The notes beneath the pieces were generated by a model. It saw only the letters and a list, made by a program, of their open reading frames with translations, searched no databases and had not been told where the DNA came from. Shown here piece after piece: positions 1-64,000 of a DNA stretch of 64,000 bases. The stretch comes from Bradyrhizobium jicamae (lineage in GTDB: Bacteria > Pseudomonadota > Alphaproteobacteria > Rhizobiales > Xanthobacteraceae): contig NZ_LLXZ01000141.1 of the NCBI RefSeq assembly GCF_001440395.1, positions 65,495 to 129,494 on the forward strand, given 5' to 3'. Position numbers and translations under genes: made by a program. Within the stretch, counting starts at the first letter, position 1, and every line of letters starts with the position of its first letter.

Positions 1-1287
1 CTCGGCCATGTCGACCGCGCCTTGATGGTGAGGGATCATGCCGAGCACAAAGGCCTGGTCGGGATCGACATTAGCGATGCCCTGCATCATCGGGCCGTGC
101 ATACGGTCCATCGCTGCGCGATAGGCCGCCTCGGCCGTCGCCGCTGATGCCGCTGTTGCGGTGGCGCCGTGCATGCCGTGCGGATGCTCGGGGTTCGGCG
201 TGTGCGTCAGCCGTTCGCCGGACGCCGTCCCCGTGTTTCCTTCGATGCCGTAAATCGCGATGTGCAGTCCCCAATACCCCGTTACGAAGATCACAAGCGC
301 GGCCGCAAGTCCTGCCGGGACACCAGCCAGCCTGCGCTTGACGGCAGGCAGGAAATGCACCTCCCTTGTATGATCGGCGGCGATGGCGACGATGATCGCC
401 ATGATGAGCGCGTGGCCGATCAGGTCGGTGCGGCCGAACGGATAGACGGCTGCGTTGAAGATGACGAAGAGCGCGATGGCCGACAGTCGGCGGACCAGCG
501 GCGTCCAGATCAGGCCGAATCCCATCGTGAATTCGGCGACGCCGGCCATCGGAATGAAGACATCGCGCGGCATGCCGAAAGTCAGGAAGGGCTTTTCCTC
601 CACGAGCGGGTAGAACCAGTCGGGATAGGCGAACTTTTCGAGGCTCGACCACATCAGCGCGATGGCCACGCCCCAGCGCAGCGCCTCGAAGCGATGCTTG
701 CGCCATTCCGGATTGGACGATGCCTCCAGCACCAGATAGGCGGCGACGCCGACGCCGAGCGCAAGATAGTCAAGCAGGTGGAAGACATCGTAGTCGCGCA
801 GCGCCAGCAGCCACAGGCCGATGATGCCGAGAGCCGCAAGCGGCTGCGTCTTGCGAGAGAAGATCAGCCCGGCGATCAGGAGCTGCGTCCACGACACCCA
901 TTCGGCGGGCGTCTTCAGATCGGGCGTCAGGTAGACGCCACCGACCGCGAAGATCGCCACGAAGAAGGCGGCGATGACCACGCGCACGAAGTTGTCGAGG
1001 CAGTTCCAGAGCGGGTCGGTGATCCGGTCCATGCCGCTTAGAATCGTTTCACCCGCACTCGACTTCTCAATCGCTCTTGTCACGAGGAAAAACACCAGCA
1101 CCAGCGCGATGCCGGTCCAGAACCAGAGATTGGTCAGCGTGGCCGCAATCGGCTGTGGCGGTGCGCCGACGATATAGGGGGCAAACCATTTCACATGCGC
1201 GTGCGCCGGGCTCGATGCCGCCATGAATGCGAGTGCGGTCAGACCCAGCAGGCGAGCCGGGAAGCGAAGCAGAGTGGGATGGTTCAA
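1..1287 (-). CDS. Multi-pass membrane protein with C-terminal DUF305 domain (3' end outside window)
   Basis: An open frame of 429 codons runs off the left edge, so the stop is not seen. I start it at a TTG because GAGGAG lies 6 bases upstream and the N-terminus then reads as a signal peptide ending near residue 30 (ASSPAHA). Residues 50-345 hold about seven or eight hydrophobic segments, like DoxX-type or uncharacterised membrane proteins. A His-rich linker (residues 361-373) leads into a DUF305 domain, with MIPHHQGAVDMA at residues 417-428. DUF305 proteins such as cyanobacterial CopM are often found with copper resistance genes. The neighbours, a PCuAC-like protein and a His-rich barrel, fit metal handling at the cell envelope. 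The TTG start is the least certain point; an internal ATG lies at codon 22. Confidence 0.75.
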   Translation of the reverse strand, partial: MNHPTLLRFPARLLGLTALAFMAASSPAHAHVKWFAPYIVGAPPQPIAATLTNLWFWTGIALVLVFFLVTRAIEKSSAGETILSGMDRITDPLWNCLDNFVRVVIAAFFVAIFAVGGVYLTPDLKTPAEWVSWTQLLIAGLIFSRKTQPLAALGIIGLWLLALRDYDVFHLLDYLALGVGVAAYLVLEASSNPEWRKHRFEALRWGVAIALMWSSLEKFAYPDWFYPLVEEKPFLTFGMPRDVFIPMAGVAEFTMGFGLIWTPLVRRLSAIALFVIFNAAVYPFGRTDLIGHALIMAIIVAIAADHTREVHFLPAVKRRLAGVPAGLAAALVIFVTGYWGLHIAIYGIEGNTGTASGERLTHTPNPEHPHGMHGATATAASAATAEAAYRAAMDRMHGPMMQGIANVDPDQAFVLGMIPHHQGAVDMAE

Positions 1288-1324
1288 TTTTCTTCTCCTC
1301 GGAACGAGGCTTTTTGCGAGTGAA

Positions 1325-1558
1325 TCAGGTCGCACCTATCGGGAAAACCGCAACGCCGTGGTCCGACATTGTGCCCGATCTGCAGTAACCCGAAGGGATG
1401 GTGACCCCGCCGGAAGAATAGTGGTTGAGATACAGATCGCATAGTTCCGTGACGGCAATTGCCTTATGGTCAAGTTTGGCTTTCCACTGGATTGTCTCCA
1501 TGTGCGACAGCGCCCAACTGAAATTTCCTTGCCGGCGAGGCCAGGCGTCCACATGCAA
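1325..1558 (-). pseudogene. Possible remnant of a tyrosine recombinase
   Basis: A short open frame here contains the stretch AIAVTELCDLYL (bases about 1437-1472), which resembles the start of the core-binding domain in rhizobial phage-type integrases (typically TVSELCDLYL). The similarity fades downstream, and no catalytic Arg/His/Tyr region follows before the frame ends. If real, it is a decayed fragment of a mobile element. It lies in a 544-base stretch (1288-1831) that otherwise shows no gene. The call rests on one short motif. Confidence 0.25.
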
Positions 1559-1831
1559 TCCGGCCGTGCGGCGGCGCCAACGCGCCGTGTCCCTGCCGAC
1601 AGCACCTGCATTTATTTCGCCAGAGATTTGAGAGTCGGGCGGATCGCGTCCGCGAGCCGATGCTGCAGCCTGGGGGTGGGCCTCAAGTGCGCGGCGGTCG
1701 AATTTCGATGGTATCGCGGTCGATTGGTTGATCGATCGTTACCATCCGGAGCGGCGAAGGTAGACAGAACTCACCCACGCCGGCCGAAATTTCGTTAACC
1801 CAGGACGCATCCGTTTCCGGAGCGCCCGCCG

Positions 1832-2056
1832 TCAGTTGACGGCGTAGCTGGCGGAGTGGGCCGTCGCGTGGCCGGTTGCCACGTGACAGAAAGCCTCATA
1901 GTAAGCTTCCAGTTCGGCGACGGCGCGATGTTCCCACTCGCTGGCCTGCGCCAGCAGGGAACAGCTGTGCAGTGGCCGGTACGCCGCGGTTTGACGGCAC
2001 AGCGATGCGATCGTGCGGTATCGGCGAACGTTTTCCATGATGGCCAGGCCGTTCAT
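1832..2056 (-). CDS. Small hypothetical protein (74 aa)
   Basis: The frame opens at an ATG preceded by GGGGAGA about 7 bases upstream, which is why a longer in-frame extension was not used. The product has a basic N-terminal half (ENVRRYRTIASLCRQTAAYRP) followed by an acidic, aromatic helix-like part (EWEHRAVAELEAYYEAF). I recall short proteins with the RYRxIASLCRQxAxYRP pattern in Bradyrhizobium, but no function is known to me. It shares the strand of the next small gene and of the PCuAC-like gene. Confidence 0.55.
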   Translation of the reverse strand: MNGLAIMENVRRYRTIASLCRQTAAYRPLHSCSLLAQASEWEHRAVAELEAYYEAFCHVATGHATAHSASYAVN

Positions 2057-2205
2057 ATCAGGATCTCCCCATTCCTTTTCCCTGAGACGAACTTGCGGCA
2101 GAACGATTTTCGATTGGTTAGCGCGGACGGGAGAGCGCGCGCGTGGTTTCGGAACTGTTGACGGCGGACGAGCAGCGAGCGGACACCGAGCGACCTCCCG
2201 GAATT

Positions 2206-2481
2206 TTACTCCTCCGCGCGAGCCGCCTGCGCCGAGATCGAAGGACTGCCGCTGGAGCAGATGACATCCTGCGAACGACCATCGGCCGAAACAAGCGAAG
2301 CACTGTTTGCCTCGTGCGCGACGGCGGGGATCAACAAAGTGCAAGCACAGTAAGCCAGTCCAATGCCGAGAAGCGATGCGGACAAGACCGTGGCAACGGA
2401 CCGCAAGGCAACTGACCTTGCTTGCAACGACGGTCGCGCCGTGCCCGAATTAGCGAGCGACATTTGGCTTGAGCTGGACAC
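2206..2481 (-). CDS. Small hypothetical protein with one hydrophobic segment (91 aa)
   Basis: The frame starts at GTG with GGGGGA 9 bases upstream. An internal ATG at codon 7 is an alternative. Residues 27-53 form a hydrophobic stretch with two cysteines (GIGLAYCACTLLIPAVA), consistent with a signal anchor or uncleaved signal peptide. The rest is Ser/Ala-rich and of low complexity. It sits between the 74-aa gene and the PCuAC-like gene on the same strand. Coding status is plausible but not certain. Confidence 0.4.
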   Translation of the reverse strand: MSSSSQMSLANSGTARPSLQARSVALRSVATVLSASLLGIGLAYCACTLLIPAVAHEANSASLVSADGRSQDVICSSGSPSISAQAARAEE

Positions 2482-2602
2482 GGATCAGTATCCCCCATGA
2501 AGAATGACGGTTCGAAGATCGGCCGTCGCTTTCAGCGGCGGCGCGTTGTTTCAAGCCCCGTCTCAGTTGCTCACTGGTTCGGCGCGAGGCGGCGCGGACA
2601 CG

Positions 2603-3121
2603 TTAATGGTGCTTGTGCGAGACACCATTGACGCCACTGACGGCAGCTCCGGCATTTTCCTCGATGTTGTAGATGATCTCGACGGGCCCGGCTTTCTCGA
2701 ACACCAGCGTGCCCTTCACCTTCTGGCCGACCTGGAACGGCTCCTTCAGTCCCATCAGCAGGATGCGGTAGGCGCCGGGCTTCAACTCCACGGTCTTGCC
2801 GGGCTTGATCTCGATGCCGTTGGCGACCGGGCGCGTCTTCGCCATGCCGTCGACATCGACCATCTCGTGCACCTCGATCGAGCTCGCCACCGGCGAGGTG
2901 CCGCCGATCAGGCGGTCCGCCGTCTTTCCCTTGTTGGTGATGGTGAGATAGCCGCCCGCGATGTTGGCATCCTTCGGCGTCGGGCGCGACCAGGGATGGC
3001 CGATGTCGATTGCGCCGACCTTGAATTCGTGCGCGCCGGCGACGCCTGCGATGAGCAAAGTTGCGGCGATGAAAATGGCCGCGGTGACAAACACAAAGAT
3101 GTCTCTGACGACGGTTGTCAT
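2603..3121 (-). CDS. PCu(A)C-family periplasmic copper chaperone-like protein
   Basis: The 172-aa product has an N-terminal membrane or signal segment (residues 10-30, ending GVAGAHE) and then the cupredoxin-like fold of PCuAC proteins, which pass copper to cytochrome oxidase CuA sites. The first part of the copper site is present (H85, M87, M93). In the second part, which normally reads His-x-Met, the sequence is GAYRILLM, with Arg119 in place of His. The tail ends SHKHH, which could bind metal instead. The ATG follows AGGAC. Copper delivery is therefore the family role, but binding by the standard site is doubtful. Confidence 0.8.
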   Translation of the reverse strand: MTTVVRDIFVFVTAAIFIAATLLIAGVAGAHEFKVGAIDIGHPWSRPTPKDANIAGGYLTITNKGKTADRLIGGTSPVASSIEVHEMVDVDGMAKTRPVANGIEIKPGKTVELKPGAYRILLMGLKEPFQVGQKVKGTLVFEKAGPVEIIYNIEENAGAAVSGVNGVSHKHH

Positions 3122-3461
3122 AATGTCCTACTCCGATACGCGCTGGACGGAGCGACGTGTAGAGAAACATTCAGACGCGATTACGGCTGGTGCTCGCCGT
3201 GATTGCGGCTGCCGCCGGACGTGATTGCGGCTACCGCTACACGCGACGCGAAAATTCAGGACGCACAACCGGCGAGCGGGTAACGCCGCTTTCGCCATTT
3301 GCCTAACACGCGACAGCCACACGGATGCCGCGCCCGCGATAACGTCTTCGTTTTTCCGCTTCGCTTCCGTCGCGAGCAAGCCGCGCTTCTCGCACGATCC
3401 AGTCAATCTGGCGCCCGATTGCGATGGCTAATCGCAGCACAGTAAGTGTAAGGGGGCGTAT
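3122..3461. other. Divergent intergenic region with short tandem repeat
   Basis: This 340-base stretch separates the PCuAC-like gene from the barrel gene and must hold their divergent promoters. Around 3178-3236 the unit GATTgCGGCT(g/a)CCGC occurs two to three times in imperfect tandem. I see no convincing coding sequence or promoter consensus. Confidence 0.35.
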
Positions 3462-4610
3462 GTGTCTGCGTATCTTAGGCGGCCCGCGGCCGGCATCTTT
3501 TCATCCATGATGTTGTTTCTCGTTGCGCCCGCGGAAGCGCATCACCCCGGCGGCGGCGGCAACACCGGTAGCGGCGGCCCCATCAACACCATCTCGGCCG
3601 ACACGCTTGCCGAAGGAATGTTCGCCGCATCCATCCGCTACGAGTTTATTCGGCTCGGTCAGCTCAGCGATGCCGATCTGATCGCCGCGGCAAACAGGGG
3701 CACGCACGCGCATTCGCTCCGCTCGCTCGACAGCGCCTCGCTTTCGGTCGCCTACGGCGTCACCAACGATCTGACGGTCGCCGTTCGCGCCTCCGGCGTG
3801 CGCCGCTCGGATATCCGCGAGGTCGGCGAAGACATGCTGAGCGGCGGCCATATGGGCATCATGAATGCGAATGACATGAGCAGCCTGATGAGTCCCGACG
3901 GCGTCAACCGGCGTGGCAACTCGGCAGGCTTCGGCGACGTCACCATGCTCGGGCAGTATCGTTTCCACAGCAACGCGCAGACCGGGACATCGGCCGCCGT
4001 GCTGTTCGGCTTCAAGGCGCCGACCGGCAGCACCAGCCAGCGCGACGCCTTCGGCCAGCTCTTCCAGGCCGAGTTTCAGCCGGGCTCGGGCTCATGGGAC
4101 GGACTGATCGGCGCCGCCTTTACCAAGCGCGCGGGCCGCTGGTCGTTCGACGTGAGCGGCCTTTATTACCTGATCACCAACGGCACGCAGAATACCAATC
4201 TCGGCGACCGCTTTCTGTTCGGCGGCGCGGTGTCGTATCGCCTGGTCGGCGCCACCGGCTCGGCGAAAGAGATCGAGCTGCACGAGTACTGCATGCAGCC
4301 GCGCAACCAGCTGCAGGAGCACTGCCTCTATCACGCCAATCACGATCACAGCGACATGAAGAAGACGCCCTACACGCTCGATCTCGTGCTGGAGCTCAAT
4401 GGCGAGTGGCACGACAAGCAGCGCATCGCCGGCGTTCCCGATCCCAATTCGGGCGGCACCACCGTCTATCTTTCTCCAGGCGTACGCGTCGGCGTCGATC
4501 GCTTCTCGGGTTTCGTCTCCGTCGGTGTGCCGGTCATCAACCAGCACAACGGCGTTCAGTCCAAGCCGGATTTCCGCGTGCTTACGGGGATCGGCGCGCG
4601 GCTGAATTGA
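3462..4610 (+). CDS. Putative outer-membrane beta-barrel transporter
   Basis: The 382-aa product starts at GTG with AGGGGG 5 bases upstream. It has a signal peptide ending near residue 26 (APAEA), then a His/Gly-rich stretch (HHPGGGGNTGSGGP). The remainder alternates short amphipathic strands, as in the MetA-pathway-of-phenol-degradation type of outer-membrane channel. A second His-rich loop (HANHDHSD) lies near residue 290. The neighbours suggest metal rather than phenol as substrate, but that is inference. The 3' end faces a chemoreceptor gene, with a CGTCATG/CATGACG hairpin at 4639-4658 between them. Confidence 0.65.
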   Translation: MSAYLRRPAAGIFSSMMLFLVAPAEAHHPGGGGNTGSGGPINTISADTLAEGMFAASIRYEFIRLGQLSDADLIAAANRGTHAHSLRSLDSASLSVAYGVTNDLTVAVRASGVRRSDIREVGEDMLSGGHMGIMNANDMSSLMSPDGVNRRGNSAGFGDVTMLGQYRFHSNAQTGTSAAVLFGFKAPTGSTSQRDAFGQLFQAEFQPGSGSWDGLIGAAFTKRAGRWSFDVSGLYYLITNGTQNTNLGDRFLFGGAVSYRLVGATGSAKEIELHEYCMQPRNQLQEHCLYHANHDHSDMKKTPYTLDLVLELNGEWHDKQRIAGVPDPNSGGTTVYLSPGVRVGVDRFSGFVSVGVPVINQHNGVQSKPDFRVLTGIGARLN

Positions 4611-4638
4611 GGCCTGTGGTTTGCTGGCTGCCGTTGCC

Positions 4639-4658
4639 CGTCATGGCCGGGCATGACG
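4639..4658. terminator. Hairpin between convergent genes
   Basis: CGTCATG and CATGACG form a perfect 7-bp stem with a 6-base loop in the 67-base gap between the converging barrel and chemoreceptor genes. There is no T-run, so it is only a possible two-way transcription end. Confidence 0.35.
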
Positions 4659-4677
4659 AGAAAGTCCATTCGCGCCC

Positions 4678-6375
4678 TTAGGCCGCGCGGATGTTGCCGA
4701 GGAATTTTCCGGTTTCGGTCTCGAGCTGTTCGGACTGCGAGGTCAGTTGCGCGGCCGCATTCAGGACCAGGGTGGCGGCGGCGTCGACCTTGCTCGAGGC
4801 TTCGCGCACGCCGGTGATGTTTTGCATCACCTCCTGGGCGCCCTGCGCCGCCTGCTGCACGCTGCGGGCAATCTCGTTGGTCGCAGCGCCCTGCTCTTCG
4901 ACGGCGGCGGCAATCGAGCCGGTGATTTCATTCATCTGGCCGATCGTGGTGCCGATTTCGCGGATCGCGTTGACCGTCGAGCCGGTGGCATCGCGAATTT
5001 CCTGAATCTGGCTGGTGATTTCGTCGGTAGCCTTGGCGGTCTGTGACGACAGCGCCTTGACCTCGTTGGCCACCACGGCAAAACCCCTGCCGGCTTCGCC
5101 CGCGCGGGCGGCCTCGATGGTCGCGTTCAACGCCAGCAAGTTCGTCTGCCCTGCGATGGTCTGGATCAGCGCCATCACCTCGCCGATCTTTTGCGAGGCC
5201 TCGACCAGGCGGCCAACCATGGCTTCGGTCCGGTTCGCCTGCCCGACCGCATTCTGAGCAATGGACGAAGACTGGGTGACCTGCCGCGCGATCTCTTGGA
5301 TCGACGACGACAGCTCTTCCGCCGACGCCGCGACGGTCTGGACGTTCGACGCCGTCTGCTCCGCGGCGGCCGCGACCTTCGCGCTCTGACCCGTCGTCCC
5401 CACCGCGATCGTTGACATCGATGAAGCGGAATTCTGCAGTTCGTCCGCAGCGGTGCTGGTGCCCCGGATCACGCCGCCGATGCTGCGCTCGAAATCGTCG
5501 GCGATGCGGGACAGAACCGCCTGCCGTTCCTCGGCCGAACGCGACTTCATCGCTTCCTGCTCGGTGCGGAGCCGCGTCGTCTCGACCAGATGATCCTTGA
5601 AGACCTGAAGGCTGCGCGCAATCCGGCCGATTTCGTTGGTCCGATCGACGAACGGAACCTCGGCCGTGAGGTTGCCCTTGGCCAGTTCATCCATGGCCGC
5701 GCAGGTCTTGTTGAGCGGAACGACCAGCCCGCGGCCAAGCCAGAACGCGACGAACGCCGCGATGGCGAGGCCAGCGAGACCTGCGATTCCGGCCCACATC
5801 ATCCGGCTGAAGACCACGGCGTCGATATCGTCGACATAGGCGCCCGCCTGCAGCGCGAGCAGCTTGTCGCCTGCGCCAAAAGAACCGACATAGGAGACCT
5901 TGCGGAGTTCGGCGCCGCCGGCCGACCGGGGCGCCAGGTATTCGACAAAGCCGCCGCCGGCACGCGCCGTCCGCACGATGTCCTGGATCAGGAGCTTGCC
6001 GCTCTTGTCCTTGAACTCCCAGCGGTTGACGTTGATGTATTTGGGATTGGCATGCACGTAGGTGACGCCGGCATCGGAGCTTCCCGTGCCGTAGACGCCG
6101 ATATAATCGGAATATTCGCCCCAGCGCATGGCGCTGATCGCGGCAAACGCCGCCTGGCGCGCCTGGTCCGGACTGATCCGGCCGGCTTTGGACTCGCCGT
6201 CATAGTGGGCCAGGATCTTGGTCGCGCCTTCGACCAGATTGCGGACGGTGGTGCGCCGCTCGTCCAGCACCGCATCGCGCAACACCAGGATCTGCAGGGC
6301 GGAGACGCCAACCAGCACGATCGTCAGCGCCGCAATGATCATCGCAAAACGCTGATAGACGCTAAGGTTACGCAT
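4678..6375 (-). CDS. Methyl-accepting chemotaxis protein, single-Cache sensor
   Basis: The 565-aa chemoreceptor starts at the ATG that follows AGGAAGGAAG; an upstream in-frame start 12 codons earlier lacks such a site. Residues 8-30 form the first membrane segment. A periplasmic part of about 150 residues resembles the single-Cache (sCache_2) ligand domain ([19 protein letters not shown]). A second membrane segment lies near 193-217, followed by HAMP and the cytoplasmic signalling helix with the conserved tip ([19 protein letters not shown]). There is no C-terminal CheR/CheB docking pentapeptide. The ligand is unknown. It stands alone, without che genes. Confidence 0.88.
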
Positions 6376-6590
6376 GCCGCTTCCTTCCTGCTGGTTGAGC
6401 ACTCGTACCAATACAACGTTAATCGATTGTTATCGGGTTGCGCGGACGGCCTTCCGCGTCCGATTGCGAGAATCGGCGCTTGAAATGACGGCGGCGCGGC
6501 GACACAATGGCGCGCATCCTTCAAACGTAATGCGCCAATGACCCCCCGCACCCGCGCGGAATGACATGGTGCGGTTAAGAGTGACCCATA

Positions 6591-6908
6591 ATGGCTGAAG
6601 CCGATCTCGACGTTCTTATCCGGCAATTCGCAAAGGCGCAGAACAAGAACCTGATGGCCGCCGTCAAGAAGCGGCGCGACCAGATCATGGCCCGCGCGGC
6701 CAAGGCCAAGGACAAGGAGACGCGGGACCAATTCCGGCTGATCGCCAGGAGCACGATGGAGCTCGGCACGGCCGCGGCCAAGCGGCTGCAAAACTCGGCG
6801 GCAATCACCGCCGACAGCTATGCGCGGGCCATCCGGAATGCGGCCGAGGAAGCGGCGGCGGCTGCGAAGAAGCCAGCGAAAAAGGCTGCAAAGAAGCAAG
6901 AGGCCTGA
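6591..6908 (+). CDS. Small helical protein with Lys/Ala-rich tail (105 aa)
   Basis: The product begins MAEADLDVLIRQFAKAQN and is predicted helical throughout. Its last 25 residues are built from alanine and lysine (KKPAKKAAKKQ), like the tails of histone H1-like and other nucleic-acid-binding proteins. No known domain was recognised. It diverges from the chemoreceptor gene at 4678-6375 and converges with the serine hydrolase gene. A role in DNA or RNA binding is a guess from composition. Confidence 0.6.
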   Translation: MAEADLDVLIRQFAKAQNKNLMAAVKKRRDQIMARAAKAKDKETRDQFRLIARSTMELGTAAAKRLQNSAAITADSYARAIRNAAEEAAAAAKKPAKKAAKKQEA

Positions 6909-6923
6909 ATCGACCGCTCGGGC

Positions 6924-8192
6924 TCAGGCGGCCCTATGGGCGCGGTAAATACCGCGCTCGAATAGACGATAGGCATTGAGCGCGCGCTGGTCGGCGAACG
7001 GCAGTATCTGCATCATGATCACCCCCGCGATACGCGACGCCGGGTCGATCCAATAGTAGGTATTGTAAAGCCCGGCCCATGTCAGGCTGCCCCCGCTGCG
7101 GCCATCAGGCACGGGATCGATGTTGATCATATCGCCAAGCCCCCACCGCAGCCGGACTCCCGGGAAAAAATCGACGTTGTCGGACAATGCCGGATTTGTC
7201 GTCTTGAGAATTCCGGCGTCGAGGTCGCCGATCTGATTGGTGGACATGAGTGCAACCGTCTGCGGCCGCAAGATGCTCTTCCCGGCAAGTGCCCCGCCAT
7301 TCAACAGCGCCTGGAGCAAAGTCAGATAATCCGGCGCGGTGGAATAGATGCCGCCGCCACCAGAAACCGTTTTCGGGTCGGTTCGTCTCACCAAAGGCTG
7401 CGGCACAAGCGTACCATTCATCTTGCGCAAATGCAGACTTGCCTGGCGTGTGCGCTGCTTCTCGGTGAGCGAGAAAGCAGTGTCGTTCATCCTGAGCGGA
7501 CCTAGAATGTGATCGCGGAAATAGCGGTCCAGACTTTGCCCACTGACGATTTCAACGAGCCGGCCGACCCGGTCGAGACTGCCGCCATAGGCCCATTTGG
7601 CGCCCGGATCTGAAATCAGTGACGTGCGGGGTAGCGCCGGATCGTTGCGGGCTGCCCTGTTGTAGCGAACAACATTCGCGTCCCAAAGCTGATAGCTAAA
7701 GCCGGATGTGTGCGTCAGCAGATTGCGCAGCGTGATAGGCTTTCGAGCGGCGCGCAGTTGCGGCGCCCCCTGCGTATCGAAACCATCGAGAACCTGGGGT
7801 GACCCAAGCGTCGGATCAATTCTCGCCGCCGGTTCGTCCAGTTTGAGCTTGTCCTGTTCGACGAGCTGCATCGCTGCGACCGATGTCAGCAATTTGGTCA
7901 TCGACGCGATACTGAAGACCGTATCGGCCGACATCCTGACAGCCGTGCCCATGCTTCTTGCGCCGAATGCGCCCTGGTAGATCACCGAGCGTTCCGTCGC
8001 GGCCATGGCGACAACGCCTGGCACGTCTGCCGCATCGACCCGAGCCTGCAAAATGGCGTCGATTTCCCCGGTACGGGGCAACATGCGGAGCGGAGCTGCA
8101 AGGCCGGGAACGGCTCCGCCGGGGATCAGGCCTGCCGCCGCGACGGCTGCCGTTCGCAACAACGTATCGCGCCGACTGAACCGCACCGTCAT
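6924..8192 (-). CDS. Tat-exported serine hydrolase, beta-lactamase class C family
   Basis: The 422-aa product has a twin-arginine signal (SRRDTLLR, residues 6-13) and a hydrophobic stretch ending near LAAP. The catalytic SxxK is SMTK at residues 97-100, and HTSGFSYQLW is the usual loop of the family. The YxN position appears as YGG in AKWAYGGS, so the third residue is not Asn. Such proteins are mostly esterases or peptidases rather than true beta-lactamases. It is 10 bases downstream of the racemase-like gene on the same strand, so the two are probably co-transcribed. Confidence 0.85.
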   Translation of the reverse strand: MTVRFSRRDTLLRTAAVAAAGLIPGGAVPGLAAPLRMLPRTGEIDAILQARVDAADVPGVVAMAATERSVIYQGAFGARSMGTAVRMSADTVFSIASMTKLLTSVAAMQLVEQDKLKLDEPAARIDPTLGSPQVLDGFDTQGAPQLRAARKPITLRNLLTHTSGFSYQLWDANVVRYNRAARNDPALPRTSLISDPGAKWAYGGSLDRVGRLVEIVSGQSLDRYFRDHILGPLRMNDTAFSLTEKQRTRQASLHLRKMNGTLVPQPLVRRTDPKTVSGGGGIYSTAPDYLTLLQALLNGGALAGKSILRPQTVALMSTNQIGDLDAGILKTTNPALSDNVDFFPGVRLRWGLGDMINIDPVPDGRSGGSLTWAGLYNTYYWIDPASRIAGVIMMQILPFADQRALNAYRLFERGIYRAHRAA

Positions 8193-8202
8193 CGCGCTCC
8201 CC

Positions 8203-8823
8203 TCAACGCCCTGGAACCAGCACCGCGCTGTCGGGTGTCGTCAGCACGGGCCGTCCGGTTACCTCGGCGACCTGTTCCGCCGCCGGGGCCAGACTGTATT
8301 GGGCGAGCGCGATCAGGTCGCAGTCGCGCAAGTCCCTTGATGCTTCCACGACGAGGCGGTCATGGGTGGCGCGGTCACCGCGATCGAGCGCGGCCATTGC
8401 GCCGTCGGCCAGTTTCGGCACTAGTTCGATCGAGGACGGAAATTCCGGCGGCATCGAGACCAGTGTCGGCGGAAATGTCGACAGCAAGCCGATCTTCCTA
8501 CCCCGTGCGACCGCCTGCTCGATCATCGCCTCGTTCGGCTTGAGCACCGGCACCGGGGCATGGGCACGCGCGACCGCCTCGATGCAAGGGCCGAACGCCG
8601 AACAGGTGAACAGGATCGCATCCGACCCGGTGCCGGCCGCGTAGCGTCCAAGCCTAAGAAAACGCTCGGTCATGGCGTCGGTGAGCCCGCCGTCACGCGC
8701 CAGATCGGCCGACAGGCTGTCGTCCAGCAGATTCATCAGGCGCGCCTCCGGCCAAAGCCTGGCGAAGGAGGTTTCGATCGGGACGATCGAATGTTTCAGG
8801 GCGTGGATCAGGGTAATGCGCAT
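8203..8823 (-). CDS. Asp/Glu racemase superfamily protein
   Basis: The 206-aa product matches the Asp/Glu/hydantoin racemase fold. The first catalytic cysteine is C74 in FTCSAFGP. The second cysteine, usually in a GCT or CTH motif of the C-terminal half, is absent; the corresponding stretch reads LIALAQYSLAP. Two-cysteine racemisation is therefore unlikely, and a lyase, isomerase or decarboxylase-like activity is possible. The gene precedes the Tat serine hydrolase by 10 bases. Confidence 0.75.
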   Translation of the reverse strand: MRITLIHALKHSIVPIETSFARLWPEARLMNLLDDSLSADLARDGGLTDAMTERFLRLGRYAAGTGSDAILFTCSAFGPCIEAVARAHAPVPVLKPNEAMIEQAVARGRKIGLLSTFPPTLVSMPPEFPSSIELVPKLADGAMAALDRGDRATHDRLVVEASRDLRDCDLIALAQYSLAPAAEQVAEVTGRPVLTTPDSAVLVPGR

Positions 8824-8885
8824 GCGCGACAGTCTGGCTGCGGCGCGGCCGGTGTCAACCCGGCCTGCCGCAACGCGCTTGCTGC

Positions 8886-11027
8886 TTACGCGGCCTTGAT
8901 GCGGGCGAGGAAGCGGCCGACCTCGTTGCTGAGCGCTTCCGATTCTGCCGCGAGGCCGTCGGAGGATTCCAGAACGTCGGATGCCGTCTCGCCGGTCTGG
9001 TTGGCCGCATTCGAGACGCCGACGATGTTGTTTGAGACATTCTGCGTGCCGGAGGCGGCCTGCTGGATGTTGCGGGCGATCTCCGCTGTCGCCGCCCCCT
9101 GCTCCTCGACCGCGGCAGCGACGGTCGTGGCGATCTCCGACATCTTGTCGATGATCTGGCCGATGCCCTTGATGGTATCGACCGCTTCCTGGGTCGAGCC
9201 CTGAATGGCGGAGACCTGCGCGGTGATGCCTTCCGTAGCGCGCGCCGTTTGCGTGGCAAGGCTCTTGACCTCGGAGGCGACGACGGCAAAGCCCTTGCCG
9301 GCCTCGCCCGCGCGCGCGGCCTCGATGGTCGCGTTCAGCGCCAGCAGGTTGGTCTGCGCCGCAATCGTGTTGATCAGGCCGACCACTTCGCCGATGCGGT
9401 TCGCCGCATTGGCAAGCTCGGTGACCGTAACTTCGCTCTTCGCCACCTGCTCCACCGCCTGGGCCGCGATCCGCGTGGATTCGCCTACCTGCCGGGAAAT
9501 CTCGCTGATCGAGCTCGAAAGCTCTTCGGTCGCTGACGCCACCGTCTGGACGTTGGCGGCAGCCTGCTCGGAAGCCGATGCGACGGCGCCGGTCTGTTCC
9601 TTGGCCTGCGCCGCGACCTGCGACATCTTCTCCGCCGACCCCTTCATGCGCGAGGCGGCGCTCGACACCGCGGCCAGCGCGCTGGTCGCGCCGTCATTGA
9701 ACTCGCGCGTCAACTGGTCGATCAACGCCGCCTGACGCTGCTTGGCATCCTGTTCGGCGGCCTTTTCGGCCGCAGCGGCATTGGCCTGGACGATGCCTTC
9801 GCGGAACACCGACAGCGCTTCCGCCATCTGGCCGATCTCGTCGCCACCACGCCTGGTGTCGACTTCGGCGGCGAGGTCGCCGCCCGCGAGCCGCGTCATG
9901 GTCTTCTCCAGGCCAACCAGACGCGCCACCAGATTGCGGCCGATATAGAACCAGACGAACAGGGCCGCGCCGGCGACGCTGATCGCTGCGATCATCAGCA
10001 TCACGGAGGTACCGAAACCGATGGCCTCGTCGGAACGGTCGGTGGCTTCCTTGGTCTTGTTGGTAACGGCCTTGACCTGCGCGGCGACTTCCTTTGCAAG
10101 GTCACCGGTCAAGCCACGCGTCTCGTCCAGGAGCTTCTGGCCGAGCTGGCTGGCGGCGAGTTCCTTGCGGCGCGCCTCGAAGATCGTCTCGCCCGAGCCG
10201 AGCTTCAGCCAGGCTTCGCCCGCCTTGGCCAGACCTTCGGTCGGCTGCAGGGTGTTGACGATATCGAGCTTCTCCTCGACCTTGGCCGACATCGCCTTGA
10301 AATTCTTCTCCAGCGCCGTGACGCTATCGGCATTCGGCGCGACCGCGGCGCGATCGAGCAGGCTCGACGCCAGATTGACGAAGCCGACCAGGTCGGCAAA
10401 GCCCTGTGACACCGGCACCTGCGTCGAGACCAGCTTCAGCAGCGTCATCATGGTCTGGTTGGCGTCGCCGCCAAGCGTCATCGACACCATGGTGATGTCG
10501 GCCTGGGCTTTTTCGCCGGCCGGCAGCAGCACATCGTTGAGCTTGGTCTGCGTGTTCTGGGCTGCCTTCACGATCTCTTCGCCACGGGCGCTGAGCTTGA
10601 GGCGATCGTCGACCGCGCCGTCGAGCGCGGCGAGCTTGGTGTTCATTGCCGCAATCAGCTTCTTCAGCCGATCGATCGCGTCACGATCGGATTGGGTGCG
10701 CGCGATCTCGTCGAGCCGCTTGGCGATGCCATCCTGGCGCGCCTTCAGCGCGGCCATCTCCTGCTGCCGCTGCGCCTGCGATTTGGCCGCCAGCAATGTC
10801 GGTGCGGAACCGGCCAGCGCCTGCGTGTCCGTCTGCAATCCCAGCGTTTCGACAATCTCCGGAATGTTGCGCCCGGCGACACCATGGAAGAGATCGCGAA
10901 CCTGCGAGAACATCAGCCAGGCGGCGGCGCCGGCGATCACGGTAGTTCCCGAGACCGCGGCGAAAGCGAAGAAAAGCTTGGCCCGGATTCCGAGTTTGCG
11001 AGCTGATGTCACGGTCTGTTTCCTCAA
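8886..11027 (-). CDS. Methyl-accepting chemotaxis protein with long helical sensor domain
   Basis: The 713-aa chemoreceptor has a membrane segment at 17-37, about 290 periplasmic residues that are almost entirely helical with heptad-like spacing (HBM or 4HB type), a second membrane segment near 333-357, HAMP, and the signalling domain with tip [19 protein letters not shown]. Helical bimodular sensors in pseudomonads bind organic acids, but no ligand can be read here. No docking pentapeptide is present. It is the second orphan chemoreceptor within 6 kb; the signalling halves are similar and the sensors differ. Confidence 0.88.
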
Positions 11028-11128
11028 TTCCTGAGTGCGCGAACGCTCATTATTCTGAGCAGGATCTTTTCCCGGAAAACCGGTGATAACCTTTACGCCA
11101 ACGCGGCCTCGCCGATCCGGATCACGCT

Positions 11129-12181
11129 CTATTTCGTGGCGACCTTGTATTGCTGAATCAATTCCCGGGCGCGCGTGTAGAGCCGCTCGCCGTCAATGCC
11201 GAGCTTCGCCATGTTGGCCTTCCACTCGACCACAGCCGGCGCGGTGACCCGCTGCAGCTCCGCGCGCTGCTCGTCGCTGAAGGCCAGCGCCGTGAACCGC
11301 GGATCGCTCTGCAGCTTCTTCTTGGTGACGGCTTCCTGCGCCTCGCGAATGCGCGCGCTGCCCATCGCGATGTCGGAGGAGTGTTTTTCGATGATCTTCT
11401 TCAGATCGGCCGGCATCGATTCCCACGTGGCGCGGTTCATGACGATCATCAGCGCCGGCGCGGCCAGCCGCGCGTCGATTACGACCTTCAACTGGTCGGC
11501 CAGAAACTTCCCGGCCGCGCCCTTGGTCGTGGTCGTGGAGTCCCAGCCATAGGCGATGGCATCGACATAGCCGCTCGCAATGGTGTCGCCGATCATGTTG
11601 AGGGGAATGCCGAGCGGGACCGCGCCGAGCTTGGCCAGCGCGACGCCGACGGTGGTGCTCGGCGTGCGCATGCGCAGGCCGCGAAAATCCTTCACCGACT
11701 GGATCTTCTTGCCGGTCGTGAAGATCGGATAAGGCGGCAGCACGTAGAGGCCCAGCACCTTCACCGACGCATAATCCTTGTCGAGCAGGCCTTCCTTGTA
11801 CAGCGACATCATCGCGGAGGTGCCCGAGATCGAATTATCGAACATGAAGGGCAGCTCCATCACCGACGACTGCGGAAAGCGGCCGGGATGATATCCCTGC
11901 ACGGTCGCCGCCATCTCGATCGTGCCCTTCTCGACCATCGTGAACAGTTCGGCCGGCTTGCCGTAACCACCAAGCGGCTTCAGCGCCACTTCAATGCGCC
12001 CGCCGGATTCCTCCTCGACGGCCTTTGCAAACGGCAGCAGGACCTGATCATAGGCTGCCGTGTTTTCGGTGTTGATCGAGCCGAAGCGCAGCACCACTTC
12101 CGCTGATGATGCGGGCGTGGAGAAAAGAGCGAGGCCAAGCAGGGCTGTGGCCGCGGATGGCATCCTGGTGCGGGAGAACAT
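11129..12181 (-). CDS. TRAP transporter solute-binding protein, DctP family
   Basis: The 350-aa periplasmic protein has a signal peptide ending near residue 27 (TPASSAEVV) and typical DctP features: the start [14 protein letters not shown], the FRGLRMRTP segment that contacts the substrate carboxylate through Arg, and [15 protein letters not shown] near the end. It would bind a carboxylic acid for a TRAP permease. No DctQ/DctM genes lie next to it, so it is an orphan binding protein. The 100 bases upstream of the chemoreceptor gene at 8886-11027 include a degraded copy of the GAGCAtGATCTTTTC element (about 11056-11083). Confidence 0.85.
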
Positions 12182-12551
12182 TCTGTTTCCTTCATCACCG
12201 GCAGTTGTCGAGTTTCAGCTCGCAGCACCTGTCGGTCGCATGGGCGGGTCCTTGACGGCGGCAACGATAGCTTTGGCCCATTAATCGCGGGTAAACCCTG
12301 TCTTTGCGCAGCTTCCGTGCAAATACGGATGCTGTCCCGCTAAAAGGAATGACGATCATCATTCTTTAGGACACGCGAAACCAGCCGACAGCGAGCACGT
12401 CGTCAGCACCGCCGGGTTTCACTCGATGGCCGACGATGATCGCCGGGCCCAGGCGCTTGTCGCATCCCGGCTAGTGCGAGACTACGAAACGGAACTGCGA
12501 AACGAGGCCAGCAAATCTACCGCGCGGAAGATCGCCGGCCGTCTCGACGCA
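12182..12551. other. Intergenic region, no supported gene
   Basis: These 370 bases contain the promoter side of the DctP-type gene and a perfect inverted repeat GAATGA-N6-TCATTC at 12347-12364, flanked by A- and T-runs. A 63-codon plus-strand frame at 12426 runs into the antisense of the DUF1428 gene and has no good ribosome site. Confidence 0.4.
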
Positions 12552-12914
12552 CTAAACCTTCACCAGGCTTTCGAAGCCGCCATAGATCATCCGCTTGCCG
12601 TCGAACGGCGGCTTTGATTTAGGATCCATCATCTCGCCGAGCCGCGGGTCCTTCATCACCTTGGCGTTGATCTTGTCGCGCTGCGCGCGCGACTTGTAGG
12701 TGATCCAGGCGAACACGACGGTTTCGCCCGGCTTGAGCTTGACGCTGCGCGGAAACGACGTGAGCTTGCCGACCTTGACATCATCGGCGACCCATTCGCG
12801 GTAATCCAGCGCGCCGTATTCGCGCCAGATCTTGCCGCACTTCTTCGACAGGCGGGTGTAAGCCTCGAGATTTTTCTTCGGCACGGCGACGATGAAGCCA
12901 TCGACATAGGGCAT
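12552..12914 (-). CDS. DUF1428 family protein (YbaA-like)
   Basis: The 120-aa product, starting MPYVDGFIVAVP, is a full-length DUF1428 protein with a dimeric ferredoxin-like fold and the conserved WITYKSRAQRDKIN and FDGKRMIYGGFE segments. The chosen ATG follows GGAGAG by 7 bases; a longer frame 13 codons upstream has no support. The family's biochemical role is unknown. It is the first of four minus-strand genes (DUF1428, DUF899, SRPBCC, ArsR) that often occur together in rhizobia and actinobacteria. Confidence 0.85.
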   Translation of the reverse strand: MPYVDGFIVAVPKKNLEAYTRLSKKCGKIWREYGALDYREWVADDVKVGKLTSFPRSVKLKPGETVVFAWITYKSRAQRDKINAKVMKDPRLGEMMDPKSKPPFDGKRMIYGGFESLVKV

Positions 12915-12947
12915 TGCATTACTCTCCGGTATTTCTGGTCGATACGA

Positions 12948-13030
12948 CGTCATTCCGGGGCGATGCGCAGCATCGAACCCGGAATCTCGAGATTCCGGGT
13001 CTGGTGCTTGCGCACCATCCCGGAATGACG
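12948..13030. repeat. Palindromic intergenic element, CGTCATTCCGGGGCG type
   Basis: The element begins CGTCATTCCGGGGCG and ends with the complement CCCGGAATGACG; internal GGAATCTCGAGATTCC is also self-complementary. A second copy is at 30796-30876. It lies between the DUF1428 and DUF899 genes and could fold into a long hairpin in mRNA. Confidence 0.8.
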
Positions 13031-13049
13031 ACTGAGGGGTTGTTGACGA

Positions 13050-13781
13050 CTAGCTACGGCAACAAGATGCCTGAACTGGCGCGGGCTGGTATTGGTCACG
13101 TAGCCGCACCCAGTCCATCGGATATGGCAGGCCTTCCTCGTGACGCCCGAGCGGCGTCAGGTCGAGATAGTGATAGGCGGCGTTCATCATGTCGAGGCCG
13201 CGCGCGAAGCAGGAATAGGTGTGGAAGATCCCTGCCTCATCGCGATAGAACACGCTGATCCCGGGCGCTTCGTCGCTGCCAAACGCCGTAGTTCCATAAT
13301 TGTAGTTGCCGCCCGCCGCGATCTGCTCCGGCGTGAACGAAACACCGTAGTCGTAATTGAAGTCGTTGCCGCCGGATGACAGCCAGTCGAAGGTCCAGCC
13401 CATTCGCTGCTTGAATGCGGCGAGCTTTGGCAGCGGCGCACGCGAGATCGCAACCATCGTGGTGTCGCGGGCGGCCAGATGCGGGATCATGCGCTCGAAC
13501 CCGTCGGCCCAGAACGAGCAGCTCTTGCAGGCCTCGTTCCAGTCGGGCGCGAACATCAGGTGCTGCACCACGAGCTGACTTCGTCCCTTGAAGAGATCGC
13601 CGAGCGACACCTTGCCGTCGGGGCCGTCGAACAGATAGTTCTTCTCAACCCTGACCCAGGGCAGCGCACGGCGCTCCTCGTTCAGGCGCTCGTGCGCTTT
13701 GGTGTATTCCCTCTCATGCGCGAGATGGGCCTTGCGGGCGGCGATCCACTCCTCGCGAGAGACAACGCTATGCGGCTGCAT
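13050..13781 (-). CDS. DUF899 family thioredoxin-fold protein
   Basis: The 243-aa product is a typical DUF899 protein: VSREEWIAARKAHLAHEREYT at the start, a thioredoxin-like core with CKSCSFWADGF near residue 85 giving a CxxC pair, and YSCFARGLDMMNAAYHYLDLTP near the end. It ends CCRS, an extra adjacent cysteine pair. Family members are annotated as thioredoxin-like, but their substrates are unknown. It lies 12 bases downstream of the SRPBCC gene and is probably in one operon with it and the ArsR regulator. Confidence 0.85.
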   Translation of the reverse strand: MQPHSVVSREEWIAARKAHLAHEREYTKAHERLNEERRALPWVRVEKNYLFDGPDGKVSLGDLFKGRSQLVVQHLMFAPDWNEACKSCSFWADGFERMIPHLAARDTTMVAISRAPLPKLAAFKQRMGWTFDWLSSGGNDFNYDYGVSFTPEQIAAGGNYNYGTTAFGSDEAPGISVFYRDEAGIFHTYSCFARGLDMMNAAYHYLDLTPLGRHEEGLPYPMDWVRLRDQYQPAPVQASCCRS

Positions 13782-13793
13782 GGGTGGCTCTCC

Positions 13794-14276
13794 TTAAGCA
13801 AGATGCGTTTCGAGCCTGGCAAGAAGTTCCGTCCACCCGCGCTCGTGACTGTCGCGCGCTTTCTCATCGACGAACTGCGCGTGATTGAAGACGAGCAGCG
13901 TGCCGCTGCCTTCCGGCTTGATCGAAATTGTCACCAGCGATTCACGCTCCGGCGTCGAATGCCACGCCCAGCTGAACACCAGCCGTTGGTTCGGCACGAC
14001 CTCGCGATAGACGCCGCCGACCTCGTTGTAATCGCCGTTGGCGTTGAAGCTGATGCGGTAGCGACCGCCGACGCGCAGGTCGATGTCGGCCTTCACCGAG
14101 CCCTCCTCTACCGAGGCCGGCCCGAACCATTGCACTAGCTTTTGCGGGTCGACCCACGCGGCGTAGACTTTTTCGGGCGCCGCGCTGAGCCGGCGCGTGA
14201 GTGTGAGGCTGGGCCGCGCGGCGAGTTCGGCATCGCGGATGGCGCCTTGCTTGGCAAGGCTGGACTGGGTGGCCAT
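13794..14276 (-). CDS. SRPBCC (AHSA1-type) protein
   Basis: The 160-aa product contains an AHSA1/START-like lipid- or ligand-binding fold (residues about 25-158: LTRRLSAAPEKVYAAWVDP, LVQWFGPA, VGGRYRISF, GWTELLARLETHL). I use the ATG that opens MATQSSLAKQG, because the upstream part of the open frame is antisense-like and lies inside the regulator gene. Such proteins are regularly co-encoded with an ArsR repressor. The start lies 142 bases inside the end of the ArsR frame, an unusually long overlap. Confidence 0.85.
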   Translation of the reverse strand: MATQSSLAKQGAIRDAELAARPSLTLTRRLSAAPEKVYAAWVDPQKLVQWFGPASVEEGSVKADIDLRVGGRYRISFNANGDYNEVGGVYREVVPNQRLVFSWAWHSTPERESLVTISIKPEGSGTLLVFNHAQFVDEKARDSHERGWTELLARLETHLA

Positions 14277-14605
14277 GGGTCTTCCTCCACAAAAGCGGCA
14301 AGGCGATCGAGAGCATCGGACCAGAAGCGCTGGTAGCGATTGAGCCACTCCATCGCCTGCTCCATCGGCTGGGCAGTCAACCGGCACGCAACCGTGCGGC
14401 CGGTCTTCTCGCGCGTGATCAGGCCGGCATCCGACAGCACATCGAGATGCTTCATGATCGCGGGCAGCGACATCGAAAACGGCTGCGCCAGTTCGCTGAC
14501 GGACAGGCCTTCGCGGTCGCCGAGCCGCGCCAGGAGCGCGCGGCGGGTCGGATCGGACAGCGCGGCAAAGGTGCGGTCCAAAACGTCTTCCTGATACTTA
14601 ACCAT
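14135..14605 (-). CDS. ArsR family transcriptional regulator with extended tail
   Basis: The first 108 residues are a standard winged-helix ArsR repressor (ALSDPTRRALLARLGDREGLSVSELAQ, recognition helix MSLPAIMKHLDVL). It has no metal-binding Cys motif, like regulators paired with SRPBCC proteins. After FVEEDPWPP the frame continues about 45 residues as a Pro/Ser/Arg-rich tail that reads the SRPBCC gene out of frame. Relatives usually stop near this point, so the tail may reflect loss of an earlier stop. A 20-bp near-palindrome overlaps its own start codon, suggesting autorepression. Confidence 0.85.
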   Translation of the reverse strand: MVKYQEDVLDRTFAALSDPTRRALLARLGDREGLSVSELAQPFSMSLPAIMKHLDVLSDAGLITREKTGRTVACRLTAQPMEQAMEWLNRYQRFWSDALDRLAAFVEEDPWPPSPALPSKAPSAMPNSPRGPASHSRAGSARRPKKSTPRGSTRKS

Positions 14606-14615
14606 ATGGTTTAGT
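14596..14615 (-). promoter_or_regulatory. Operator-like palindrome over the arsR start
   Basis: ACTTAACCATATGGTTTAGT is symmetrical except at one position in each arm, with a perfect 12-bp core AACCATATGGTT at 14600-14611. It contains the ATG of the ArsR gene. Repressors of this family bind such dyads, so autoregulation of the ArsR-SRPBCC-DUF899-DUF1428 set is likely. Confidence 0.6.
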
Positions 14616-14751
14616 ATAGACGCAAACGAAACGCCGTCAAGCCGGCGTGTGCATCACGAAGTCGGGAGGCGGTAACGAGATGCGCAAATGGCCGGATCAC
14701 CCGGGCTTCTTGAGCTGGATGGTCCGGCCATGTTGCGGAAGTGAATGGCGA

Positions 14752-15006
14752 TCAATAATCCCGATAAACCCGCATCCGCCGCTGCTGTCCGAAGGCTACG
14801 CGCGGATTGATGTTGCAGTAGAGCGCGCGGCCCGAGGCCGATGCCATGCACTGGCCATAGGTAGCGTACGAGCAGTCACCGGGAATGCCGATGCCCCGGC
14901 CCTGGAGGCAATAGGGGTAATCATACGCCGCGGCGGGCGAGCTGCCCGCCACGGTGGCGACTGTCGCAGCCGACAGCGCCAGGATTGCTAACAGTGCATT
15001 GCGCAT
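14752..15006 (-). CDS. DUF3551 family small exported protein
   Basis: The 84-aa product has a signal peptide (MRNALLAILAL to AAA) and then the DUF3551 pattern: YDYPYCLQGRG, SYATYGQCMASASGRALYCNINP, with three cysteines. The ATG follows GGAGGAGATC. DUF3551 is a family of tiny secreted proteins highly expanded in Bradyrhizobium, often many copies per genome; function unknown. It stands alone between the ArsR cluster and a Bug-type gene. Confidence 0.88.
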   Translation of the reverse strand: MRNALLAILALSAATVATVAGSSPAAAYDYPYCLQGRGIGIPGDCSYATYGQCMASASGRALYCNINPRVAFGQQRRMRVYRDY

Positions 15007-15088
15007 TTTCGATCTCCTCCACGTGACGCAAAGCCGCGTCGTCTTTTCCATAAAACACCGCGGCCTTGCCATTGTTCCGTGACCTAGA

Positions 15089-16066
15089 TCACTGCACCTT
15101 TTCTACCTTGGCTTCCTCGATCACTTTCTTCCACTTCTCGGTCTCGGCCGCGATCATTTTCCCGAACGCTTCCGGCGGGCCGATCAGCGGTTCGCCACCG
15201 AGATCGACCAGCTTGGCCTTGATCGCGGGTTCGGCGAGGATCTCGTTGATCTCCTTGTTCAGCTTGGCGATGACGTCCTTCGGCGTGTTCTTCGGCGCGC
15301 CCATGCCGAACAGCGCGCTCGCCTCATAGCCCGGGATCGTATCGGCGAGAACCGGCACATCAGGCAGCAGCGACGACTTCGCCGCGCTGGTCACGGCCAG
15401 CGCCCGCACCGAGCCGGCGCGCACGTGCTGAAGGATGGAGGGCATGTTGTCGAAGATCACCTGGACCTGGCCACCGAGCAGATCAGTGATGGCAGGCGCA
15501 GCGCCGCGATAAGGCACGTGCTGCATCTTGGCGCCCGACATCGCCATGAACATTTCGCCCGACAGATGCACCGACGTGCCGTTGCCCGACGAAGCCAGGT
15601 TCACCTTGCCCGGATTGGCCTTCACATAGGCGATGAACTCGGCGACCGTTTTCGCCGGCACGTCCTTGTTGACCGTCATCACGTTCGGCACGCGATTGAA
15701 TGCCGCGACCGGCGCGATGTCGCGAACGACATTGAATTTCAGGTTCGCGTAGAGCGTGGCATTGATGTAGTTCGCGGGGTTCACCAGCAGCACCGTGTAG
15801 CCGTCCGGTTCCGCATTGATGACGGATTCGGTCGCGATGTTGTTGCCCGCGCCCGGCTTGTTCTCGATCACGAATTGCTGGCCGAGCCGTTCGGAAAGCC
15901 GCTGGCCGATCAGCCGCGCGATGATGTCGGTCGCGCCACCCGGGGGATATCCAACGACCCATTTCACGGGCCGGGTCGGATAATCCGCCGCCGAAACGCT
16001 GCCGATCGAAGCGGCCGTGGAAAGGCCGATCACGGCCAGGCAAATCGCGGTGCGACGTGAAATCAT
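15089..16066 (-). CDS. Tripartite tricarboxylate transporter solute-binding protein (Bug family)
   Basis: The 325-aa periplasmic protein has a signal peptide ending near residue 26 (SVSAADYP) and all marks of the TctC/Bug family: RPVKWVVGYPPGGATDIIARL, FVIENKPGAGNNIATE, NLASSGNGTSVHLSGEMF and VPYRGAAPAITDLLGGQVQ. These proteins bind carboxylates or aromatic acids. TctA/TctB partners are not adjacent; orphan Bug genes are very common in beta- and alphaproteobacteria. The ligand cannot be predicted. Confidence 0.88.
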   Translation of the reverse strand: MISRRTAICLAVIGLSTAASIGSVSAADYPTRPVKWVVGYPPGGATDIIARLIGQRLSERLGQQFVIENKPGAGNNIATESVINAEPDGYTVLLVNPANYINATLYANLKFNVVRDIAPVAAFNRVPNVMTVNKDVPAKTVAEFIAYVKANPGKVNLASSGNGTSVHLSGEMFMAMSGAKMQHVPYRGAAPAITDLLGGQVQVIFDNMPSILQHVRAGSVRALAVTSAAKSSLLPDVPVLADTIPGYEASALFGMGAPKNTPKDVIAKLNKEINEILAEPAIKAKLVDLGGEPLIGPPEAFGKMIAAETEKWKKVIEEAKVEKVQ

Positions 16067-16219
16067 AAAGCATTCTCCTTGGAGGCCGGGGTTCAGGGCC
16101 CGGTCCGTTTCTATTGAGGCGCTGTTCTATTGAACCGAACGCGGCCCGCGTTGTAACAAACTAAGTCAGGTGCGGCCAGTGCGACACAGGCGCCGCAGAC
16201 CGCGACGAAAGGATAAGGC

Positions 16220-16639
16220 ATGTCCGTCAGGGTTAACGCACTCGACCATCTCGTCATTAACGTGTCCGACGTGGCGCGTTCCACCGAGTGGTACCGGAAG
16301 ATCCTCGGCATGGAGGTCAGGGTGTTCGATCCCGGCCCGGGTAAAACGCCGCGGACCTCGCTGGTGTTCGGCAACCAGAAGATCAATGTGCGGCCGCGCG
16401 ATGCCGACAAGGTCGAATGGTTCACCGCCGATCACGAAACCGCAGGGAGCGACGATCTGTGCTTCCTGACATCAAGCACGCCGGATGAAGTCGTGGCACA
16501 CCTGAAAGCCAACGGGGTCGCGATCGAAGAAGGCCCGGTGGCAAAGCAAGGCGCTCGCGGCACGCTGCGCTCGGTCTATTGCCGGGACCCGGATGGAAGC
16601 CTGATCGAGATTTCGTCGTATGAAGGCGCGGTGAAATAA
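16220..16639 (+). CDS. VOC family (glyoxalase-like) protein
   Basis: The 139-aa product is one vicinal-oxygen-chelate unit of two beta-alpha-beta-beta-beta modules. Likely metal ligands are H9 in ALDHLVIN and the Glu of SLIEISSY near the end. The middle position reads SDDLCFLT, as in the virulence-associated VOC subgroup. Family members include dioxygenases, lyases and antibiotic resistance proteins, so the reaction is not known. It is a single plus-strand gene between two minus-strand genes. Confidence 0.85.
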   Translation: MSVRVNALDHLVINVSDVARSTEWYRKILGMEVRVFDPGPGKTPRTSLVFGNQKINVRPRDADKVEWFTADHETAGSDDLCFLTSSTPDEVVAHLKANGVAIEEGPVAKQGARGTLRSVYCRDPDGSLIEISSYEGAVK

Positions 16640-16683
16640 CACGCCGCCCTCGTCGCCATGGCCGACGCCAGGCTATGTAAATA

Positions 16684-17493
16684 CTACCCGGCCGGAACAA
16701 AAGCGTATCCGCGGCCTTCCTCGACTATTCTGCCGATCCCTGGACGACCGAGGTGAGCGCCGGCTAGCCCGGTACGTGCACGCGCTGCTTCCTGGAGCAA
16801 CTCGCGCCGGCTAGTCCTCGCCAGCAGTTCGTCCTCGTCATAAGCCCACGTAAGTTCGGGGCGCGCGAACTGTGCGGCGGGAACGTGGATCAGGTCGCCA
16901 CAGAACAAGATATCGTCCTCGTTCGTGCTTAGGAGGTATCCCATATGCCCGGGCGCATGCCCAGGTATTGCCACCGACAGCAAATGATCGGCCAACCGAT
17001 CTCCTCCGTTTATCGGAGCAAGGAGAGAGCGAAACTCGGCTAATTTTGGCTCGGCCAGGAATTCCTGAACGGCATCTTCTCCTATCACGATCTTGCACAG
17101 GTTCTTGAAGGCGCGTTGGCCGTCGGGCATCAAGAGACCGTTGATGTGGTCGCCATGAGCGTGAGTGAGGGCGACCACAGTGACGGAAGACGAATCGATG
17201 CCTGCTTCCGCCATTGCCTTTCCGAGGTGCCCCATGGACGGATCCCAACTTCCCCCCGCTCCACAATCGATCAAAACGCAGTCTTGGTTGGAGCGATCGA
17301 ACAGAAAGCAGTTGACCGACAATCGAACCAGCAAATCCTCTCGCCGCGACGATTGCCGATCTGACTTGTCGTTCGGATATCTGAGGGTTTCGGCAGGCAG
17401 GTCCACATACCCGTCGGAGAGTGACCAAATGTTCCAGGCGCCCGAGGCGCACCCGAACGCATTGGCGCTTTGTGACAGAAATTCCACGGACAC
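16684..17493 (-). CDS. MBL-fold metallohydrolase
   Basis: The 269-aa product carries the metallo-beta-lactamase fold with the zinc motif THAHGDH (about residues 110-116). Further ligands are likely in IPGHAPGHMGY and the Asp of LFCGDLIHVP. The pattern matches the lactonase/AidC-like subgroup that acts on lactones or esters. An odd C-terminus (LAGAHLGRPGIGRIVEEGRGYAFVPAG) retains the final His-containing strand. No signal peptide. It lies 39 bases downstream of the Tat NTF2-fold gene, on the same strand. Confidence 0.82.
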   Translation of the reverse strand: MSVEFLSQSANAFGCASGAWNIWSLSDGYVDLPAETLRYPNDKSDRQSSRREDLLVRLSVNCFLFDRSNQDCVLIDCGAGGSWDPSMGHLGKAMAEAGIDSSSVTVVALTHAHGDHINGLLMPDGQRAFKNLCKIVIGEDAVQEFLAEPKLAEFRSLLAPINGGDRLADHLLSVAIPGHAPGHMGYLLSTNEDDILFCGDLIHVPAAQFARPELTWAYDEDELLARTSRRELLQEAARARTGLAGAHLGRPGIGRIVEEGRGYAFVPAG

Positions 17494-17532
17494 CTGCCAG
17501 GCGCGAGAGCTGCTGTTAATGTCGCGAAGCCG

Positions 17533-18060
17533 TCAGGTTTTCGACGTCATCACTTTCTGAGCAATTTTCCAGGTGCCGTTGACCTTCAAGCACGACAACA
17601 TGTCGGTGAAGTGGCGTGGCGGTATCTGCAGTTTCAACTTCACAAGAGCGAGCTCTCCTTCAACATCTATCGACAGGATCTGATCGTTCCGCTCCAGGCC
17701 CTGCTGTTTCGGAGCTTTCAGGTTGCGGACGGCTGCTAGCCACATCGCAATCGGCGTCACGCTCACATTGCCGTCGTCGCCGACCTTGGTTACGGAGCTC
17801 GAGGGATGAAATATGGATGCAAACTTGTCCGCATCCATCTCATAGGCGCTGTCGAGGTATGTATGAGCCAGAGAGCGTAAGGCACGAGCATCGGCGTCCA
17901 TAAGCTTGCTATCCATGAGGTTGTTATTCGGACCGGCAGGAGATTGCGCATGGCTGACCGTTTGGTCTCCAAGCACCAAACCGGTAGCGCCGATGAGCGC
18001 AGCTCCAAGAGAGGCGCTGACGGATCGACCCAAGAATCCTCGTCGATCTACTTCTAACAT
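17533..18060 (-). CDS. Tat-exported NTF2-fold (SnoaL/lumazine-binding-like) protein
   Basis: The 175-aa product has a twin-arginine signal (DRRGFLGRS) and then a small cone-shaped NTF2-like domain (AHTYLDSAYEMDADKFASIFHP, VNGTWKIAQKVM). The start at 18060 is chosen for GGAGAG 4 bases upstream; a longer frame begins four codons earlier. NTF2-like proteins may be isomerases, dehydratases or binding proteins. It diverges from a LysR gene across a short region with overlapping inverted repeats, so LysR control is likely, together with the MBL hydrolase downstream. Confidence 0.75.
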   Translation of the reverse strand: MLEVDRRGFLGRSVSASLGAALIGATGLVLGDQTVSHAQSPAGPNNNLMDSKLMDADARALRSLAHTYLDSAYEMDADKFASIFHPSSSVTKVGDDGNVSVTPIAMWLAAVRNLKAPKQQGLERNDQILSIDVEGELALVKLKLQIPPRHFTDMLSCLKVNGTWKIAQKVMTSKT

Positions 18061-18198
18061 TGTGCTCTCCAAAAATTTTGAGGCGCATTCTTCAGACCAG
18101 GATCGCCGGAACCAGCTGCCCCGAACAGTTCATAGGCCCTGCTCAAGTTCCCGTTGGTCAACGCTAGGCCAAAGCAACTTATGAAACTAGACGTGTTG

Positions 18199-18229
18199 CA
18201 TAACATAGAGTTATGAGCGATATTCATAA
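18199..18229. promoter_or_regulatory. Overlapping inverted repeats, probable LysR operator
   Basis: Two perfect dyads overlap here: CATAAC-N5-GTTATG at 18199-18215 and TTATGA-N7-TCATAA at 18211-18229. The second fits the T-N11-A type of LysR box. They sit directly before the LysR start and within the divergent region to the NTF2-fold gene. Confidence 0.6.
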
Positions 18230-18232
18230 GTC

Positions 18233-19120
18233 ATGAGAAGCGAACTGAATGAACTCGCTGCGTTCGCAATCGTCGCTACTGAACGAAGCTTTACGCGGGC
18301 TGCAGCGAAGATTGGTGTGTCTCAGTCTGCCCTGAGCCACACGATCCGCGGGCTTGAGATACGGCTCGAACTGCAGCTTCTTGCTCGAACCACCAAGAGT
18401 GTGGCGCCAACCGCTGCGGGAGCAGAACTTTTGAAAGAGTTGTCCCCGGCGCTTGAGCAAATTACGCGCGCGATCGACAAAGCCCGAAGCGTTCGGCATC
18501 GACCTGCTGGGCGCCTTCGAATTGTAATGTCTCGGTCGGCCGCGGTGATGGTGCTGTTGCCGAAGCTCACCGCCTTCGCCGAGGCCTACCCCGATATCGT
18601 TCTTGATGTTGTTACGGTCACTGGTCCGGTAGATCTTGTTGCCGGCGAGTTCGATGCCGGTATTCAACTCGGCGAGTACATTCAAAAGGACATGATCGCG
18701 GTGCGAGTCACGCCGGAGCTACGTTTGGCGGTGGTCGGCTCACCCGGCTATTTTGCAGCACGAAAAATGCCTCGGAAGCCCAAGGATCTCCATGATCATC
18801 GATGCATAGGCTTGCGACTTCCGGGTGGTCCGTATCGGTGGGAGTTCGAGCAGGGACGAAGGGCAGTCACGATCGGCGTAAATGGCCCACTTATAATCGA
18901 TGATACCAACCTGGTCATTCAGGCGGCACTTGCCGGAGCCGGCCTCGGCCTGGCCTATGAAGAACAGGTCGCAGAGCATCTCGCGAAGCGCCGCCTTGTT
19001 CGAGTGCTGGAGGACTGGACGCCACCCATTCCCGGCTTCTTCATGTACTACCCCAGTCGTCAGCATCAGCCAGCCGCGCTTTCCGCACTGACGAACGCCT
19101 TGCGACTCTCACAACAATAG
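18233..19120 (+). CDS. LysR family transcriptional regulator
   Basis: The 295-aa product has the standard N-terminal helix-turn-helix (AFAIVATERSFTRAAAKIGVSQSALSHTIRGLE, residues about 9-41) and a periplasmic-binding-protein-like effector domain. It resembles the subgroup close to DmlR/YafC. It diverges from the Tat NTF2-fold gene and MBL hydrolase, the likely targets. The ligase gene follows on the same strand after 235 bases. The ATG has only a weak ribosome site, as is usual for autoregulated LysR genes. Confidence 0.9.
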   Translation: MRSELNELAAFAIVATERSFTRAAAKIGVSQSALSHTIRGLEIRLELQLLARTTKSVAPTAAGAELLKELSPALEQITRAIDKARSVRHRPAGRLRIVMSRSAAVMVLLPKLTAFAEAYPDIVLDVVTVTGPVDLVAGEFDAGIQLGEYIQKDMIAVRVTPELRLAVVGSPGYFAARKMPRKPKDLHDHRCIGLRLPGGPYRWEFEQGRRAVTIGVNGPLIIDDTNLVIQAALAGAGLGLAYEEQVAEHLAKRRLVRVLEDWTPPIPGFFMYYPSRQHQPAALSALTNALRLSQQ

Positions 19121-19354
19121 CTTGCATTGACCGTGAAAACCGACCGTCTGTCACTCTGATATGAATCAGGGGGCTGACCGAGTTTGGCAAGGACAGCCGT
19201 CGCTGCAATTGTGTGTCAATCGCCTCACCGGCCTCGAGCAGCAAGGACGTGGATGCCGAGAGCAAACTCCCGATTTGCCCATCGCGCCGTCCAATGGCAG
19301 AAATACTCCCAAGCAAGAACCAAAAAGCCGCCGCAAGGCCGCACGGGAGGAATC

Positions 19355-20935
19355 ATGCCAGCTTCACAGCCAGCGCCGGGTATTGTCGGACCATTCGCAG
19401 GGCTCGATGTGCCGTGGCTGTTGCGGATGCGCGCCGAAAGCCGACGCAACCATCCCTTCCTGATCTGGGCGCCGCTCGAGGGTCCGGCGCGGAAATGGTC
19501 CTACGGGGAATTCCACGAGCGCGTCGGCGCGCTTGCCGCGGGCCTCGTCAAACGTGGCGTGAAGCCCGGCGAATACGTTCTGATCCATCTCGACAATTGC
19601 ATCGAGGCCATGCTGGCCTGGTTTGCCTGCGTCGAACTCGGCGCGATCGCCGTCACCACCAACACCCGCTCGGCGGCGGCGGAAATGGAATACTTTGCCG
19701 GCCATTGCGGCGCGGTTGCCGCCATCACCCAGCCAGCCTACGCCGAACTGATCTCGGCCCATTGCCGCGGCCTGCGCTGGATCGCCGTGATCTCGCACGA
19801 TGCCGGCAGCCGGCCTGCGCAAGGCGCCCCGCGCGGCGACAGTTTTGAATCCCTGTTCGCCGACAGCGCCGACCGGCCTCGCCGCGCAACCGATCCGCTC
19901 GCGTCGTGCAGCGTTCAGTATACGTCCGGCACCACGTCACGCCCGAAGGCGGTGCTGTGGACGCATGCCAACGCATTGTGGGGCGCCAAGATCAACGCCG
20001 CGCATGAGGATCTGCATGCCGGCGACGTGCACCAGACCTATCTGCCGCTGTTCCACACCAACGCGCTCGCCTATTCGATGCTGGCAACGCTGTGGGTCGG
20101 CGCTTCCTGCGTGATTCAACCCCGCTTCTCCGCCAGTCGTTTCTGGAGCGTCGCACTCGAATACGACTGCACCTGGACCTCGACCATCCCCTTCTGCATG
20201 AAGGCACTGCTGGAGCACGAGATTCCGAAGAGCCACAAGTTCCGGCTCTGGGGCACCGCGGTATCCGAGCCACCGCCATTCGCCGCCTTCGGCGTCAAGA
20301 CGATCGGCTGGTGGGGCATGACCGAGACTATCACCCACGGCATCGTCGGAGAGGTCGACCAGCCCAACATTCCGATGTCGATCGGTCGCGCCGCGCCGGA
20401 ATATCAGATCCGCATCGTCGAGGATGACGGGACGCCGACGGGTGTCGGCGGCACCGGCAACCTCCTGATCAAGGGCATTCCCGGCCTGTCGCTGTTTTCG
20501 GAATATCTCCACAACGAAAAGGCCACGCGCGAAAGTTTTGACGAGCACGGCTACTTCATCACCGGGGACCGCGTCACGCTGCTGGAGGACGGCTTCATCA
20601 AATTCGGCGACCGCACCAAGGACATGCTGAAGGTCGGCGGCGAGAATGTCGCGGCGTCCGAGATCGAGCAGGTGATCGCTGTCGTGCCCGGCGTGCGTGA
20701 GGCCGCCGTGGTGGCGAAGAAACATCCGATGCTGGACGAGGTGCCGGTCGTGTTCATCATTCCGCATGCCGGCGTCAAGGGCGCACCGGCCGATCTGCAT
20801 GATATGGTGATGGCTGCGTGCCGCAGGTCGCTGGCGGACTTCAAGGTGCCGCGAGAAATACATTTCGTCGACGACATGCCGCGCTCAACGCTGGAGAAAG
20901 TGGCGAAGGCGGAGTTGCGGAAGATGTTGGAGTGA
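19355..20935 (+). CDS. AMP-binding acyl-CoA synthetase / ligase family protein
   Basis: The 526-aa product starts at the ATG after GGGAGGAATC; an in-frame extension 57 codons upstream is not supported. The adenylate-forming core is complete: VQYTSGTTSRPKAVLWTH (P-loop-like), GWWGMTETITHG, GYFITGDRV and the C-terminal catalytic lysine in STLEKVAKAELRK. These enzymes make an acyl-adenylate and then usually an acyl-CoA. The closest subgroup by sequence looks like caiC/crotonobetaine-CoA ligase types, but the substrate is not known. The downstream amidohydrolase is separated from it by a repeat element. Confidence 0.85.
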   Translation: MPASQPAPGIVGPFAGLDVPWLLRMRAESRRNHPFLIWAPLEGPARKWSYGEFHERVGALAAGLVKRGVKPGEYVLIHLDNCIEAMLAWFACVELGAIAVTTNTRSAAAEMEYFAGHCGAVAAITQPAYAELISAHCRGLRWIAVISHDAGSRPAQGAPRGDSFESLFADSADRPRRATDPLASCSVQYTSGTTSRPKAVLWTHANALWGAKINAAHEDLHAGDVHQTYLPLFHTNALAYSMLATLWVGASCVIQPRFSASRFWSVALEYDCTWTSTIPFCMKALLEHEIPKSHKFRLWGTAVSEPPPFAAFGVKTIGWWGMTETITHGIVGEVDQPNIPMSIGRAAPEYQIRIVEDDGTPTGVGGTGNLLIKGIPGLSLFSEYLHNEKATRESFDEHGYFITGDRVTLLEDGFIKFGDRTKDMLKVGGENVAASEIEQVIAVVPGVREAAVVAKKHPMLDEVPVVFIIPHAGVKGAPADLHDMVMAACRRSLADFKVPREIHFVDDMPRSTLEKVAKAELRKMLE

Positions 20936-20958
20936 AGACGCAAGGGTGAGGCTTGCTC

Positions 20959-21071
20959 CGTCATTGCGAGCGAAGCGAAGCAATCCATGGCTCGGCGTAA
21001 CGGATAGATGGATTGCTTCGTCGCTATCGCTCCCTTGCGCAAACGCTTCGCGTTTGTCGCAGGCAATGACG
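20959..21071 (+). repeat. Palindromic intergenic element, CGTCATTGCGAGCGAAG type, copy A
   Basis: The element begins CGTCATTGCGAGCGAAGCG and ends GGCAATGACG. Internal parts (CAATCCATGG...GGATTGCTTCG, GCAAACGCTTCGCGTTTG) are self-complementary. A nearly identical copy lies in opposite orientation at 24299-24409, and shorter relatives at 60724-60790 and 62767-62844. Confidence 0.85.
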
Positions 21072-21112
21072 TGGCGGCGGTCCAAGAACAATATCGAGAG
21101 TTATAGGGGAGC

Positions 21113-22798
21113 ATGATGCTAAGGTCACGTTCTGCTAAATTTACTCGCTGTCTCGCGGCAACTATCATTGCCGCATCGTCCGCGACCATCGCGTCGGCGC
21201 AGACCGCCGATACCATCCTGTTCAACGGCAAGATCCTAACCGTTGATAATGACTTTTCGCAGCAGGAAGCGCTCGCGATCGGAGACGGCAAGATACTCGC
21301 CACCGGCACCTCGGCTGCGATGAAAAGGCTTGCCGGCGACAAGGCAAGCCTGGTCGATCTCGGCGGCCGTGCCGTGATCCCCGGGCTGACCGACGGCCAC
21401 ATCCACGGCATCCGCGCGGCGTTGACGTTCGGCACCGAAGTGAACTGGATCGGCGTACCGACCTTGAAAGATGCGTTGGAGAAAATCCGTGAAGCGGCAA
21501 AGGCGCAAAAGTCCGGCTCGTGGATCGTCGTCGCGGGCGGCTGGACCGAAGCGCAGTTTGCCGAGAAGCGACGGCCGACGCCCGGCGAGGTCGCAGCCAT
21601 TGCACCCGACAATCCGGTCTATATCCAGCATCTCTACGACTGGCTGCTGCTGACGCCGAAAGCGATGGAGGCGCTGAACATCCGCGATGACAATGACGTC
21701 ACGCCCGGCGGCAAGCTCATGCGCGATAGCGACAACAAGCCGACCGGCGTCATCGAAGCCGGCGGCAATGCACTCGGCAAATTATTCGACAAGCTGCCAA
21801 AGCCGACCCTGGAGCAGCAGGTCGACGGCTCCAAGAAATTCTTCCGCGAGATGAACAGCCTCGGCATAACCGGCATTGTCGACGGCGGCGGGGTCAGCAT
21901 GTATCCCGCGAGTTACCAGGCCGTGTTCAAGCTGTGGCGAGACAAGCAGCTCACGGTACGCGTCGCCTATCACCTCTGCTCGCCGAAGCCGGGCAGCGAG
22001 CTCGCCGATGTGCAGAACCTGACACAGTTGCTGCCCCCGGGATTCGGTGATTCCATGCTGCACTTCAACGGCCCCGGCGAAATCATCATTTGGGCCGACT
22101 GGACCGACGGCGACATCACGCCGGACGGCAAGGCAAAGCTAGCGGAATTCCTGCGCTGGGCGGCGTCTAAGGGTTACACGATTCAATTGCACTGGAATCC
22201 GGACCGCACCGTCCGCGACCTGCTCGATGTCGTCGAGGACATCAACAAGGATTACCCGGTGCGCGATCTGCGCTGGACCGTGCTGCACCTCTACAACGCC
22301 TCGGAAGACAGCCTGAAACGGATGAAATCGCTGGGCTTGATCTGGGGCGTGCAGGACGGGCTCTATTTCGGCGGCGAGCGGCTGCAGAAGGAGGTTGGTG
22401 CCGAACAGGCCAAGCTGATGCCGAGGATCGCAACCGCGATGAAGCTCGGACTCGTGGTCGGCGCCGGCACCGACGCACACCGGGTGTCGTCCTACAACCC
22501 GTTCGTCTCGCTGCAATGGTATCTCGACGGCACCACCATCGGCGGCACCAAGACCCGCGGCGATGAAGAAGCCCCGAGCCGCCGCCAGGCGCTTGAGATG
22601 TACACCCGCAATTCGGCGTTCATGGCGAACGACGACGACAAGCGCGGCACGCTGGAGGCTGGCAAATTCGCCGACCTTGCGGTGCTGTCGGCGGATTATC
22701 TGACCGCGCCGATGAACGAGATTGGCAAGATCAAATCGGTGCTGACGATGGTCGGCGGCAAGGTGGTGTATGCGGCACCCCCGTTTGCGGAACGTTAG
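21113..22798 (+). CDS. Exported amidohydrolase, YtcJ-like
   Basis: The 561-aa product has a signal peptide (residues 1-30, ending IASAQTAD) and the amidohydrolase layout: TILFNGKILTVDNDF at the beta-sandwich start, GLTDGHIHGIRAAL with the metal HxH, and VVGAGTDAHRV with the late Asp. The C-terminal KFADLAVLSADYLTAP is typical. The family hydrolyses C-N bonds, often formamides; the substrate is unknown. ATG at 21113 or 21116 follows GGGGAG. The gene is bracketed by repeats at 20959-21071 and 22800-22895. Confidence 0.85.
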   Translation: MMLRSRSAKFTRCLAATIIAASSATIASAQTADTILFNGKILTVDNDFSQQEALAIGDGKILATGTSAAMKRLAGDKASLVDLGGRAVIPGLTDGHIHGIRAALTFGTEVNWIGVPTLKDALEKIREAAKAQKSGSWIVVAGGWTEAQFAEKRRPTPGEVAAIAPDNPVYIQHLYDWLLLTPKAMEALNIRDDNDVTPGGKLMRDSDNKPTGVIEAGGNALGKLFDKLPKPTLEQQVDGSKKFFREMNSLGITGIVDGGGVSMYPASYQAVFKLWRDKQLTVRVAYHLCSPKPGSELADVQNLTQLLPPGFGDSMLHFNGPGEIIIWADWTDGDITPDGKAKLAEFLRWAASKGYTIQLHWNPDRTVRDLLDVVEDINKDYPVRDLRWTVLHLYNASEDSLKRMKSLGLIWGVQDGLYFGGERLQKEVGAEQAKLMPRIATAMKLGLVVGAGTDAHRVSSYNPFVSLQWYLDGTTIGGTKTRGDEEAPSRRQALEMYTRNSAFMANDDDKRGTLEAGKFADLAVLSADYLTAPMNEIGKIKSVLTMVGGKVVYAAPPFAER

Positions 22799-22799
22799 A

Positions 22800-22895
22800 G
22801 CGTAGGGTGGGCAAAGCGCAGCGTGCCCACCATTCATCGACAACGGTGCAAGAAATGGTGGGCACGTCGCTGACGCTCCTTTGCCCACCCTACGC
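22800..22895. repeat. Palindromic intergenic element, GCGTAGGGTGGGC type
   Basis: GCGTAGGGTGGGCAAAGCG on the left is answered by the complement GCCCACCCTACGC on the right; CCCACCATT and AATGGTGGG pair inside. It lies between the convergent amidohydrolase and P450 genes and could serve as a two-way terminator. Confidence 0.8.
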
Positions 22896-22903
22896 TGTCC
22901 TGT

Positions 22904-24196
22904 TCAATTCACCTCGAACCGGATCGGCAGTTTCTTCGGGCCGTTTACAAAATAGGCCTGCGTCATCTTGACCTCGCCATCCAGCGCGATCGATTTCAGC
23001 CGCGGCAGCAGCTCCTCGAACAGAATCCGCATCTCCAGCTTCGCCAGATACTGCCCGAGGCAGAGATGCGCGCCGTATCCGAACGCGACGTGGCGGTTTA
23101 GCTTGCGGTCGCAGCGGAACCGATACGGTTCCTCGAACACGTCCTCGTCGCGATTGCCGGAGGCGTAGCACAGCATCAGCCAATCGCCCTTTGCAATCTT
23201 GCGGCCGCCGAGCTCGGTGTCCGCCGTCGCCGAGCGCATGAAATGCTTGACCGGCGTCATCCAGCGGATGGCTTCATCGACCAGCCCTGGGATCAGTTCG
23301 GGATTGGCCTTCACCCTTTCGAATTGCGTGGGATCCTCAGCCAGTGCCCAGATCGCGCCGGCGGTGGAGGATGAGGTGGTGTCGTGGCCGGCGGTCGCGA
23401 CAATCATGTAGTAGCTGGTGGCGTCATGGTCCGGCATGTAGTCGCCGCCGATCTTCGCATTCGCAATGACGGTGGCGAGATCCTCGCGCGGGTTGCTGCG
23501 GCGGTCCTCGGTGATGCCACGGAAATAGGCGCCGAAATCGGCGACCACCGCCTGCATCATCCCGGAGAACTGCTCCGCCGTCAGCTTCTCCTTCATCCGC
23601 GCCGTATCGGGATCCTGCGGGCCGAACAGCTCCTGCGTCAGCCTGAGCATGCGCGGTTCGTCCTTTTCGGGAACGCCGAGAATTTCCATGATGACATGCA
23701 GAGGATAGCCGAGGGCCACGTCTTCGACGAAATCGCAGGCACCGCCCTTGTCGAGCATGCGCTGCACGTTCGCGCGTGCGATCTCGCGCACGCGTCCCTC
23801 GAACTTGCCGAGATTGGCGGGCATGAACCAACCCTGCGTCAGCGCGCGGTACTTCGGATGATCGGGGGCATCCATCTGCACCAGCGATCGAACCAGGTTG
23901 GGCCCGCCGGTGATCTTGCGGACGCGCTCTTCCACCGCCCGGTTCGTCAGCGTCGTCGGCCGGTCGGCATTGTGGAACAGCTCGTTCTGGCGGCTGATGG
24001 CCTGGATATGCGCGTGCTTCGTCACGACCCAGAACGGGTCGAACCCCTCGGGCCGCGCGATGCCGAGCGGGTTATTGGCGCGCAGCCAGCGGTAGCTGTC
24101 ATGGATCCGATGGTCGGTATAGGCGGCCGGATCGACCAGCGTGGCGGCGATGTCGGCGGGAATGTCGCGGTCGGTTGGGGTCGCTGTCGTGTCCAT
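22904..24196 (-). CDS. Cytochrome P450
   Basis: The 430-aa soluble bacterial P450 has the I-helix oxygen-activation motif AGHDTTSSS, the K-helix EAIRW form of ExxR, and the heme-binding loop FGYGAHLCLGQYLA with the cysteine ligand. Bacterial members of this type hydroxylate terpenoids, steroids or fatty acids. No ferredoxin or reductase gene is adjacent, so it must use partners encoded elsewhere. A repeat element lies behind the promoter. Confidence 0.92.
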   Translation of the reverse strand: MDTTATPTDRDIPADIAATLVDPAAYTDHRIHDSYRWLRANNPLGIARPEGFDPFWVVTKHAHIQAISRQNELFHNADRPTTLTNRAVEERVRKITGGPNLVRSLVQMDAPDHPKYRALTQGWFMPANLGKFEGRVREIARANVQRMLDKGGACDFVEDVALGYPLHVIMEILGVPEKDEPRMLRLTQELFGPQDPDTARMKEKLTAEQFSGMMQAVVADFGAYFRGITEDRRSNPREDLATVIANAKIGGDYMPDHDATSYYMIVATAGHDTTSSSTAGAIWALAEDPTQFERVKANPELIPGLVDEAIRWMTPVKHFMRSATADTELGGRKIAKGDWLMLCYASGNRDEDVFEEPYRFRCDRKLNRHVAFGYGAHLCLGQYLAKLEMRILFEELLPRLKSIALDGEVKMTQAYFVNGPKKLPIRFEVN

Positions 24197-24298
24197 GGAT
24201 TTCCCTGCCAGCGATCGTTGGTCATCGGCGTGCCGATGATCGCCGATAACTAGCGGGCTGAAAAGTCACATGCTTGCGTTGAGCGGCTGCTCTCTCCC

Positions 24299-24409
24299 CG
24301 TCATTGCCTGCGACAAACGCGAAGCGTTTGCGCAAGGGAGCGAAGCGACGAAGCAATCCATGCCTCAGCTTGTGGCGACATGGATTGCTTCGCTTCGCTC
24401 GCAATGACG
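24299..24409 (-). repeat. Palindromic intergenic element, CGTCATTGCGAGCGAAG type, copy B (inverted)
   Basis: Read on the minus strand, this matches copy A (20959-21071) almost base for base outside the central loop. The two copies bracket the amidohydrolase and P450 genes head to head. Confidence 0.85.
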
Positions 24410-24425
24410 GCGGAGGTGGCGAGGC

Positions 24426-25523
24426 TCAATAATACCCGAACGCCACCGGGCGGAAGGCGTGCAGCAGATGCTGGTCGAGCTTGTCGCCCATTTCTTCCAT
24501 CATGCCGAACGCGCGGGCGTGGGTGAACTGCAGGCGATAGGCGCGCTTCTCGACCAGAGCAGCGTAGATGTCCACGATCGTGGTCAGCCGCACGATGTCG
24601 CTGATCTGCTTGCCGCTGAGGCCGTTGGGATAGCCGGTGCCGTCGAGGAATTCGTGGTGATGCAGCACCACATCGAGCATTTCCGGCGGAAAGCCGCCTT
24701 GCTCGAACAGCGCATCATAGCCGCGGCGCGGGTGCTGGCGCATCTCTTCCATTTCTTCCAGCGTCAGCGGGCTCGGCTTGTCCAGGATCGCCACCGGAAT
24801 GAACGCCTTGCCGACGTCGTGCAGCAGGGCGGCGCGTGCCAGACGGCGCTGGTCGTCCTCGCGCATGCCGAGATGCTGCGCATAGGCCACCGCAAAGCCG
24901 GTGACAAAGAGGCAATGGCGGTAGCTGCCGGCATGATGGCAGCCGACCGTCGTCAACCATTCGCGCAGGGACGAGTGCTTGATCGCCTTGAGAATCTTGT
25001 TCTCGGCCTCGACGATGTCAGTGAATTTCAGGGGAACGCCTGATGGCAGCTTCTCGAAGATCTTGACCATCACGGCATGCGCGGCCTCGACGCCCCGGTT
25101 CAGGGCCTTGCCGCGATCGGTTTCGTCAAATCCGTCGCTGTCCGGAAACGCGGCGCGGATGCGCTGCAGGATGCCTTGCGCGTCGAACGGCCGCGCGATC
25201 GTATCGGTGGCGCCGAGGGCCCAGGCCTGCATCGATCCATGGTGGAGCGCATCCGCCAGCACGAACAGCCGCGGCATCTCGCGATAGGCCTCGGCGCGCA
25301 GCTTGTTGCGCACCAGCTGCACACTCTCCGCAGAGCGTAGATTGATGTCGACCACGATTCCCGCCAGATCGCGCTCCGGCGCGTCGGGAATATCCGATGT
25401 CGCGATGGTGTCGACCTGGCCGACGGATCGCAGAATGCTCGCGAGTTCGCTGCTTTGATCGCTCCGATCCGATGCCAGCAACAGCCGGCGCTTGGTCGAA
25501 GTCTTGTTGGTGGCGGTTGTCAT
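24426..25523 (-). CDS. HD-GYP domain protein with receiver-like N-terminus
   Basis: The 365-aa product has a receiver-like N-terminal domain (residues about 12-130), with a possible phospho-acceptor in IVVDIN but ARPF where the conserved lysine (KPF) is expected. The HD-GYP domain follows: HDVGKAFIPVAILDKP, VLHHHEFLDGTGYPNGLSG and a trailing DIYAAL. HD-GYP proteins break down cyclic-di-GMP, so this is a likely c-di-GMP phosphodiesterase, cytosolic. The imperfect receiver suggests control other than phosphorylation. It is a single-gene unit. Confidence 0.88.
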   Translation of the reverse strand: MTTATNKTSTKRRLLLASDRSDQSSELASILRSVGQVDTIATSDIPDAPERDLAGIVVDINLRSAESVQLVRNKLRAEAYREMPRLFVLADALHHGSMQAWALGATDTIARPFDAQGILQRIRAAFPDSDGFDETDRGKALNRGVEAAHAVMVKIFEKLPSGVPLKFTDIVEAENKILKAIKHSSLREWLTTVGCHHAGSYRHCLFVTGFAVAYAQHLGMREDDQRRLARAALLHDVGKAFIPVAILDKPSPLTLEEMEEMRQHPRRGYDALFEQGGFPPEMLDVVLHHHEFLDGTGYPNGLSGKQISDIVRLTTIVDIYAALVEKRAYRLQFTHARAFGMMEEMGDKLDQHLLHAFRPVAFGYY

Positions 25524-25739
25524 AAAACCCCAGACCCCTAGCGGTGATGACTTGCAACCGAGGCTAGCGGATAAGGAGTTCTCCGGGGCTTAAGAGGCAT
25601 CGTGAAAGAGGGGTACCGCAAACGCTAAAATTTTAGCGATCCCGTTCGCGATGCGCCGCACCCATCACGGGCATCCTGTGAAAAGCGCATGATTCAGAGA
25701 CACTTCGCGGGGACCTGACGACGACCGCCAAACATGAAC

Positions 25740-25764
25740 CCGCCGGGAGCATGGCCCCCGGCGG
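25740..25764 (-). terminator. Possible terminator after the IorB-like gene
   Basis: CCGCCGGG and CCCGGCGG form an 8-bp GC stem around a 9-base loop, 30 bases beyond the end of the minus-strand oxidoreductase gene. There is no clear T-run. Confidence 0.4.
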
Positions 25765-25793
25765 ATCATCTCGTTCGATAACTTTTCCGCCCG

Positions 25794-28076
25794 TTACGCC
25801 TTCATGCTCGCCTTCACCGCTTCAGCCGTGATCGGCAGCGAGCGGATGCGCGCGCCGCAGGCGTTGAAGATGGCGTTGCCGAGCGCGGGCGCGACGACCG
25901 TGACCGCCGGCTCGCCGACGCCGGTCGGCTTGTCGCCATTGGCGATGACATTGACGGCCACTTCCGGCGTCTGGCTCATCCGCAGCGGCGTGTAGGTATC
26001 GAAATTGGTCTGCTCGATACCGCCGTCCTTCAGCGTCGCCTTCTCATACATGGCGAGCGAAAGGCCCCACAACGCCGCGCCCTCGACCTGGGCGCGGATA
26101 TTGTCGGGATGCACCTGCATGCCGACGTCGGTTGCGACGGTCAGTTTCTTGACCTTGACCTCACCGGACGGCGACACCGCAACATGGGCCACGCAGGCGG
26201 TCCAGCTTGCGGTCGCGCGCTCCTGCGACGAGACGCAGGCGATCCCCATGCCCTCGCCCTTCGGCAGCTTGGTGGTGCCGTAGCCGGCCATACCCATCGC
26301 CGCCAGCAGGGTGTTGCGCAGGCGTTGCGCGCCGCCGTCGTTCTTGCCTTTGCCGTCCAGCATCGCGATGCGGTACTGCGCGGGATCCTGGCCGACCGCA
26401 TGCGCGAGTTCGTCGATCATGCTTTCGACAGCCCAGAAGGTCCAGCCCGGCGCCACCGAGCGCAACTGCCCGGACGGGGTGGCCGTATGCGCCATCTCGT
26501 TCTTGATCGCACGCACACTGTGATTGGGCACGGAATAGAAGAAGTCCGCACCGTTCACCGTGAACGAGTCCAGCGGTCCCTTCTTGTCGACCGAAGGCGT
26601 CAGGAAATCGGGGATTCCCCACCGCGCGGTCGGCCATGCACTGACCACGTCGTGATTGAGCGCGATCAGCTTGCCATCGCCATCGAGACCCGCCTTGACC
26701 TTCTGGAAGGTCAGCGGACGCGAATAGTCCATGGTCATGTCGTTTTCGCGGCTGTAGATCACCTTGACCGGCTTGCCGACGGCTTTCGCCGCCTGCACCG
26801 CAGGCACCATCATGTCGGCATCGAGCCGCCGGCCGAAGCCGCCGCCCAGCCACATCTGGTGCATCACGACAAACTTGGGATCGATCCCGGCCGCTCCCGC
26901 CGCGATCGCGCCGGAGCGTGTCGCGAACTGGTTGCCGGAATAGATGTGCAGGATGTCGCCCTTGAACTCGGCGGTCGCGTTCATCGGCTCCAGCGGCGCG
27001 TGGATGTTGATGCTGGTGGTGTACTCAGCCTCCATCACCTTCGCCGCCGTCCCGAAGGCCGCCGCCGTATCGCCGTCCTTGACGAAGAACTGCCCGGAAT
27101 CGTCGAGCGCCTGCAGCCGCTTGGCCTCGTCGATCAACGACTGGCTCGACAGCTTGGCATTCGGGCCATTGTCGTAGGTGATCTTCAGCGCATCCGCCGC
27201 CTTGCGGGCGTTGGCATAGGTATTGGCGACCGCCACCACCCAGCCGGACGTGCTGCCGGTCTTGTCGTCGAGCGTGACGGCCTTGATGAAGCCCGGCACC
27301 TTCTTGGCTGCACTGTCGTCGACCGATTTCACCGTGGCGCCGAAACGCACCGGCGGGGTGACGACCTTGCCATAGGCCATGCCCGGCAACATGACGTCGA
27401 TGCCGTATTTGGCCGTGCCGTTGATCTTCGGCGGGATATCGAGTTGCGGCACCGAGACGCCGATCATGGTGTACTGGTCGGGCGTCTTGAGCTTGATCGC
27501 CTTCAGCTCATCCGGCGTGAAGGTCTTGGTGATCTTGCCGCTCTTGACGATGTCGGCAAAACTCATCTGCTTCTTCGACTTGGTGTGCACGACGGCGGAG
27601 TTACGCACCACCAGCTCGCCGGCCGGCACGCCCATGATACTGCTTGCTGCTTCCGTCAACGCGATACGGCCGGCGGCGCCCGCGCGGCTCATCGCATCGA
27701 AGTTCATCATCGTGCTCCAGCTACCGCCGGTGATCTGCGCACCGAGCACGGGATCATTGAACTTCGGATCGTTGGATGCGAGTTGCACCCGCATGTCCTT
27801 CCAGTTCGAACCGAGTTCTTCGGAAACGATCTGCGCCATGGTGGACGCGATGTGCTGGCCCATGTCGGCCTTGCCGCAGGTGACGGTGACGATGCCGTCG
27901 GGCGCGATCGAGTACCAGACCGAGGGTTCGAAGCTGGAGGGCGCAGCGAGCGCCTGATCGACCCCGGGGACGGCGGCATAGCCGAGCACGAGGCCCGTGG
28001 CGGCCGAGCCGACCAGGAACGAACGGCGGCTGAGATCGGCAGGCGCGCTGCCGGTGACTTTTACATGCGTATTCAT
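25794..28076 (-). CDS. Molybdopterin-binding subunit, isoquinoline 1-oxidoreductase beta-type
   Basis: The 760-aa large subunit belongs to the xanthine dehydrogenase family, IorB branch. It has a Tat signal ([14 protein letters not shown]) and the conserved [30 protein letters not shown]-like and [16 protein letters not shown] segments. The start is the ATG that overlaps the stop of the small subunit gene by 4 bases; a longer frame ran into that gene. With the 2Fe-2S subunit it would hydroxylate an N-heterocycle or oxidise an aldehyde in the periplasm and pass electrons to a cytochrome not encoded here. Confidence 0.88.
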
Positions 28077-28564
28077 GTGGCCCTCCGCTCGGTGCCGGCG
28101 TTGGAGGCGGTACGCATTTCGGATGCGGCGCGCATGATCGCCTTTTGAATGCGCGAATAAGTCATGCAACGGCACAGGTTGCCGTCCATATGCGCGACCA
28201 CTTCATCCTTGGTCGGATTGGAATTTTTCGACAGCAGCGCCGCCGCTTGCATGATTTGTCCGGACTGGCAGTAGCCACATTGCGGGACCTGCTCGGCGAT
28301 CCAGGCCTTCTGGAGGGGATGATCGCCCCTGGCGGACAGACCTTCGATGGTGGTGATCTTCTTGCCGACGGCTTCGCTGACCAGCGTCTGGCAGGAGCGG
28401 ACGGCTTCGCCGTTGACGTGAACCGTGCAGGCGCCGCAGAGACCTGCGCCGCAGCCGAACTTCGTGCCGGTCATCTGCAATTGCTCGCGGATGACCCAGA
28501 GCAACGGCGTATCGCCGGCCGCCTCGACGGACATATTCCGTCCATTGATCGTGAGATTTGGCAT
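28073..28564 (-). CDS. 2Fe-2S subunit of a molybdenum hydroxylase, IorA-type
   Basis: The 163-aa product has the two iron-sulfur cluster domains of this family: a plant ferredoxin-like half with [15 protein letters not shown] and a helical half with [12 protein letters not shown] and [11 protein letters not shown]. It starts [14 protein letters not shown]. It lies upstream of the molybdopterin subunit with ATGA stop-start overlap, so the two are translationally coupled. It shuttles electrons from the Mo centre. Confidence 0.92.
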
Positions 28565-28902
28565 CTCGTCTCCCCTTCCGGTGTTGGCAGCCGCTTACGG
28601 CGGCATTCTCACGTTTGGGTATTGGCCGGCATCCACCGGGTCGATGCCAGTCGGCGCGAAGAATGATACCGAACTTTCCCGAAGGCAATCCAATTTGGAA
28701 TCGTTCGAAGAAAGTAAGGCTTTGAAGCTGCCCACTTGTGCGCTGCGGCAAGGCTTTGTCGTGGGCTTGTCAATCACGCGCGGGGCGGCAGGCGCATCTT
28801 CCGTTTCCGCATTTCCTATTCCCGAAGGGATCGCGCTAGGATGCGGCTGGCGGTGACGGCCCCGCCCGAAAATTTCGCAGAATTTGCTTTGGGAAATCGA
28901 CG
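28565..28902. other. Divergent intergenic region
   Basis: These 338 bases separate the IorA-type gene from the alpha/beta hydrolase gene and should hold both promoters. The base composition is more AT-rich near 28660-28730. No gene is supported. Confidence 0.35.
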
Positions 28903-29691
28903 ATGCCGACAATCGATCGCGACGGAGTCAGTATCTACTACGAGGTCCACGGCTCCGGCCCACCGCTGTTGCTGACTCACGGTTACTCCTCGACGAGTGG
29001 GATGTGGCAGGGCCAGATCGAGGCCTTGTCGAAGCATTACAAGCTCGTGTTGTGGGATATGCGCGGTCACGGTCAGTCCGGTTACCCTGAGGATACCGCG
29101 GCGTATAGCGAAGCGCTGACGGTCGCCGACATGGCGGCGCTGCTCGATGCGGTCGGCGCCGCCGAGGCGATCGTCGGCGGGCTCTCGCTCGGCGGCTACA
29201 TGTCGCTGGCGTTCTACCGCGCCCATCCGGATCGCGTCCGCGCGCTTTTGATCATCGACACTGGCCCCGGCTTCAAGAAGGACGAGGCCCGCGAGGTCTG
29301 GAACAAGCGCGCGCATGACACCGGCGACCGCTTCGAGCGCGAGGGGCTGGCGGTGTTGAAATCGGCGAGCCGCGAGCGCTCCAGCGTCACCCATCGCGAT
29401 GCGTCAGGCCTTGCACGCGCCGCCCGCGGCATGCTGACCCAGCGCGATGCCCGCGTGATCGAATCCCTGCCCGATATCAAGGTGCCGTCGCTGATCGTGG
29501 TCGGCGCCGACGATACGCCGTTCCTCGCCGCCTCCGACTACATGGCGGCCAAGATTCCCGGCGCGCAGAAGGTGGTGATCCCGGCCGCCGGCCACGCCGT
29601 CAACATCGACCAGCCGCAAGCCTTCATCGATGCCGTGCTGCCGTTCCTCGACAGCCTCGATGCCAAGGCAGGACAGAAAGCCGCTTCATGA
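28903..29691 (+). CDS. Alpha/beta hydrolase
   Basis: The 262-aa product is a classic alpha/beta hydrolase. The nucleophile elbow is GGLSLGGYMSL (Ser about residue 90), the acid is likely the Asp in VVGADDTPF and the base is the His in PAAGHAVNIDQP. The opening (GPPLLLTHGYSSTSGMW) carries the oxyanion HG motif. It resembles 3-oxoadipate enol-lactonase and haloalkane dehalogenase-like esterases. It overlaps the next gene by ATGA, so they form an operon. Confidence 0.88.
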   Translation: MPTIDRDGVSIYYEVHGSGPPLLLTHGYSSTSGMWQGQIEALSKHYKLVLWDMRGHGQSGYPEDTAAYSEALTVADMAALLDAVGAAEAIVGGLSLGGYMSLAFYRAHPDRVRALLIIDTGPGFKKDEAREVWNKRAHDTGDRFEREGLAVLKSASRERSSVTHRDASGLARAARGMLTQRDARVIESLPDIKVPSLIVVGADDTPFLAASDYMAAKIPGAQKVVIPAAGHAVNIDQPQAFIDAVLPFLDSLDAKAGQKAAS

Positions 29692-30032
29692 AGACGACAG
29701 CTCTCGCCCTCGCCCTGATCGCAGGTAGCATCACGCAGGCTGCCGCGCAGCATTTGCCGCCGGTCGGCGGCCCCTACCCGCCGCCCTTCACCGAAACGCT
29801 GTCGAACAACACGCCGTTGGCATTCGGCATGGACGCAGGGGAAGCGGCGCGCGCGCTCGGCGTCCCGCTCAATTACGTCAGGGGCCGTCCGGGCGATGAA
29901 ATCTTCCTCGCCTTCCGCAACATCGGCGGCAGCGGATTGTTCTACAAGAAGGACCGGCTGTTCCTGCAATTCCGCAAGGGACGGCTGGCCGGCTGGAAGG
30001 GCGACTGGGGTCACAACTGGATGTGGCAGTAG
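29688..30032 (+). CDS. Small exported protein (114 aa)
   Basis: The product begins with a signal peptide (MKTTALALALIAGSITQAAAQ). The mature part contains PPVGGPYPPPFTETL and a compact domain (LGVPLNYVRGRPGDEIFLAFRN, LFYKKDRLFLQFRKGRLAGWKG) similar in pattern to small SmpA/outer-membrane-assembly-like or DUF proteins, with no confident family. Its start overlaps the stop of the hydrolase by 4 bases, indicating coupled translation. The role is unknown. Confidence 0.7.
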   Translation: MKTTALALALIAGSITQAAAQHLPPVGGPYPPPFTETLSNNTPLAFGMDAGEAARALGVPLNYVRGRPGDEIFLAFRNIGGSGLFYKKDRLFLQFRKGRLAGWKGDWGHNWMWQ

Positions 30033-30101
30033 CCGCCCCGCGAACAGGTCCTCGCAACCGCTTCGTGCAACTCAAACAACCCAAACAAAAAGGGACGACC
30101 C

Positions 30102-30776
30102 GTGGGACAAGATATCAAACTGACGGCTTCGGACGGTTTCAAACTGGGCGGCTATCGCGCCGATCCCGCAGGCGCGCCGAAAGCGGCCATCGTCGTGATC
30201 CAGGAGATCTTTGGCGTCAATCACCACATCCGCTCGGTCTGCGATCGGCTCGCGGCCGAAGGCTATGTCGCGATTGCGCCGTCGATCTTCGATCGCATCG
30301 AACCTGACTTCACCAGCGGCTATTCGCCCGACGAAGTGACCAATGCGCGGAAGTTCGTCGCCAATCCGGATTGGGCCGCGATGCTGCGCGATACCCAGGC
30401 CGCGATCGATGCGGTGAAGGATGTCGGACCGATCGGCATCATCGGCTTCTGCCTCGGCGGCAGCATCGCTTATGCGGCGGCGACCAAGCTATCCGGCCTG
30501 TCGGCAGCGGTCGGCTATTACGGCGGCGCCGTGGTCCGCTTCGCGGATGACAAGCCCACCGTGCCGACACAGCTGCATTTCGGTGAAAAGGATGCCGGCA
30601 TTCCGCTGACGGATGTCGAGACCATCAAGGCCAAGCGGCCGGAGGTCGAAGTCCACATCTATCCCGGCGCGCAGCACGGCTTTCACTGCGATGAACGAGC
30701 AAGCTATGACAAGGCCAGTGCCGACATTGCGTGGCCGCGCAGCCTGGCGTTTTTTGAGAAGCATTTGAAGAAATAG
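30102..30776 (+). CDS. Dienelactone hydrolase family protein
   Basis: The 224-aa product starts at GTG and is a standard dienelactone hydrolase: the Cys nucleophile is in GIIGFCLGGSIAY, the Asp in GEKDAGIPL and the His in YPGAQHGFHCDE. The family opens dienelactones in chlorocatechol breakdown, though many members are general esterases. It is 69 bases downstream of the small exported protein gene and may belong to the same unit. Confidence 0.88.
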   Translation: MGQDIKLTASDGFKLGGYRADPAGAPKAAIVVIQEIFGVNHHIRSVCDRLAAEGYVAIAPSIFDRIEPDFTSGYSPDEVTNARKFVANPDWAAMLRDTQAAIDAVKDVGPIGIIGFCLGGSIAYAAATKLSGLSAAVGYYGGAVVRFADDKPTVPTQLHFGEKDAGIPLTDVETIKAKRPEVEVHIYPGAQHGFHCDERASYDKASADIAWPRSLAFFEKHLKK

Positions 30777-30795
30777 GGGCGCGGACTTCTTCGCC

Positions 30796-30876
30796 CGTCA
30801 TTCCGGGGCGTGCGCAAGCACGAACCCGGAATCTCGAGGTTCCGGGTTCGCGTCTTCGACGCGCCCCGGAACGACG
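30796..30876. repeat. Palindromic intergenic element, CGTCATTCCGGGGCG type
   Basis: The second copy of the element at 12948-13030, in the gap between the convergent dienelactone hydrolase and Bug-type genes. The outer arms CGTCATTCCGGGGCG and CGCCCCGGAACGACG pair with one mismatch. Confidence 0.8.
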
Positions 30877-30898
30877 GCATAGGGGATTCTGCGCTAAC

Positions 30899-31906
30899 TC
30901 AGTCGCCCTTGACGCCGGTTGCCTTCACGACATCGGCCCATTTCTCGTAGTCGCGGCGCAACACCTTCTCGAACGTTTCCGCCGATCCACCGACCGGCAC
31001 GAGGCTGAGCGTCTCGAGCCCGGCGACGCCCTCGGGCGAGGCGATGATGCGGGCGAGCTCGTCCGAAAGCTTCTTCACGATCTCCTTGGGCGTTGCGGCG
31101 GGCACGAACACGCCGAGCCAGCCTTCAATTTCAAAACCGGGGTAACCGAGTTCGCCCATCGTCGGCACGTCGGGCAACGCCTTCCTGCGGTTCTCGCCGC
31201 CGACCGCCAGCGCCCTGAGCTTGCCCGCCTTGATTTGCGCGCTCGCCGTGGTCAGGTCCTGGAACGCCGAGGTAACCGTGTTGGCGAGCAAGTCGTTCGT
31301 GAGAGGAGCCGAGCCGCGATAGGGCACGTGGACCATGTCGATATTGGCGACCTTCTTGAGGAGTTCGCCATAGAGATGCGACGTCGTGGCGTTGCCGAAG
31401 GTGCCGTAAGGCTTGCCGGGGTTAGCCTTGGCATAATCGACCAGTTCCTTGACGGACTTGATCGGCTGCTGCTCGGGAACCACCAGAACGATGGTCGATA
31501 GCCCGGCCTGGGTGACCGGCGCGAGATCCTTGAACACATCATAGGGCAACTTCCCCATGAGGCTCGGCGCCTGAATGATCTGCGTAATGCCGACCAGCAC
31601 GGTGTAGCCGTCCGGCTGCGCCTTGGCGACGAAATCATTGCCGACCACGCCGCCGCCGCCGGACTTGTTCTCGACGACGACGGTCTGCTTCCACGCCTCC
31701 TGCAGTTTATTGGCCAGCAAGCGGGCCAGCACGTCGGTCGCACCGCCCGCAGGATAGGGCACGACGAAGGTGATGCGCCGGCTCGGATAGGCATCCGCCG
31801 CCACAGCCTGATGCGAGGAGGTGCACAAGGCCGTCACGGCGATGGAAGCTAGCAATGCAGCCGCAGTCGCCGCGCGCACCACGCTGACCGGCAAGTGATA
31901 GTTCAT
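30899..31906 (-). CDS. Tripartite tricarboxylate transporter solute-binding protein (Bug family)
   Basis: The 335-aa periplasmic protein begins MNYHLPVS with a long signal peptide ending AVAADAYP; GGAG lies 7 bases before this ATG. An open frame continues 102 codons upstream without support. Bug features are complete: RRITFVVPYPAGGATDVLARLL, VVVENKSGGGGVVGNDF, HVPYRGSAPLTNDLLANTV. It is the second orphan Bug protein in the window, only moderately similar to the one at 15089-16066, so a different ligand is likely. Confidence 0.87.
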   Translation of the reverse strand: MNYHLPVSVVRAATAAALLASIAVTALCTSSHQAVAADAYPSRRITFVVPYPAGGATDVLARLLANKLQEAWKQTVVVENKSGGGGVVGNDFVAKAQPDGYTVLVGITQIIQAPSLMGKLPYDVFKDLAPVTQAGLSTIVLVVPEQQPIKSVKELVDYAKANPGKPYGTFGNATTSHLYGELLKKVANIDMVHVPYRGSAPLTNDLLANTVTSAFQDLTTASAQIKAGKLRALAVGGENRRKALPDVPTMGELGYPGFEIEGWLGVFVPAATPKEIVKKLSDELARIIASPEGVAGLETLSLVPVGGSAETFEKVLRRDYEKWADVVKATGVKGD

Positions 31907-32269
31907 GGTCATACTCCGGATTGCAGGCACTCGACCGACAAACCGGCGCGCCTCGTTGAACGACGGGTTTCTACATCGCTGCAGCGCAAGATGGAACATG
32001 GTTTCGAACGTATTCAGCGCATAGCGCCAATTCATCGCATCCGCACCGCTGCAGGGCCCAACAGACACGTGCGGAATCGCACGTCTGCCACCGCAAGTTA
32101 GACCGGTTCCATTCAGATTGACGCCGCGACGTGACGCGGAACGGCAGCGTCCACGTCGGCACGGAATGAATGATGAATTTTCCTGGTCAAATGCGAGGCA
32201 TTTGCCTGACACGAATGCTGAGGAAGGTGCGGCGTCAAAGTGACGATACGATGATAAGAGCTTTGCGCG
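31907..32269. other. Intergenic region, no supported gene
   Basis: These 363 bases lie upstream of the Bug-type gene and downstream of the export lipoprotein gene. Open frames here are continuations of neighbours without ribosome sites. I see no clear repeat or hairpin. Confidence 0.3.
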
Positions 32270-33034
32270 CTAGAACCAGCGCTCGCTGACGAGCACAGTG
32301 TCGCCCGGGCTGATCGGGCTGCCGGGCGGAACGACCAAGCGCGACGTACCTGATGCATCGGTGTGCGTGACCGTGACGCTGTCGCGGCGGGCGCGCGGCG
32401 AGAAACCGCCGGCGATCGCCACCGCGCTCTCGACCGTCATGTTGGGGACGTACGGATATTGGCCGGGTGCTGCGACCTCGCCGAGAATGAAGAAGGGACG
32501 ATAGGCTTCGATCTCGACGGCGACCGACGGCTCCCTGATGAAGCCGGCACGCAGCTTTGCGGCGATCGCAGCCGCCAGCCCCGCCGTGGTGCGGCCGCGC
32601 GCCGGCACCGAACCGATCAGCGGCATCGTGATCGAACCGCCCGCGCTGACGGAATAGGTGTTGGTGAGACCTTCCTGGCCGTAGACGACGACGCGCAGCT
32701 TGTCGCCGGCATCGAGATGATAGGCCGCGTCGTGTCGCGCCGACGCGGGTTCGACATAGGCGACAGGTGCAGCCATCACGATGGGCGGCGGCGCTGCGCG
32801 TGGCGCGGAGGCGAAAGCGGTGCGAAGCGCGGCGACGGCGCCGCCGCCGGAATCGGCCACGACTGCCTGCGGCGGTGGCGGGCTGCCAGGCGAACCATAA
32901 GCCACGGAATCGAGATCACCTTGCGGCGCGACGGCAACCGGCCCGGTCGTGCTCATGCAGCCCGACAGAGCGAGCGCCGTGATGATCGCAGTGATCGGTA
33001 TTCGAAACGCGCGTACAACCCGCACCGGAGCCAT
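32270..33034 (-). CDS. Polysaccharide export lipoprotein (Wza-like)
   Basis: The 254-aa product has a lipoprotein signal with lipobox ALSGC, a Pro/Ala-rich linker to about residue 100, then the poly-export domain (YHLDAGDKLRVVVYGQEGLTNTYSV, GSITMPLIGSVPARGRTTAGL) and one SLBB-like segment (FFILGEVAAPGQYPYVP). Wza-type proteins form the outer-membrane channel for capsule or exopolysaccharide. No polymerase or Wzc kinase gene is adjacent, so it acts apart from its operon or with genes elsewhere. Confidence 0.87.
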   Translation of the reverse strand: MAPVRVVRAFRIPITAIITALALSGCMSTTGPVAVAPQGDLDSVAYGSPGSPPPPQAVVADSGGGAVAALRTAFASAPRAAPPPIVMAAPVAYVEPASARHDAAYHLDAGDKLRVVVYGQEGLTNTYSVSAGGSITMPLIGSVPARGRTTAGLAAAIAAKLRAGFIREPSVAVEIEAYRPFFILGEVAAPGQYPYVPNMTVESAVAIAGGFSPRARRDSVTVTHTDASGTSRLVVPPGSPISPGDTVLVSERWF

Positions 33035-33160
33035 TCCTCAAAGCGAGACAGCTCTAGTCTTGCACCGGGTATGGTTAACAAAGGGTTTTTTGCGATCGGA
33101 GGTAGCGCAAAGGAACCTCGCTCTCCCCGCGCTTGCGGAGAGAGCAAAGAAGGCAACCGG

Positions 33161-33817
33161 TCAGGCAGTCACGCCGACGCCGATCGGGCACGACACGCCG
33201 GTGCCGCCCAACCCGCAATAGCCCGCCGGATTCTTGGCGAGATATTGCTGATGATAGTCCTCGGCGAAATAGAATTCGCCCGACGGCGCGATCTCGGTGG
33301 TGATGGCGCCGAGCCCTTTGGCGGCCAGCGCCTTCTGATACATCGCCTTCGACGCGTCGGCGGCCTGGCGCTGCGCATCGCCAAACGTGTAGATCGCCGA
33401 ACGATACTGGGTGCCGACATCATTGCCCTGGCGCATGCCCTGCGTCGGGTTGTGACTTTCCCAGAACGTCTTCAGGAGCTGCTCATAGGAGACCTTCTTC
33501 GGATCGAACACGACCAACACCACTTCGGTATGGCCGGTGCGGCCCGAGCAAACCTCTTCATAGGTCGGATTGGGCGTATGCCCGCCGGCGTAGCCGACAG
33601 CGGTGGCATGGATGCCGTCACCGAGTTCCCAGAACGTGCGCTCTGCGCCCCAGAAACAACCGAGACCAAACACCGCCTGCTCGAGCCCGGCGGGATAGGG
33701 CGGCTGCAGCTTGCGGCCGTTGACGAAGTGCGTGGTCGCAGTCGGTATCGGGGCGGCACGGCCCGGCAACGCTTCGGCTGCGCTCGGCAACGCGGTGGTC
33801 TTGCGCATGAACAACAT
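33161..33817 (-). CDS. msrA: Peptide-methionine (S)-S-oxide reductase
   Basis: The 218-aa product repairs oxidised methionine. The catalytic cysteine is C54 in [10 protein letters not shown], and [27 protein letters not shown] is the family signature. Recycling cysteines C201 and C210 are near the C-terminus ([12 protein letters not shown]). Its length with about 45 extra N-terminal residues matches the rhizobial form. The ATG follows GGAGGTATTCC. It appears to be a single-gene unit. Confidence 0.95.
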
Positions 33818-33933
33818 GGAATACCTCCAGGCGGGACATCGGCGGGCGCGACAATGCGCATCGGCCGGTTGGTCCTCTATATATGTCTTTACGCCTGACG
33901 CCGCAGCCCTGTTACACGCCCCCGAGGGCGGGG

Positions 33934-34251
33934 TCAGTCCCGCGAATAGCCGATCAGCGGCTTGCGAGGCCGGAACAGGATCATGAGCAGAATCCCGACC
34001 ACGCCGAGCACGGCAAAAACCGGCTGATCCAGCAGGACCCTGATGACGCTGTTCCAGAGCCAGGGCGAGATACCCTCCAGCCAGGTCCGGAACGCAAGCT
34101 GGCTGGACTGATGAACATCGTTCCAGAACTGACCAAACCGGGTGAACCGCAGGGTCTGGTCGGCGACGTAACGGGCGCCGTCATAGACCATGAAGATGAA
34201 TCCGCCGGCCAGCAGCAGGAGGCCAATAAGCCGGAAAAAACCGCGGATCAT
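33934..34251 (-). CDS. Small two-helix membrane protein (105 aa)
   Basis: The product has hydrophobic segments at residues 5-25 ([21 protein letters not shown]) and about 75-92 ([16 protein letters not shown]), with an aromatic amphipathic part between them ([22 protein letters not shown]) and a short basic tail. Similar rhizobial proteins are sometimes labelled PetM-like, but that name carries no real functional evidence. Upstream lies the rpsT promoter region on the other strand. Confidence 0.75.
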
Positions 34252-34384
34252 GCATCACCTTATATCTGTTGCCCTGAAAAAGGCCGTCTGCCAATACCGG
34301 GGGTACCCCGGAAATTCAACCTCTTCAGCATCTTACGTGCCCTTTGCACCCCGTTTTCCAGCCCCCCAAGGCAGCCGGAAAGCG

Positions 34385-34413
34385 TTGACGGTGCAGAACT
34401 CGCCCTCTATAAG
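34385..34413 (+). promoter_or_regulatory. Probable sigma-70 promoter of rpsT
   Basis: TTGACG at 34385-34390 and TATAAG at 34408-34413 are separated by 17 bases, close to the housekeeping consensus. No other gene on this strand lies before rpsT. Confidence 0.65.
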
Positions 34414-34422
34414 ACCCCCAAT

Positions 34423-34446
34423 GGCGGCGGGCGCAATCCCGCCGCC
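34423..34446 (+). promoter_or_regulatory. Early hairpin in the rpsT leader
   Basis: A perfect 9-bp GC stem GGCGGCGGG / CCCGCCGCC with a 6-base loop begins about 10 bases after the -10 box and is followed by TGTTCTTT. It could be an attenuator or a 5' protective structure. Confidence 0.4.
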
Positions 34447-34622
34447 GCTGTTCTTTGAGCAGCGCCGCCTTCGGGAGCATTTTGGCTTCCGTCCATGGCA
34501 TCCTCAAGAACGGCTACGTCAGAACACCCTGGAAAACACAACCAGCGTCCACGCAATTTGAACGGCCGGCGCGCTCAAGGGCCGACCACCCGAGCGATGA
34601 CAGCCGAAGGATAGTTGAGAAC

Positions 34623-34889
34623 ATGGCCAATACCACTTCCGCCAAGAAGGCGACCCGCAAGATTGCCCGCCGCACCATCGTCAACAAATCGCGCCGCACC
34701 CAGATGCGCGGCGCAGTCCGCACCGTCGAGGAAGCGATCAAGAGCGGCGATCGCAATGCAGCCCTGGAAGCGATGAAGCGCGCGGAACCGGAACTGATGC
34801 AGGCGGCGCAGCGCAACATCATTCACAAGAACAATGCGAGCCGGAAGGTGTCGCGCCTGACGCACGCGATCGCCAAGCTCGCGAAGTGA
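34623..34889 (+). CDS. rpsT: 30S ribosomal protein S20
   Basis: The 88-aa basic protein ([21 protein letters not shown], ending [11 protein letters not shown]) is full-length S20, which binds 16S rRNA in the 30S body. A longer frame opens upstream, but the family start is MANT and this ATG is used in relatives. The gene has its own promoter and is followed by a strong terminator. rpsT next to dnaA is the usual arrangement in Bradyrhizobium and related genera. Confidence 0.97.
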
Positions 34890-34914
34890 ACCGACAGAAA
34901 TCTGTATTCGTCAA

Positions 34915-34944
34915 AGCCCGGCTTCGCCGGGCTTTTTCTTTTTT
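34915..34944 (+). terminator. Rho-independent terminator of rpsT
   Basis: AGCCCGGC, a TTC(G) loop and CCGGGCT form a strong stem followed by TTTTTCTTTTTT. It lies 26 bases after the rpsT stop. Confidence 0.92.
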
Positions 34945-35251
34945 GGTCCGTACGCACGAAACGAAGAATCCATTTCGCCGCGCGCATGCATCTGTTGAAT
35001 TTTGGGCACACATAAAAAGACACGCACGGGACCGACCGTGACAATTCGATTTGTCTCATTGCTGGGCACCGGCTTACGTGTCACATTTCTCGCACCCGTA
35101 ATTTTACGAGGTGGAGCTTATTGCACCGGCGTTGTCGTGCGCAGTTGCGAAAGGCGCGATCACAACGACCGTCAAATCTGACGACGGCTTCTTCCACCTC
35201 GAGGGGTTACCCTTCAAAAACAATTCCGAAAAACTTCGTCTCGCTAATCAC

Positions 35252-35260
35252 TTATCCACA
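35252..35260 (+). promoter_or_regulatory. Perfect DnaA box
   Basis: TTATCCACA matches the strong DnaA-binding consensus exactly. It is the only perfect box I found between rpsT and dnaA, so it may serve dnaA autoregulation as well as, or instead of, initiation. Confidence 0.6.
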
Positions 35261-35846
35261 TAGCGAGGACAAGCGTTTTGAAAAGCGGTCGCGGTAACCA
35301 CGATTGTAACGGTTTCTTAAAAAATTTTGCGAGTGCAGCGAAAACTGTCACGCGCGGCCGCGCCGCCGGATTCTCTGCGCTGATTCAAAAACTTGGTGTG
35401 GAGTTTCGCAATTGCAGCGTTGCAACACCACGAATGAGTCCGGCAACAGAGACGAATCACGGATTGTCAGAAATCGCGCTTGGTGTATTTGTAACTCGTT
35501 CGCGACGTTCAAGGCTCTCCTGACCAGCGCGGTATGAGACCCAAGAGCGGACGTGCAAATCGGCGGCGGTGTGCGCGTTAGCGACGCTTTCCAAGCGAAG
35601 CTGAGTTGGTAACTCATAGCAATATGAGGACGGTTGTTCTGTGTCTAAATTTCCCGGCGTGGCGCTCACGTTGCAAGCGCGCTCCGGACAAGGGGAATGA
35701 GATGCTTACCGATGATGCAGCGATGGGGAACGCGGAGCTTGCGAACGTGTTGAAGACGACAGACTGAGGTACGCGGCGGCGCAGCAACGAACAAGCGGAT
35801 GTTCGGTAGCAGCAGACTGGCTTTGAAAACACTGGTGATCTGATTG

Positions 35847-35870
35847 CTCGCCGCGCGTTCTCGCGGCGAG
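35847..35870 (+). promoter_or_regulatory. Hairpin directly before the 46-codon ORF
   Basis: CTCGCCGCG-N6-CGCGGCGAG is a perfect 9-bp stem that ends just before the AGGGGGAGGT ribosome site of the small ORF. It could affect its translation. Confidence 0.45.
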
Positions 35871-35883
35871 AGGGGGAGGTACT

Positions 35884-36024
35884 ATGCTTTACGGAATCAA
35901 CGCGACATTCGACACAGCCATTTCCATCGAGACCGCTTCAGAATCCCTGAATGCTGCAGAATCCCTGAACGACGTATTTAGCCGCCCCACGCGAGCTCCG
36001 GGTAGACCGTCGAGTACGCGCTGA
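35884..36024 (+). CDS. Short ORF upstream of dnaA (46 aa)
   Basis: The ORF starts at ATG with GGGGGAGG 4 bases upstream, the best ribosome site in this region, and ends 187 bases before dnaA. The peptide begins MLYGINATFDTAISIE and contains the repeat SESLNA/AESLN, encoded by two copies of CAGAATCCCTGAA 18 bases apart (35939-35951 and 35957-35969). Each repeat carries a GANTC site. No family is recognised. It may be a leader peptide, a real small protein, or a chance frame next to regulatory sites. Confidence 0.35.
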   Translation: MLYGINATFDTAISIETASESLNAAESLNDVFSRPTRAPGRPSSTR

Positions 36025-36211
36025 CCTCGCGGCAGCCTCTCACTCCCTCCCAGTCCTTGATCTGAGCTAACGGCGATTCCGCCGCACGCCCGATCTGTGT
36101 CTGGAGGTGACTGAAGCGCCACGTCGAGGTCACGTCTGGCGGGAAACCAGCAAGGCAGCTGCCAGACGATTTCGCAAAATACTTTTACTCATTCAGAAAA
36201 GTTCTCAGGCA

Positions 36212-37642
36212 ATGACAAATATGGAACAGGATCGCTGGTCGCGCGTGAAGGGGCGGTTGCGGACGAGCGTGGGCGAGGACGTCTATACGAGCTGGTTTGC
36301 GCGCATGGATCTCGAAAGCGTGCAGGACGAAGCCGTGCATCTGTCGGTGCCGACCCGGTTTCTCAAGAGCTGGATCCAGGCGCATTACGCCGACCGTGTC
36401 CTGACCTGCTGGCAGGCAGAGATGCCGGAAGTGCACCGGATCGATCTCACCGTGCGCTCGGCGATGCGATCTGCCGCACCCGCCAAGGAAGCAACCGCGC
36501 CTGCTGATCAACGTCGCACCGAGCAGACCAATGGCCGGCACGCGCCCGAATTGCGCGCGACCGCGACCGCGCCGGTATCCGCCAGCCATGATGCGCTCGG
36601 CGGCTCGCCGCTCGATCCGCGGCTGACCTTTGCAAGTTTTGTGATCGGCCGCTCCAACACGCTGGCGCATGCCGCCGCGCGTCAGGTCGCCGAAGGACGT
36701 CGCGGCGATCCCGTGATGTTCAACCCGCTCTACATTCACGCCGGCGTCGGCCTCGGCAAAACCCATCTGTTGCAGGCGGTGACGTGGGCCGGCAATTCGG
36801 GCAGCGAGCGCAAGGTGCTCTATCTCACCGCCGAGAAATTCATGTACGGCTTCGTCGCCGCGCTGAAGACGCAGACGGCGCTGGCCTTCAAGGAAGCGCT
36901 GCGCGGCATCGACGTGCTCGTGATCGACGATTTGCAGTTCCTGCAGGGCAAGTCGACCCAGGCCGAGTTCTGCCACACGCTGAACGCGCTGATCGATGCC
37001 GGACGTCAGGTGGTGATCGCCGCCGATCGTCCGCCGTCGGATCTGGAAAGCCTCGACGACCGCGTGCGCTCGCGGCTGGCCGGTGGCCTCGTCGTGGAGA
37101 TGGGTTCGCTCGGCGAAGAGCTGCGGCTCGGAATCCTCAAATCGCGCGTGGCCGCGGCCCGCGCGCATCACGCCAGCTTCGACGTGCCGGAAACGGTGCT
37201 GGATTATCTGGCGCGCACCATCACCCATAATGGCCGCGACCTCGAAGGCGCCATCAACCGTCTGCTCGCCCACTCCAAGCTCAACAACCAGCCGGTGACG
37301 CTGGAAATGGCCGAGCGCGAGGTGCGGGACCTGATCCGTCCGCAGGAACCGAAGCGGATCAAGATCGAGGACATCCAGCGGGTGGTCGCGCGGCAATACA
37401 ATGTCAGCCGTTCGGACCTGCTGTCGTCCCGCCGGACCGCGAACGTCGTCCGCCCGCGCCAGGTCGCGATGTATCTGGCGAAGACGCTGACGCTGCGCTC
37501 ATTGCCCGAGATCGGCCGCCGGTTTGGCGGGCGCGACCACACCACGGTGCTGCACGCCGTGCGCAAGATCGAGGCACTGGTAGCCCGGGATAATGCGCTG
37601 TCCGAAGAGGTAGAGTCACTGAAACGGCAATTGCAGGAATAG
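36212..37642 (+). CDS. dnaA: Chromosomal replication initiator protein DnaA
   Basis: The 476-aa ATPase opens the origin and loads helicase. Domain I is at residues 8-80 ([27 protein letters not shown]), a variable linker runs to about 135, then the AAA+ domain with Walker A AGVGLGKT (177-184) and Walker [14 protein letters not shown], and the C-terminal DNA-binding domain with [16 protein letters not shown]. The start [10 protein letters not shown] is the form I know from Bradyrhizobium; an open frame continues 35 codons upstream. It is followed by a terminator, so it is transcribed apart from dnaN. Confidence 0.96.
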
Positions 37643-37674
37643 TCGGCCGGAGCTGGATCTGGCTCCTCCCAGCC

Positions 37675-37711
37675 TCTCCCGCCCTAATTTCAGGGGCGGG
37701 AGAATTTTTTT
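37675..37711 (+). terminator. Rho-independent terminator of dnaA
   Basis: TCTCCCGCCC and GGGCGGGAGA form a 10-bp perfect stem around a 9-base loop, followed by ATTTTTTT. It separates dnaA from dnaN. Confidence 0.92.
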
Positions 37712-37903
37712 CTGCTGCCATTTTCTGCGGCAAAAGTGGGGAACGCGGCCCTGTCTCCCTTGCACCGGCGGCCCATCCGCGCCACCTTGCGGTCCCCCCG
37801 GGGGTTTGATCAAATCCGATCCTGATCCGGCTTTTCGGGTTTCCAATGCCGCGGCGCTGCCTTGACGGGCCGCCCGGCTTTTCCATCTCTGGCGGGTATA
37901 GCA

Positions 37904-39022
37904 ATGAAGGTCACCGTCGAACGCGCGCAACTGCTGAAATCGCTGGGTCACGTCCATCGCGTGGTTGAGCGCCGAAATACCATCCCGATCCTCGGCAACG
38001 TGCTGGTCCGCGCCGAAAACGCCAGGCTGTCGCTGAAAGCGACCGACCTCGACCTCGAGGTGACCGAGACGCTGGCGGCGGAAACCGCGACCGGCGGCTC
38101 CACCACCGTGCCGGCCCATATGTTCTACGACATCGTCCGCAAACTGCCGGACGGCTCGCAGATCGTGCTGGAAGCCGACGGCGACCGCTCGGTGATGGCG
38201 ATCCGCGCCGGCCGCTCGCGCTTCACGCTGCAGACGCTGCCCGAAAGCGACTTCCCGGATCTCGCCGCCGGCGACATGACGCATTCGTTTTCGCTTGCGG
38301 CTTCCGACGTCAAGCGGCTGATCGACCGCACGCAGTTTGCGATCTCGACCGAAGAGACCCGCTATTATCTCAACGGCATCTACCTGCACACCGCCGGCAG
38401 CGCCAAGGCCGCAACCCTGCGTGGGGTGGCGACCGACGGACATCGCCTGGCGCAGATCGATCTGGGACTGCCGTCCGGCGCCACCGGCATGCCCGGCGTG
38501 ATCGTGCCGAGGAAGACGGTCGGCGAAGTACAACGGCTGATCGACGACAACGAAGCCGAGATCAAAATCGAACTGTCGCAGGGCAAGATCCGCTTCACAC
38601 TCGGGAATGTGGTGCTGACCTCGAAGCTGATCGACGGAACCTTCCCGGATTACGGCCGCGTCATTCCGCAGAACAACGACAAGGAACTGATCGTCGACAA
38701 AAAGGATTTCGAGGCCGCGGTCGACCGCGTCTCGACCATTTCCAGCGAGCGCGGGCGCGCGGTGAAGCTGGCGCTGTCCGCCGGCAAGCTGGTGCTGTCG
38801 GTGACCAACCCGGATTCCGGCAGCGCCACCGAAGAACTCGAAGTCGAATACGCCTCCGACGCGCTCGATATCGGCTTCAACTCGCGCTATCTGCTCGACA
38901 TCGCCGCCCAGATCGAAGGCGAAGTCGCCGTGCTGCGCCTCGCCGACCCCGGCTCGCCGACGCTGGTGCAGGACAAGGAAAACAAGGGCGCGCTGTATGT
39001 GCTGATGCCGATGCGGGTGTGA
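37904..39022 (+). CDS. dnaN: DNA polymerase III beta subunit (sliding clamp)
   Basis: The 372-aa clamp starts MKVTVERAQLLKSLGHVHRVVERRNTIPIL; a 14-codon upstream extension is not conserved in the family. It has the three-fold beta-clamp repeat and ends with the conserved YVLMPMRV. It encircles DNA and tethers polymerase III. About 190 bases lie between the dnaA terminator and this start, where its promoter should be. Its stop overlaps the GTG of the DUF559 frame. Confidence 0.97.
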   Translation: MKVTVERAQLLKSLGHVHRVVERRNTIPILGNVLVRAENARLSLKATDLDLEVTETLAAETATGGSTTVPAHMFYDIVRKLPDGSQIVLEADGDRSVMAIRAGRSRFTLQTLPESDFPDLAAGDMTHSFSLAASDVKRLIDRTQFAISTEETRYYLNGIYLHTAGSAKAATLRGVATDGHRLAQIDLGLPSGATGMPGVIVPRKTVGEVQRLIDDNEAEIKIELSQGKIRFTLGNVVLTSKLIDGTFPDYGRVIPQNNDKELIVDKKDFEAAVDRVSTISSERGRAVKLALSAGKLVLSVTNPDSGSATEELEVEYASDALDIGFNSRYLLDIAAQIEGEVAVLRLADPGSPTLVQDKENKGALYVLMPMRV

Positions 39023-39477
39023 GCACTTCGGGCGAGTCGCGCACCAGCCTTCCCTCTCCCCTTGTGGGAGAGGGTGGCGCCGAACGAAGTTCGACGACGG
39101 GTGAGGGGTTCGCGCCGCAGACACCATACCATAGGCCAGTCGCCAAACGCATCCGCGGCTTCGCCAAGAAGATGCGTCACGAGCCCACCGATGCGGAATT
39201 GGCCATGTGGCGACTGCTTCGCGACCGGCGCCTCGCGCGTTTCAAATTTCGCCGCCAAGTTCCGTTCCGAAACTTTATTCTCGATTTTGTCTGCTTCGAG
39301 AAGCGGCTGATCATTGAAATCGATGGAAGTCAGCACGCATCATCGACACGCGACGAAGCGAGGGAAGCGGTCTTGATCGCCGAAGGATTTCGAATGGCGC
39401 GCTACTGGAACAACGACGTGTTGCAACGACGCTCTGCCATACTGGAGGACATTTTCGTAAAGCTTGCCGAGCGGTAA
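39019..39477 (+). CDS. DUF559 endonuclease-like protein in the dnaN-recF gap
   Basis: The frame opens at GTG overlapping the dnaN stop and encodes 152 residues. The recognisable part starts near residue 44 (KRIRGFAKKMRHEPTDAELAMWRLLRDRRL, residues 43-72) and shows the DUF559 pattern: FRRQVPFRNFILDFVCFEKRLIIEIDGSQH, then FRMARYWNNDVLQ. This is the PD-(D/E)xK/Vsr-like fold. Residues 12-31 are coded by a repeat element (39052-39110), and a second, inverted copy follows the stop (39479-39538). An ATG at codon 52 is an alternative start but would cut a family helix. Biological role unknown. Confidence 0.8.
   Translation: MSTSGESRTSLPSPLVGEGGAERSSTTGEGFAPQTPYHRPVAKRIRGFAKKMRHEPTDAELAMWRLLRDRRLARFKFRRQVPFRNFILDFVCFEKRLIIEIDGSQHASSTRDEAREAVLIAEGFRMARYWNNDVLQRRSAILEDIFVKLAER
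39052..39110 (+). repeat. CCCTCTCCCCTTGTGGGAGAG element, left copy
   Basis: The element contains CCCTCTCCC/GGGAGAGGG and CGAACGAAGTTCG dyads and ends GACGGGTGAGGGGTT. It begins 29 bases after the dnaN stop. The right copy at 39479-39538 is inverted. Confidence 0.88.
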
Positions 39478-39478
39478 G

Positions 39479-39538
39479 AACCCCTCACCCGTCGCCTCAC
39501 TATGTGAGGCGCCACCCTCTCCCACAAGGGGAGAGGGG
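39479..39538 (-). repeat. CCCTCTCCCCTTGTGGGAGAG element, right copy (inverted)
   Basis: AACCCCTCACCCGTCG at the left and CCACAAGGGGAGAGGG at the right are the reverse complement of the left copy's ends; the loop differs (CCTCACTATGTGAGG). It ends about 25 bases before the recF start. Confidence 0.88.
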
Positions 39539-39562
39539 AAGAAAGGCCGACGTCAATTCAGC

Positions 39563-40702
39563 ATGACCCCCTCTCGCATCAACCGCCTGTCGCTCACGCA
39601 TTTCCGCAACTACCGCGCGGGAAGCGTGCAGACGCGTGGCGATGTGGTGGTGCTGGTGGGGCCGAATGGCGCCGGCAAGACCAATTGTCTGGAGGCGATC
39701 TCGTTTCTCTCGCCCGGACGCGGCCTGCGGCGCGCGACGCTGGAGGATGTCGCCGACAACCAGGGCAATGGCTCCTGGGCAGTCTCCGCCGAGGTCGAGG
39801 GCGCGCTCGGGCTTGCCACGCTCGGCACCGGCATCGATGCGCCGGCTGCAGAAGCCACCTCCACGAGCCGGCGCTGCCGGATCGACCGTGAGCCCGTAAG
39901 TTCAGCGACCGCGTTCGGCGATCACTTACGCATGGTCTGGCTGACGCCGGCGATGGACGGGCTGTTTCTCGGCGCGGCTTCGGAGCGGCGGCGCTTCTTC
40001 GACCGGCTGGTGCTGGCGATCGACAGCGAGCATTCCAGCCGCGTTTCCGCGCTGGACCGGTCGCTGCGCTCGCGCAACCGCCTGCTCGAAGTGCGCAACT
40101 ATGACGACCATTGGTGCGACGCGATCGAGCGCGAAACCGCCGAGCTTGCGGTCGCAGTCGCCGCCACGCGCGGCCAGACCGTGACGCGACTGGCGGCGAT
40201 GCTGCGCGAACGTGGGCAAGCCTCCGCCTTCCCGTCGGCGCAGATCATGCTCGACGGCTGGATGGAAAACGCGCTGGTCAACGAATCCGCGACATCAGTG
40301 GAAGATCGTTACCGCGAGATCCTGCGCGCCAGCCGCGCCCGCGACGCCGCGGCCGGCCGCACGCTTGATGGCCCTCACCTCACCGACCTGCAGGTGGTCT
40401 ACGCGCCGAAAAACATGCCGGCGCGCGACGCCTCCACCGGCGAACAGAAGGCGCTGCTGATCGGACTGGTGCTGGCGCATGCCACGCTGGTTGCCGAGAT
40501 GACCGGCATCGTCCCGCTGTTGCTGCTCGACGAAGTCGTCGCCCATCTCGATCCCAACCGACGCAAGGCGCTGTTCGACGAACTTGCAAAGCTCGGCGCG
40601 CAGGTCTGGATGACCGGCGCCGATCCTGCGGCGTTCATCGATGTCGGCCCGACCGGTGAGATTTTCGACGTTGAATCCGGCCAGGTGAGCCGCCGCGCCT
40701 GA
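39563..40702 (+). CDS. recF: DNA replication and repair protein RecF
   Basis: The 379-aa SMC-like ATPase acts in gap repair and loads RecA at stalled forks. Walker A is GPNGAGKT (33-40), the signature is in DASTGEQKALLIGL, and Walker B is PLLLLDEVVAHLD. I use the ATG at MTPSRINRLSLTHFRNYR, the family start; the open frame runs 33 codons further upstream through the repeat element. It normally follows dnaN directly in relatives, but here a DUF559 cassette lies between them. Its own ribosome site is weak. Confidence 0.95.
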   Translation: MTPSRINRLSLTHFRNYRAGSVQTRGDVVVLVGPNGAGKTNCLEAISFLSPGRGLRRATLEDVADNQGNGSWAVSAEVEGALGLATLGTGIDAPAAEATSTSRRCRIDREPVSSATAFGDHLRMVWLTPAMDGLFLGAASERRRFFDRLVLAIDSEHSSRVSALDRSLRSRNRLLEVRNYDDHWCDAIERETAELAVAVAATRGQTVTRLAAMLRERGQASAFPSAQIMLDGWMENALVNESATSVEDRYREILRASRARDAAAGRTLDGPHLTDLQVVYAPKNMPARDASTGEQKALLIGLVLAHATLVAEMTGIVPLLLLDEVVAHLDPNRRKALFDELAKLGAQVWMTGADPAAFIDVGPTGEIFDVESGQVSRRA

Positions 40703-40834
40703 GGCCTGCGAACCGCCTCGCTTGAACCAAATCCCGTACTCGCCCGACTAGTTTTCGGAAGCGGCGTTAGGACGCCGGAGCCCGCGTGGCCGCGCGGCCG
40801 AAAAAGGCGCGGCAATCGATACCGGAGACGAAGA

Positions 40835-42991
40835 ATGCCGAGAACCAAGCGCGGGATCGTCCCGGCCCGAAAGCACCTGTTGCCGCTCATCGTCCTGATC
40901 GGCGCCAGTATGCCGCTCGCGGCCAGAGCCGACAGCGGCATCGTCGACGTCCGCACGCTGCCGCGCCTGGAAGGCGCCGTGGAAGATACCTCTCGTACCC
41001 AGTCTCACAGCCTGAGCTATGGCGTTGGCAGCATTGTCGCGATCACGACGGAGGCCACCAAAAAGTTGATCGCCGCCGACGGCTGGGTGCAGTTTTTGCG
41101 GCCCCTGGACGAGAAGAGCACCACCCTGACCTTCAAAAAGGCCCAGCAAGGGCTCAGCATCCATTTCACCCAGGGGCTTGGCCGTCCCGATCAATCGGTA
41201 GTGAACTACAATTCCGACCGGATCACCTCGAACGTGCCGTTCCCACCTCAGGCGACCGGCATCGTGTTTGATCAGCACCGGCCCTATCTCGGCTGCATCG
41301 CGCCTGCCCCCTTCGATGCGACGCTGGATTTCTTCCGCAAGGAGATGGCCGCGATCGGCTGGAAACAACTCACCGCCGCTGACGTGGCCGCGCGATGGCC
41401 GAACGCGGGGTTCAACGAAACAGTCGAGAACGGCGTCCGAACCTACTACGCGCACGCCGACGGCGACGGGTTCTACCGGCAGCGGCCGGTCATGCTGACC
41501 CTGCAGCGCCGCAGCGATGGCCAGACCGGCGTGGAAATCCGGGTCGCGCTCTTCGCGCTGCCTGAGACGCTGGAAGCCGACTCAGAAATGGCCGGCTTGC
41601 CCCGGCCGAAGCCGACCAAGACTGCGAAAAGTTTGGGCGGCTCGGATTCGGTCCGCCGCCAGGTCGAGGTCGCGGTCATCGCCGAACTTCCCGCAACGCT
41701 TGCCTTCTATCGCCGCGAACTCGCCAGCCGCAACTGGACCGAAGAGACCAAGGGCGCGGTCGTCACGCCAGACAACGTCACGCTGAACTTCTCCTCTGCC
41801 GAACAGACCGCAACGCTGACGCTCGGGCGCAAATACGATCTGACGGTTGTCACGCTCGTCACGCAGATGACGGAAGCGGCGCTGGCCGCGCGCGCCAGGG
41901 CGAAGAAGGAAGCGGATGCAAGATTCATGAACGACGCGGCCGCCCTGGCCAAGCAGGTGATCGCCGCCGACGCGGCGCGGCGCGTTGCCCAAGCTACCAA
42001 TCTTTCGGATGCACCGCTCCGCGCACTCGCCGACAATGCGACCCCGGTGCCGTTGCCGGAGAACGCGGAAGACGTAAAATTCGACGGCGCCGACGGCAGG
42101 CTTGAGTTCAATTCCGCTTCCAGCGTGAAGGCGGTCGCGGCTTTTTACCGCAGCTCGCTGCAGTCGCAGGGCTGGAGGGAGAGGCCCTCGGTCATCAACC
42201 AGCCCAATATGGCCGTGATGGAATTTTCCAAGGGCCGCAAGGCGCTGTCGCTCACTGCAATGCAGATGGGCCCCAAGGTCCGCGTCAGCGCCGATGGATC
42301 GGCGCTGGTGGTGGCAAACGCGGTATCCGAACGTGGGAAAGCATCGAGCGAATCGTCCAGCAAGACGGTCGACACGCTCGAGCCAGACCCGGATTCGGCG
42401 CTGCCGGTGCCGAAGCAACGTACCATGACCTCGATCGGCACCGGAAAGATGCCCGGCAGCGATGCGCCGTTCCGCAAGGAGCTGGAAGCCAGCATCCCCG
42501 CTGAGCTCAACACCGTGCTCGCTTTCTACCGCAGCGAACTCGGCAAGCGCGGCTGGCAGGAGACGGAAGGCGCCGTCGTGAAGCCCGACCGGGCTCAACT
42601 GGCGTTCACCTCTTCCGACGGGCCGGCAACGCTGAAGCTCGGCCGCAGGAACGGCGAAACCACCGTCAACCTCGCACAGAAATATCCGGCCGCCGCCTCG
42701 AAAGCCGACATCGTGCCGAAGCCGGGTCAGTCGAAGCTGATGTTCGGCAATATCGGCAAGAGCGACGCAACAATTTCGATCAACAAACAGACGATCAAGG
42801 TCGCGGCCGGCGCCGGCGGTCCGCAATCGGCCAGGCCGCCGATGATCGATCTGCCGCCAGGCAAATACCAGTATGCGCTGAAAATCGCGGGCGGGCCGGC
42901 GCGCAACAACCAGATCGAAATCGGCGCCGGCGATACCTGGGGCGTGATGATCGGCCCCGGCGGCGACGTGCTGCCGTTGCAGATGTACTGA
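40835..42991 (+). CDS. Exported repeat-domain protein with FYR-GW modules
   Basis: The 718-aa product has a signal peptide (residues 14-32, ASMPLAARADS). At least four modules repeat a helix FYRxEL followed by GW, at residues 166-176, 291-301, 437-447 and 564-574. Each is followed by strands with a pattern like AVV.PD...L.F....ATL.LGR....TVV. A weaker unit may lie near 73-110. Residues 630-718 look like a small beta-sandwich domain (SDATISINKQTIKV, LPPGKYQYALKI). No family name is recognised. It lies between recF and the acyltransferase in the replication gene block, 132 bases after recF. Confidence 0.85.
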   Translation: MPRTKRGIVPARKHLLPLIVLIGASMPLAARADSGIVDVRTLPRLEGAVEDTSRTQSHSLSYGVGSIVAITTEATKKLIAADGWVQFLRPLDEKSTTLTFKKAQQGLSIHFTQGLGRPDQSVVNYNSDRITSNVPFPPQATGIVFDQHRPYLGCIAPAPFDATLDFFRKEMAAIGWKQLTAADVAARWPNAGFNETVENGVRTYYAHADGDGFYRQRPVMLTLQRRSDGQTGVEIRVALFALPETLEADSEMAGLPRPKPTKTAKSLGGSDSVRRQVEVAVIAELPATLAFYRRELASRNWTEETKGAVVTPDNVTLNFSSAEQTATLTLGRKYDLTVVTLVTQMTEAALAARARAKKEADARFMNDAAALAKQVIAADAARRVAQATNLSDAPLRALADNATPVPLPENAEDVKFDGADGRLEFNSASSVKAVAAFYRSSLQSQGWRERPSVINQPNMAVMEFSKGRKALSLTAMQMGPKVRVSADGSALVVANAVSERGKASSESSSKTVDTLEPDPDSALPVPKQRTMTSIGTGKMPGSDAPFRKELEASIPAELNTVLAFYRSELGKRGWQETEGAVVKPDRAQLAFTSSDGPATLKLGRRNGETTVNLAQKYPAAASKADIVPKPGQSKLMFGNIGKSDATISINKQTIKVAAGAGGPQSARPPMIDLPPGKYQYALKIAGGPARNNQIEIGAGDTWGVMIGPGGDVLPLQMY

Positions 42992-42998
42992 GCGCGGG

Positions 42999-44972
42999 CT
43001 ATCTCGGCCTGCTTGCGGACGCTCCGCTGCCGAGCAAACGGTCGATGATCGATTCGATCAAAAACACCGACGCCATTTCGGTCAGGTGCACCTGATCGAT
43101 CACGGTAATGTCCCCCGCCGCATCGCCAATGCGCGTCAGGCATCCCTGCGCATTGCAGAAGACGTCCGACGCCGAGATGAATTCCGCGCCGAGCGGCTCG
43201 AGCCTGGCGCGCATGACGGCATCATAGGCGGTGGGCGGCGATGCGCTGGGCGAACGCTCCGGGATCAGCGTGCGATGGAGCATGAAATATCTGAGCACCT
43301 CGGACGGAAGCCCGCGCCGCCACATCGGCACTCCGCCGAGAATAATGACGCGGGCATTCGTCTTCTTCAGCGCGACCACCGTCTCAGCGACATTGTCGAG
43401 ATGCTTTTCCCAAGTCCCGTGCAGCACCACGATGTCGGGTTCGATCTGACGCACGAGCGAAAACACCTTGTCGTTCATCGCGCGGCAATTGGGGTTGCCC
43501 GGGATGTCGGCGTTCAGCGCCGGAATGCAGGAACTGGAGGTAAGCTGCGCAATGCCGAAGTTTCGCGCCTCCTGCGCCTTGCGCAGGCCGGGCAGCAGAG
43601 CGCCGGCGGTCGAATCGCCCCACACCAGAACCAGCGGACGGCGATCACGCTCGACGCAGCTATCGGGAAACGTCGTTTCTCGGCTGAGATCGAGCATGCA
43701 TTCATGGAACCGCCACTTGGAGCTCTCCGTCGTCACATTGGCCATGGCGCGGATTTCCGGCGGCAGCCGATAGTCGAAGCCGCGCCCCCAGACGACGGCA
43801 AAGCCGGCGACCGCGATCATGGCCATGCCGGCCCCGAGGCCGAACATCTTGCGCCGGCTCGGGACGCCGAAGCGGATCGGCGTTTCGACAAACCGGTACG
43901 TCGCCCAGGCCAACACCACGCTCGCGAGCAATATCAATTCGCGCTCCGGCAGCGTCAGCGGCGCGAATTTGATGATCCCGCCGAATACCAACAGCGGCCA
44001 GTGCCAGAGATAGAGCGGGTAGCTGATCAGCCCGATCCACACCAAGGGCCGGCTCGCCAGCACGGCGCGATTCACCCACGCGGCCGGCGCAGACAGAAGC
44101 AGCGCGCTGCCGGCGACCGGCAGTGCCGCCCACCAGCCGGGAAAGGCGCGGTGGCTGTCGAGCATGACGACGCTCGCCGCGATCAGCGCCACGCCGGTCC
44201 ACGCGCGCCAATCGCTCGCTTTGACGCCGTGGCCGACCTTGTTCCAGCCGCAAGCCAGCGCCGCGCCGGCGAGCAATTCGAACATCCGGGTAAACGGCAA
44301 ATAGAAAGCCGCAACCGGATTCGAATCGATCAGCATCACGTTGAGCGCGAAAGACGCGATGCCGAGCAGCGCAATCCCCGCAAGAATGCTCATTCGCAGC
44401 CGCACGGCGATCACCAGGAGCAGCGGCCAGAACAGATAAAACTGTTCCTCGATGCCGAGCGACCACAGATGCAGAAGCGGCTTTTTGGCGGATTCGACGT
44501 CGAAATAGCCGGACTGCAGCAGCAGCGCGATATTGGCCAAAAACGCCGCGCTGGCGAACGTGTCGCTGCCGAGCTGTGCGAAGGCTGACGGCAACATCCA
44601 GAGCCAGCCCAGCACCAATGTCGCGCAGAGCACCACGATCAGCGCCGGAAATATCCGCCGGATCCGCCGGTTGTAGAACTCGATCAGGCTGAAGCGGCCG
44701 AGTTCCAGTTCGCGCGCGATGATGCCGGTGATCAGAAAGCCCGAGATCACGAAAAACACATCGACGCCGACGAAGCCGCCCGGCGCAGCATCCGGGAAAG
44801 CGTGGAAATTCAGGACCAGCATCACCGCGACGGCCCGTAGGCCATCGACATCCGGCCGATATTTTGGCGAGGGCAAGGACAATGCAGACGAACCCGAGAT
44901 CGCGACCAACGGTGGACGACGCCCATAAGCGGTCGTGCCGTCCTCTCTAGCAGGTCCGCGACGGACTACCAT
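42999..44972 (-). CDS. OafA/YrhL-type acyltransferase with SGNH domain
   Basis: About 657 residues. The N-terminal 350-400 residues form the acyltransferase-3 membrane domain (YRPDVDGLRAVAVMLVLNFH, GGFVGVDVFFVISGFLITGII) with ten or so membrane segments. The C-terminal part is a periplasmic SGNH hydrolase-like domain with GDSTAGALLPG and DQVHLTEMA. Such proteins acetylate cell-surface polysaccharides. I use the ATG preceded by GGGGA, but the open frame extends 44 codons further, so the start is uncertain. Its 3' end is 7 bases from that of the repeat protein. Confidence 0.9.
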   Translation of the reverse strand: MVVRRGPAREDGTTAYGRRPPLVAISGSSALSLPSPKYRPDVDGLRAVAVMLVLNFHAFPDAAPGGFVGVDVFFVISGFLITGIIARELELGRFSLIEFYNRRIRRIFPALIVVLCATLVLGWLWMLPSAFAQLGSDTFASAAFLANIALLLQSGYFDVESAKKPLLHLWSLGIEEQFYLFWPLLLVIAVRLRMSILAGIALLGIASFALNVMLIDSNPVAAFYLPFTRMFELLAGAALACGWNKVGHGVKASDWRAWTGVALIAASVVMLDSHRAFPGWWAALPVAGSALLLSAPAAWVNRAVLASRPLVWIGLISYPLYLWHWPLLVFGGIIKFAPLTLPERELILLASVVLAWATYRFVETPIRFGVPSRRKMFGLGAGMAMIAVAGFAVVWGRGFDYRLPPEIRAMANVTTESSKWRFHECMLDLSRETTFPDSCVERDRRPLVLVWGDSTAGALLPGLRKAQEARNFGIAQLTSSSCIPALNADIPGNPNCRAMNDKVFSLVRQIEPDIVVLHGTWEKHLDNVAETVVALKKTNARVIILGGVPMWRRGLPSEVLRYFMLHRTLIPERSPSASPPTAYDAVMRARLEPLGAEFISASDVFCNAQGCLTRIGDAAGDITVIDQVHLTEMASVFLIESIIDRLLGSGASASRPR

Positions 44973-45122
44973 TTTTCCCCGCGACGGCCCGCAAAAAACA
45001 GGCGATCGAGGGAGCAAAATCGGCCTTCGAATCGCGCTTTTCGAGGCCCTCAGAATCGGCCCTTGAAGACCTTGAAAAAGTGTAAAAAACCACCATTTAT
45101 TCAAAGACTTGAAGATAGAGAG

Positions 45123-47652
<2,530 letters not shown>

Positions 47653-47673
47653 GGCAGCGGGCGACTGTCCTGC

Positions 47674-48528
47674 TTAGCCCGCCACTTCCAGCAGCAGGCT
47701 CGCCAGCTCATTTGGATGCGTAATGTACGGCAGGTGCGAGCTCGCGATTTGGCGTGATTGCCATCCCGCCGTCTCGCTCGCGGCCCGCGCGTAGCGATCG
47801 AGGCCCGGATGCGACCACTGGGTGCGGATATAGGTGCGCGGCAATTTCTCGGCGGCGGGATTCCTGCGTTTCACCGGCTCCTTGAAATGGCCGAACGGTG
47901 TCGGGCGAAGCCGGGGTAGCATCCAGTCGATATCCGCGTCTTCGGTCACTTGCCACGTCTCGGTGACAAGTTGCTTCCATGGCGGCGGCGCGAAACGCGG
48001 CAGGAGCCAGCCGTCGCCCTCTTTCTGCACCAGTGCTTCCAGAGCCGGCCGGCGATCAGGCGCGATCACGTCCAGCATGCTCTGGCCGTCAGAGGGCACG
48101 AAAGCATCGAGAAAGACCAGATGCGCGATCCGTTCGGGCATGTGATCGGCGACGCCTGTCATCACCATGCCGCCCGAACTGTTGCCGACGAGGATGACGT
48201 TGCGCAGGCCCTCGTACTCGATGACATTGACGATGTCGCGGACATGCATTTCAAGCCCGACTTCCGGCCTCGCCAAATGCGCACGTTCGCCTAGTCCGGT
48301 CAGCGTCGGAGCGAACACCTCGTGCCCTCGCGCACGCAGCAGCGGCGTTACTTTTTTCCAGCACCAGCCGCCGAACCAGGCTGGATGGATCAGGACATAG
48401 ATCATCTTGCGACCCTCCTGCGACTGGGCATTCGAAATGCCTGAGGTTGCGACCGCGGCAATTGCCGCACCGCCGATCGCGGCCAGGGCTTCCCGGCGCG
48501 AAAGACCTGCATCGCTGCGCTGGCCCAT
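47674..48528 (-). CDS. Tat-exported alpha/beta hydrolase, EstC-like
   Basis: The 284-aa product starts at the ATG after GGAGAGAGCC and carries a Tat-like signal (LSRREALAAIGGAAIAAVATSG). The hydrolase fold shows IHPAWFGGWCWKKV (oxyanion region), nucleophile elbow VGNSSGGMVMTGV, and His in SSHLPYITHPNELA. It resembles salicylate/methyl-ester esterases and hydroxynitrile-lyase-like enzymes. It diverges from the HxlR regulator gene across 135 bases with two dyads, so it is probably that regulator's target. Confidence 0.85.
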   Translation of the reverse strand: MGQRSDAGLSRREALAAIGGAAIAAVATSGISNAQSQEGRKMIYVLIHPAWFGGWCWKKVTPLLRARGHEVFAPTLTGLGERAHLARPEVGLEMHVRDIVNVIEYEGLRNVILVGNSSGGMVMTGVADHMPERIAHLVFLDAFVPSDGQSMLDVIAPDRRPALEALVQKEGDGWLLPRFAPPPWKQLVTETWQVTEDADIDWMLPRLRPTPFGHFKEPVKRRNPAAEKLPRTYIRTQWSHPGLDRYARAASETAGWQSRQIASSHLPYITHPNELASLLLEVAG

Positions 48529-48611
48529 GGCTCTCTCCACAAGTAACCGCTATGCGGCGGGGTTTCGAGCGAGAAAGGACAGCATCGTTTGCCGAATGCC
48601 TGATGGCGACA

Positions 48612-48646
48612 AGTCCAAAATCTGGACTGGTTCGGGCTACCCGAAC
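48612..48646. promoter_or_regulatory. Two adjacent perfect dyads, probable HxlR operator
   Basis: AGTCCA-N5-TGGACT (48612-48628) and GTTCGGG-N3-CCCGAAC (48630-48646) stand side by side just before the HxlR start, in the shared region with the divergent hydrolase gene. Confidence 0.55.
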
Positions 48647-48663
48647 GTGTTTGAATCCCTGCC

Positions 48664-49374
48664 ATGAAAAGTGGCTACGGCGAGTTCTGTCCGATAGCAA
48701 AGGCGTCCGAAATTTTCGCCACACGCTGGACGCCGCTTGTGCTGCGCGAATTGATGTTGGGCGCGCACAGCTTCAATGACATTCATCGCGGCGTGCCGCT
48801 GATGTCGCGGACGCTTCTGGCCGAGCGCCTGCGGCATCTGGAACAAGACGGAATCGTCACAAAAAGAATTCAACCTGACGGCTCGACCTATGAATACCGG
48901 CTGACGCCGTCAGGCGAAGCATTTCACGATGTGTTGCGCGACCTGTCGCGCTGGGGCCTGGCGCACGCCCGCGATCGCCTCACCGCCGACGATCTGAATC
49001 CTGGCCTGCTGATGTGGCGGATGCGCAAGCGCGTGGACGTCAGTGCGTTGCCGGAACATCGCGTGGTGATCCGCTTCGAATTCTCCGGCGTTCCCAGAAG
49101 CCGAACGGCATTGCGCGTGATTTGGCTGGTTCTCGAGCGGACGGGCGCTGACATCTGCTTCAAGGATCCGGGATATGCCGTCGACCTGACCGTTCGCGGC
49201 GATGTCGCTATCCTTGTCCGGCTTTATCTCGGGCACGTGCATTGGCATGAGGTCAGTGAAAAAACATTGTCGATCGAGGGCGATCGACAGATGGCGCGGC
49301 AGCTTCCGATCTGGCTGCAGCTCCACAGACAACTCGGCCGGGACTACCTGCCTTTTGGGCGTCCTGCGGCTTGA
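48664..49374 (+). CDS. HxlR family regulator with C-terminal sterol-carrier-like domain
   Basis: The 236-aa product starts with the winged helix of HxlR proteins (CPIAKASEIFATRWTPLVLRELMLGAHSFNDIHRGVPLMSRTLLAERLRHLE). The remaining 115 residues (from about 120) look like the SCP2-type ligand domain found in longer HxlR members (FEFSGVPRSRTALRVIWLVLERTGADICF, DVAILVRLYLGHVHW). It probably senses a hydrophobic ligand and controls the divergent alpha/beta hydrolase. Confidence 0.85.
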   Translation: MKSGYGEFCPIAKASEIFATRWTPLVLRELMLGAHSFNDIHRGVPLMSRTLLAERLRHLEQDGIVTKRIQPDGSTYEYRLTPSGEAFHDVLRDLSRWGLAHARDRLTADDLNPGLLMWRMRKRVDVSALPEHRVVIRFEFSGVPRSRTALRVIWLVLERTGADICFKDPGYAVDLTVRGDVAILVRLYLGHVHWHEVSEKTLSIEGDRQMARQLPIWLQLHRQLGRDYLPFGRPAA

Positions 49375-49579
49375 CGGCCGTCGCGAGAAGATGCGGATGA
49401 TCGGCATTTCACCTGCAACCGCTGCGCGCTCGGGCGAATTCTGGTAAGTCAGGGTTCTTCGTTGGAACATCCCCCCGCAGAGTCAATGAACGCGTTACTT
49501 GTGTCGGTGTTATCTGCTATAGCGCCTGCACCAGCCGTTGATTTTACTGCAGAATTTTACGTAATGGAGCCTGGAAATC

Positions 49580-50896
49580 ATGTCGGGGACAGCGCCCGTG
49601 CCGCCCATCCAGTACATCGTTGAAGGCGGCCACCGGCTTTCGGGCACGATCGAGCCGTCCGGCAACAAGAATTCGGCGCTGCCGATCATCGCGGCCGCCC
49701 TGCTCACCGAGCATCCGGTGATGCTGGATAACGTGCCGCGCATCCGCGACACCGAGACGCTGGTCGAACTGATCCGCTCGGTTGGGGCCTCGGCCGAATG
49801 GAAGTCGCGCAATACGCTGGCGATCCACGCCAGGGAGGTTCGGGCCGCAGACCTCGATCCCGAGCTGTGCGCGCGCATCCGCGCCTCGATCCTGCTGGCC
49901 GGCCCGCTATTGGCGCGCTGCGGCGAGGTGGCGCTGCCGCCGCCCGGCGGCGACGTCATCGGCCGCCGCCGTCTCGACACGCATTTCCTCGCCTTCGAGC
50001 AGTTGGGCGCCACCGTCACCGCGACGCACCGGCTGGAGTTCCGCGCTGTCAGGCTGAAGGGCGCCGACGTCTTCCTCGACGAGCCCAGCGTCACCGCGAC
50101 CGAGAACGCGCTGGTCGCAGCCGTCGCCGCCCACGGCACCACATATCTGCGCAACGCGGCCTCCGAACCGCATGTGCAGGACCTCGCGCATTTCCTGGTC
50201 GCGCTCGGCGCCAGGATCGAGGGCATCGGCACCAACACCATCATCGTGCACGGGCCGGCAACGCTCGGCGGCGCCAGCTATTCGATCCAGCCCGACCATA
50301 TCGAGGTCGGCTCGCTGATCGGGCTTGCTGCAGTGACGCGCTCGCCGCTGCGCATCGCGAAGGCCGGCGTCGAGCATCTGCGTTCAATCCGGATGGGCTT
50401 TGAGCGGCTCGGCATCGTCTGCGGCGTCGAGGGCGACGATCTCGTGGTGCCGTCAGGCCAGACCATGAAGATCCACGACGATTTCGGCGGACATGTGCCG
50501 AAACTCGAGGACCAGCCCTGGCCGGCCTTCCCGGCCGACCTGATGTCGATTGCGATCGTGACCGCCACGCAGTGCGACGGCGTGATCCTGATGTTCGAGA
50601 AGATGTTCGAGTCGCGGATGTTCTTCGTTGACAAGCTGATCTCGATGGGCGCCCGTATCGTGCTGTGCGATCCGCATCGCGCCATCGTCGCCGGCCCGAG
50701 CCGGCTGCGCGGCGCGCTGATGACATCGCCCGATATCCGCGCCGGCATGGCCATGCTGCTGGCGGCCGTCGCGGCCGAGGGTACTTCAACCATCAACAAC
50801 GCCGATCAGATCGAGCGCGGCTATGAGCGCATCGAGGAACGGCTCAACGCGCTGGGCGCGAGAATCACCCGGGTGCCGGCACGCGACGGCCATTAG
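49580..50896 (+). CDS. MurA-like UDP-GlcNAc 1-carboxyvinyltransferase with Cys-to-Asp active site
   Basis: The 438-aa product matches MurA over its whole length: GNKNSALPIIAAALL (K30, N31), LPPPGGDVIGRRRLDTH, WPAFPADLMSIAIVTATQ and IERGYERIEERLNALGARI. MurA transfers enolpyruvate to UDP-GlcNAc in the first committed step of peptidoglycan synthesis. The position of the catalytic Cys115 of E. coli (GGCAIG) is Asp125 here (GGDVIG). Asp at this site keeps activity and prevents fosfomycin attachment, as known from mycobacteria and chlamydiae. Whether it is the only MurA of the cell cannot be seen. A MATE exporter gene follows after 53 bases. Confidence 0.9.
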   Translation: MSGTAPVPPIQYIVEGGHRLSGTIEPSGNKNSALPIIAAALLTEHPVMLDNVPRIRDTETLVELIRSVGASAEWKSRNTLAIHAREVRAADLDPELCARIRASILLAGPLLARCGEVALPPPGGDVIGRRRLDTHFLAFEQLGATVTATHRLEFRAVRLKGADVFLDEPSVTATENALVAAVAAHGTTYLRNAASEPHVQDLAHFLVALGARIEGIGTNTIIVHGPATLGGASYSIQPDHIEVGSLIGLAAVTRSPLRIAKAGVEHLRSIRMGFERLGIVCGVEGDDLVVPSGQTMKIHDDFGGHVPKLEDQPWPAFPADLMSIAIVTATQCDGVILMFEKMFESRMFFVDKLISMGARIVLCDPHRAIVAGPSRLRGALMTSPDIRAGMAMLLAAVAAEGTSTINNADQIERGYERIEERLNALGARITRVPARDGH

Positions 50897-50949
50897 GCCG
50901 CGGCCGCCGGCGTCACCTTTTCGACCTTCGCCGGTACTAATCTGTTGCA

Positions 50950-52356
50950 ATGACCTCGCTCGACAAAATCGAACGCGCCTCTGTTGCGCCGCCTGCCTCT
51001 GCGGCCGTGCCCGGCCGCCATCTCGCGATCGAACTCGCCGAGACGCTGAAGCTCGCGGTGCCGCTGGCGCTGACGCAGCTCGGACAGATCGCGATGATGA
51101 CGACCGATTTGGCGTTCATTGGCCGGTTCGGCAGCGAAACCGTGGCTGCGGCAGCCCTCGCCCACACAGTGTTCTTCGTCACCTTCACTTTCGGCATGGG
51201 CCTGGTGTCGGCCGTGGCGCCGCTGGCGGCACAGGCTTTTGGCGCGCGCGATCCGCGCATGGTGCGGCGGGCGCTGCGCGTCGGCTTGTGGGCGGCGCTG
51301 TTGATCGCACTGCCACTGATGGCGCTGCCATTCCGCGGCGAGGCGATCCTGATCGCACTCGGCCAGGCGCCGACGGCCGCCGCGCTCGCGCAGCAATACC
51401 TATTCGGCCTTGCCTGGGGCATCCTGCCGGCGCTGTGGTTCATCGCGATCCGCGGCTTCATGAGCGCGGTGAACCGGCCCGAGCCGGTGCTATGGATCAC
51501 GCTGGCCGCGATCCCGGCGAATGCATTGCTGGTCTATCTGCTGCTGTATGGGAAATGGGGCCTGCCCGAACTCGGGCTGTTCGGCGCGGGCCTTGCGACC
51601 AGCATGGTCAATCTCGGCACGTTTCTCGCCGGGCTGTGCTTCACCGCGCTGCGTCGACCGTTCCGGAAATATCACGTGCTCGGCAACATCTGGCGCATCG
51701 ACTGGCCGTTGATGGCGAAGCTCGTGATTGTCGGCGCGCCGATTTCGATGGCGTTTCTGCTGGAATACGGACTGTTCGGCGCAGCCGGCCTGCTGATGGG
51801 CCTGATCAGCACCACGGCGCTCGCGGCGCACCAGATTGCACTGCAGATTGCAGCCATCCTGTTCATGGTGCCGTTCGGAATCAGCATGGCAGCGACCGTC
51901 CGGGTCGGCCATGCGGTCGGGCGCCGCGACCGCGACGCCGTCAGGCGCGCAGGCTATGTGGCGATATTGCTCGGCGCTGCGTTCATGGCCACGATGACTT
52001 TCGCCGTGATCCTTGGACGGTTCCAGATTGCCGAGCTGTTCCTCGGCGAAGCCGTCGACGCGACCGCGACGTTGACGGCAACGCTGCTTCTGATCGGCTC
52101 CACCTTCTTTGTCGCTGATGGTATCCAGACCATCGCCGCCGGCGCGCTGCGCGGAATGAACGACACGCGCGTGCCACTCCTGTTCGCCATCTTCAGCTAC
52201 TGGCTGATCGGCTTTACTTCCGCCTGCGCGCTCGGGTTCTGGACGTCACTTGGCGCCAGTGGCGTCTGGGTCGGATTGTCGATCGGTACCTTCGTCTTCG
52301 CCGTTCTGCTCGTCTTGCGATTCCGGCTGCTGGCGAGCAGACTGCTGCCTCCATGA
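50950..52356 (+). CDS. MATE family efflux transporter
   Basis: The 468-aa membrane protein has twelve predicted helices in two halves. The first half begins LAVPLALTQLGQIAMMTTDLAFIGRFGSETVAAAALA and the second IVGAPISMAFLLEYGLFGAAGLLMG, with PFGISMAATVRVGHAVGRRD after helix 8. NorM-type MATE pumps exchange Na+ or H+ for organic cations and drugs. The stop overlaps the DUF2867 start by ATGA. Substrates are unknown; the MurA-like gene in front of it invites an antibiotic-resistance reading. Confidence 0.92.
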   Translation: MTSLDKIERASVAPPASAAVPGRHLAIELAETLKLAVPLALTQLGQIAMMTTDLAFIGRFGSETVAAAALAHTVFFVTFTFGMGLVSAVAPLAAQAFGARDPRMVRRALRVGLWAALLIALPLMALPFRGEAILIALGQAPTAAALAQQYLFGLAWGILPALWFIAIRGFMSAVNRPEPVLWITLAAIPANALLVYLLLYGKWGLPELGLFGAGLATSMVNLGTFLAGLCFTALRRPFRKYHVLGNIWRIDWPLMAKLVIVGAPISMAFLLEYGLFGAAGLLMGLISTTALAAHQIALQIAAILFMVPFGISMAATVRVGHAVGRRDRDAVRRAGYVAILLGAAFMATMTFAVILGRFQIAELFLGEAVDATATLTATLLLIGSTFFVADGIQTIAAGALRGMNDTRVPLLFAIFSYWLIGFTSACALGFWTSLGASGVWVGLSIGTFVFAVLLVLRFRLLASRLLPP

Positions 52357-52826
52357 CTGTCCGCGAAGTCACCCCTGCCGTCGATACCGATGCGCTGCTG
52401 GCCGGCGCGCAATTCGCCGACGCGTTCCAGATTGAAATCGACGATCGTAATCTCGACGCCCGCCGCGCGGCCGAGCTGATGATGGCGCGGCAGCCGGGAT
52501 GGGCCGAGGCACTGCTGTCGTTGCGAAACTTCCTGGTGGCGCCGCTCGGGCTGAAAACGTCGGGCGCCACTCCAAGCGCGCCGCGGGACATGATCGGTAT
52601 CTTTCCGATCGTGAGCGAAACGTCCGACCGCGTGATCGCCGGCTTCAACGACCGCCATCTCGATTTCCGCGTCGTGGTGGACGTTACGGCGCCCGGCGGC
52701 ACGAGGCAGGTCACCGCCACGACGCTGGTCAAGACGCACAACTGGCTCGGCCGGACCTATCTCGCGATCATCATGCCGTTTCATCGGCTGATCGTGCCGA
52801 CCCTGCTGCGCCAGGTTGCGGCCTGA
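52353..52826 (+). CDS. DUF2867 family protein
   Basis: The 157-aa product has the DUF2867 pattern: ADAFQIEIDDRNLDARRAAELMM, FLVAPLGLKT, GIFPIVSETSDRVIAGFNDRHLDFRVVVDV and VKTHNWLGRTYLAIIMPFHRLIVPTLLRQ. The fold is probably START/SRPBCC-like, with a C-terminal amphipathic helix that may touch the membrane. Function is unknown. It is translationally coupled to the MATE gene. Confidence 0.85.
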   Translation: MTVREVTPAVDTDALLAGAQFADAFQIEIDDRNLDARRAAELMMARQPGWAEALLSLRNFLVAPLGLKTSGATPSAPRDMIGIFPIVSETSDRVIAGFNDRHLDFRVVVDVTAPGGTRQVTATTLVKTHNWLGRTYLAIIMPFHRLIVPTLLRQVAA

Positions 52827-52913
52827 AAGCCGGCATATCCTTTTCCGACACGATAGACGTGTCGCAATATCAGTGATTTGCTCGGATCGTCTATGCGAGC
52901 CGCGGTACACTCA

Positions 52914-53564
52914 ATGACATTATCGGTCGATCTCTTCTTTTCCTTTCGCAGTCCCTACAGCTATCTGGCGCTGCCAAAAACCATGCAGATGGCCGCCGAC
53001 TACGACGTGACGGTCAATCTGCGCCCGGTCTATCCGATCGCGGTGCGCATTCCCGGCTTCTTCAAGCGCGCCAATCCGCAGTTTGCGCGCTATGTAGTGC
53101 TCGACAGCAGCCGCGTCGCCCAACGCGAAAACATCCCGTTCCGCTTTCCGCGGCCGGACCCGATCGTGCAGGACATGACGACGCTCGATGTCGCCGAGCA
53201 CCAGCCCTACATCCATCGCCTGACCCGGCTCGGCGCTGCCGCGCAAGCCGACGGGCGCTCGCTGCCGTTCACGCGCGCCATCAGCCGGGTGCTGTGGGAT
53301 GGCAGCGTCGCCAGCTGGAACGAAGGCGACCATCTGGCCAGGGCTGCGGCGGAAGCCGGCTTCGATCTCGCCGCCATGGACGCGGCCATTACGGCTGATC
53401 CCGACCGCTACGAGCAGATCATTGCCGGCAACGAGCAGGCCCATGCCGCATCGGGCCATTGGGGCGTGCCGACCTTCGTGTTCGAGAACGAGCCGTTCTT
53501 CGGTCAGGACCGCATCGATCTCCTGATCTGGCGCATGGAAGGCAAGGGCCTGAAGCGCCGATAG
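52914..53564 (+). CDS. DsbA-fold 2-hydroxychromene-2-carboxylate isomerase-like protein
   Basis: About 216 residues in the HCCA isomerase/GST-kappa family. The N-terminal strand (LSVDLFFSFRSPYSYLALPKT) carries the SPYS motif with the catalytic Ser and Tyr, and WGVPTFVFENEPFFGQDRIDLL is the cis-Pro region. These glutathione-linked enzymes act in naphthalene-type aromatic degradation. No other degradation gene is close, so the substrate is open. ATG codons at 52893 and 52914 are both possible; I chose the second because the conserved region starts there. Confidence 0.85.
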   Translation: MTLSVDLFFSFRSPYSYLALPKTMQMAADYDVTVNLRPVYPIAVRIPGFFKRANPQFARYVVLDSSRVAQRENIPFRFPRPDPIVQDMTTLDVAEHQPYIHRLTRLGAAAQADGRSLPFTRAISRVLWDGSVASWNEGDHLARAAAEAGFDLAAMDAAITADPDRYEQIIAGNEQAHAASGHWGVPTFVFENEPFFGQDRIDLLIWRMEGKGLKRR

Positions 53565-53658
53565 CGCATGAACCGAAATCTCCGGACCGGCGACTGACGC
53601 TTGCCAGCCTGGGCCGCCTGCGGGCGCGCGACGGCTCCCGCCGCGTTCGGAGACCTCC

Positions 53659-54984
53659 ATGTATCTTGCCAAGTTCTTTCACCGCTCGCCCGGCGACGAT
53701 GATCGTGAACTGCTCTTGATGCCAGGCGGCGATCCGGTGATCGCGGGCAAATACATGGACGAGGGACGGCAGACCAAGCGCAAGGATTTCCTGCGCAAGG
53801 AATTTTCCAGCATGAAAGGGGCGGCCGCCGCCTATCGACGCCATGTCGCCGAACTGGTCGCGGCGGGCTATGTGGAAACCACCCACACAAAATATACGCT
53901 GCGCAATCTGCTGCCCGATCCGCAGCCAAAGCCCGAATGGCAGAAGGGCCTTGACGATCTGATGATCGCGGCGCTGAGCGCGCCGGTCAAGGAGCAGCAC
54001 AAGCGCCTTGTCGCGCTGGAAAATACCCCGGCGGCGCACGAGCCGCTCTATCTCTGGCTCGCGGCACATCACGCTTACGCCGCCGACGAGGATAGCACAA
54101 CGACCCTCCGGCTGGCCGAACAGGCCCGCGACACGCTGGCCTCGCGCCGGGCCGGCAAGGCGCCGCACTATGCCTGGTCGATCGCGGAGTCCGACCTCGA
54201 AGCAAGGATTTTCGAGGTGCTGAGTTTGGCGCATCTTCAGGCCGGCGATCCGGCCCAGGCGTTGGCCGCGATCGAGCAGGCCTGCGAGATCGAGCCTAGC
54301 CAGGACCGTGGCGGCCAGCGCGCCACTATCATCTGCGATCACTTCCCGGAGCGCCAGGAAGAAGCGTTCGACGATGCTTTCAAATACGCCGAGTTCGGCG
54401 GCTATGAGGACATCGTTGATCGGCCGGCCTATGCCGAGTATCTGGCGCGGCGCAAGCGCAAATCGAAATCCGGAAAGGGCTGGCGCTGGGGTACCAGGAA
54501 GCCCGCGACAGCGGCCGAGTTGGCCAACGCTGAATCCGCGCTCGGGGCTGAACTTCCCGCCGATTATCGCAAATTCCTCGGCAAGTTCGGCGCCTGCGAC
54601 TTGCAGGTGAGGCTGCCGGAGCATTCCAATGAACTGCGTTTCCTTGCCCCGTCCAGGCTGGCCGAGCAGCGCGACAATTTGTACAGGTACATCACGCGCA
54701 TCGAAAAGGATCCGCAGACAGTCACGGATTACTTCCGCAACGAATACAGCATCTCGGTGCGCGATCTCGTTCCTGTTGCCGAACCCGTCCAGTATAGCCG
54801 CTGCGTAGCAATCCATCTCGGAAAGGGCGAGCGCTACGGCTGGTGCTTCCACTGGGACCATGACGGTTCGTGGGAGCTGGACCACGCCACGCCGAACTTC
54901 GACACCGCCATAAAGACGCTTACCTCGGGTATCGAGCGGCGCGATACAACGATCCTCGGCTTTCTCGGCATCTACATTGACTAA
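53659..54984 (+). CDS. SMI1/KNR4 domain protein with WGR-like N-terminus
   Basis: The 441-aa product has three parts. Residues 1-75 resemble a WGR-like domain (YLAKFFHRSPGDDDRELLL, YRRHVAELVAAGYVET). Residues 90-250 are helical, with TPR-like pairs (LAHLQAGDPAQALAAIEQACEIEPS). Residues 285-441 match SMI1/KNR4 (ATAAELANAESALGAELPADYRKFLGKFGAC, GWCFHWDHDGSWELDH). SMI1/KNR4 domains are common in immunity proteins against polymorphic toxins and in regulatory proteins. No toxin gene is adjacent. Function unknown. A strong terminator follows directly. Confidence 0.75.
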   Translation: MYLAKFFHRSPGDDDRELLLMPGGDPVIAGKYMDEGRQTKRKDFLRKEFSSMKGAAAAYRRHVAELVAAGYVETTHTKYTLRNLLPDPQPKPEWQKGLDDLMIAALSAPVKEQHKRLVALENTPAAHEPLYLWLAAHHAYAADEDSTTTLRLAEQARDTLASRRAGKAPHYAWSIAESDLEARIFEVLSLAHLQAGDPAQALAAIEQACEIEPSQDRGGQRATIICDHFPERQEEAFDDAFKYAEFGGYEDIVDRPAYAEYLARRKRKSKSGKGWRWGTRKPATAAELANAESALGAELPADYRKFLGKFGACDLQVRLPEHSNELRFLAPSRLAEQRDNLYRYITRIEKDPQTVTDYFRNEYSISVRDLVPVAEPVQYSRCVAIHLGKGERYGWCFHWDHDGSWELDHATPNFDTAIKTLTSGIERRDTTILGFLGIYID

Positions 54985-55030
54985 AGCGTGATGACGTTTC
55001 TTCGAATCGTCATCACGCTTTATCTTTTTG
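54983..55030 (+). terminator. Rho-independent terminator
   Basis: AAAGCGTGATGACG and CGTCATCACGCTTT form a perfect 14-bp stem, with TATCTTTTTGTTT following. The stem overlaps the TAA of the SMI1/KNR4 gene. Confidence 0.88.
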
Positions 55031-55033
55031 TTT

Positions 55034-55082
55034 GAGCATGATCTTTTCGGAAAACCGCTACACACTTTTCCGGATCATGCTC
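55034..55082. repeat. GAGCATGATCTTTTC palindromic element
   Basis: GAGCATGATC on the left and GATCATGCTC on the right are complementary, with TTTTCGGAAAA inside. A degraded relative lies near 11056-11083. The right end touches the stop of the FUSC gene. Confidence 0.8.
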
Positions 55083-56197
55083 TAGGCCTTTGCGGGGGAC
55101 ACCGTCTCGCACCATTCGGCATGACAGCGATCAAGGTCGGTGAGATTCTGCCGCATCTGCTCCAGCGAGAATCCCAGCGCGAAGAAGCGTTCCGCCACGT
55201 CGACCGGCACGCCGCGGGTCAAGCCGTCGCTGCGTAACGCGGCGACCTCAGCAGCATAGGCCTGCAGCGCTGCATCGACGGACCGAATGTCCACGGCGCC
55301 ATTGCCGCTGCGTAACGACGCAGCCGCCGCGCGCATATAGTCGACGATCGCTTTGCTGACCTCCGACAGTGGGCGCGCCAGCCTCGCCTGCACGTTGGCC
55401 GGCAGCGGCACCACGCTGGCGCGGCCGATCATCACGACATCGTGGCGCAGGCGCTGGATGGTGCGCAGCAAGGGGCCGGTGTCCGGCCCCGACGACAGGT
55501 GAGCCCCACGTTCGCGCTCGGCTTCCAGACCGGTCGCATGGAGGCTCGTCATCGCGGTGCCGATGCCATCCTGGATACGATGCAGGGCGTCGTTATCGAG
55601 CCCGCGTGTCAGCCCCGCGAGCAATTCAGCGAATGCCGCGGCCAGCAGTTCCAAAAGCTGCGCCGCATTGATTCGGATCTGACTGATCGCCCGCGACGGC
55701 AACACCAGGAATGAGACCACGAGCCCGGTGAGTGCGCCGACGGCGACCTCGAGCAACCGGTCTATGGTGGAATCCAGCGGATTGGCGTGGTTCATCGCCG
55801 GCACCAGCAACACGATCACCGCCGTTACCGTGGCGGCACTCAGGCTGGGATTGACGGCCCCGATGAACGCCATCGGCGCGACCGTGAGTACCAATAGCGC
55901 CAGCAATCCACCTTCGCCGGAATGCGGGATCAGCATTGCAATGGCACCGCCATAGGCCGCGCCGCCGATCGTGCCGAGCATGTAATCGCGCGTTGCCTTC
56001 AGCGATCGGCCGACACTCATCTGGGTGACGATCAGCGAGGTCAGCACCGCCCATAACGGTAGCATCAGATGCAACGCCCTGGCGATCGCATAGGCCGCAA
56101 CCGCGGCAACCGCGAGCCTGACCGCAAGCGACAGTTGCGTCTTCCGCGCTCCGATCGCGTCAAGCATGCGTTTTACGAAGGCCATCATGCGCTGCAT
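55082..56197 (-). CDS. FUSC family membrane protein
   Basis: The 371-aa protein has about six N-terminal membrane helices (residues 25-180: LSLAVRLAVAAVAAYAIARALHL, GTIGGAAYGGAIAMLIP, VGALTGLVVSFLVLPSRA) and a helical cytoplasmic half. This is the layout of FUSC/AaeB-like aromatic acid exporters, though only half the usual length, so it may dimerise. The substrate is not known. It converges with the SMI1/KNR4 gene and diverges from the MmgE/PrpD gene. Confidence 0.85.
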   Translation of the reverse strand: MQRMMAFVKRMLDAIGARKTQLSLAVRLAVAAVAAYAIARALHLMLPLWAVLTSLIVTQMSVGRSLKATRDYMLGTIGGAAYGGAIAMLIPHSGEGGLLALLVLTVAPMAFIGAVNPSLSAATVTAVIVLLVPAMNHANPLDSTIDRLLEVAVGALTGLVVSFLVLPSRAISQIRINAAQLLELLAAAFAELLAGLTRGLDNDALHRIQDGIGTAMTSLHATGLEAERERGAHLSSGPDTGPLLRTIQRLRHDVVMIGRASVVPLPANVQARLARPLSEVSKAIVDYMRAAAASLRSGNGAVDIRSVDAALQAYAAEVAALRSDGLTRGVPVDVAERFFALGFSLEQMRQNLTDLDRCHAEWCETVSPAKA

Positions 56198-56321
56198 CCC
56201 GGAATCTGCGAGCCATGCCTGTGCTAGACGACATCAGGCATAGCTGATGCCCGCGACAGGGAGGCGGCTTGAAAGGTCAAGTCGGCCCGCCTACCCTGCC
56301 CGGCAAATACGAGGAAACACG

Positions 56322-57692
56322 ATGGCCCACGAAACCGCAACGCTCGCAGCCTATGTCGCCGACCTCAAATTCGAAGATATCCCGCCGCAGGTGCTGGAAC
56401 GCGCCAAGGTGCTGACGCTCGATTTCCTCGGCAGCACGATCCGGGCGCGGCGCGATGCGGAATCGACCCCGTCGTTACTGAAGATGCTGGAAGCGCTGGC
56501 GCTGGACGGCAAGGGTGAAGCCACCGTGTTCGGCGACAGCAAGACCTGGACGCCGGCGGTTGCCGCGCTGCTCAACGGCGCGCTCGGCCATTCGCTGGAT
56601 TTCGACGACACGCATGCGGACTCGTCGCTGCATCCGAGTGCGCCCGTGGTGCCGGCGGCGTTTGCGGTTGGTGAAATGGTCGGTGCCTCCGGGCGCGACG
56701 TGCTGACTGCGATCGTGGCCGGCTATGAAGTGTGCTGCCGCCTCGGCAACGCGCTCGATCCCACCTCGCATTATGCGCGGGGCTTCCATCCGACCGCGAC
56801 GGCAGGAACCTATGGCGCAGCCGCGGCGGCGGGGAAGCTGTTCGGCCTCTCGAAGGACCAGATCATCTCGGCCTTCGGCGTTTCCGGCAGCCAGGCCGCG
56901 GGCTCGCTGCAATTCCTCGTCAACGGCGCCTGGAACAAACGCTATCAGGTGGGGGCGTCGGCAATGAACGGCGTGATCGCCGCCACGCTCGCGCGCAACG
57001 ATTTCGTCGGCTCGACGGAATCGGTCGAAGGCAAGCATGGCCTCCTCGTCGGCTACAGCGACGACGCCCACCCGGACAAGGCGACGGCCGGCCTCGGCAA
57101 GACCTATGAGACGCTCAAGATCGGCGTGAAGCCGTATCCGAGCTGCCGCTATACCCATGCGGCGCTGGATGCGCTGATCGCGATGCGGCGGGAGCACAAT
57201 CTGACGCCGGACCAGATCAAGCGCGTCGAGATCGGCCTGCATCGCAACGGCATCACGCTGACCGGCGACGCCGCCACCAAGCGCCATCCGACTTCGATCG
57301 TCGGCGGGCAGTTCTCGATGTTCTTCACCGGCGCGCTCGCACTCGATCAGGGCAGCTTCGGCTGGGACGATTACGACCGGCTTGGCGATACGGCGGTGAA
57401 TGCGCTCGCCGACAAGTTCGACGTGGTGCAGGACGATCGCCTCGAGATCGGCCGCACCCACCCCTTCGGCGCACGTGTTTCCATCACCACCGACGACGGC
57501 GTGCATGAGCGGCTCTATGCCGACCCTTCCGGCGAGCCGGATTCGTTTCCGGACGCACAGGCGATGCAGCAGAAATTCCTCACCCTCGCCCGCCCCGTGC
57601 TGAACGGCCGCGCCGACCAGCTTGCCGATGCGATCCTGTCGCTGGAGCGATTCGATCGCGTCGAGAAGGCCACGCAGCTGGGGCGGCAGTAG
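56322..57692 (+). CDS. MmgE/PrpD family protein
   Basis: The 456-aa product starts at the ATG after GAGGAAACAC. It shows the family pattern: LTLDFLGSTIRAR, GALGHSLDFDDTHADSSLHPSAPVVPAA, GFHPTATAGTYGAAAAAGKLFGLS and KPYPSCRYTHAALDAL. MmgE/PrpD proteins include 2-methylcitrate dehydratase and aconitate decarboxylase. PrpB and PrpC genes are not nearby, so the substrate may be different. It is a single-gene unit followed by a pair of repeat elements. Confidence 0.88.
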   Translation: MAHETATLAAYVADLKFEDIPPQVLERAKVLTLDFLGSTIRARRDAESTPSLLKMLEALALDGKGEATVFGDSKTWTPAVAALLNGALGHSLDFDDTHADSSLHPSAPVVPAAFAVGEMVGASGRDVLTAIVAGYEVCCRLGNALDPTSHYARGFHPTATAGTYGAAAAAGKLFGLSKDQIISAFGVSGSQAAGSLQFLVNGAWNKRYQVGASAMNGVIAATLARNDFVGSTESVEGKHGLLVGYSDDAHPDKATAGLGKTYETLKIGVKPYPSCRYTHAALDALIAMRREHNLTPDQIKRVEIGLHRNGITLTGDAATKRHPTSIVGGQFSMFFTGALALDQGSFGWDDYDRLGDTAVNALADKFDVVQDDRLEIGRTHPFGARVSITTDDGVHERLYADPSGEPDSFPDAQAMQQKFLTLARPVLNGRADQLADAILSLERFDRVEKATQLGRQ

Positions 57693-57724
57693 TAGCGAGC
57701 CAGCATCAACATCAGCGGTGTACC

Positions 57725-57791
57725 TCTCTCCCCTTGTGGAAGAGGGTGGATCAATCGCGCGAAGCGCGATTGAGACGGGTGAGGGGTTCTC
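57725..57791 (+). repeat. CTCTCCCCTTGTGGAAGAG element, left copy of a gene-free pair
   Basis: The same family as the elements around the DUF559 gene, with dyad AATCGCGC-GAA-GCGCGATT inside and the end GACGGGTGAGGGGTTCTC. The inverted partner is 37 bases away at 57829-57878. Confidence 0.85.
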
Positions 57792-57828
57792 TCCGCGGGT
57801 GAACCTCTCGCATTGGAGTTCGCGGATA

Positions 57829-57878
57829 GAACCCCTCATCCGGCGCTTCGCGCCACCTTCTCCCACAAGGGGAGAAGG
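57829..57878 (-). repeat. CTCTCCCCTTGTGGAAGAG element, right copy (inverted)
   Basis: It begins GAACCCCTCATCCG and ends CCACAAGGGGAGAAGG, the reverse complement of the left copy's ends. It lies between the convergent MmgE/PrpD and serine hydrolase genes. Confidence 0.85.
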
Positions 57879-57899
57879 AAGAATCACCCCGCATCACGC

Positions 57900-59330
57900 T
57901 CAATTCGCTCCCGCCAGCTTTTCCTTGCTCCCCGTCGCCGCGACGACATCGCGCACGAGTTCGAACACCCCGTCGGCTTCCGGCGGCCAATTCGCCGACC
58001 GCCCGAGCCGGACGATCACCAGCCGTTCCGACGGCACGATGATCACATACTGCCCGATCGTGCCCTTGGCGAAGAACGCATCACGCGGCCAACCGCGTTC
58101 GGTGCGGTAGGTCGCACCAAAGCTGTCGCCGAGGTTGGTCCAGAATCCCGCACCCTGGCCGACCCAGGCGTTCGGCGTCGGCGTCGCCGAATATTTTACC
58201 CAGCCTTCGGGAAGGATGCGTTTTCCGCCGGCTATGCCGTCATTGAGATAGAGCTGGCCAAAACGCGCCCAGTCGCGTGCGCTCGCCAGCAACTGGCTCG
58301 ACGCTTCCGCATTGCCCGAGGCGTCGAATTCGAGGGTTACGGTACGCATGCCGAGCGGCTCGAACAATTCCAGCCGCGCAAAGCTCATCATGTGGGCCGC
58401 GCTGCCGCCGGTGGCCTCGCGGATCAGATGCGCGAGGAGGACCGTGTTGCCGTCGTGATAGTTCCATGCCGCGCCCGGTGCGGACTCCGGCGGCATGCTC
58501 GCGGCATAGGCGGCCATATCGGGCTCCATGAACTTCATGCGGTTGACCGGCTCGAGCGCGGACACCAGCGACGCCTGCAGTGAACTGCCGAGCTTGAGCC
58601 CCGCGGTGTGGCGCAGCAGATGATCGAGCGTGATGGCGCGCCTGGGATCTTCAGGCTTTTGCCACGCGGCGATCGGCACCGGCTCGTGCAGCTTGAGCGC
58701 GCGCTTGCGCACGAGAATGCCGGCCAATGCCGAGATCACCGATTTGGTAGCGGAGAATCCGAGCAGTGGCGTGTCGATGCCGATGCCGTCGGCGTAGCGC
58801 TCGGCCACGATGCGCCCGTCCTTCAGGACCACGATCGCTCGCGTGTTGCGCGGCGTCGAGCTGTCAGGCTCGGCGAAAGCTCGGTCGAGCGCTGCAGCGA
58901 GTTGCGGCGTCTGCGGCGCGACAACGGCGCGGCCTGCGATGTCAGGCAGCAGCGCTGGCCTGACCTCCGACGGCGGCAATGCAATATCGGCAACGGGTCC
59001 ACCGTGATCGAGGTAACAGCCAAGGCCTTCGCCGCGATAGACGGCGTGGCTCCGGCCCACGCCGAACAGCGTCACCGTGACATCCTTGCGGGCGCGATCG
59101 ACGCGGTAGTCGAGCGCCCAGGCGATCAGGCCGGTGCCCGGCATGGCCGAGGTCGTCTCAGCGAACACGCGGGCCAGGTCGAGGCCGGAGACGAAGGTCT
59201 CGGTGCAGAGCACGTTGGCAACGAATCCGGTCGCGACTTTTGGCACGTCGCGGGCGCGAGCGGCCGACAGCGCGAGTGCGCTCAGCGCGGTTGAGGCAGC
59301 GAGGATGAGGATGAGGTTTCGTCTGGTCAC
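57900..59330 (-). CDS. Exported serine hydrolase, beta-lactamase class C / NylB-like
   Basis: About 476 residues. A GTG at 59330 is preceded by CCGGAG 6 bases upstream, whereas the ATG five codons earlier has no ribosome site. The signal peptide starts TRRNLILILAAS, with a single RR. The catalytic SxxK is SATK (residues 193-196) and the Tyr motif is WNYHDGNT. The conserved HTAGLKLG and GYWTN-like GFWTNLG segments fit the 6-aminohexanoate-dimer hydrolase branch of the class C family. It is 149 bases downstream of a broken AraC regulator gene on the same strand. Confidence 0.87.
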   Translation of the reverse strand: MTRRNLILILAASTALSALALSAARARDVPKVATGFVANVLCTETFVSGLDLARVFAETTSAMPGTGLIAWALDYRVDRARKDVTVTLFGVGRSHAVYRGEGLGCYLDHGGPVADIALPPSEVRPALLPDIAGRAVVAPQTPQLAAALDRAFAEPDSSTPRNTRAIVVLKDGRIVAERYADGIGIDTPLLGFSATKSVISALAGILVRKRALKLHEPVPIAAWQKPEDPRRAITLDHLLRHTAGLKLGSSLQASLVSALEPVNRMKFMEPDMAAYAASMPPESAPGAAWNYHDGNTVLLAHLIREATGGSAAHMMSFARLELFEPLGMRTVTLEFDASGNAEASSQLLASARDWARFGQLYLNDGIAGGKRILPEGWVKYSATPTPNAWVGQGAGFWTNLGDSFGATYRTERGWPRDAFFAKGTIGQYVIIVPSERLVIVRLGRSANWPPEADGVFELVRDVVAATGSKEKLAGAN

Positions 59331-59479
59331 GAGGATCTCCGGCATGACGCGTCAGCGCGTGCCGGGGATGATGGCGAGGCTGCCGATGGCTGCTCGCCGG
59401 ATTTGGAATTGGCGCTGGCCGAAAACTCAACGCACCTCGCCGATTCCAAAATTCAATAACAATAACAATGCCATGAAGT

Positions 59480-60608
59480 CTACGCGGCGCTCGCCTTGAG
59501 CCGGCGATATTCGGTCGGCGTCACGCCCGTGATCGCCTTGAAGGCGCGATTGAAGGGCCCAAGCGACTGGAAGCCGGCGTCCATCGCAATCGTAATCACG
59601 GGAACTTCGGCCTGGCTCGGATCGGCCAGCGCGGCCTTGGCCTCGGCAATCCGGTGCTCGTTGAGGAAGACATTGAAATTGCGGTAGCCAAGCCGCTGGT
59701 TGATCAGCCGCCGCAGCCGGTATTCGGGAATGCCGAGCTTGGTCGCCAGCGTGCCTATGGTGACGTTGTCATGACGGTAGATGCGCTCGTCGGCCATCAG
59801 CCGCATCAGCGCATCGACCAGCTTTTGATCGGTGCCGGATTCGACCGAAGCCGCTGCGCTTGCGTTAGCCCGAACCTCGGGCCCAGCCGGAAACAGATCC
59901 GCGCCATCGACCCGCATCATCGCAATCGATATCGCCGCAACCACCGCGGCCAGCATCGCCGAATTCAGCGTGTTGGCGAGTTCGCCGGCGCCGCTGCTGG
60001 ACAGCTATCTGCAGCACCGCATTGAGCCCACCATAGAGCGCTGCGGCGCTGACGATGAAAACGCGGACGCGGCGGCGGCCTTCGACCAGATCGGCCGACC
60101 ACGACGCGACGGTCTGAGCAACAGCCAGTGTAATGAAGCCGAGCACAAGCAAATTGATCGCCACGAACAAGACTCGCGCCGCAGAGATGACGGTCATCAC
60201 ATCGCCAGAGACGAAGCTGTTACGCATCATCGCAACCGGCGCGATGAACAGGCAATTCACCAAGCTAAGGACGACAACCGCTATCCAGATGAGACCATGC
60301 CACCAGCGCAGCTTGAACTCATCGTCAAACACGGCGCGGGCGAATAGCCAGAAAACTACGACATTGCCGGTCGAGATCGCGATGAGGGGCGCATGCGCCG
60401 GCGAGACCGGCGACGGCGCGCCAATCGACGATGTCACGGCATGCGCCGCCGATCCCAATGCGAAGGCCGCCGCCAGCCGTCCGGCCAGCACCGTTCCGAA
60501 GCCGCGATAGAGCGACACCGCCAGCACCAGCAGCAGCGCCGCGGTGGCGCCGCGCAGGGCGATGTCGATGGTGGAAAGCAGCATTCGGCCGGTCCGTCCG
60601 CGGGTCAT
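59480..60608 (-). pseudogene. AraC family membrane regulator broken by a frameshift
   Basis: Two open frames together make one known architecture. The upstream frame (60608 down to about 60000) encodes 200 residues with about six membrane helices (ALLLVLAVSLYRGFGTV, NVVVFWLFARAV, VLFVAINLLVLGFITL). The downstream frame from about 60000 to 59480 encodes the linker and an AraC helix-turn-helix domain (TIGTLATKLGIPEYRLRRLINQRLGYRNFNVFLNEHRI, FQSLGPFNRAFKAITGVTPTEYR). After LNAVLQIAV the first frame becomes Arg-rich nonsense, while the other frame continues as SSGAGELANTLNSAM. One extra base (or two missing) near 59995-60005 explains this. It could be a sequence error. Confidence 0.7.
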
Positions 60609-60723
60609 TCCCGCGTGGTCAATCTAGTGAGAATCGCACCGCGGTTCAATTTGCGCCGATCAGCCTTTCCAGCTACTCCGCGACGTCACCCAGCGCTCGG
60701 TTGCCCGCCTCTTTATCCTCCGT

Positions 60724-60790
60724 CGTCATTGCGAGCGAAGCAATCCACACTTTCTCTGCGGCACGAAGGATCGCTTCGCTCGCAATGACG
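60724..60790. repeat. CGTCATTGCGAGCGAAG element, short copy
   Basis: CGTCATTGCGAGCGAAGCAATCC at the left is matched by GCGATCGCTTCGCTCGCAATGACG-like complement at the right. It precedes the pirin gene. Confidence 0.82.
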
Positions 60791-60861
60791 GGGAGGCGAT
60801 GCGCGCGTGGCCCACCCTCGCGATTGCTGCTATAATTCCACAAAACTTCAAGGAGCCCCCC

Positions 60862-61779
60862 ATGAGCTGGCAACCCTCCAACGATCCCGTACTCGGCGAT
60901 CCCAAGACCTGCGACGCGCTCGACCTCATCATCGTGCCGCGCACCCGCGATCTCGGCGATGGATTTGCGGTGCGGCGCGCGCTGCCGCATGGCAAGCGGC
61001 AGATGGTCGGGCCCTTCATCTTTTTCGATCATTTCGGCCCGGTACAGTTCATGGCCGGTAAGGGCATGGACGTGCGGCCGCATCCGCATATCGGGCTCGC
61101 GACCGTCACCTATCTGTTCGACGGCTCGATCATGCATCGCGACAGCGAGGGGAACATCCAGGAGATCCAGCCCGGCGCGATGAACCTGATGACCGCGGGA
61201 CGCGGCATCGCGCATTCGGAGCGCACACCGGACGTGCAGCGCCGCGACGGCCAGAAGATGCTGGGCCTGCAGAGCTGGATCGCGCTGCCGGCGGGGTCCG
61301 AGGAAATCGCGCCGTCGTTCCAGCATTACGCGGCCGAAGCGCTGCCGACTGTGAAGGAGAGCGGTTTCACCGCGCGCATCATCGCAGGCAGCGGCTTGGG
61401 CGTGAAATCGCCTGTGACCATGGTATCGCCGTGGTTCTATACCGAGGTGACGGCGCAGGCCGCTACCTCCGTGCCACTCGACCCCGACCATGAGGAGCGC
61501 GCGATCTATCTGGTCGACGGCGAGGTCGAGATCGCCAACGAACGCTACGAAGGCCCGCGGCTCCTGATCTTCCGGCCCGGCGACCGCATCACCGTGAAGG
61601 CCACAAGGCCGACGCGAATGATGTTTCTGGGCGGCGACGCGCTGGAGGGCCCGCGGCACATCTGGTGGAATTTCGTCTCCTCCAGCAAGGAGCGGATCGA
61701 GCAGGCCAAACAGGACTGGAAAACCGGCCGGTTTGCTGCCGTTCCGCAAGAACATGAGTTCATTCCGCTGCCGGAGTGA
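60862..61779 (+). CDS. Pirin family protein
   Basis: The 305-aa bicupin starts at the ATG after AAGGAGCCCCC, with good spacing. The metal site of the N-terminal cupin is complete: VRPHPHIGLATVTY (two His), later His and Glu in GRGIAHSERTP. Pirins bind iron and some have quercetinase activity; others act as redox-sensing regulators. It is followed at 69 bases by purC, and the two are flanked by related repeat elements. Confidence 0.93.
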   Translation: MSWQPSNDPVLGDPKTCDALDLIIVPRTRDLGDGFAVRRALPHGKRQMVGPFIFFDHFGPVQFMAGKGMDVRPHPHIGLATVTYLFDGSIMHRDSEGNIQEIQPGAMNLMTAGRGIAHSERTPDVQRRDGQKMLGLQSWIALPAGSEEIAPSFQHYAAEALPTVKESGFTARIIAGSGLGVKSPVTMVSPWFYTEVTAQAATSVPLDPDHEERAIYLVDGEVEIANERYEGPRLLIFRPGDRITVKATRPTRMMFLGGDALEGPRHIWWNFVSSSKERIEQAKQDWKTGRFAAVPQEHEFIPLPE

Positions 61780-61848
61780 GCTATTGCTCCGCTTTCCTGT
61801 TTCCGCACGCACACCCCGGTGCGCGTGCCTGTTCGAAAGCCTGACCTG

Positions 61849-62763
61849 ATGAACGCGATGCTCGCCAGCGACTTGCCTCTGCCCCGGATCGGCCGCGGCA
61901 AGGTGCGCGATATCTATGCCGTCGGCAGCGATCGCGTGCTGCTGCTGACCACCGACCGGATCAGCGCGTTCGACGTGGTGATGGCGGAAACCATTCCGAT
62001 GAAGGGCGCGGTGCTGACGCAGATCAGCGCCTGGTGGTTCCGCCAGCTCGAAGGCGTGGTGCCGCATCACATGATCAGCGCCGATGCCGACGAGATCATC
62101 CGCAAGGTGCCTGCGCTGAAGGATCATCGCGCCGACATCCTCGGGCGTGCGATGTTGTGCCGGCGAACCACCGTATTTCCGGTCGAATGCGTGATCCGCG
62201 GTTATATCTCGGGCTCGGCCTGGAAGGAGTATGCGGCGTCCGGCACGCTTGCCGGCGAGCAGCTCGAAGCCGATCTGGTGGAAAGCGAGAAGCTGGGCGC
62301 GCCGATCTTCAGCCCGGCGACCAAGGCCGAGACCGGCCATGACGAGAACATCACGGTGGCGCGGGTGCGCGAGATTTTGGGCAATGATGTCGCCGAAAAG
62401 CTCGAGAGCATGGCGCGCACGGTCTATAATTTCGGCGAGCGGATCGCCCGTCACCAGGGCATCATCATCGCCGACACCAAGTTCGAATTCGGCCGCGCGG
62501 CGGATGGCCGCATCATCCTGATCGACGAGGTGATGACGCCGGATTCGTCGCGATTCTGGGCGGCCGACGTCTACAAGCCCGGCCGGCCGCAGCCCTCCTT
62601 CGACAAGCAGCCGCTGCGCGACTACCTCGACGCCGAGCGCCGCGCCGGCCGCTGGAACGGCGACGCCCCGCCGCCCCCGCTGCCCGACAGCGTGGTGGAC
62701 GCGACGAGCAAGCGTTATCTGGAAGCGTATCGCCGGGTGACGGGAAGCGAGTTGGCGATCTGA
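61849..62763 (+). CDS. purC: Phosphoribosylaminoimidazole-succinocarboxamide synthase, long form
   Basis: About 304 residues. SAICAR synthase joins aspartate to CAIR in purine synthesis. [31 protein letters not shown] is the nucleotide-binding start, and [27 protein letters not shown] and [14 protein letters not shown] are family signatures. The length matches the yeast-like long type rather than the 237-aa E. coli type. A GTG ten codons upstream is an alternative start. It is outside the purine operon, as a second or dispersed copy often is in this group. Confidence 0.93.
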
Positions 62764-62766
62764 CGT

Positions 62767-62844
62767 CGTCATTGCGAGCGAAGCGAAGCAATCCATGCCT
62801 CAACGCGGGGATAGATGGATTGCCTCGCTTCGCTCGCAATGACG
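62767..62844. repeat. CGTCATTGCGAGCGAAG element, short copy
   Basis: CGTCATTGCGAGCGAAGCG pairs with CGCTTCGCTCGCAATGACG across a loop with GATAGATGGATTGC. It directly follows the purC stop and may also end transcription. Confidence 0.85.
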
Positions 62845-62916
62845 CGGCTAGGTCACTTGCCTCACCGTCATTCCCGATGCGAAGCTTGCTCCCATAACAA
62901 CAACAGGGAGCGCCCC

Positions 62917-63720
62917 ATGACCGAAGCCGATTCCGTGCTCGTCGAACGCGATGGACCCGTCACTATCGTGTCCATCAACCGCCCGCATTGCCGCAACGCT
63001 GTCGACGGCGCGACCGCGCGGAAACTTTATGACGCCTTCCTTGCCTTCGACGCCGACGAGAGCGCTTCCGTCGCCGTGTTCGCCGGCACCGGCGGTTATT
63101 TCTGCGCGGGCGCCGACCTTAAGGCGGTGGCGGCGGGCGATCCGAACAAGAAGCGGGAGCTCGGCGGCCACGACTCGATTGCGCCAATGGGGCCGAGCCG
63201 GTTGCGGCTGTCGAAGCCGGTGATCGCCGCGGTCGAGGGTTTTGCGGTGGCCGGCGGGATGGAGCTTGCGCTGTGGGCCGACTTGCGCGTGGTGGCAGAG
63301 GACGCCACCTTCGGCATCTTCTGCCGCCGCTTTGGCGTGCCGCTGATCGATCTCGGCACCATCCGCCTGCCGCGGCTGATCGGCCATTCGCAGGCGATCG
63401 ACCTCATCCTCACGGGACGCCCGGTCGGCGCCCAGGAGGCGCTGCGGATGGGACTGGCCAATCGCGTCGTCGGCCGCGGCGAGGCTGTCGCGCACGCGAT
63501 CGCGCTGGCGCGGGAGATCGCGCGCTTCCCGCAGACCTGCCTGCGCGCCGATCGGCTGTCGGCGCTGCAGCAATGGGACCTCGCGGAGGAAGACGCCATC
63601 GCCAACGAAATGCGCGGCGGGCTGAAAGTGATCGCCTCGGGCGAAACATTGTCCGGCGCGACACGCTTCGCCTCCGGCGTGGGACGTCACGGCGCATTCG
63701 CAAGCGACGCCAGCGATTGA
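62917..63720 (+). CDS. Enoyl-CoA hydratase/isomerase family protein (crotonase)
   Basis: The 267-aa product starts MTEADSVLVERDG at the ATG after AGGGAG. It has the crotonase fold with the oxyanion-hole segments GYFCAGADLKAV and VEGFAVAGGMELALWADLRV, and DATFGIFCRRFGVPLIDLGTIRLPRLIG. The second catalytic Glu region of true hydratases is not clear. The acyl-CoA substrate is unknown. The gene stands alone between two repeat elements. Confidence 0.9.
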   Translation: MTEADSVLVERDGPVTIVSINRPHCRNAVDGATARKLYDAFLAFDADESASVAVFAGTGGYFCAGADLKAVAAGDPNKKRELGGHDSIAPMGPSRLRLSKPVIAAVEGFAVAGGMELALWADLRVVAEDATFGIFCRRFGVPLIDLGTIRLPRLIGHSQAIDLILTGRPVGAQEALRMGLANRVVGRGEAVAHAIALAREIARFPQTCLRADRLSALQQWDLAEEDAIANEMRGGLKVIASGETLSGATRFASGVGRHGAFASDASD

Positions 63721-63730
63721 TGATGTTTGC

Positions 63731-63850
63731 GTAGCCCGGATGGAGCGCAGCGCAATCCGGGATTCTCGCAAGCGGATACAGTGCCCCGGATTGCGCGGAG
63801 CCTGTCATCGGGCGCGCATTCGCGCGACCCGTTGGCTTCATCCGGGCTAC
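63731..63850. repeat. GTAGCCCGGATG palindromic element
   Basis: GTAGCCCGGATG at the left and CATCCGGGCTAC at the right are perfect 12-base complements. Inside, CGCAATCCGGG/CCCGGATTGCG and CGCGCATTCGCGCG also pair. It lies between the convergent crotonase and gabD-like genes. Confidence 0.85.
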
Positions 63851-63858
63851 GGGACTAA

Positions 63859-64000
63859 CTACACCCCCGCCATCATCACGTATTTGATCTCGACATATTC
63901 TTCCATGCCGTGATGCGAGCCTTCGCGGCCGAGGCCCGATTCCTTCACCCCGCCGAAGGGCGCAACTTCCGTGGTGATGAGCCCGGTGTTGACGCCCACC
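63859..64000 (-). CDS. gabD: Succinate-semialdehyde dehydrogenase-like, C-terminal end only
   Basis: Only the last 46 codons lie in the window; the gene continues past the right edge. The visible end reads [41 protein letters not shown], in which PFGGVKxSGLGREG is the C-terminal signature of NAD(P)-dependent succinate-semialdehyde and related aldehyde dehydrogenases. Other aldehyde dehydrogenases end similarly, so the symbol is tentative. Confidence 0.7.

Follow-up and report, generated by a model that had tools for sequence, protein, structure and literature searches.

Within the window, that is, the whole 64,000-nucleotide stretch of DNA that was analysed, a small gene of the DUF559 family lies between dnaN and recF and is enclosed by two inverted copies of a palindromic element, here called arms. 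A pair of the same arms without a gene lies further downstream. The features are the following:

37862-39022, plus strand: dnaN, the upstream neighbour (from the ORF list; matched in 60 of 60 congeners)
39019-39477, plus strand: ORF of a DUF559 (PD-(D/E)xK, Vsr-like) nuclease (Pfam PF04480, E 3.3e-33; modelled fold)
39052-39110 (39050-39115 in the feature table), plus strand: left arm (from the sequence; 55 genome matches of the arm)
39479-39538, minus strand: right arm, the reverse complement of the left arm (88% identity to it over 60 bases)
39563-40702, plus strand: recF, the downstream neighbour (ORF list and junction analysis; ATG start placed from the sequence)
57725-57878, no strand assigned: inverted pair of this element with no gene inside (from the sequence; one of 25 closely spaced pairs in the genome)

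The earlier note had placed the left arm 29 bases past the dnaN stop and the right arm about 25 bases ahead of recF, and both positions were confirmed, with the dnaN stop TGA at 39020-39022 and 24 bases between the right arm and the ATG at 39563. The gene between the arms is indeed a DUF559 gene, whose domain spans from about 39148 to the stop of the ORF, and the gene-free counterpart is present as described (arms at 57725-57791 and 57829-57878, 37-base spacer). The further claim that the arm encodes residues 12-31 of the protein held only in part. The arm does overlap these residues of the longest ORF, whose start codon is putative, but orthologues use another frame for the first half of the arm, which is read as SPLVGEGGAERSS.. 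in some and as PLPMWERVAPKA.. in others. That the arm is translated at all is thus probably a side effect.

The left arm starts with the outer hairpin CCCTCTCCCC-TTGT-GGGAGAGGG, followed by a variable inner palindrome and GACGGGTGAGGGGTTC; in every arm, the same outer hairpin is followed by a variable inner palindrome and GGGTGAGGGG. Judged by eye, the outer hairpin is nearly constant, and the inner palindrome varies among copies while drawing on few stems. These inner stems (for example at 39080-39097 and 57751-57773) recycle GCCGAAC/GTTCGGC, GCCTCAC/GTGAGGC, and AATGAGC/GCTCATT, and by eye they differ even at orthologous arms, as if copies had exchanged them. The element matched no known RNA family at gathering score, neither in the window stretch, where whalefall-1 came closest (19.6 bits versus 37), nor in four other loci.

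The protein reaches 114.2 bits with the PF04480 profile, against a curated cut-off of 20.6, and at an E value of 0.001 the only other Pfam family found was MTES_1575, which stayed below its cut-off. E23, D52, E63, D65, and H69 are invariant in 62 sequences and are candidate catalytic residues. An AlphaFold2 model (mean pLDDT 81.7) was closest to 3hrl (Z 15.3), a structure whose sequence is also related to DUF559 (E 1.8e-37), followed by the homing endonuclease I-Bth0305I (Z 12.1, 91 residues) and Vsr (Z 10.3). The protein is best read as a predicted single-domain nuclease of the Vsr/EDxHD type.

As the earlier note had suggested, we searched the genome that contains the window for copies of the element. 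A 68-base arm gave 55 matches in the 8.73-Mb assembly (40 scored of 44 candidates), of which 52 form 26 pairs, all head-to-head (plus, then minus), and three are single. In 25 of the 26 pairs, the arms are 15-83 bases apart; in the remaining one, which is the DUF559 unit, they are 366 bases apart. The same search in three one-contig congeneric genomes (40 candidates scored in each, of 54, 43, and 42) yielded 130 matches, namely 31, 15, and 10 pairs plus 18 singles. The head-to-head arrangement holds for all 56 of these pairs, and a single wide pair per genome (367, 369, and 369 bases) encloses a DUF559 gene at dnaN-recF. Taken together, the inverted pairs of the four genomes have one orientation in 82 of 82 cases, and the arm spacing is 14-133 bases in 78 of them, which is what we call gene-free in this search; the four wider pairs all enclose DUF559. 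Genes other than DUF559 were not found inside pairs in the four genomes, with arms paired up to 1000 bases apart in the window genome and up to 700 bases apart in the three congeners. The window genome has two further DUF559 matches. One (L001) has, by eye, palindromes of a different sequence on both sides, and the flank test described below found no strong inverted match between its flanks. The other (L003, C177:53703-53999) is a divergent DUF559 domain that is part of a long open frame and has no arms. This DUF559-like domain ends a 471-residue frame and is devoid of the E-x-D-G motif.

DUF559 genes from other bacteria were examined by a flank test, in which the best ungapped inverted match between the 250 bp on each side of the domain was scored and windows of equal span from the same loci served as controls. 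The loci sampled were the best-scoring ones, mostly one per genome, and the broad set comprised the best 80 of 569 confirmed stretches, covering Alpha-, Beta-, and Gammaproteobacteria, Thermodesulfobacteriota, Chloroflexota, and others. A score of at least 18, a threshold picked after the distributions were seen, was reached by 55 of these 80 loci versus 1 of 1202 control windows, and a score of 20 by 49 loci versus no control window. At the threshold of 18, a class-level sample gave 13 of 30 and an additional group of copies 14 of 20 (a single locus appears in both, as L249 and as L282, respectively), with 0 of 220 controls; among the congeners, 25 of 33 loci reached it, counts that are non-independent as they include orthologues. 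Below 18 remained 25 of the 80 broad loci and 17 of the 30 loci of the class sample. The test is blind to pairs located on one side of the gene, and at L254 and L255 both palindromes lie, by eye, upstream of the DUF559 gene. ParE toxin genes of the same genus, which are also small, never reached 18 (0 of 30), whereas 1 of 144 of their control windows did. An explanation by chance or low complexity is ruled out by the control windows and the ParE genes. The enrichment of DUF559 genes inside inverted pairs, which the earlier note had proposed as a test, was thus observed, the arm pattern CCCTCTCCC..GGGAGAGGG..GGGTGAGGGG was found again in several phyla, and packaging in palindrome pairs generalises to many DUF559 genes in several phyla. 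One way to account for such packaging is that a transposase acting in trans recognises the arms and that DUF559 is merely carried along or serves to protect the host. The arms do act like terminal inverted repeats, and the gene-free pairs resemble MITEs; against cargo, however, stand the restriction to DUF559 inside the pairs of the four genomes at the pairing distances given above and the association with this one family across phyla, and we consider it improbable.

A 3.4-Mb genome with ten DUF559 places allowed the arms of eight units to be compared with each other. The left arm best matched the right arm of its own unit in seven of the eight, with a tie in the eighth, and in the reverse direction the own left arm was best for six of the eight right arms. 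Among 119 units scoring at least 16, the own right arm ranked first for the left arm in 54 and within the top three in 85. Arm similarity and protein similarity were correlated within the genus (r=0.34, a value reached in 6 of 2000 shuffles), less clearly so in the eight-unit genome (r=0.39; 153 of 5000 shuffles), weakly over all units (r=0.11; 5 of 500), and hardly at all in the broad set (r=0.08; 98 of 1000). One genome contains two DUF559 units that are 82% identical over 437 bp, arm to arm; in the 900 bp compared on each side, no similarity was seen outside the arms.

The dnaN-recF gap was compared in 60 congeners. Of these, 24 have a DUF559 domain there in one near-complete piece, another 4 have a broken or partial one, and in G033 the gap shows arm-like repeats before the contig breaks off. 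In 14, the gap is occupied by an intact or damaged GIY-YIG gene, and in the remaining 17, no nuclease gene was found and the gap contains palindrome remnants or other repeats; in one of these (G001), the start of a GIY-YIG gene and both arms are kept and the middle is gone. A third repeat, CCGTAGGGTGGGCAAAG..CTTTGCCCACCCTACGG, is found in the gap of G008, G013, and G058 (L208, L212, L237). First-look arm counts, rough values with 15 candidates scored per genome and with other DUF559 genes in most congeners, had a median of 55 in 24 genomes with DUF559 at dnaN-recF (counted as intact, including G033) versus 40 in 31 without it (p=0.17; five broken cases, including G037, left out).

The DUF559 gene at dnaN-recF has a median dN/dS of 0.09 (31 gene pairs with dS of 0.05-1.5 from 13 equal-length genes), a value that is rough because the median dS is 1.25. 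By these substitution rates, the gene is under purifying selection. The unit is single-copy and probably vertically inherited within the genus, and it looks like an old resident. RAYTs are likewise old residents. As this copy looks old and single, the description as a small mobile unit with a loaded and an empty form, which the earlier note had given, fits the family better than the dnaN-recF copy itself. Purifying selection and long residence would also be expected of a resident Vsr-like repair or maintenance nuclease, whose arms regulate expression or protect the mRNA and stem from dispersed pairs acting as REP-like terminators. VsrA of Caulobacter also speaks for this role, as its authors proposed it to be a Vsr-like repair enzyme (PMC12907096); the main text of that paper contains neither "palindrom" nor "inverted repeat". 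Such a role leaves unexplained why DUF559 is found in the wide pairs, why two similar units occur in unrelated contexts of one genome, and why ParE genes are armless, and we regard it as quite unlikely.

The GIY-YIG genes in the same gap are packaged as well. At 12 of 13 tested junctions, they carry GTCATTGCCGGGCTTGACCCGGCAATCCATC-like inverted palindromes (in the exception, G029, the contig ends inside the gap, and G052, with a gap of 1672 bases, was outside the 13), and these arms show a CGTC tag and a CCA tail, which in Di Nocera et al., 2013 (PMC3733652) are marks of the CGTC REPs, together with an 8-9 bp stem starting with A/T pairs. The same paper reports that no dedicated transposase was found for the CGTC class and leaves its mobiliser open. 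When the GIY-YIG sequence of such a unit served as the query at class level, a score of 18 was reached by 16 of the 30 best loci (L352-L381) versus 0 of 140 control windows; within the genus, 9 of 30 loci of the Pfam GIY-YIG family did so, and none in a top-scoring group of 17. Given these results, the palindrome association is true of a GIY-YIG subgroup and not of the whole family. This subgroup (for example L058) parallels DUF559 and is a candidate partner of the CGTC REPs. The DUF559 arms partly resemble CGTC REPs if read from the side of the gene, as their inner palindrome, by eye, often follows CCCGTC and ends with CCACC or TCCACC, and as the pairs are head-to-head. Their stems, however, are unlike the published description, the outer CCCTCTCCC hairpin is extra, and typical-looking CGTC REPs here flank GIY-YIG genes instead.

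GIY-YIG is another homing nuclease family, and its occurrence in the same gap inside another palindrome pair would suit the view that pairs spread by other means and that DUF559 is a free-standing homing endonuclease, which cleaves pairs that lack a gene and enters them through repair with the arms as homology. The fold, closest to a homing endonuclease domain after the other DUF559 structure, points the same way. Homing would nevertheless have to account for a single loaded pair per genome, although 9 to 30 closely spaced pairs are open in each of the four genomes, and for the differing arms of units within one genome. We consider homing unlikely, if less so than a resident repair function.

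Eight relatives were searched for the flanks of eleven gene-free pairs, and three loci were aligned. Of the eight, seven were read at L008: the site is cleanly empty in five, carries a CGTC-like repeat in one, and has a shortened form of the pair in another. In the alignments of L011 with five relatives and of L029 with four, the pair is common to one relative, one has an empty gap, and the rest hold another repeat. Gene-free pairs are therefore present or absent at orthologous sites, as is the case for MITEs and insertion sequences. A 4-bp TCAC duplication may flank the copy at L008, and the alignments of L011 and L029 contained no clear target duplication. The dnaN-recF junction comparison proposed in the earlier note showed that gap contents differ among relatives, and gene-free pairs have empty sites; only a single locus hints at a target duplication.

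A second recurrent site of DUF559 is carA-carB, with 9 of 163 units (L254, L255, L262, L265, L287, L292, L148, L192, L200), mostly in Alphaproteobacteria, whose arms differ where looked at. In two genomes of one genus, the carA-carB flanks are 90-93% identical, and the DUF559 stretch has no alignment longer than 150 bases. On the tree of the units, two changes are needed for the dnaN-recF units (the genus and a Rhodospirillaceae genome) and three for the carA-carB units, but a single origin per site was not rejected on a 38-row tree (p 0.245 and 0.235, respectively). At the left inner end, the consensus of the gene-free pairs, TCTCTCCGCGGACACA, equals that of the dnaN-recF units, TCGCGCCGCAGACGCC, at 11 of 16 positions, which only 6 of 20000 random 16-mers attained; at the right inner end, 6 of 16 positions agree in register, which is no significant similarity. 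The gene-free pairs may accordingly be deletion derivatives of loaded units, a view that these comparisons support only in part.

The closest known counterparts are the REPtrons, in which a RAYT gene is flanked by palindromes (REPs) that also occur as many dispersed, intergenic, gene-free copies, often close together in opposite orientation (PMC3733652). The DUF559 gene likewise lies between inverted copies of a dispersed palindrome. It encodes a PD-(D/E)xK nuclease, however, and not the HUH tyrosine transposase of RAYTs, and its arms are about 60 bp long with two hairpins and are devoid of a GTAG tag. With EDxHD/Vsr-fold homing endonucleases such as I-Bth0305I, DUF559 has the catalytic fold in common, the fold alone being compared, but it consists of a single domain of about 105 residues and is enclosed by palindromes, and no intron or intein was seen. 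As in MITEs and their parent insertion sequences, gene-free copies have both arms of the gene-bearing unit; in contrast to these, the DUF559 unit has no known transposase, and no general target duplication was found. In the literature searched, which included sections of PMC3733652, PMC5082802, and PMC12907096 and did not extend to subscription papers and preprints, we found no link of DUF559 or GIY-YIG genes to enclosing palindromes.

We rank a REPtron-like unit first, ahead of homing into pre-existing pairs, a resident repair enzyme, and a passenger, in this order. In such a unit, to which we give about an even chance, a Vsr-fold nuclease would replace the HUH transposase, and the gene-free pairs would be non-autonomous copies. 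The DUF559 nuclease would recognise hairpin arms of its own type and nick or cut the arms or a target, after which arm pairs would be copied into intergenic gaps through repair or strand transfer. The flank tests, the one orientation of the pairs, the DUF559 genes in the wide pairs, the own-arm matching in the eight-unit genome, the two similar units in unrelated contexts, the left inner ends, the orthologous empty sites, the dN/dS value, and the fold argue for a REPtron-like unit. Against it stand the single and old-looking dnaN-recF copy, an arm number that does not track the gene (p=0.17), the unmatched right inner ends, the low arm/protein correlation in the broad set (r=0.08), own right arms that were best in just 54 of 119 units, the loci below 18 (25 of 80 and 17 of 30), the target duplication at one locus, and the one-sided palindromes of L254 and L255. 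That DUF559 moves or maintains these repeats, as the earlier note had supposed, is what we infer as well, and with so many relatives packaged alike, DUF559 proteins become candidate enzymes for the spread of repeats of this kind.

A broader and more tentative view, to which we give somewhat less than even chances, is that dispersed palindromes in Proteobacteria and beyond are spread by small homing-type nucleases of two unrelated folds, DUF559 for the CCCTCTCCC-type and GIY-YIG for the CGTC REPs. Small nuclease genes packaged in repeats across phyla are concrete candidate mobility enzymes with their own likely substrates. If true, this would point to a role for DUF559, which is annotated as a family with unknown function, and as the packaging names both candidate enzymes and substrates, the question of the CGTC mobiliser is open to a direct cleavage or transposition assay.

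At six loci (L302, L305, L306, L308, L313, L314), the orthologous gaps hold this element in one species and other repeats elsewhere, one CGTC-like and some GTAG-like, and by eye these gaps appear as if they were shared landing sites.
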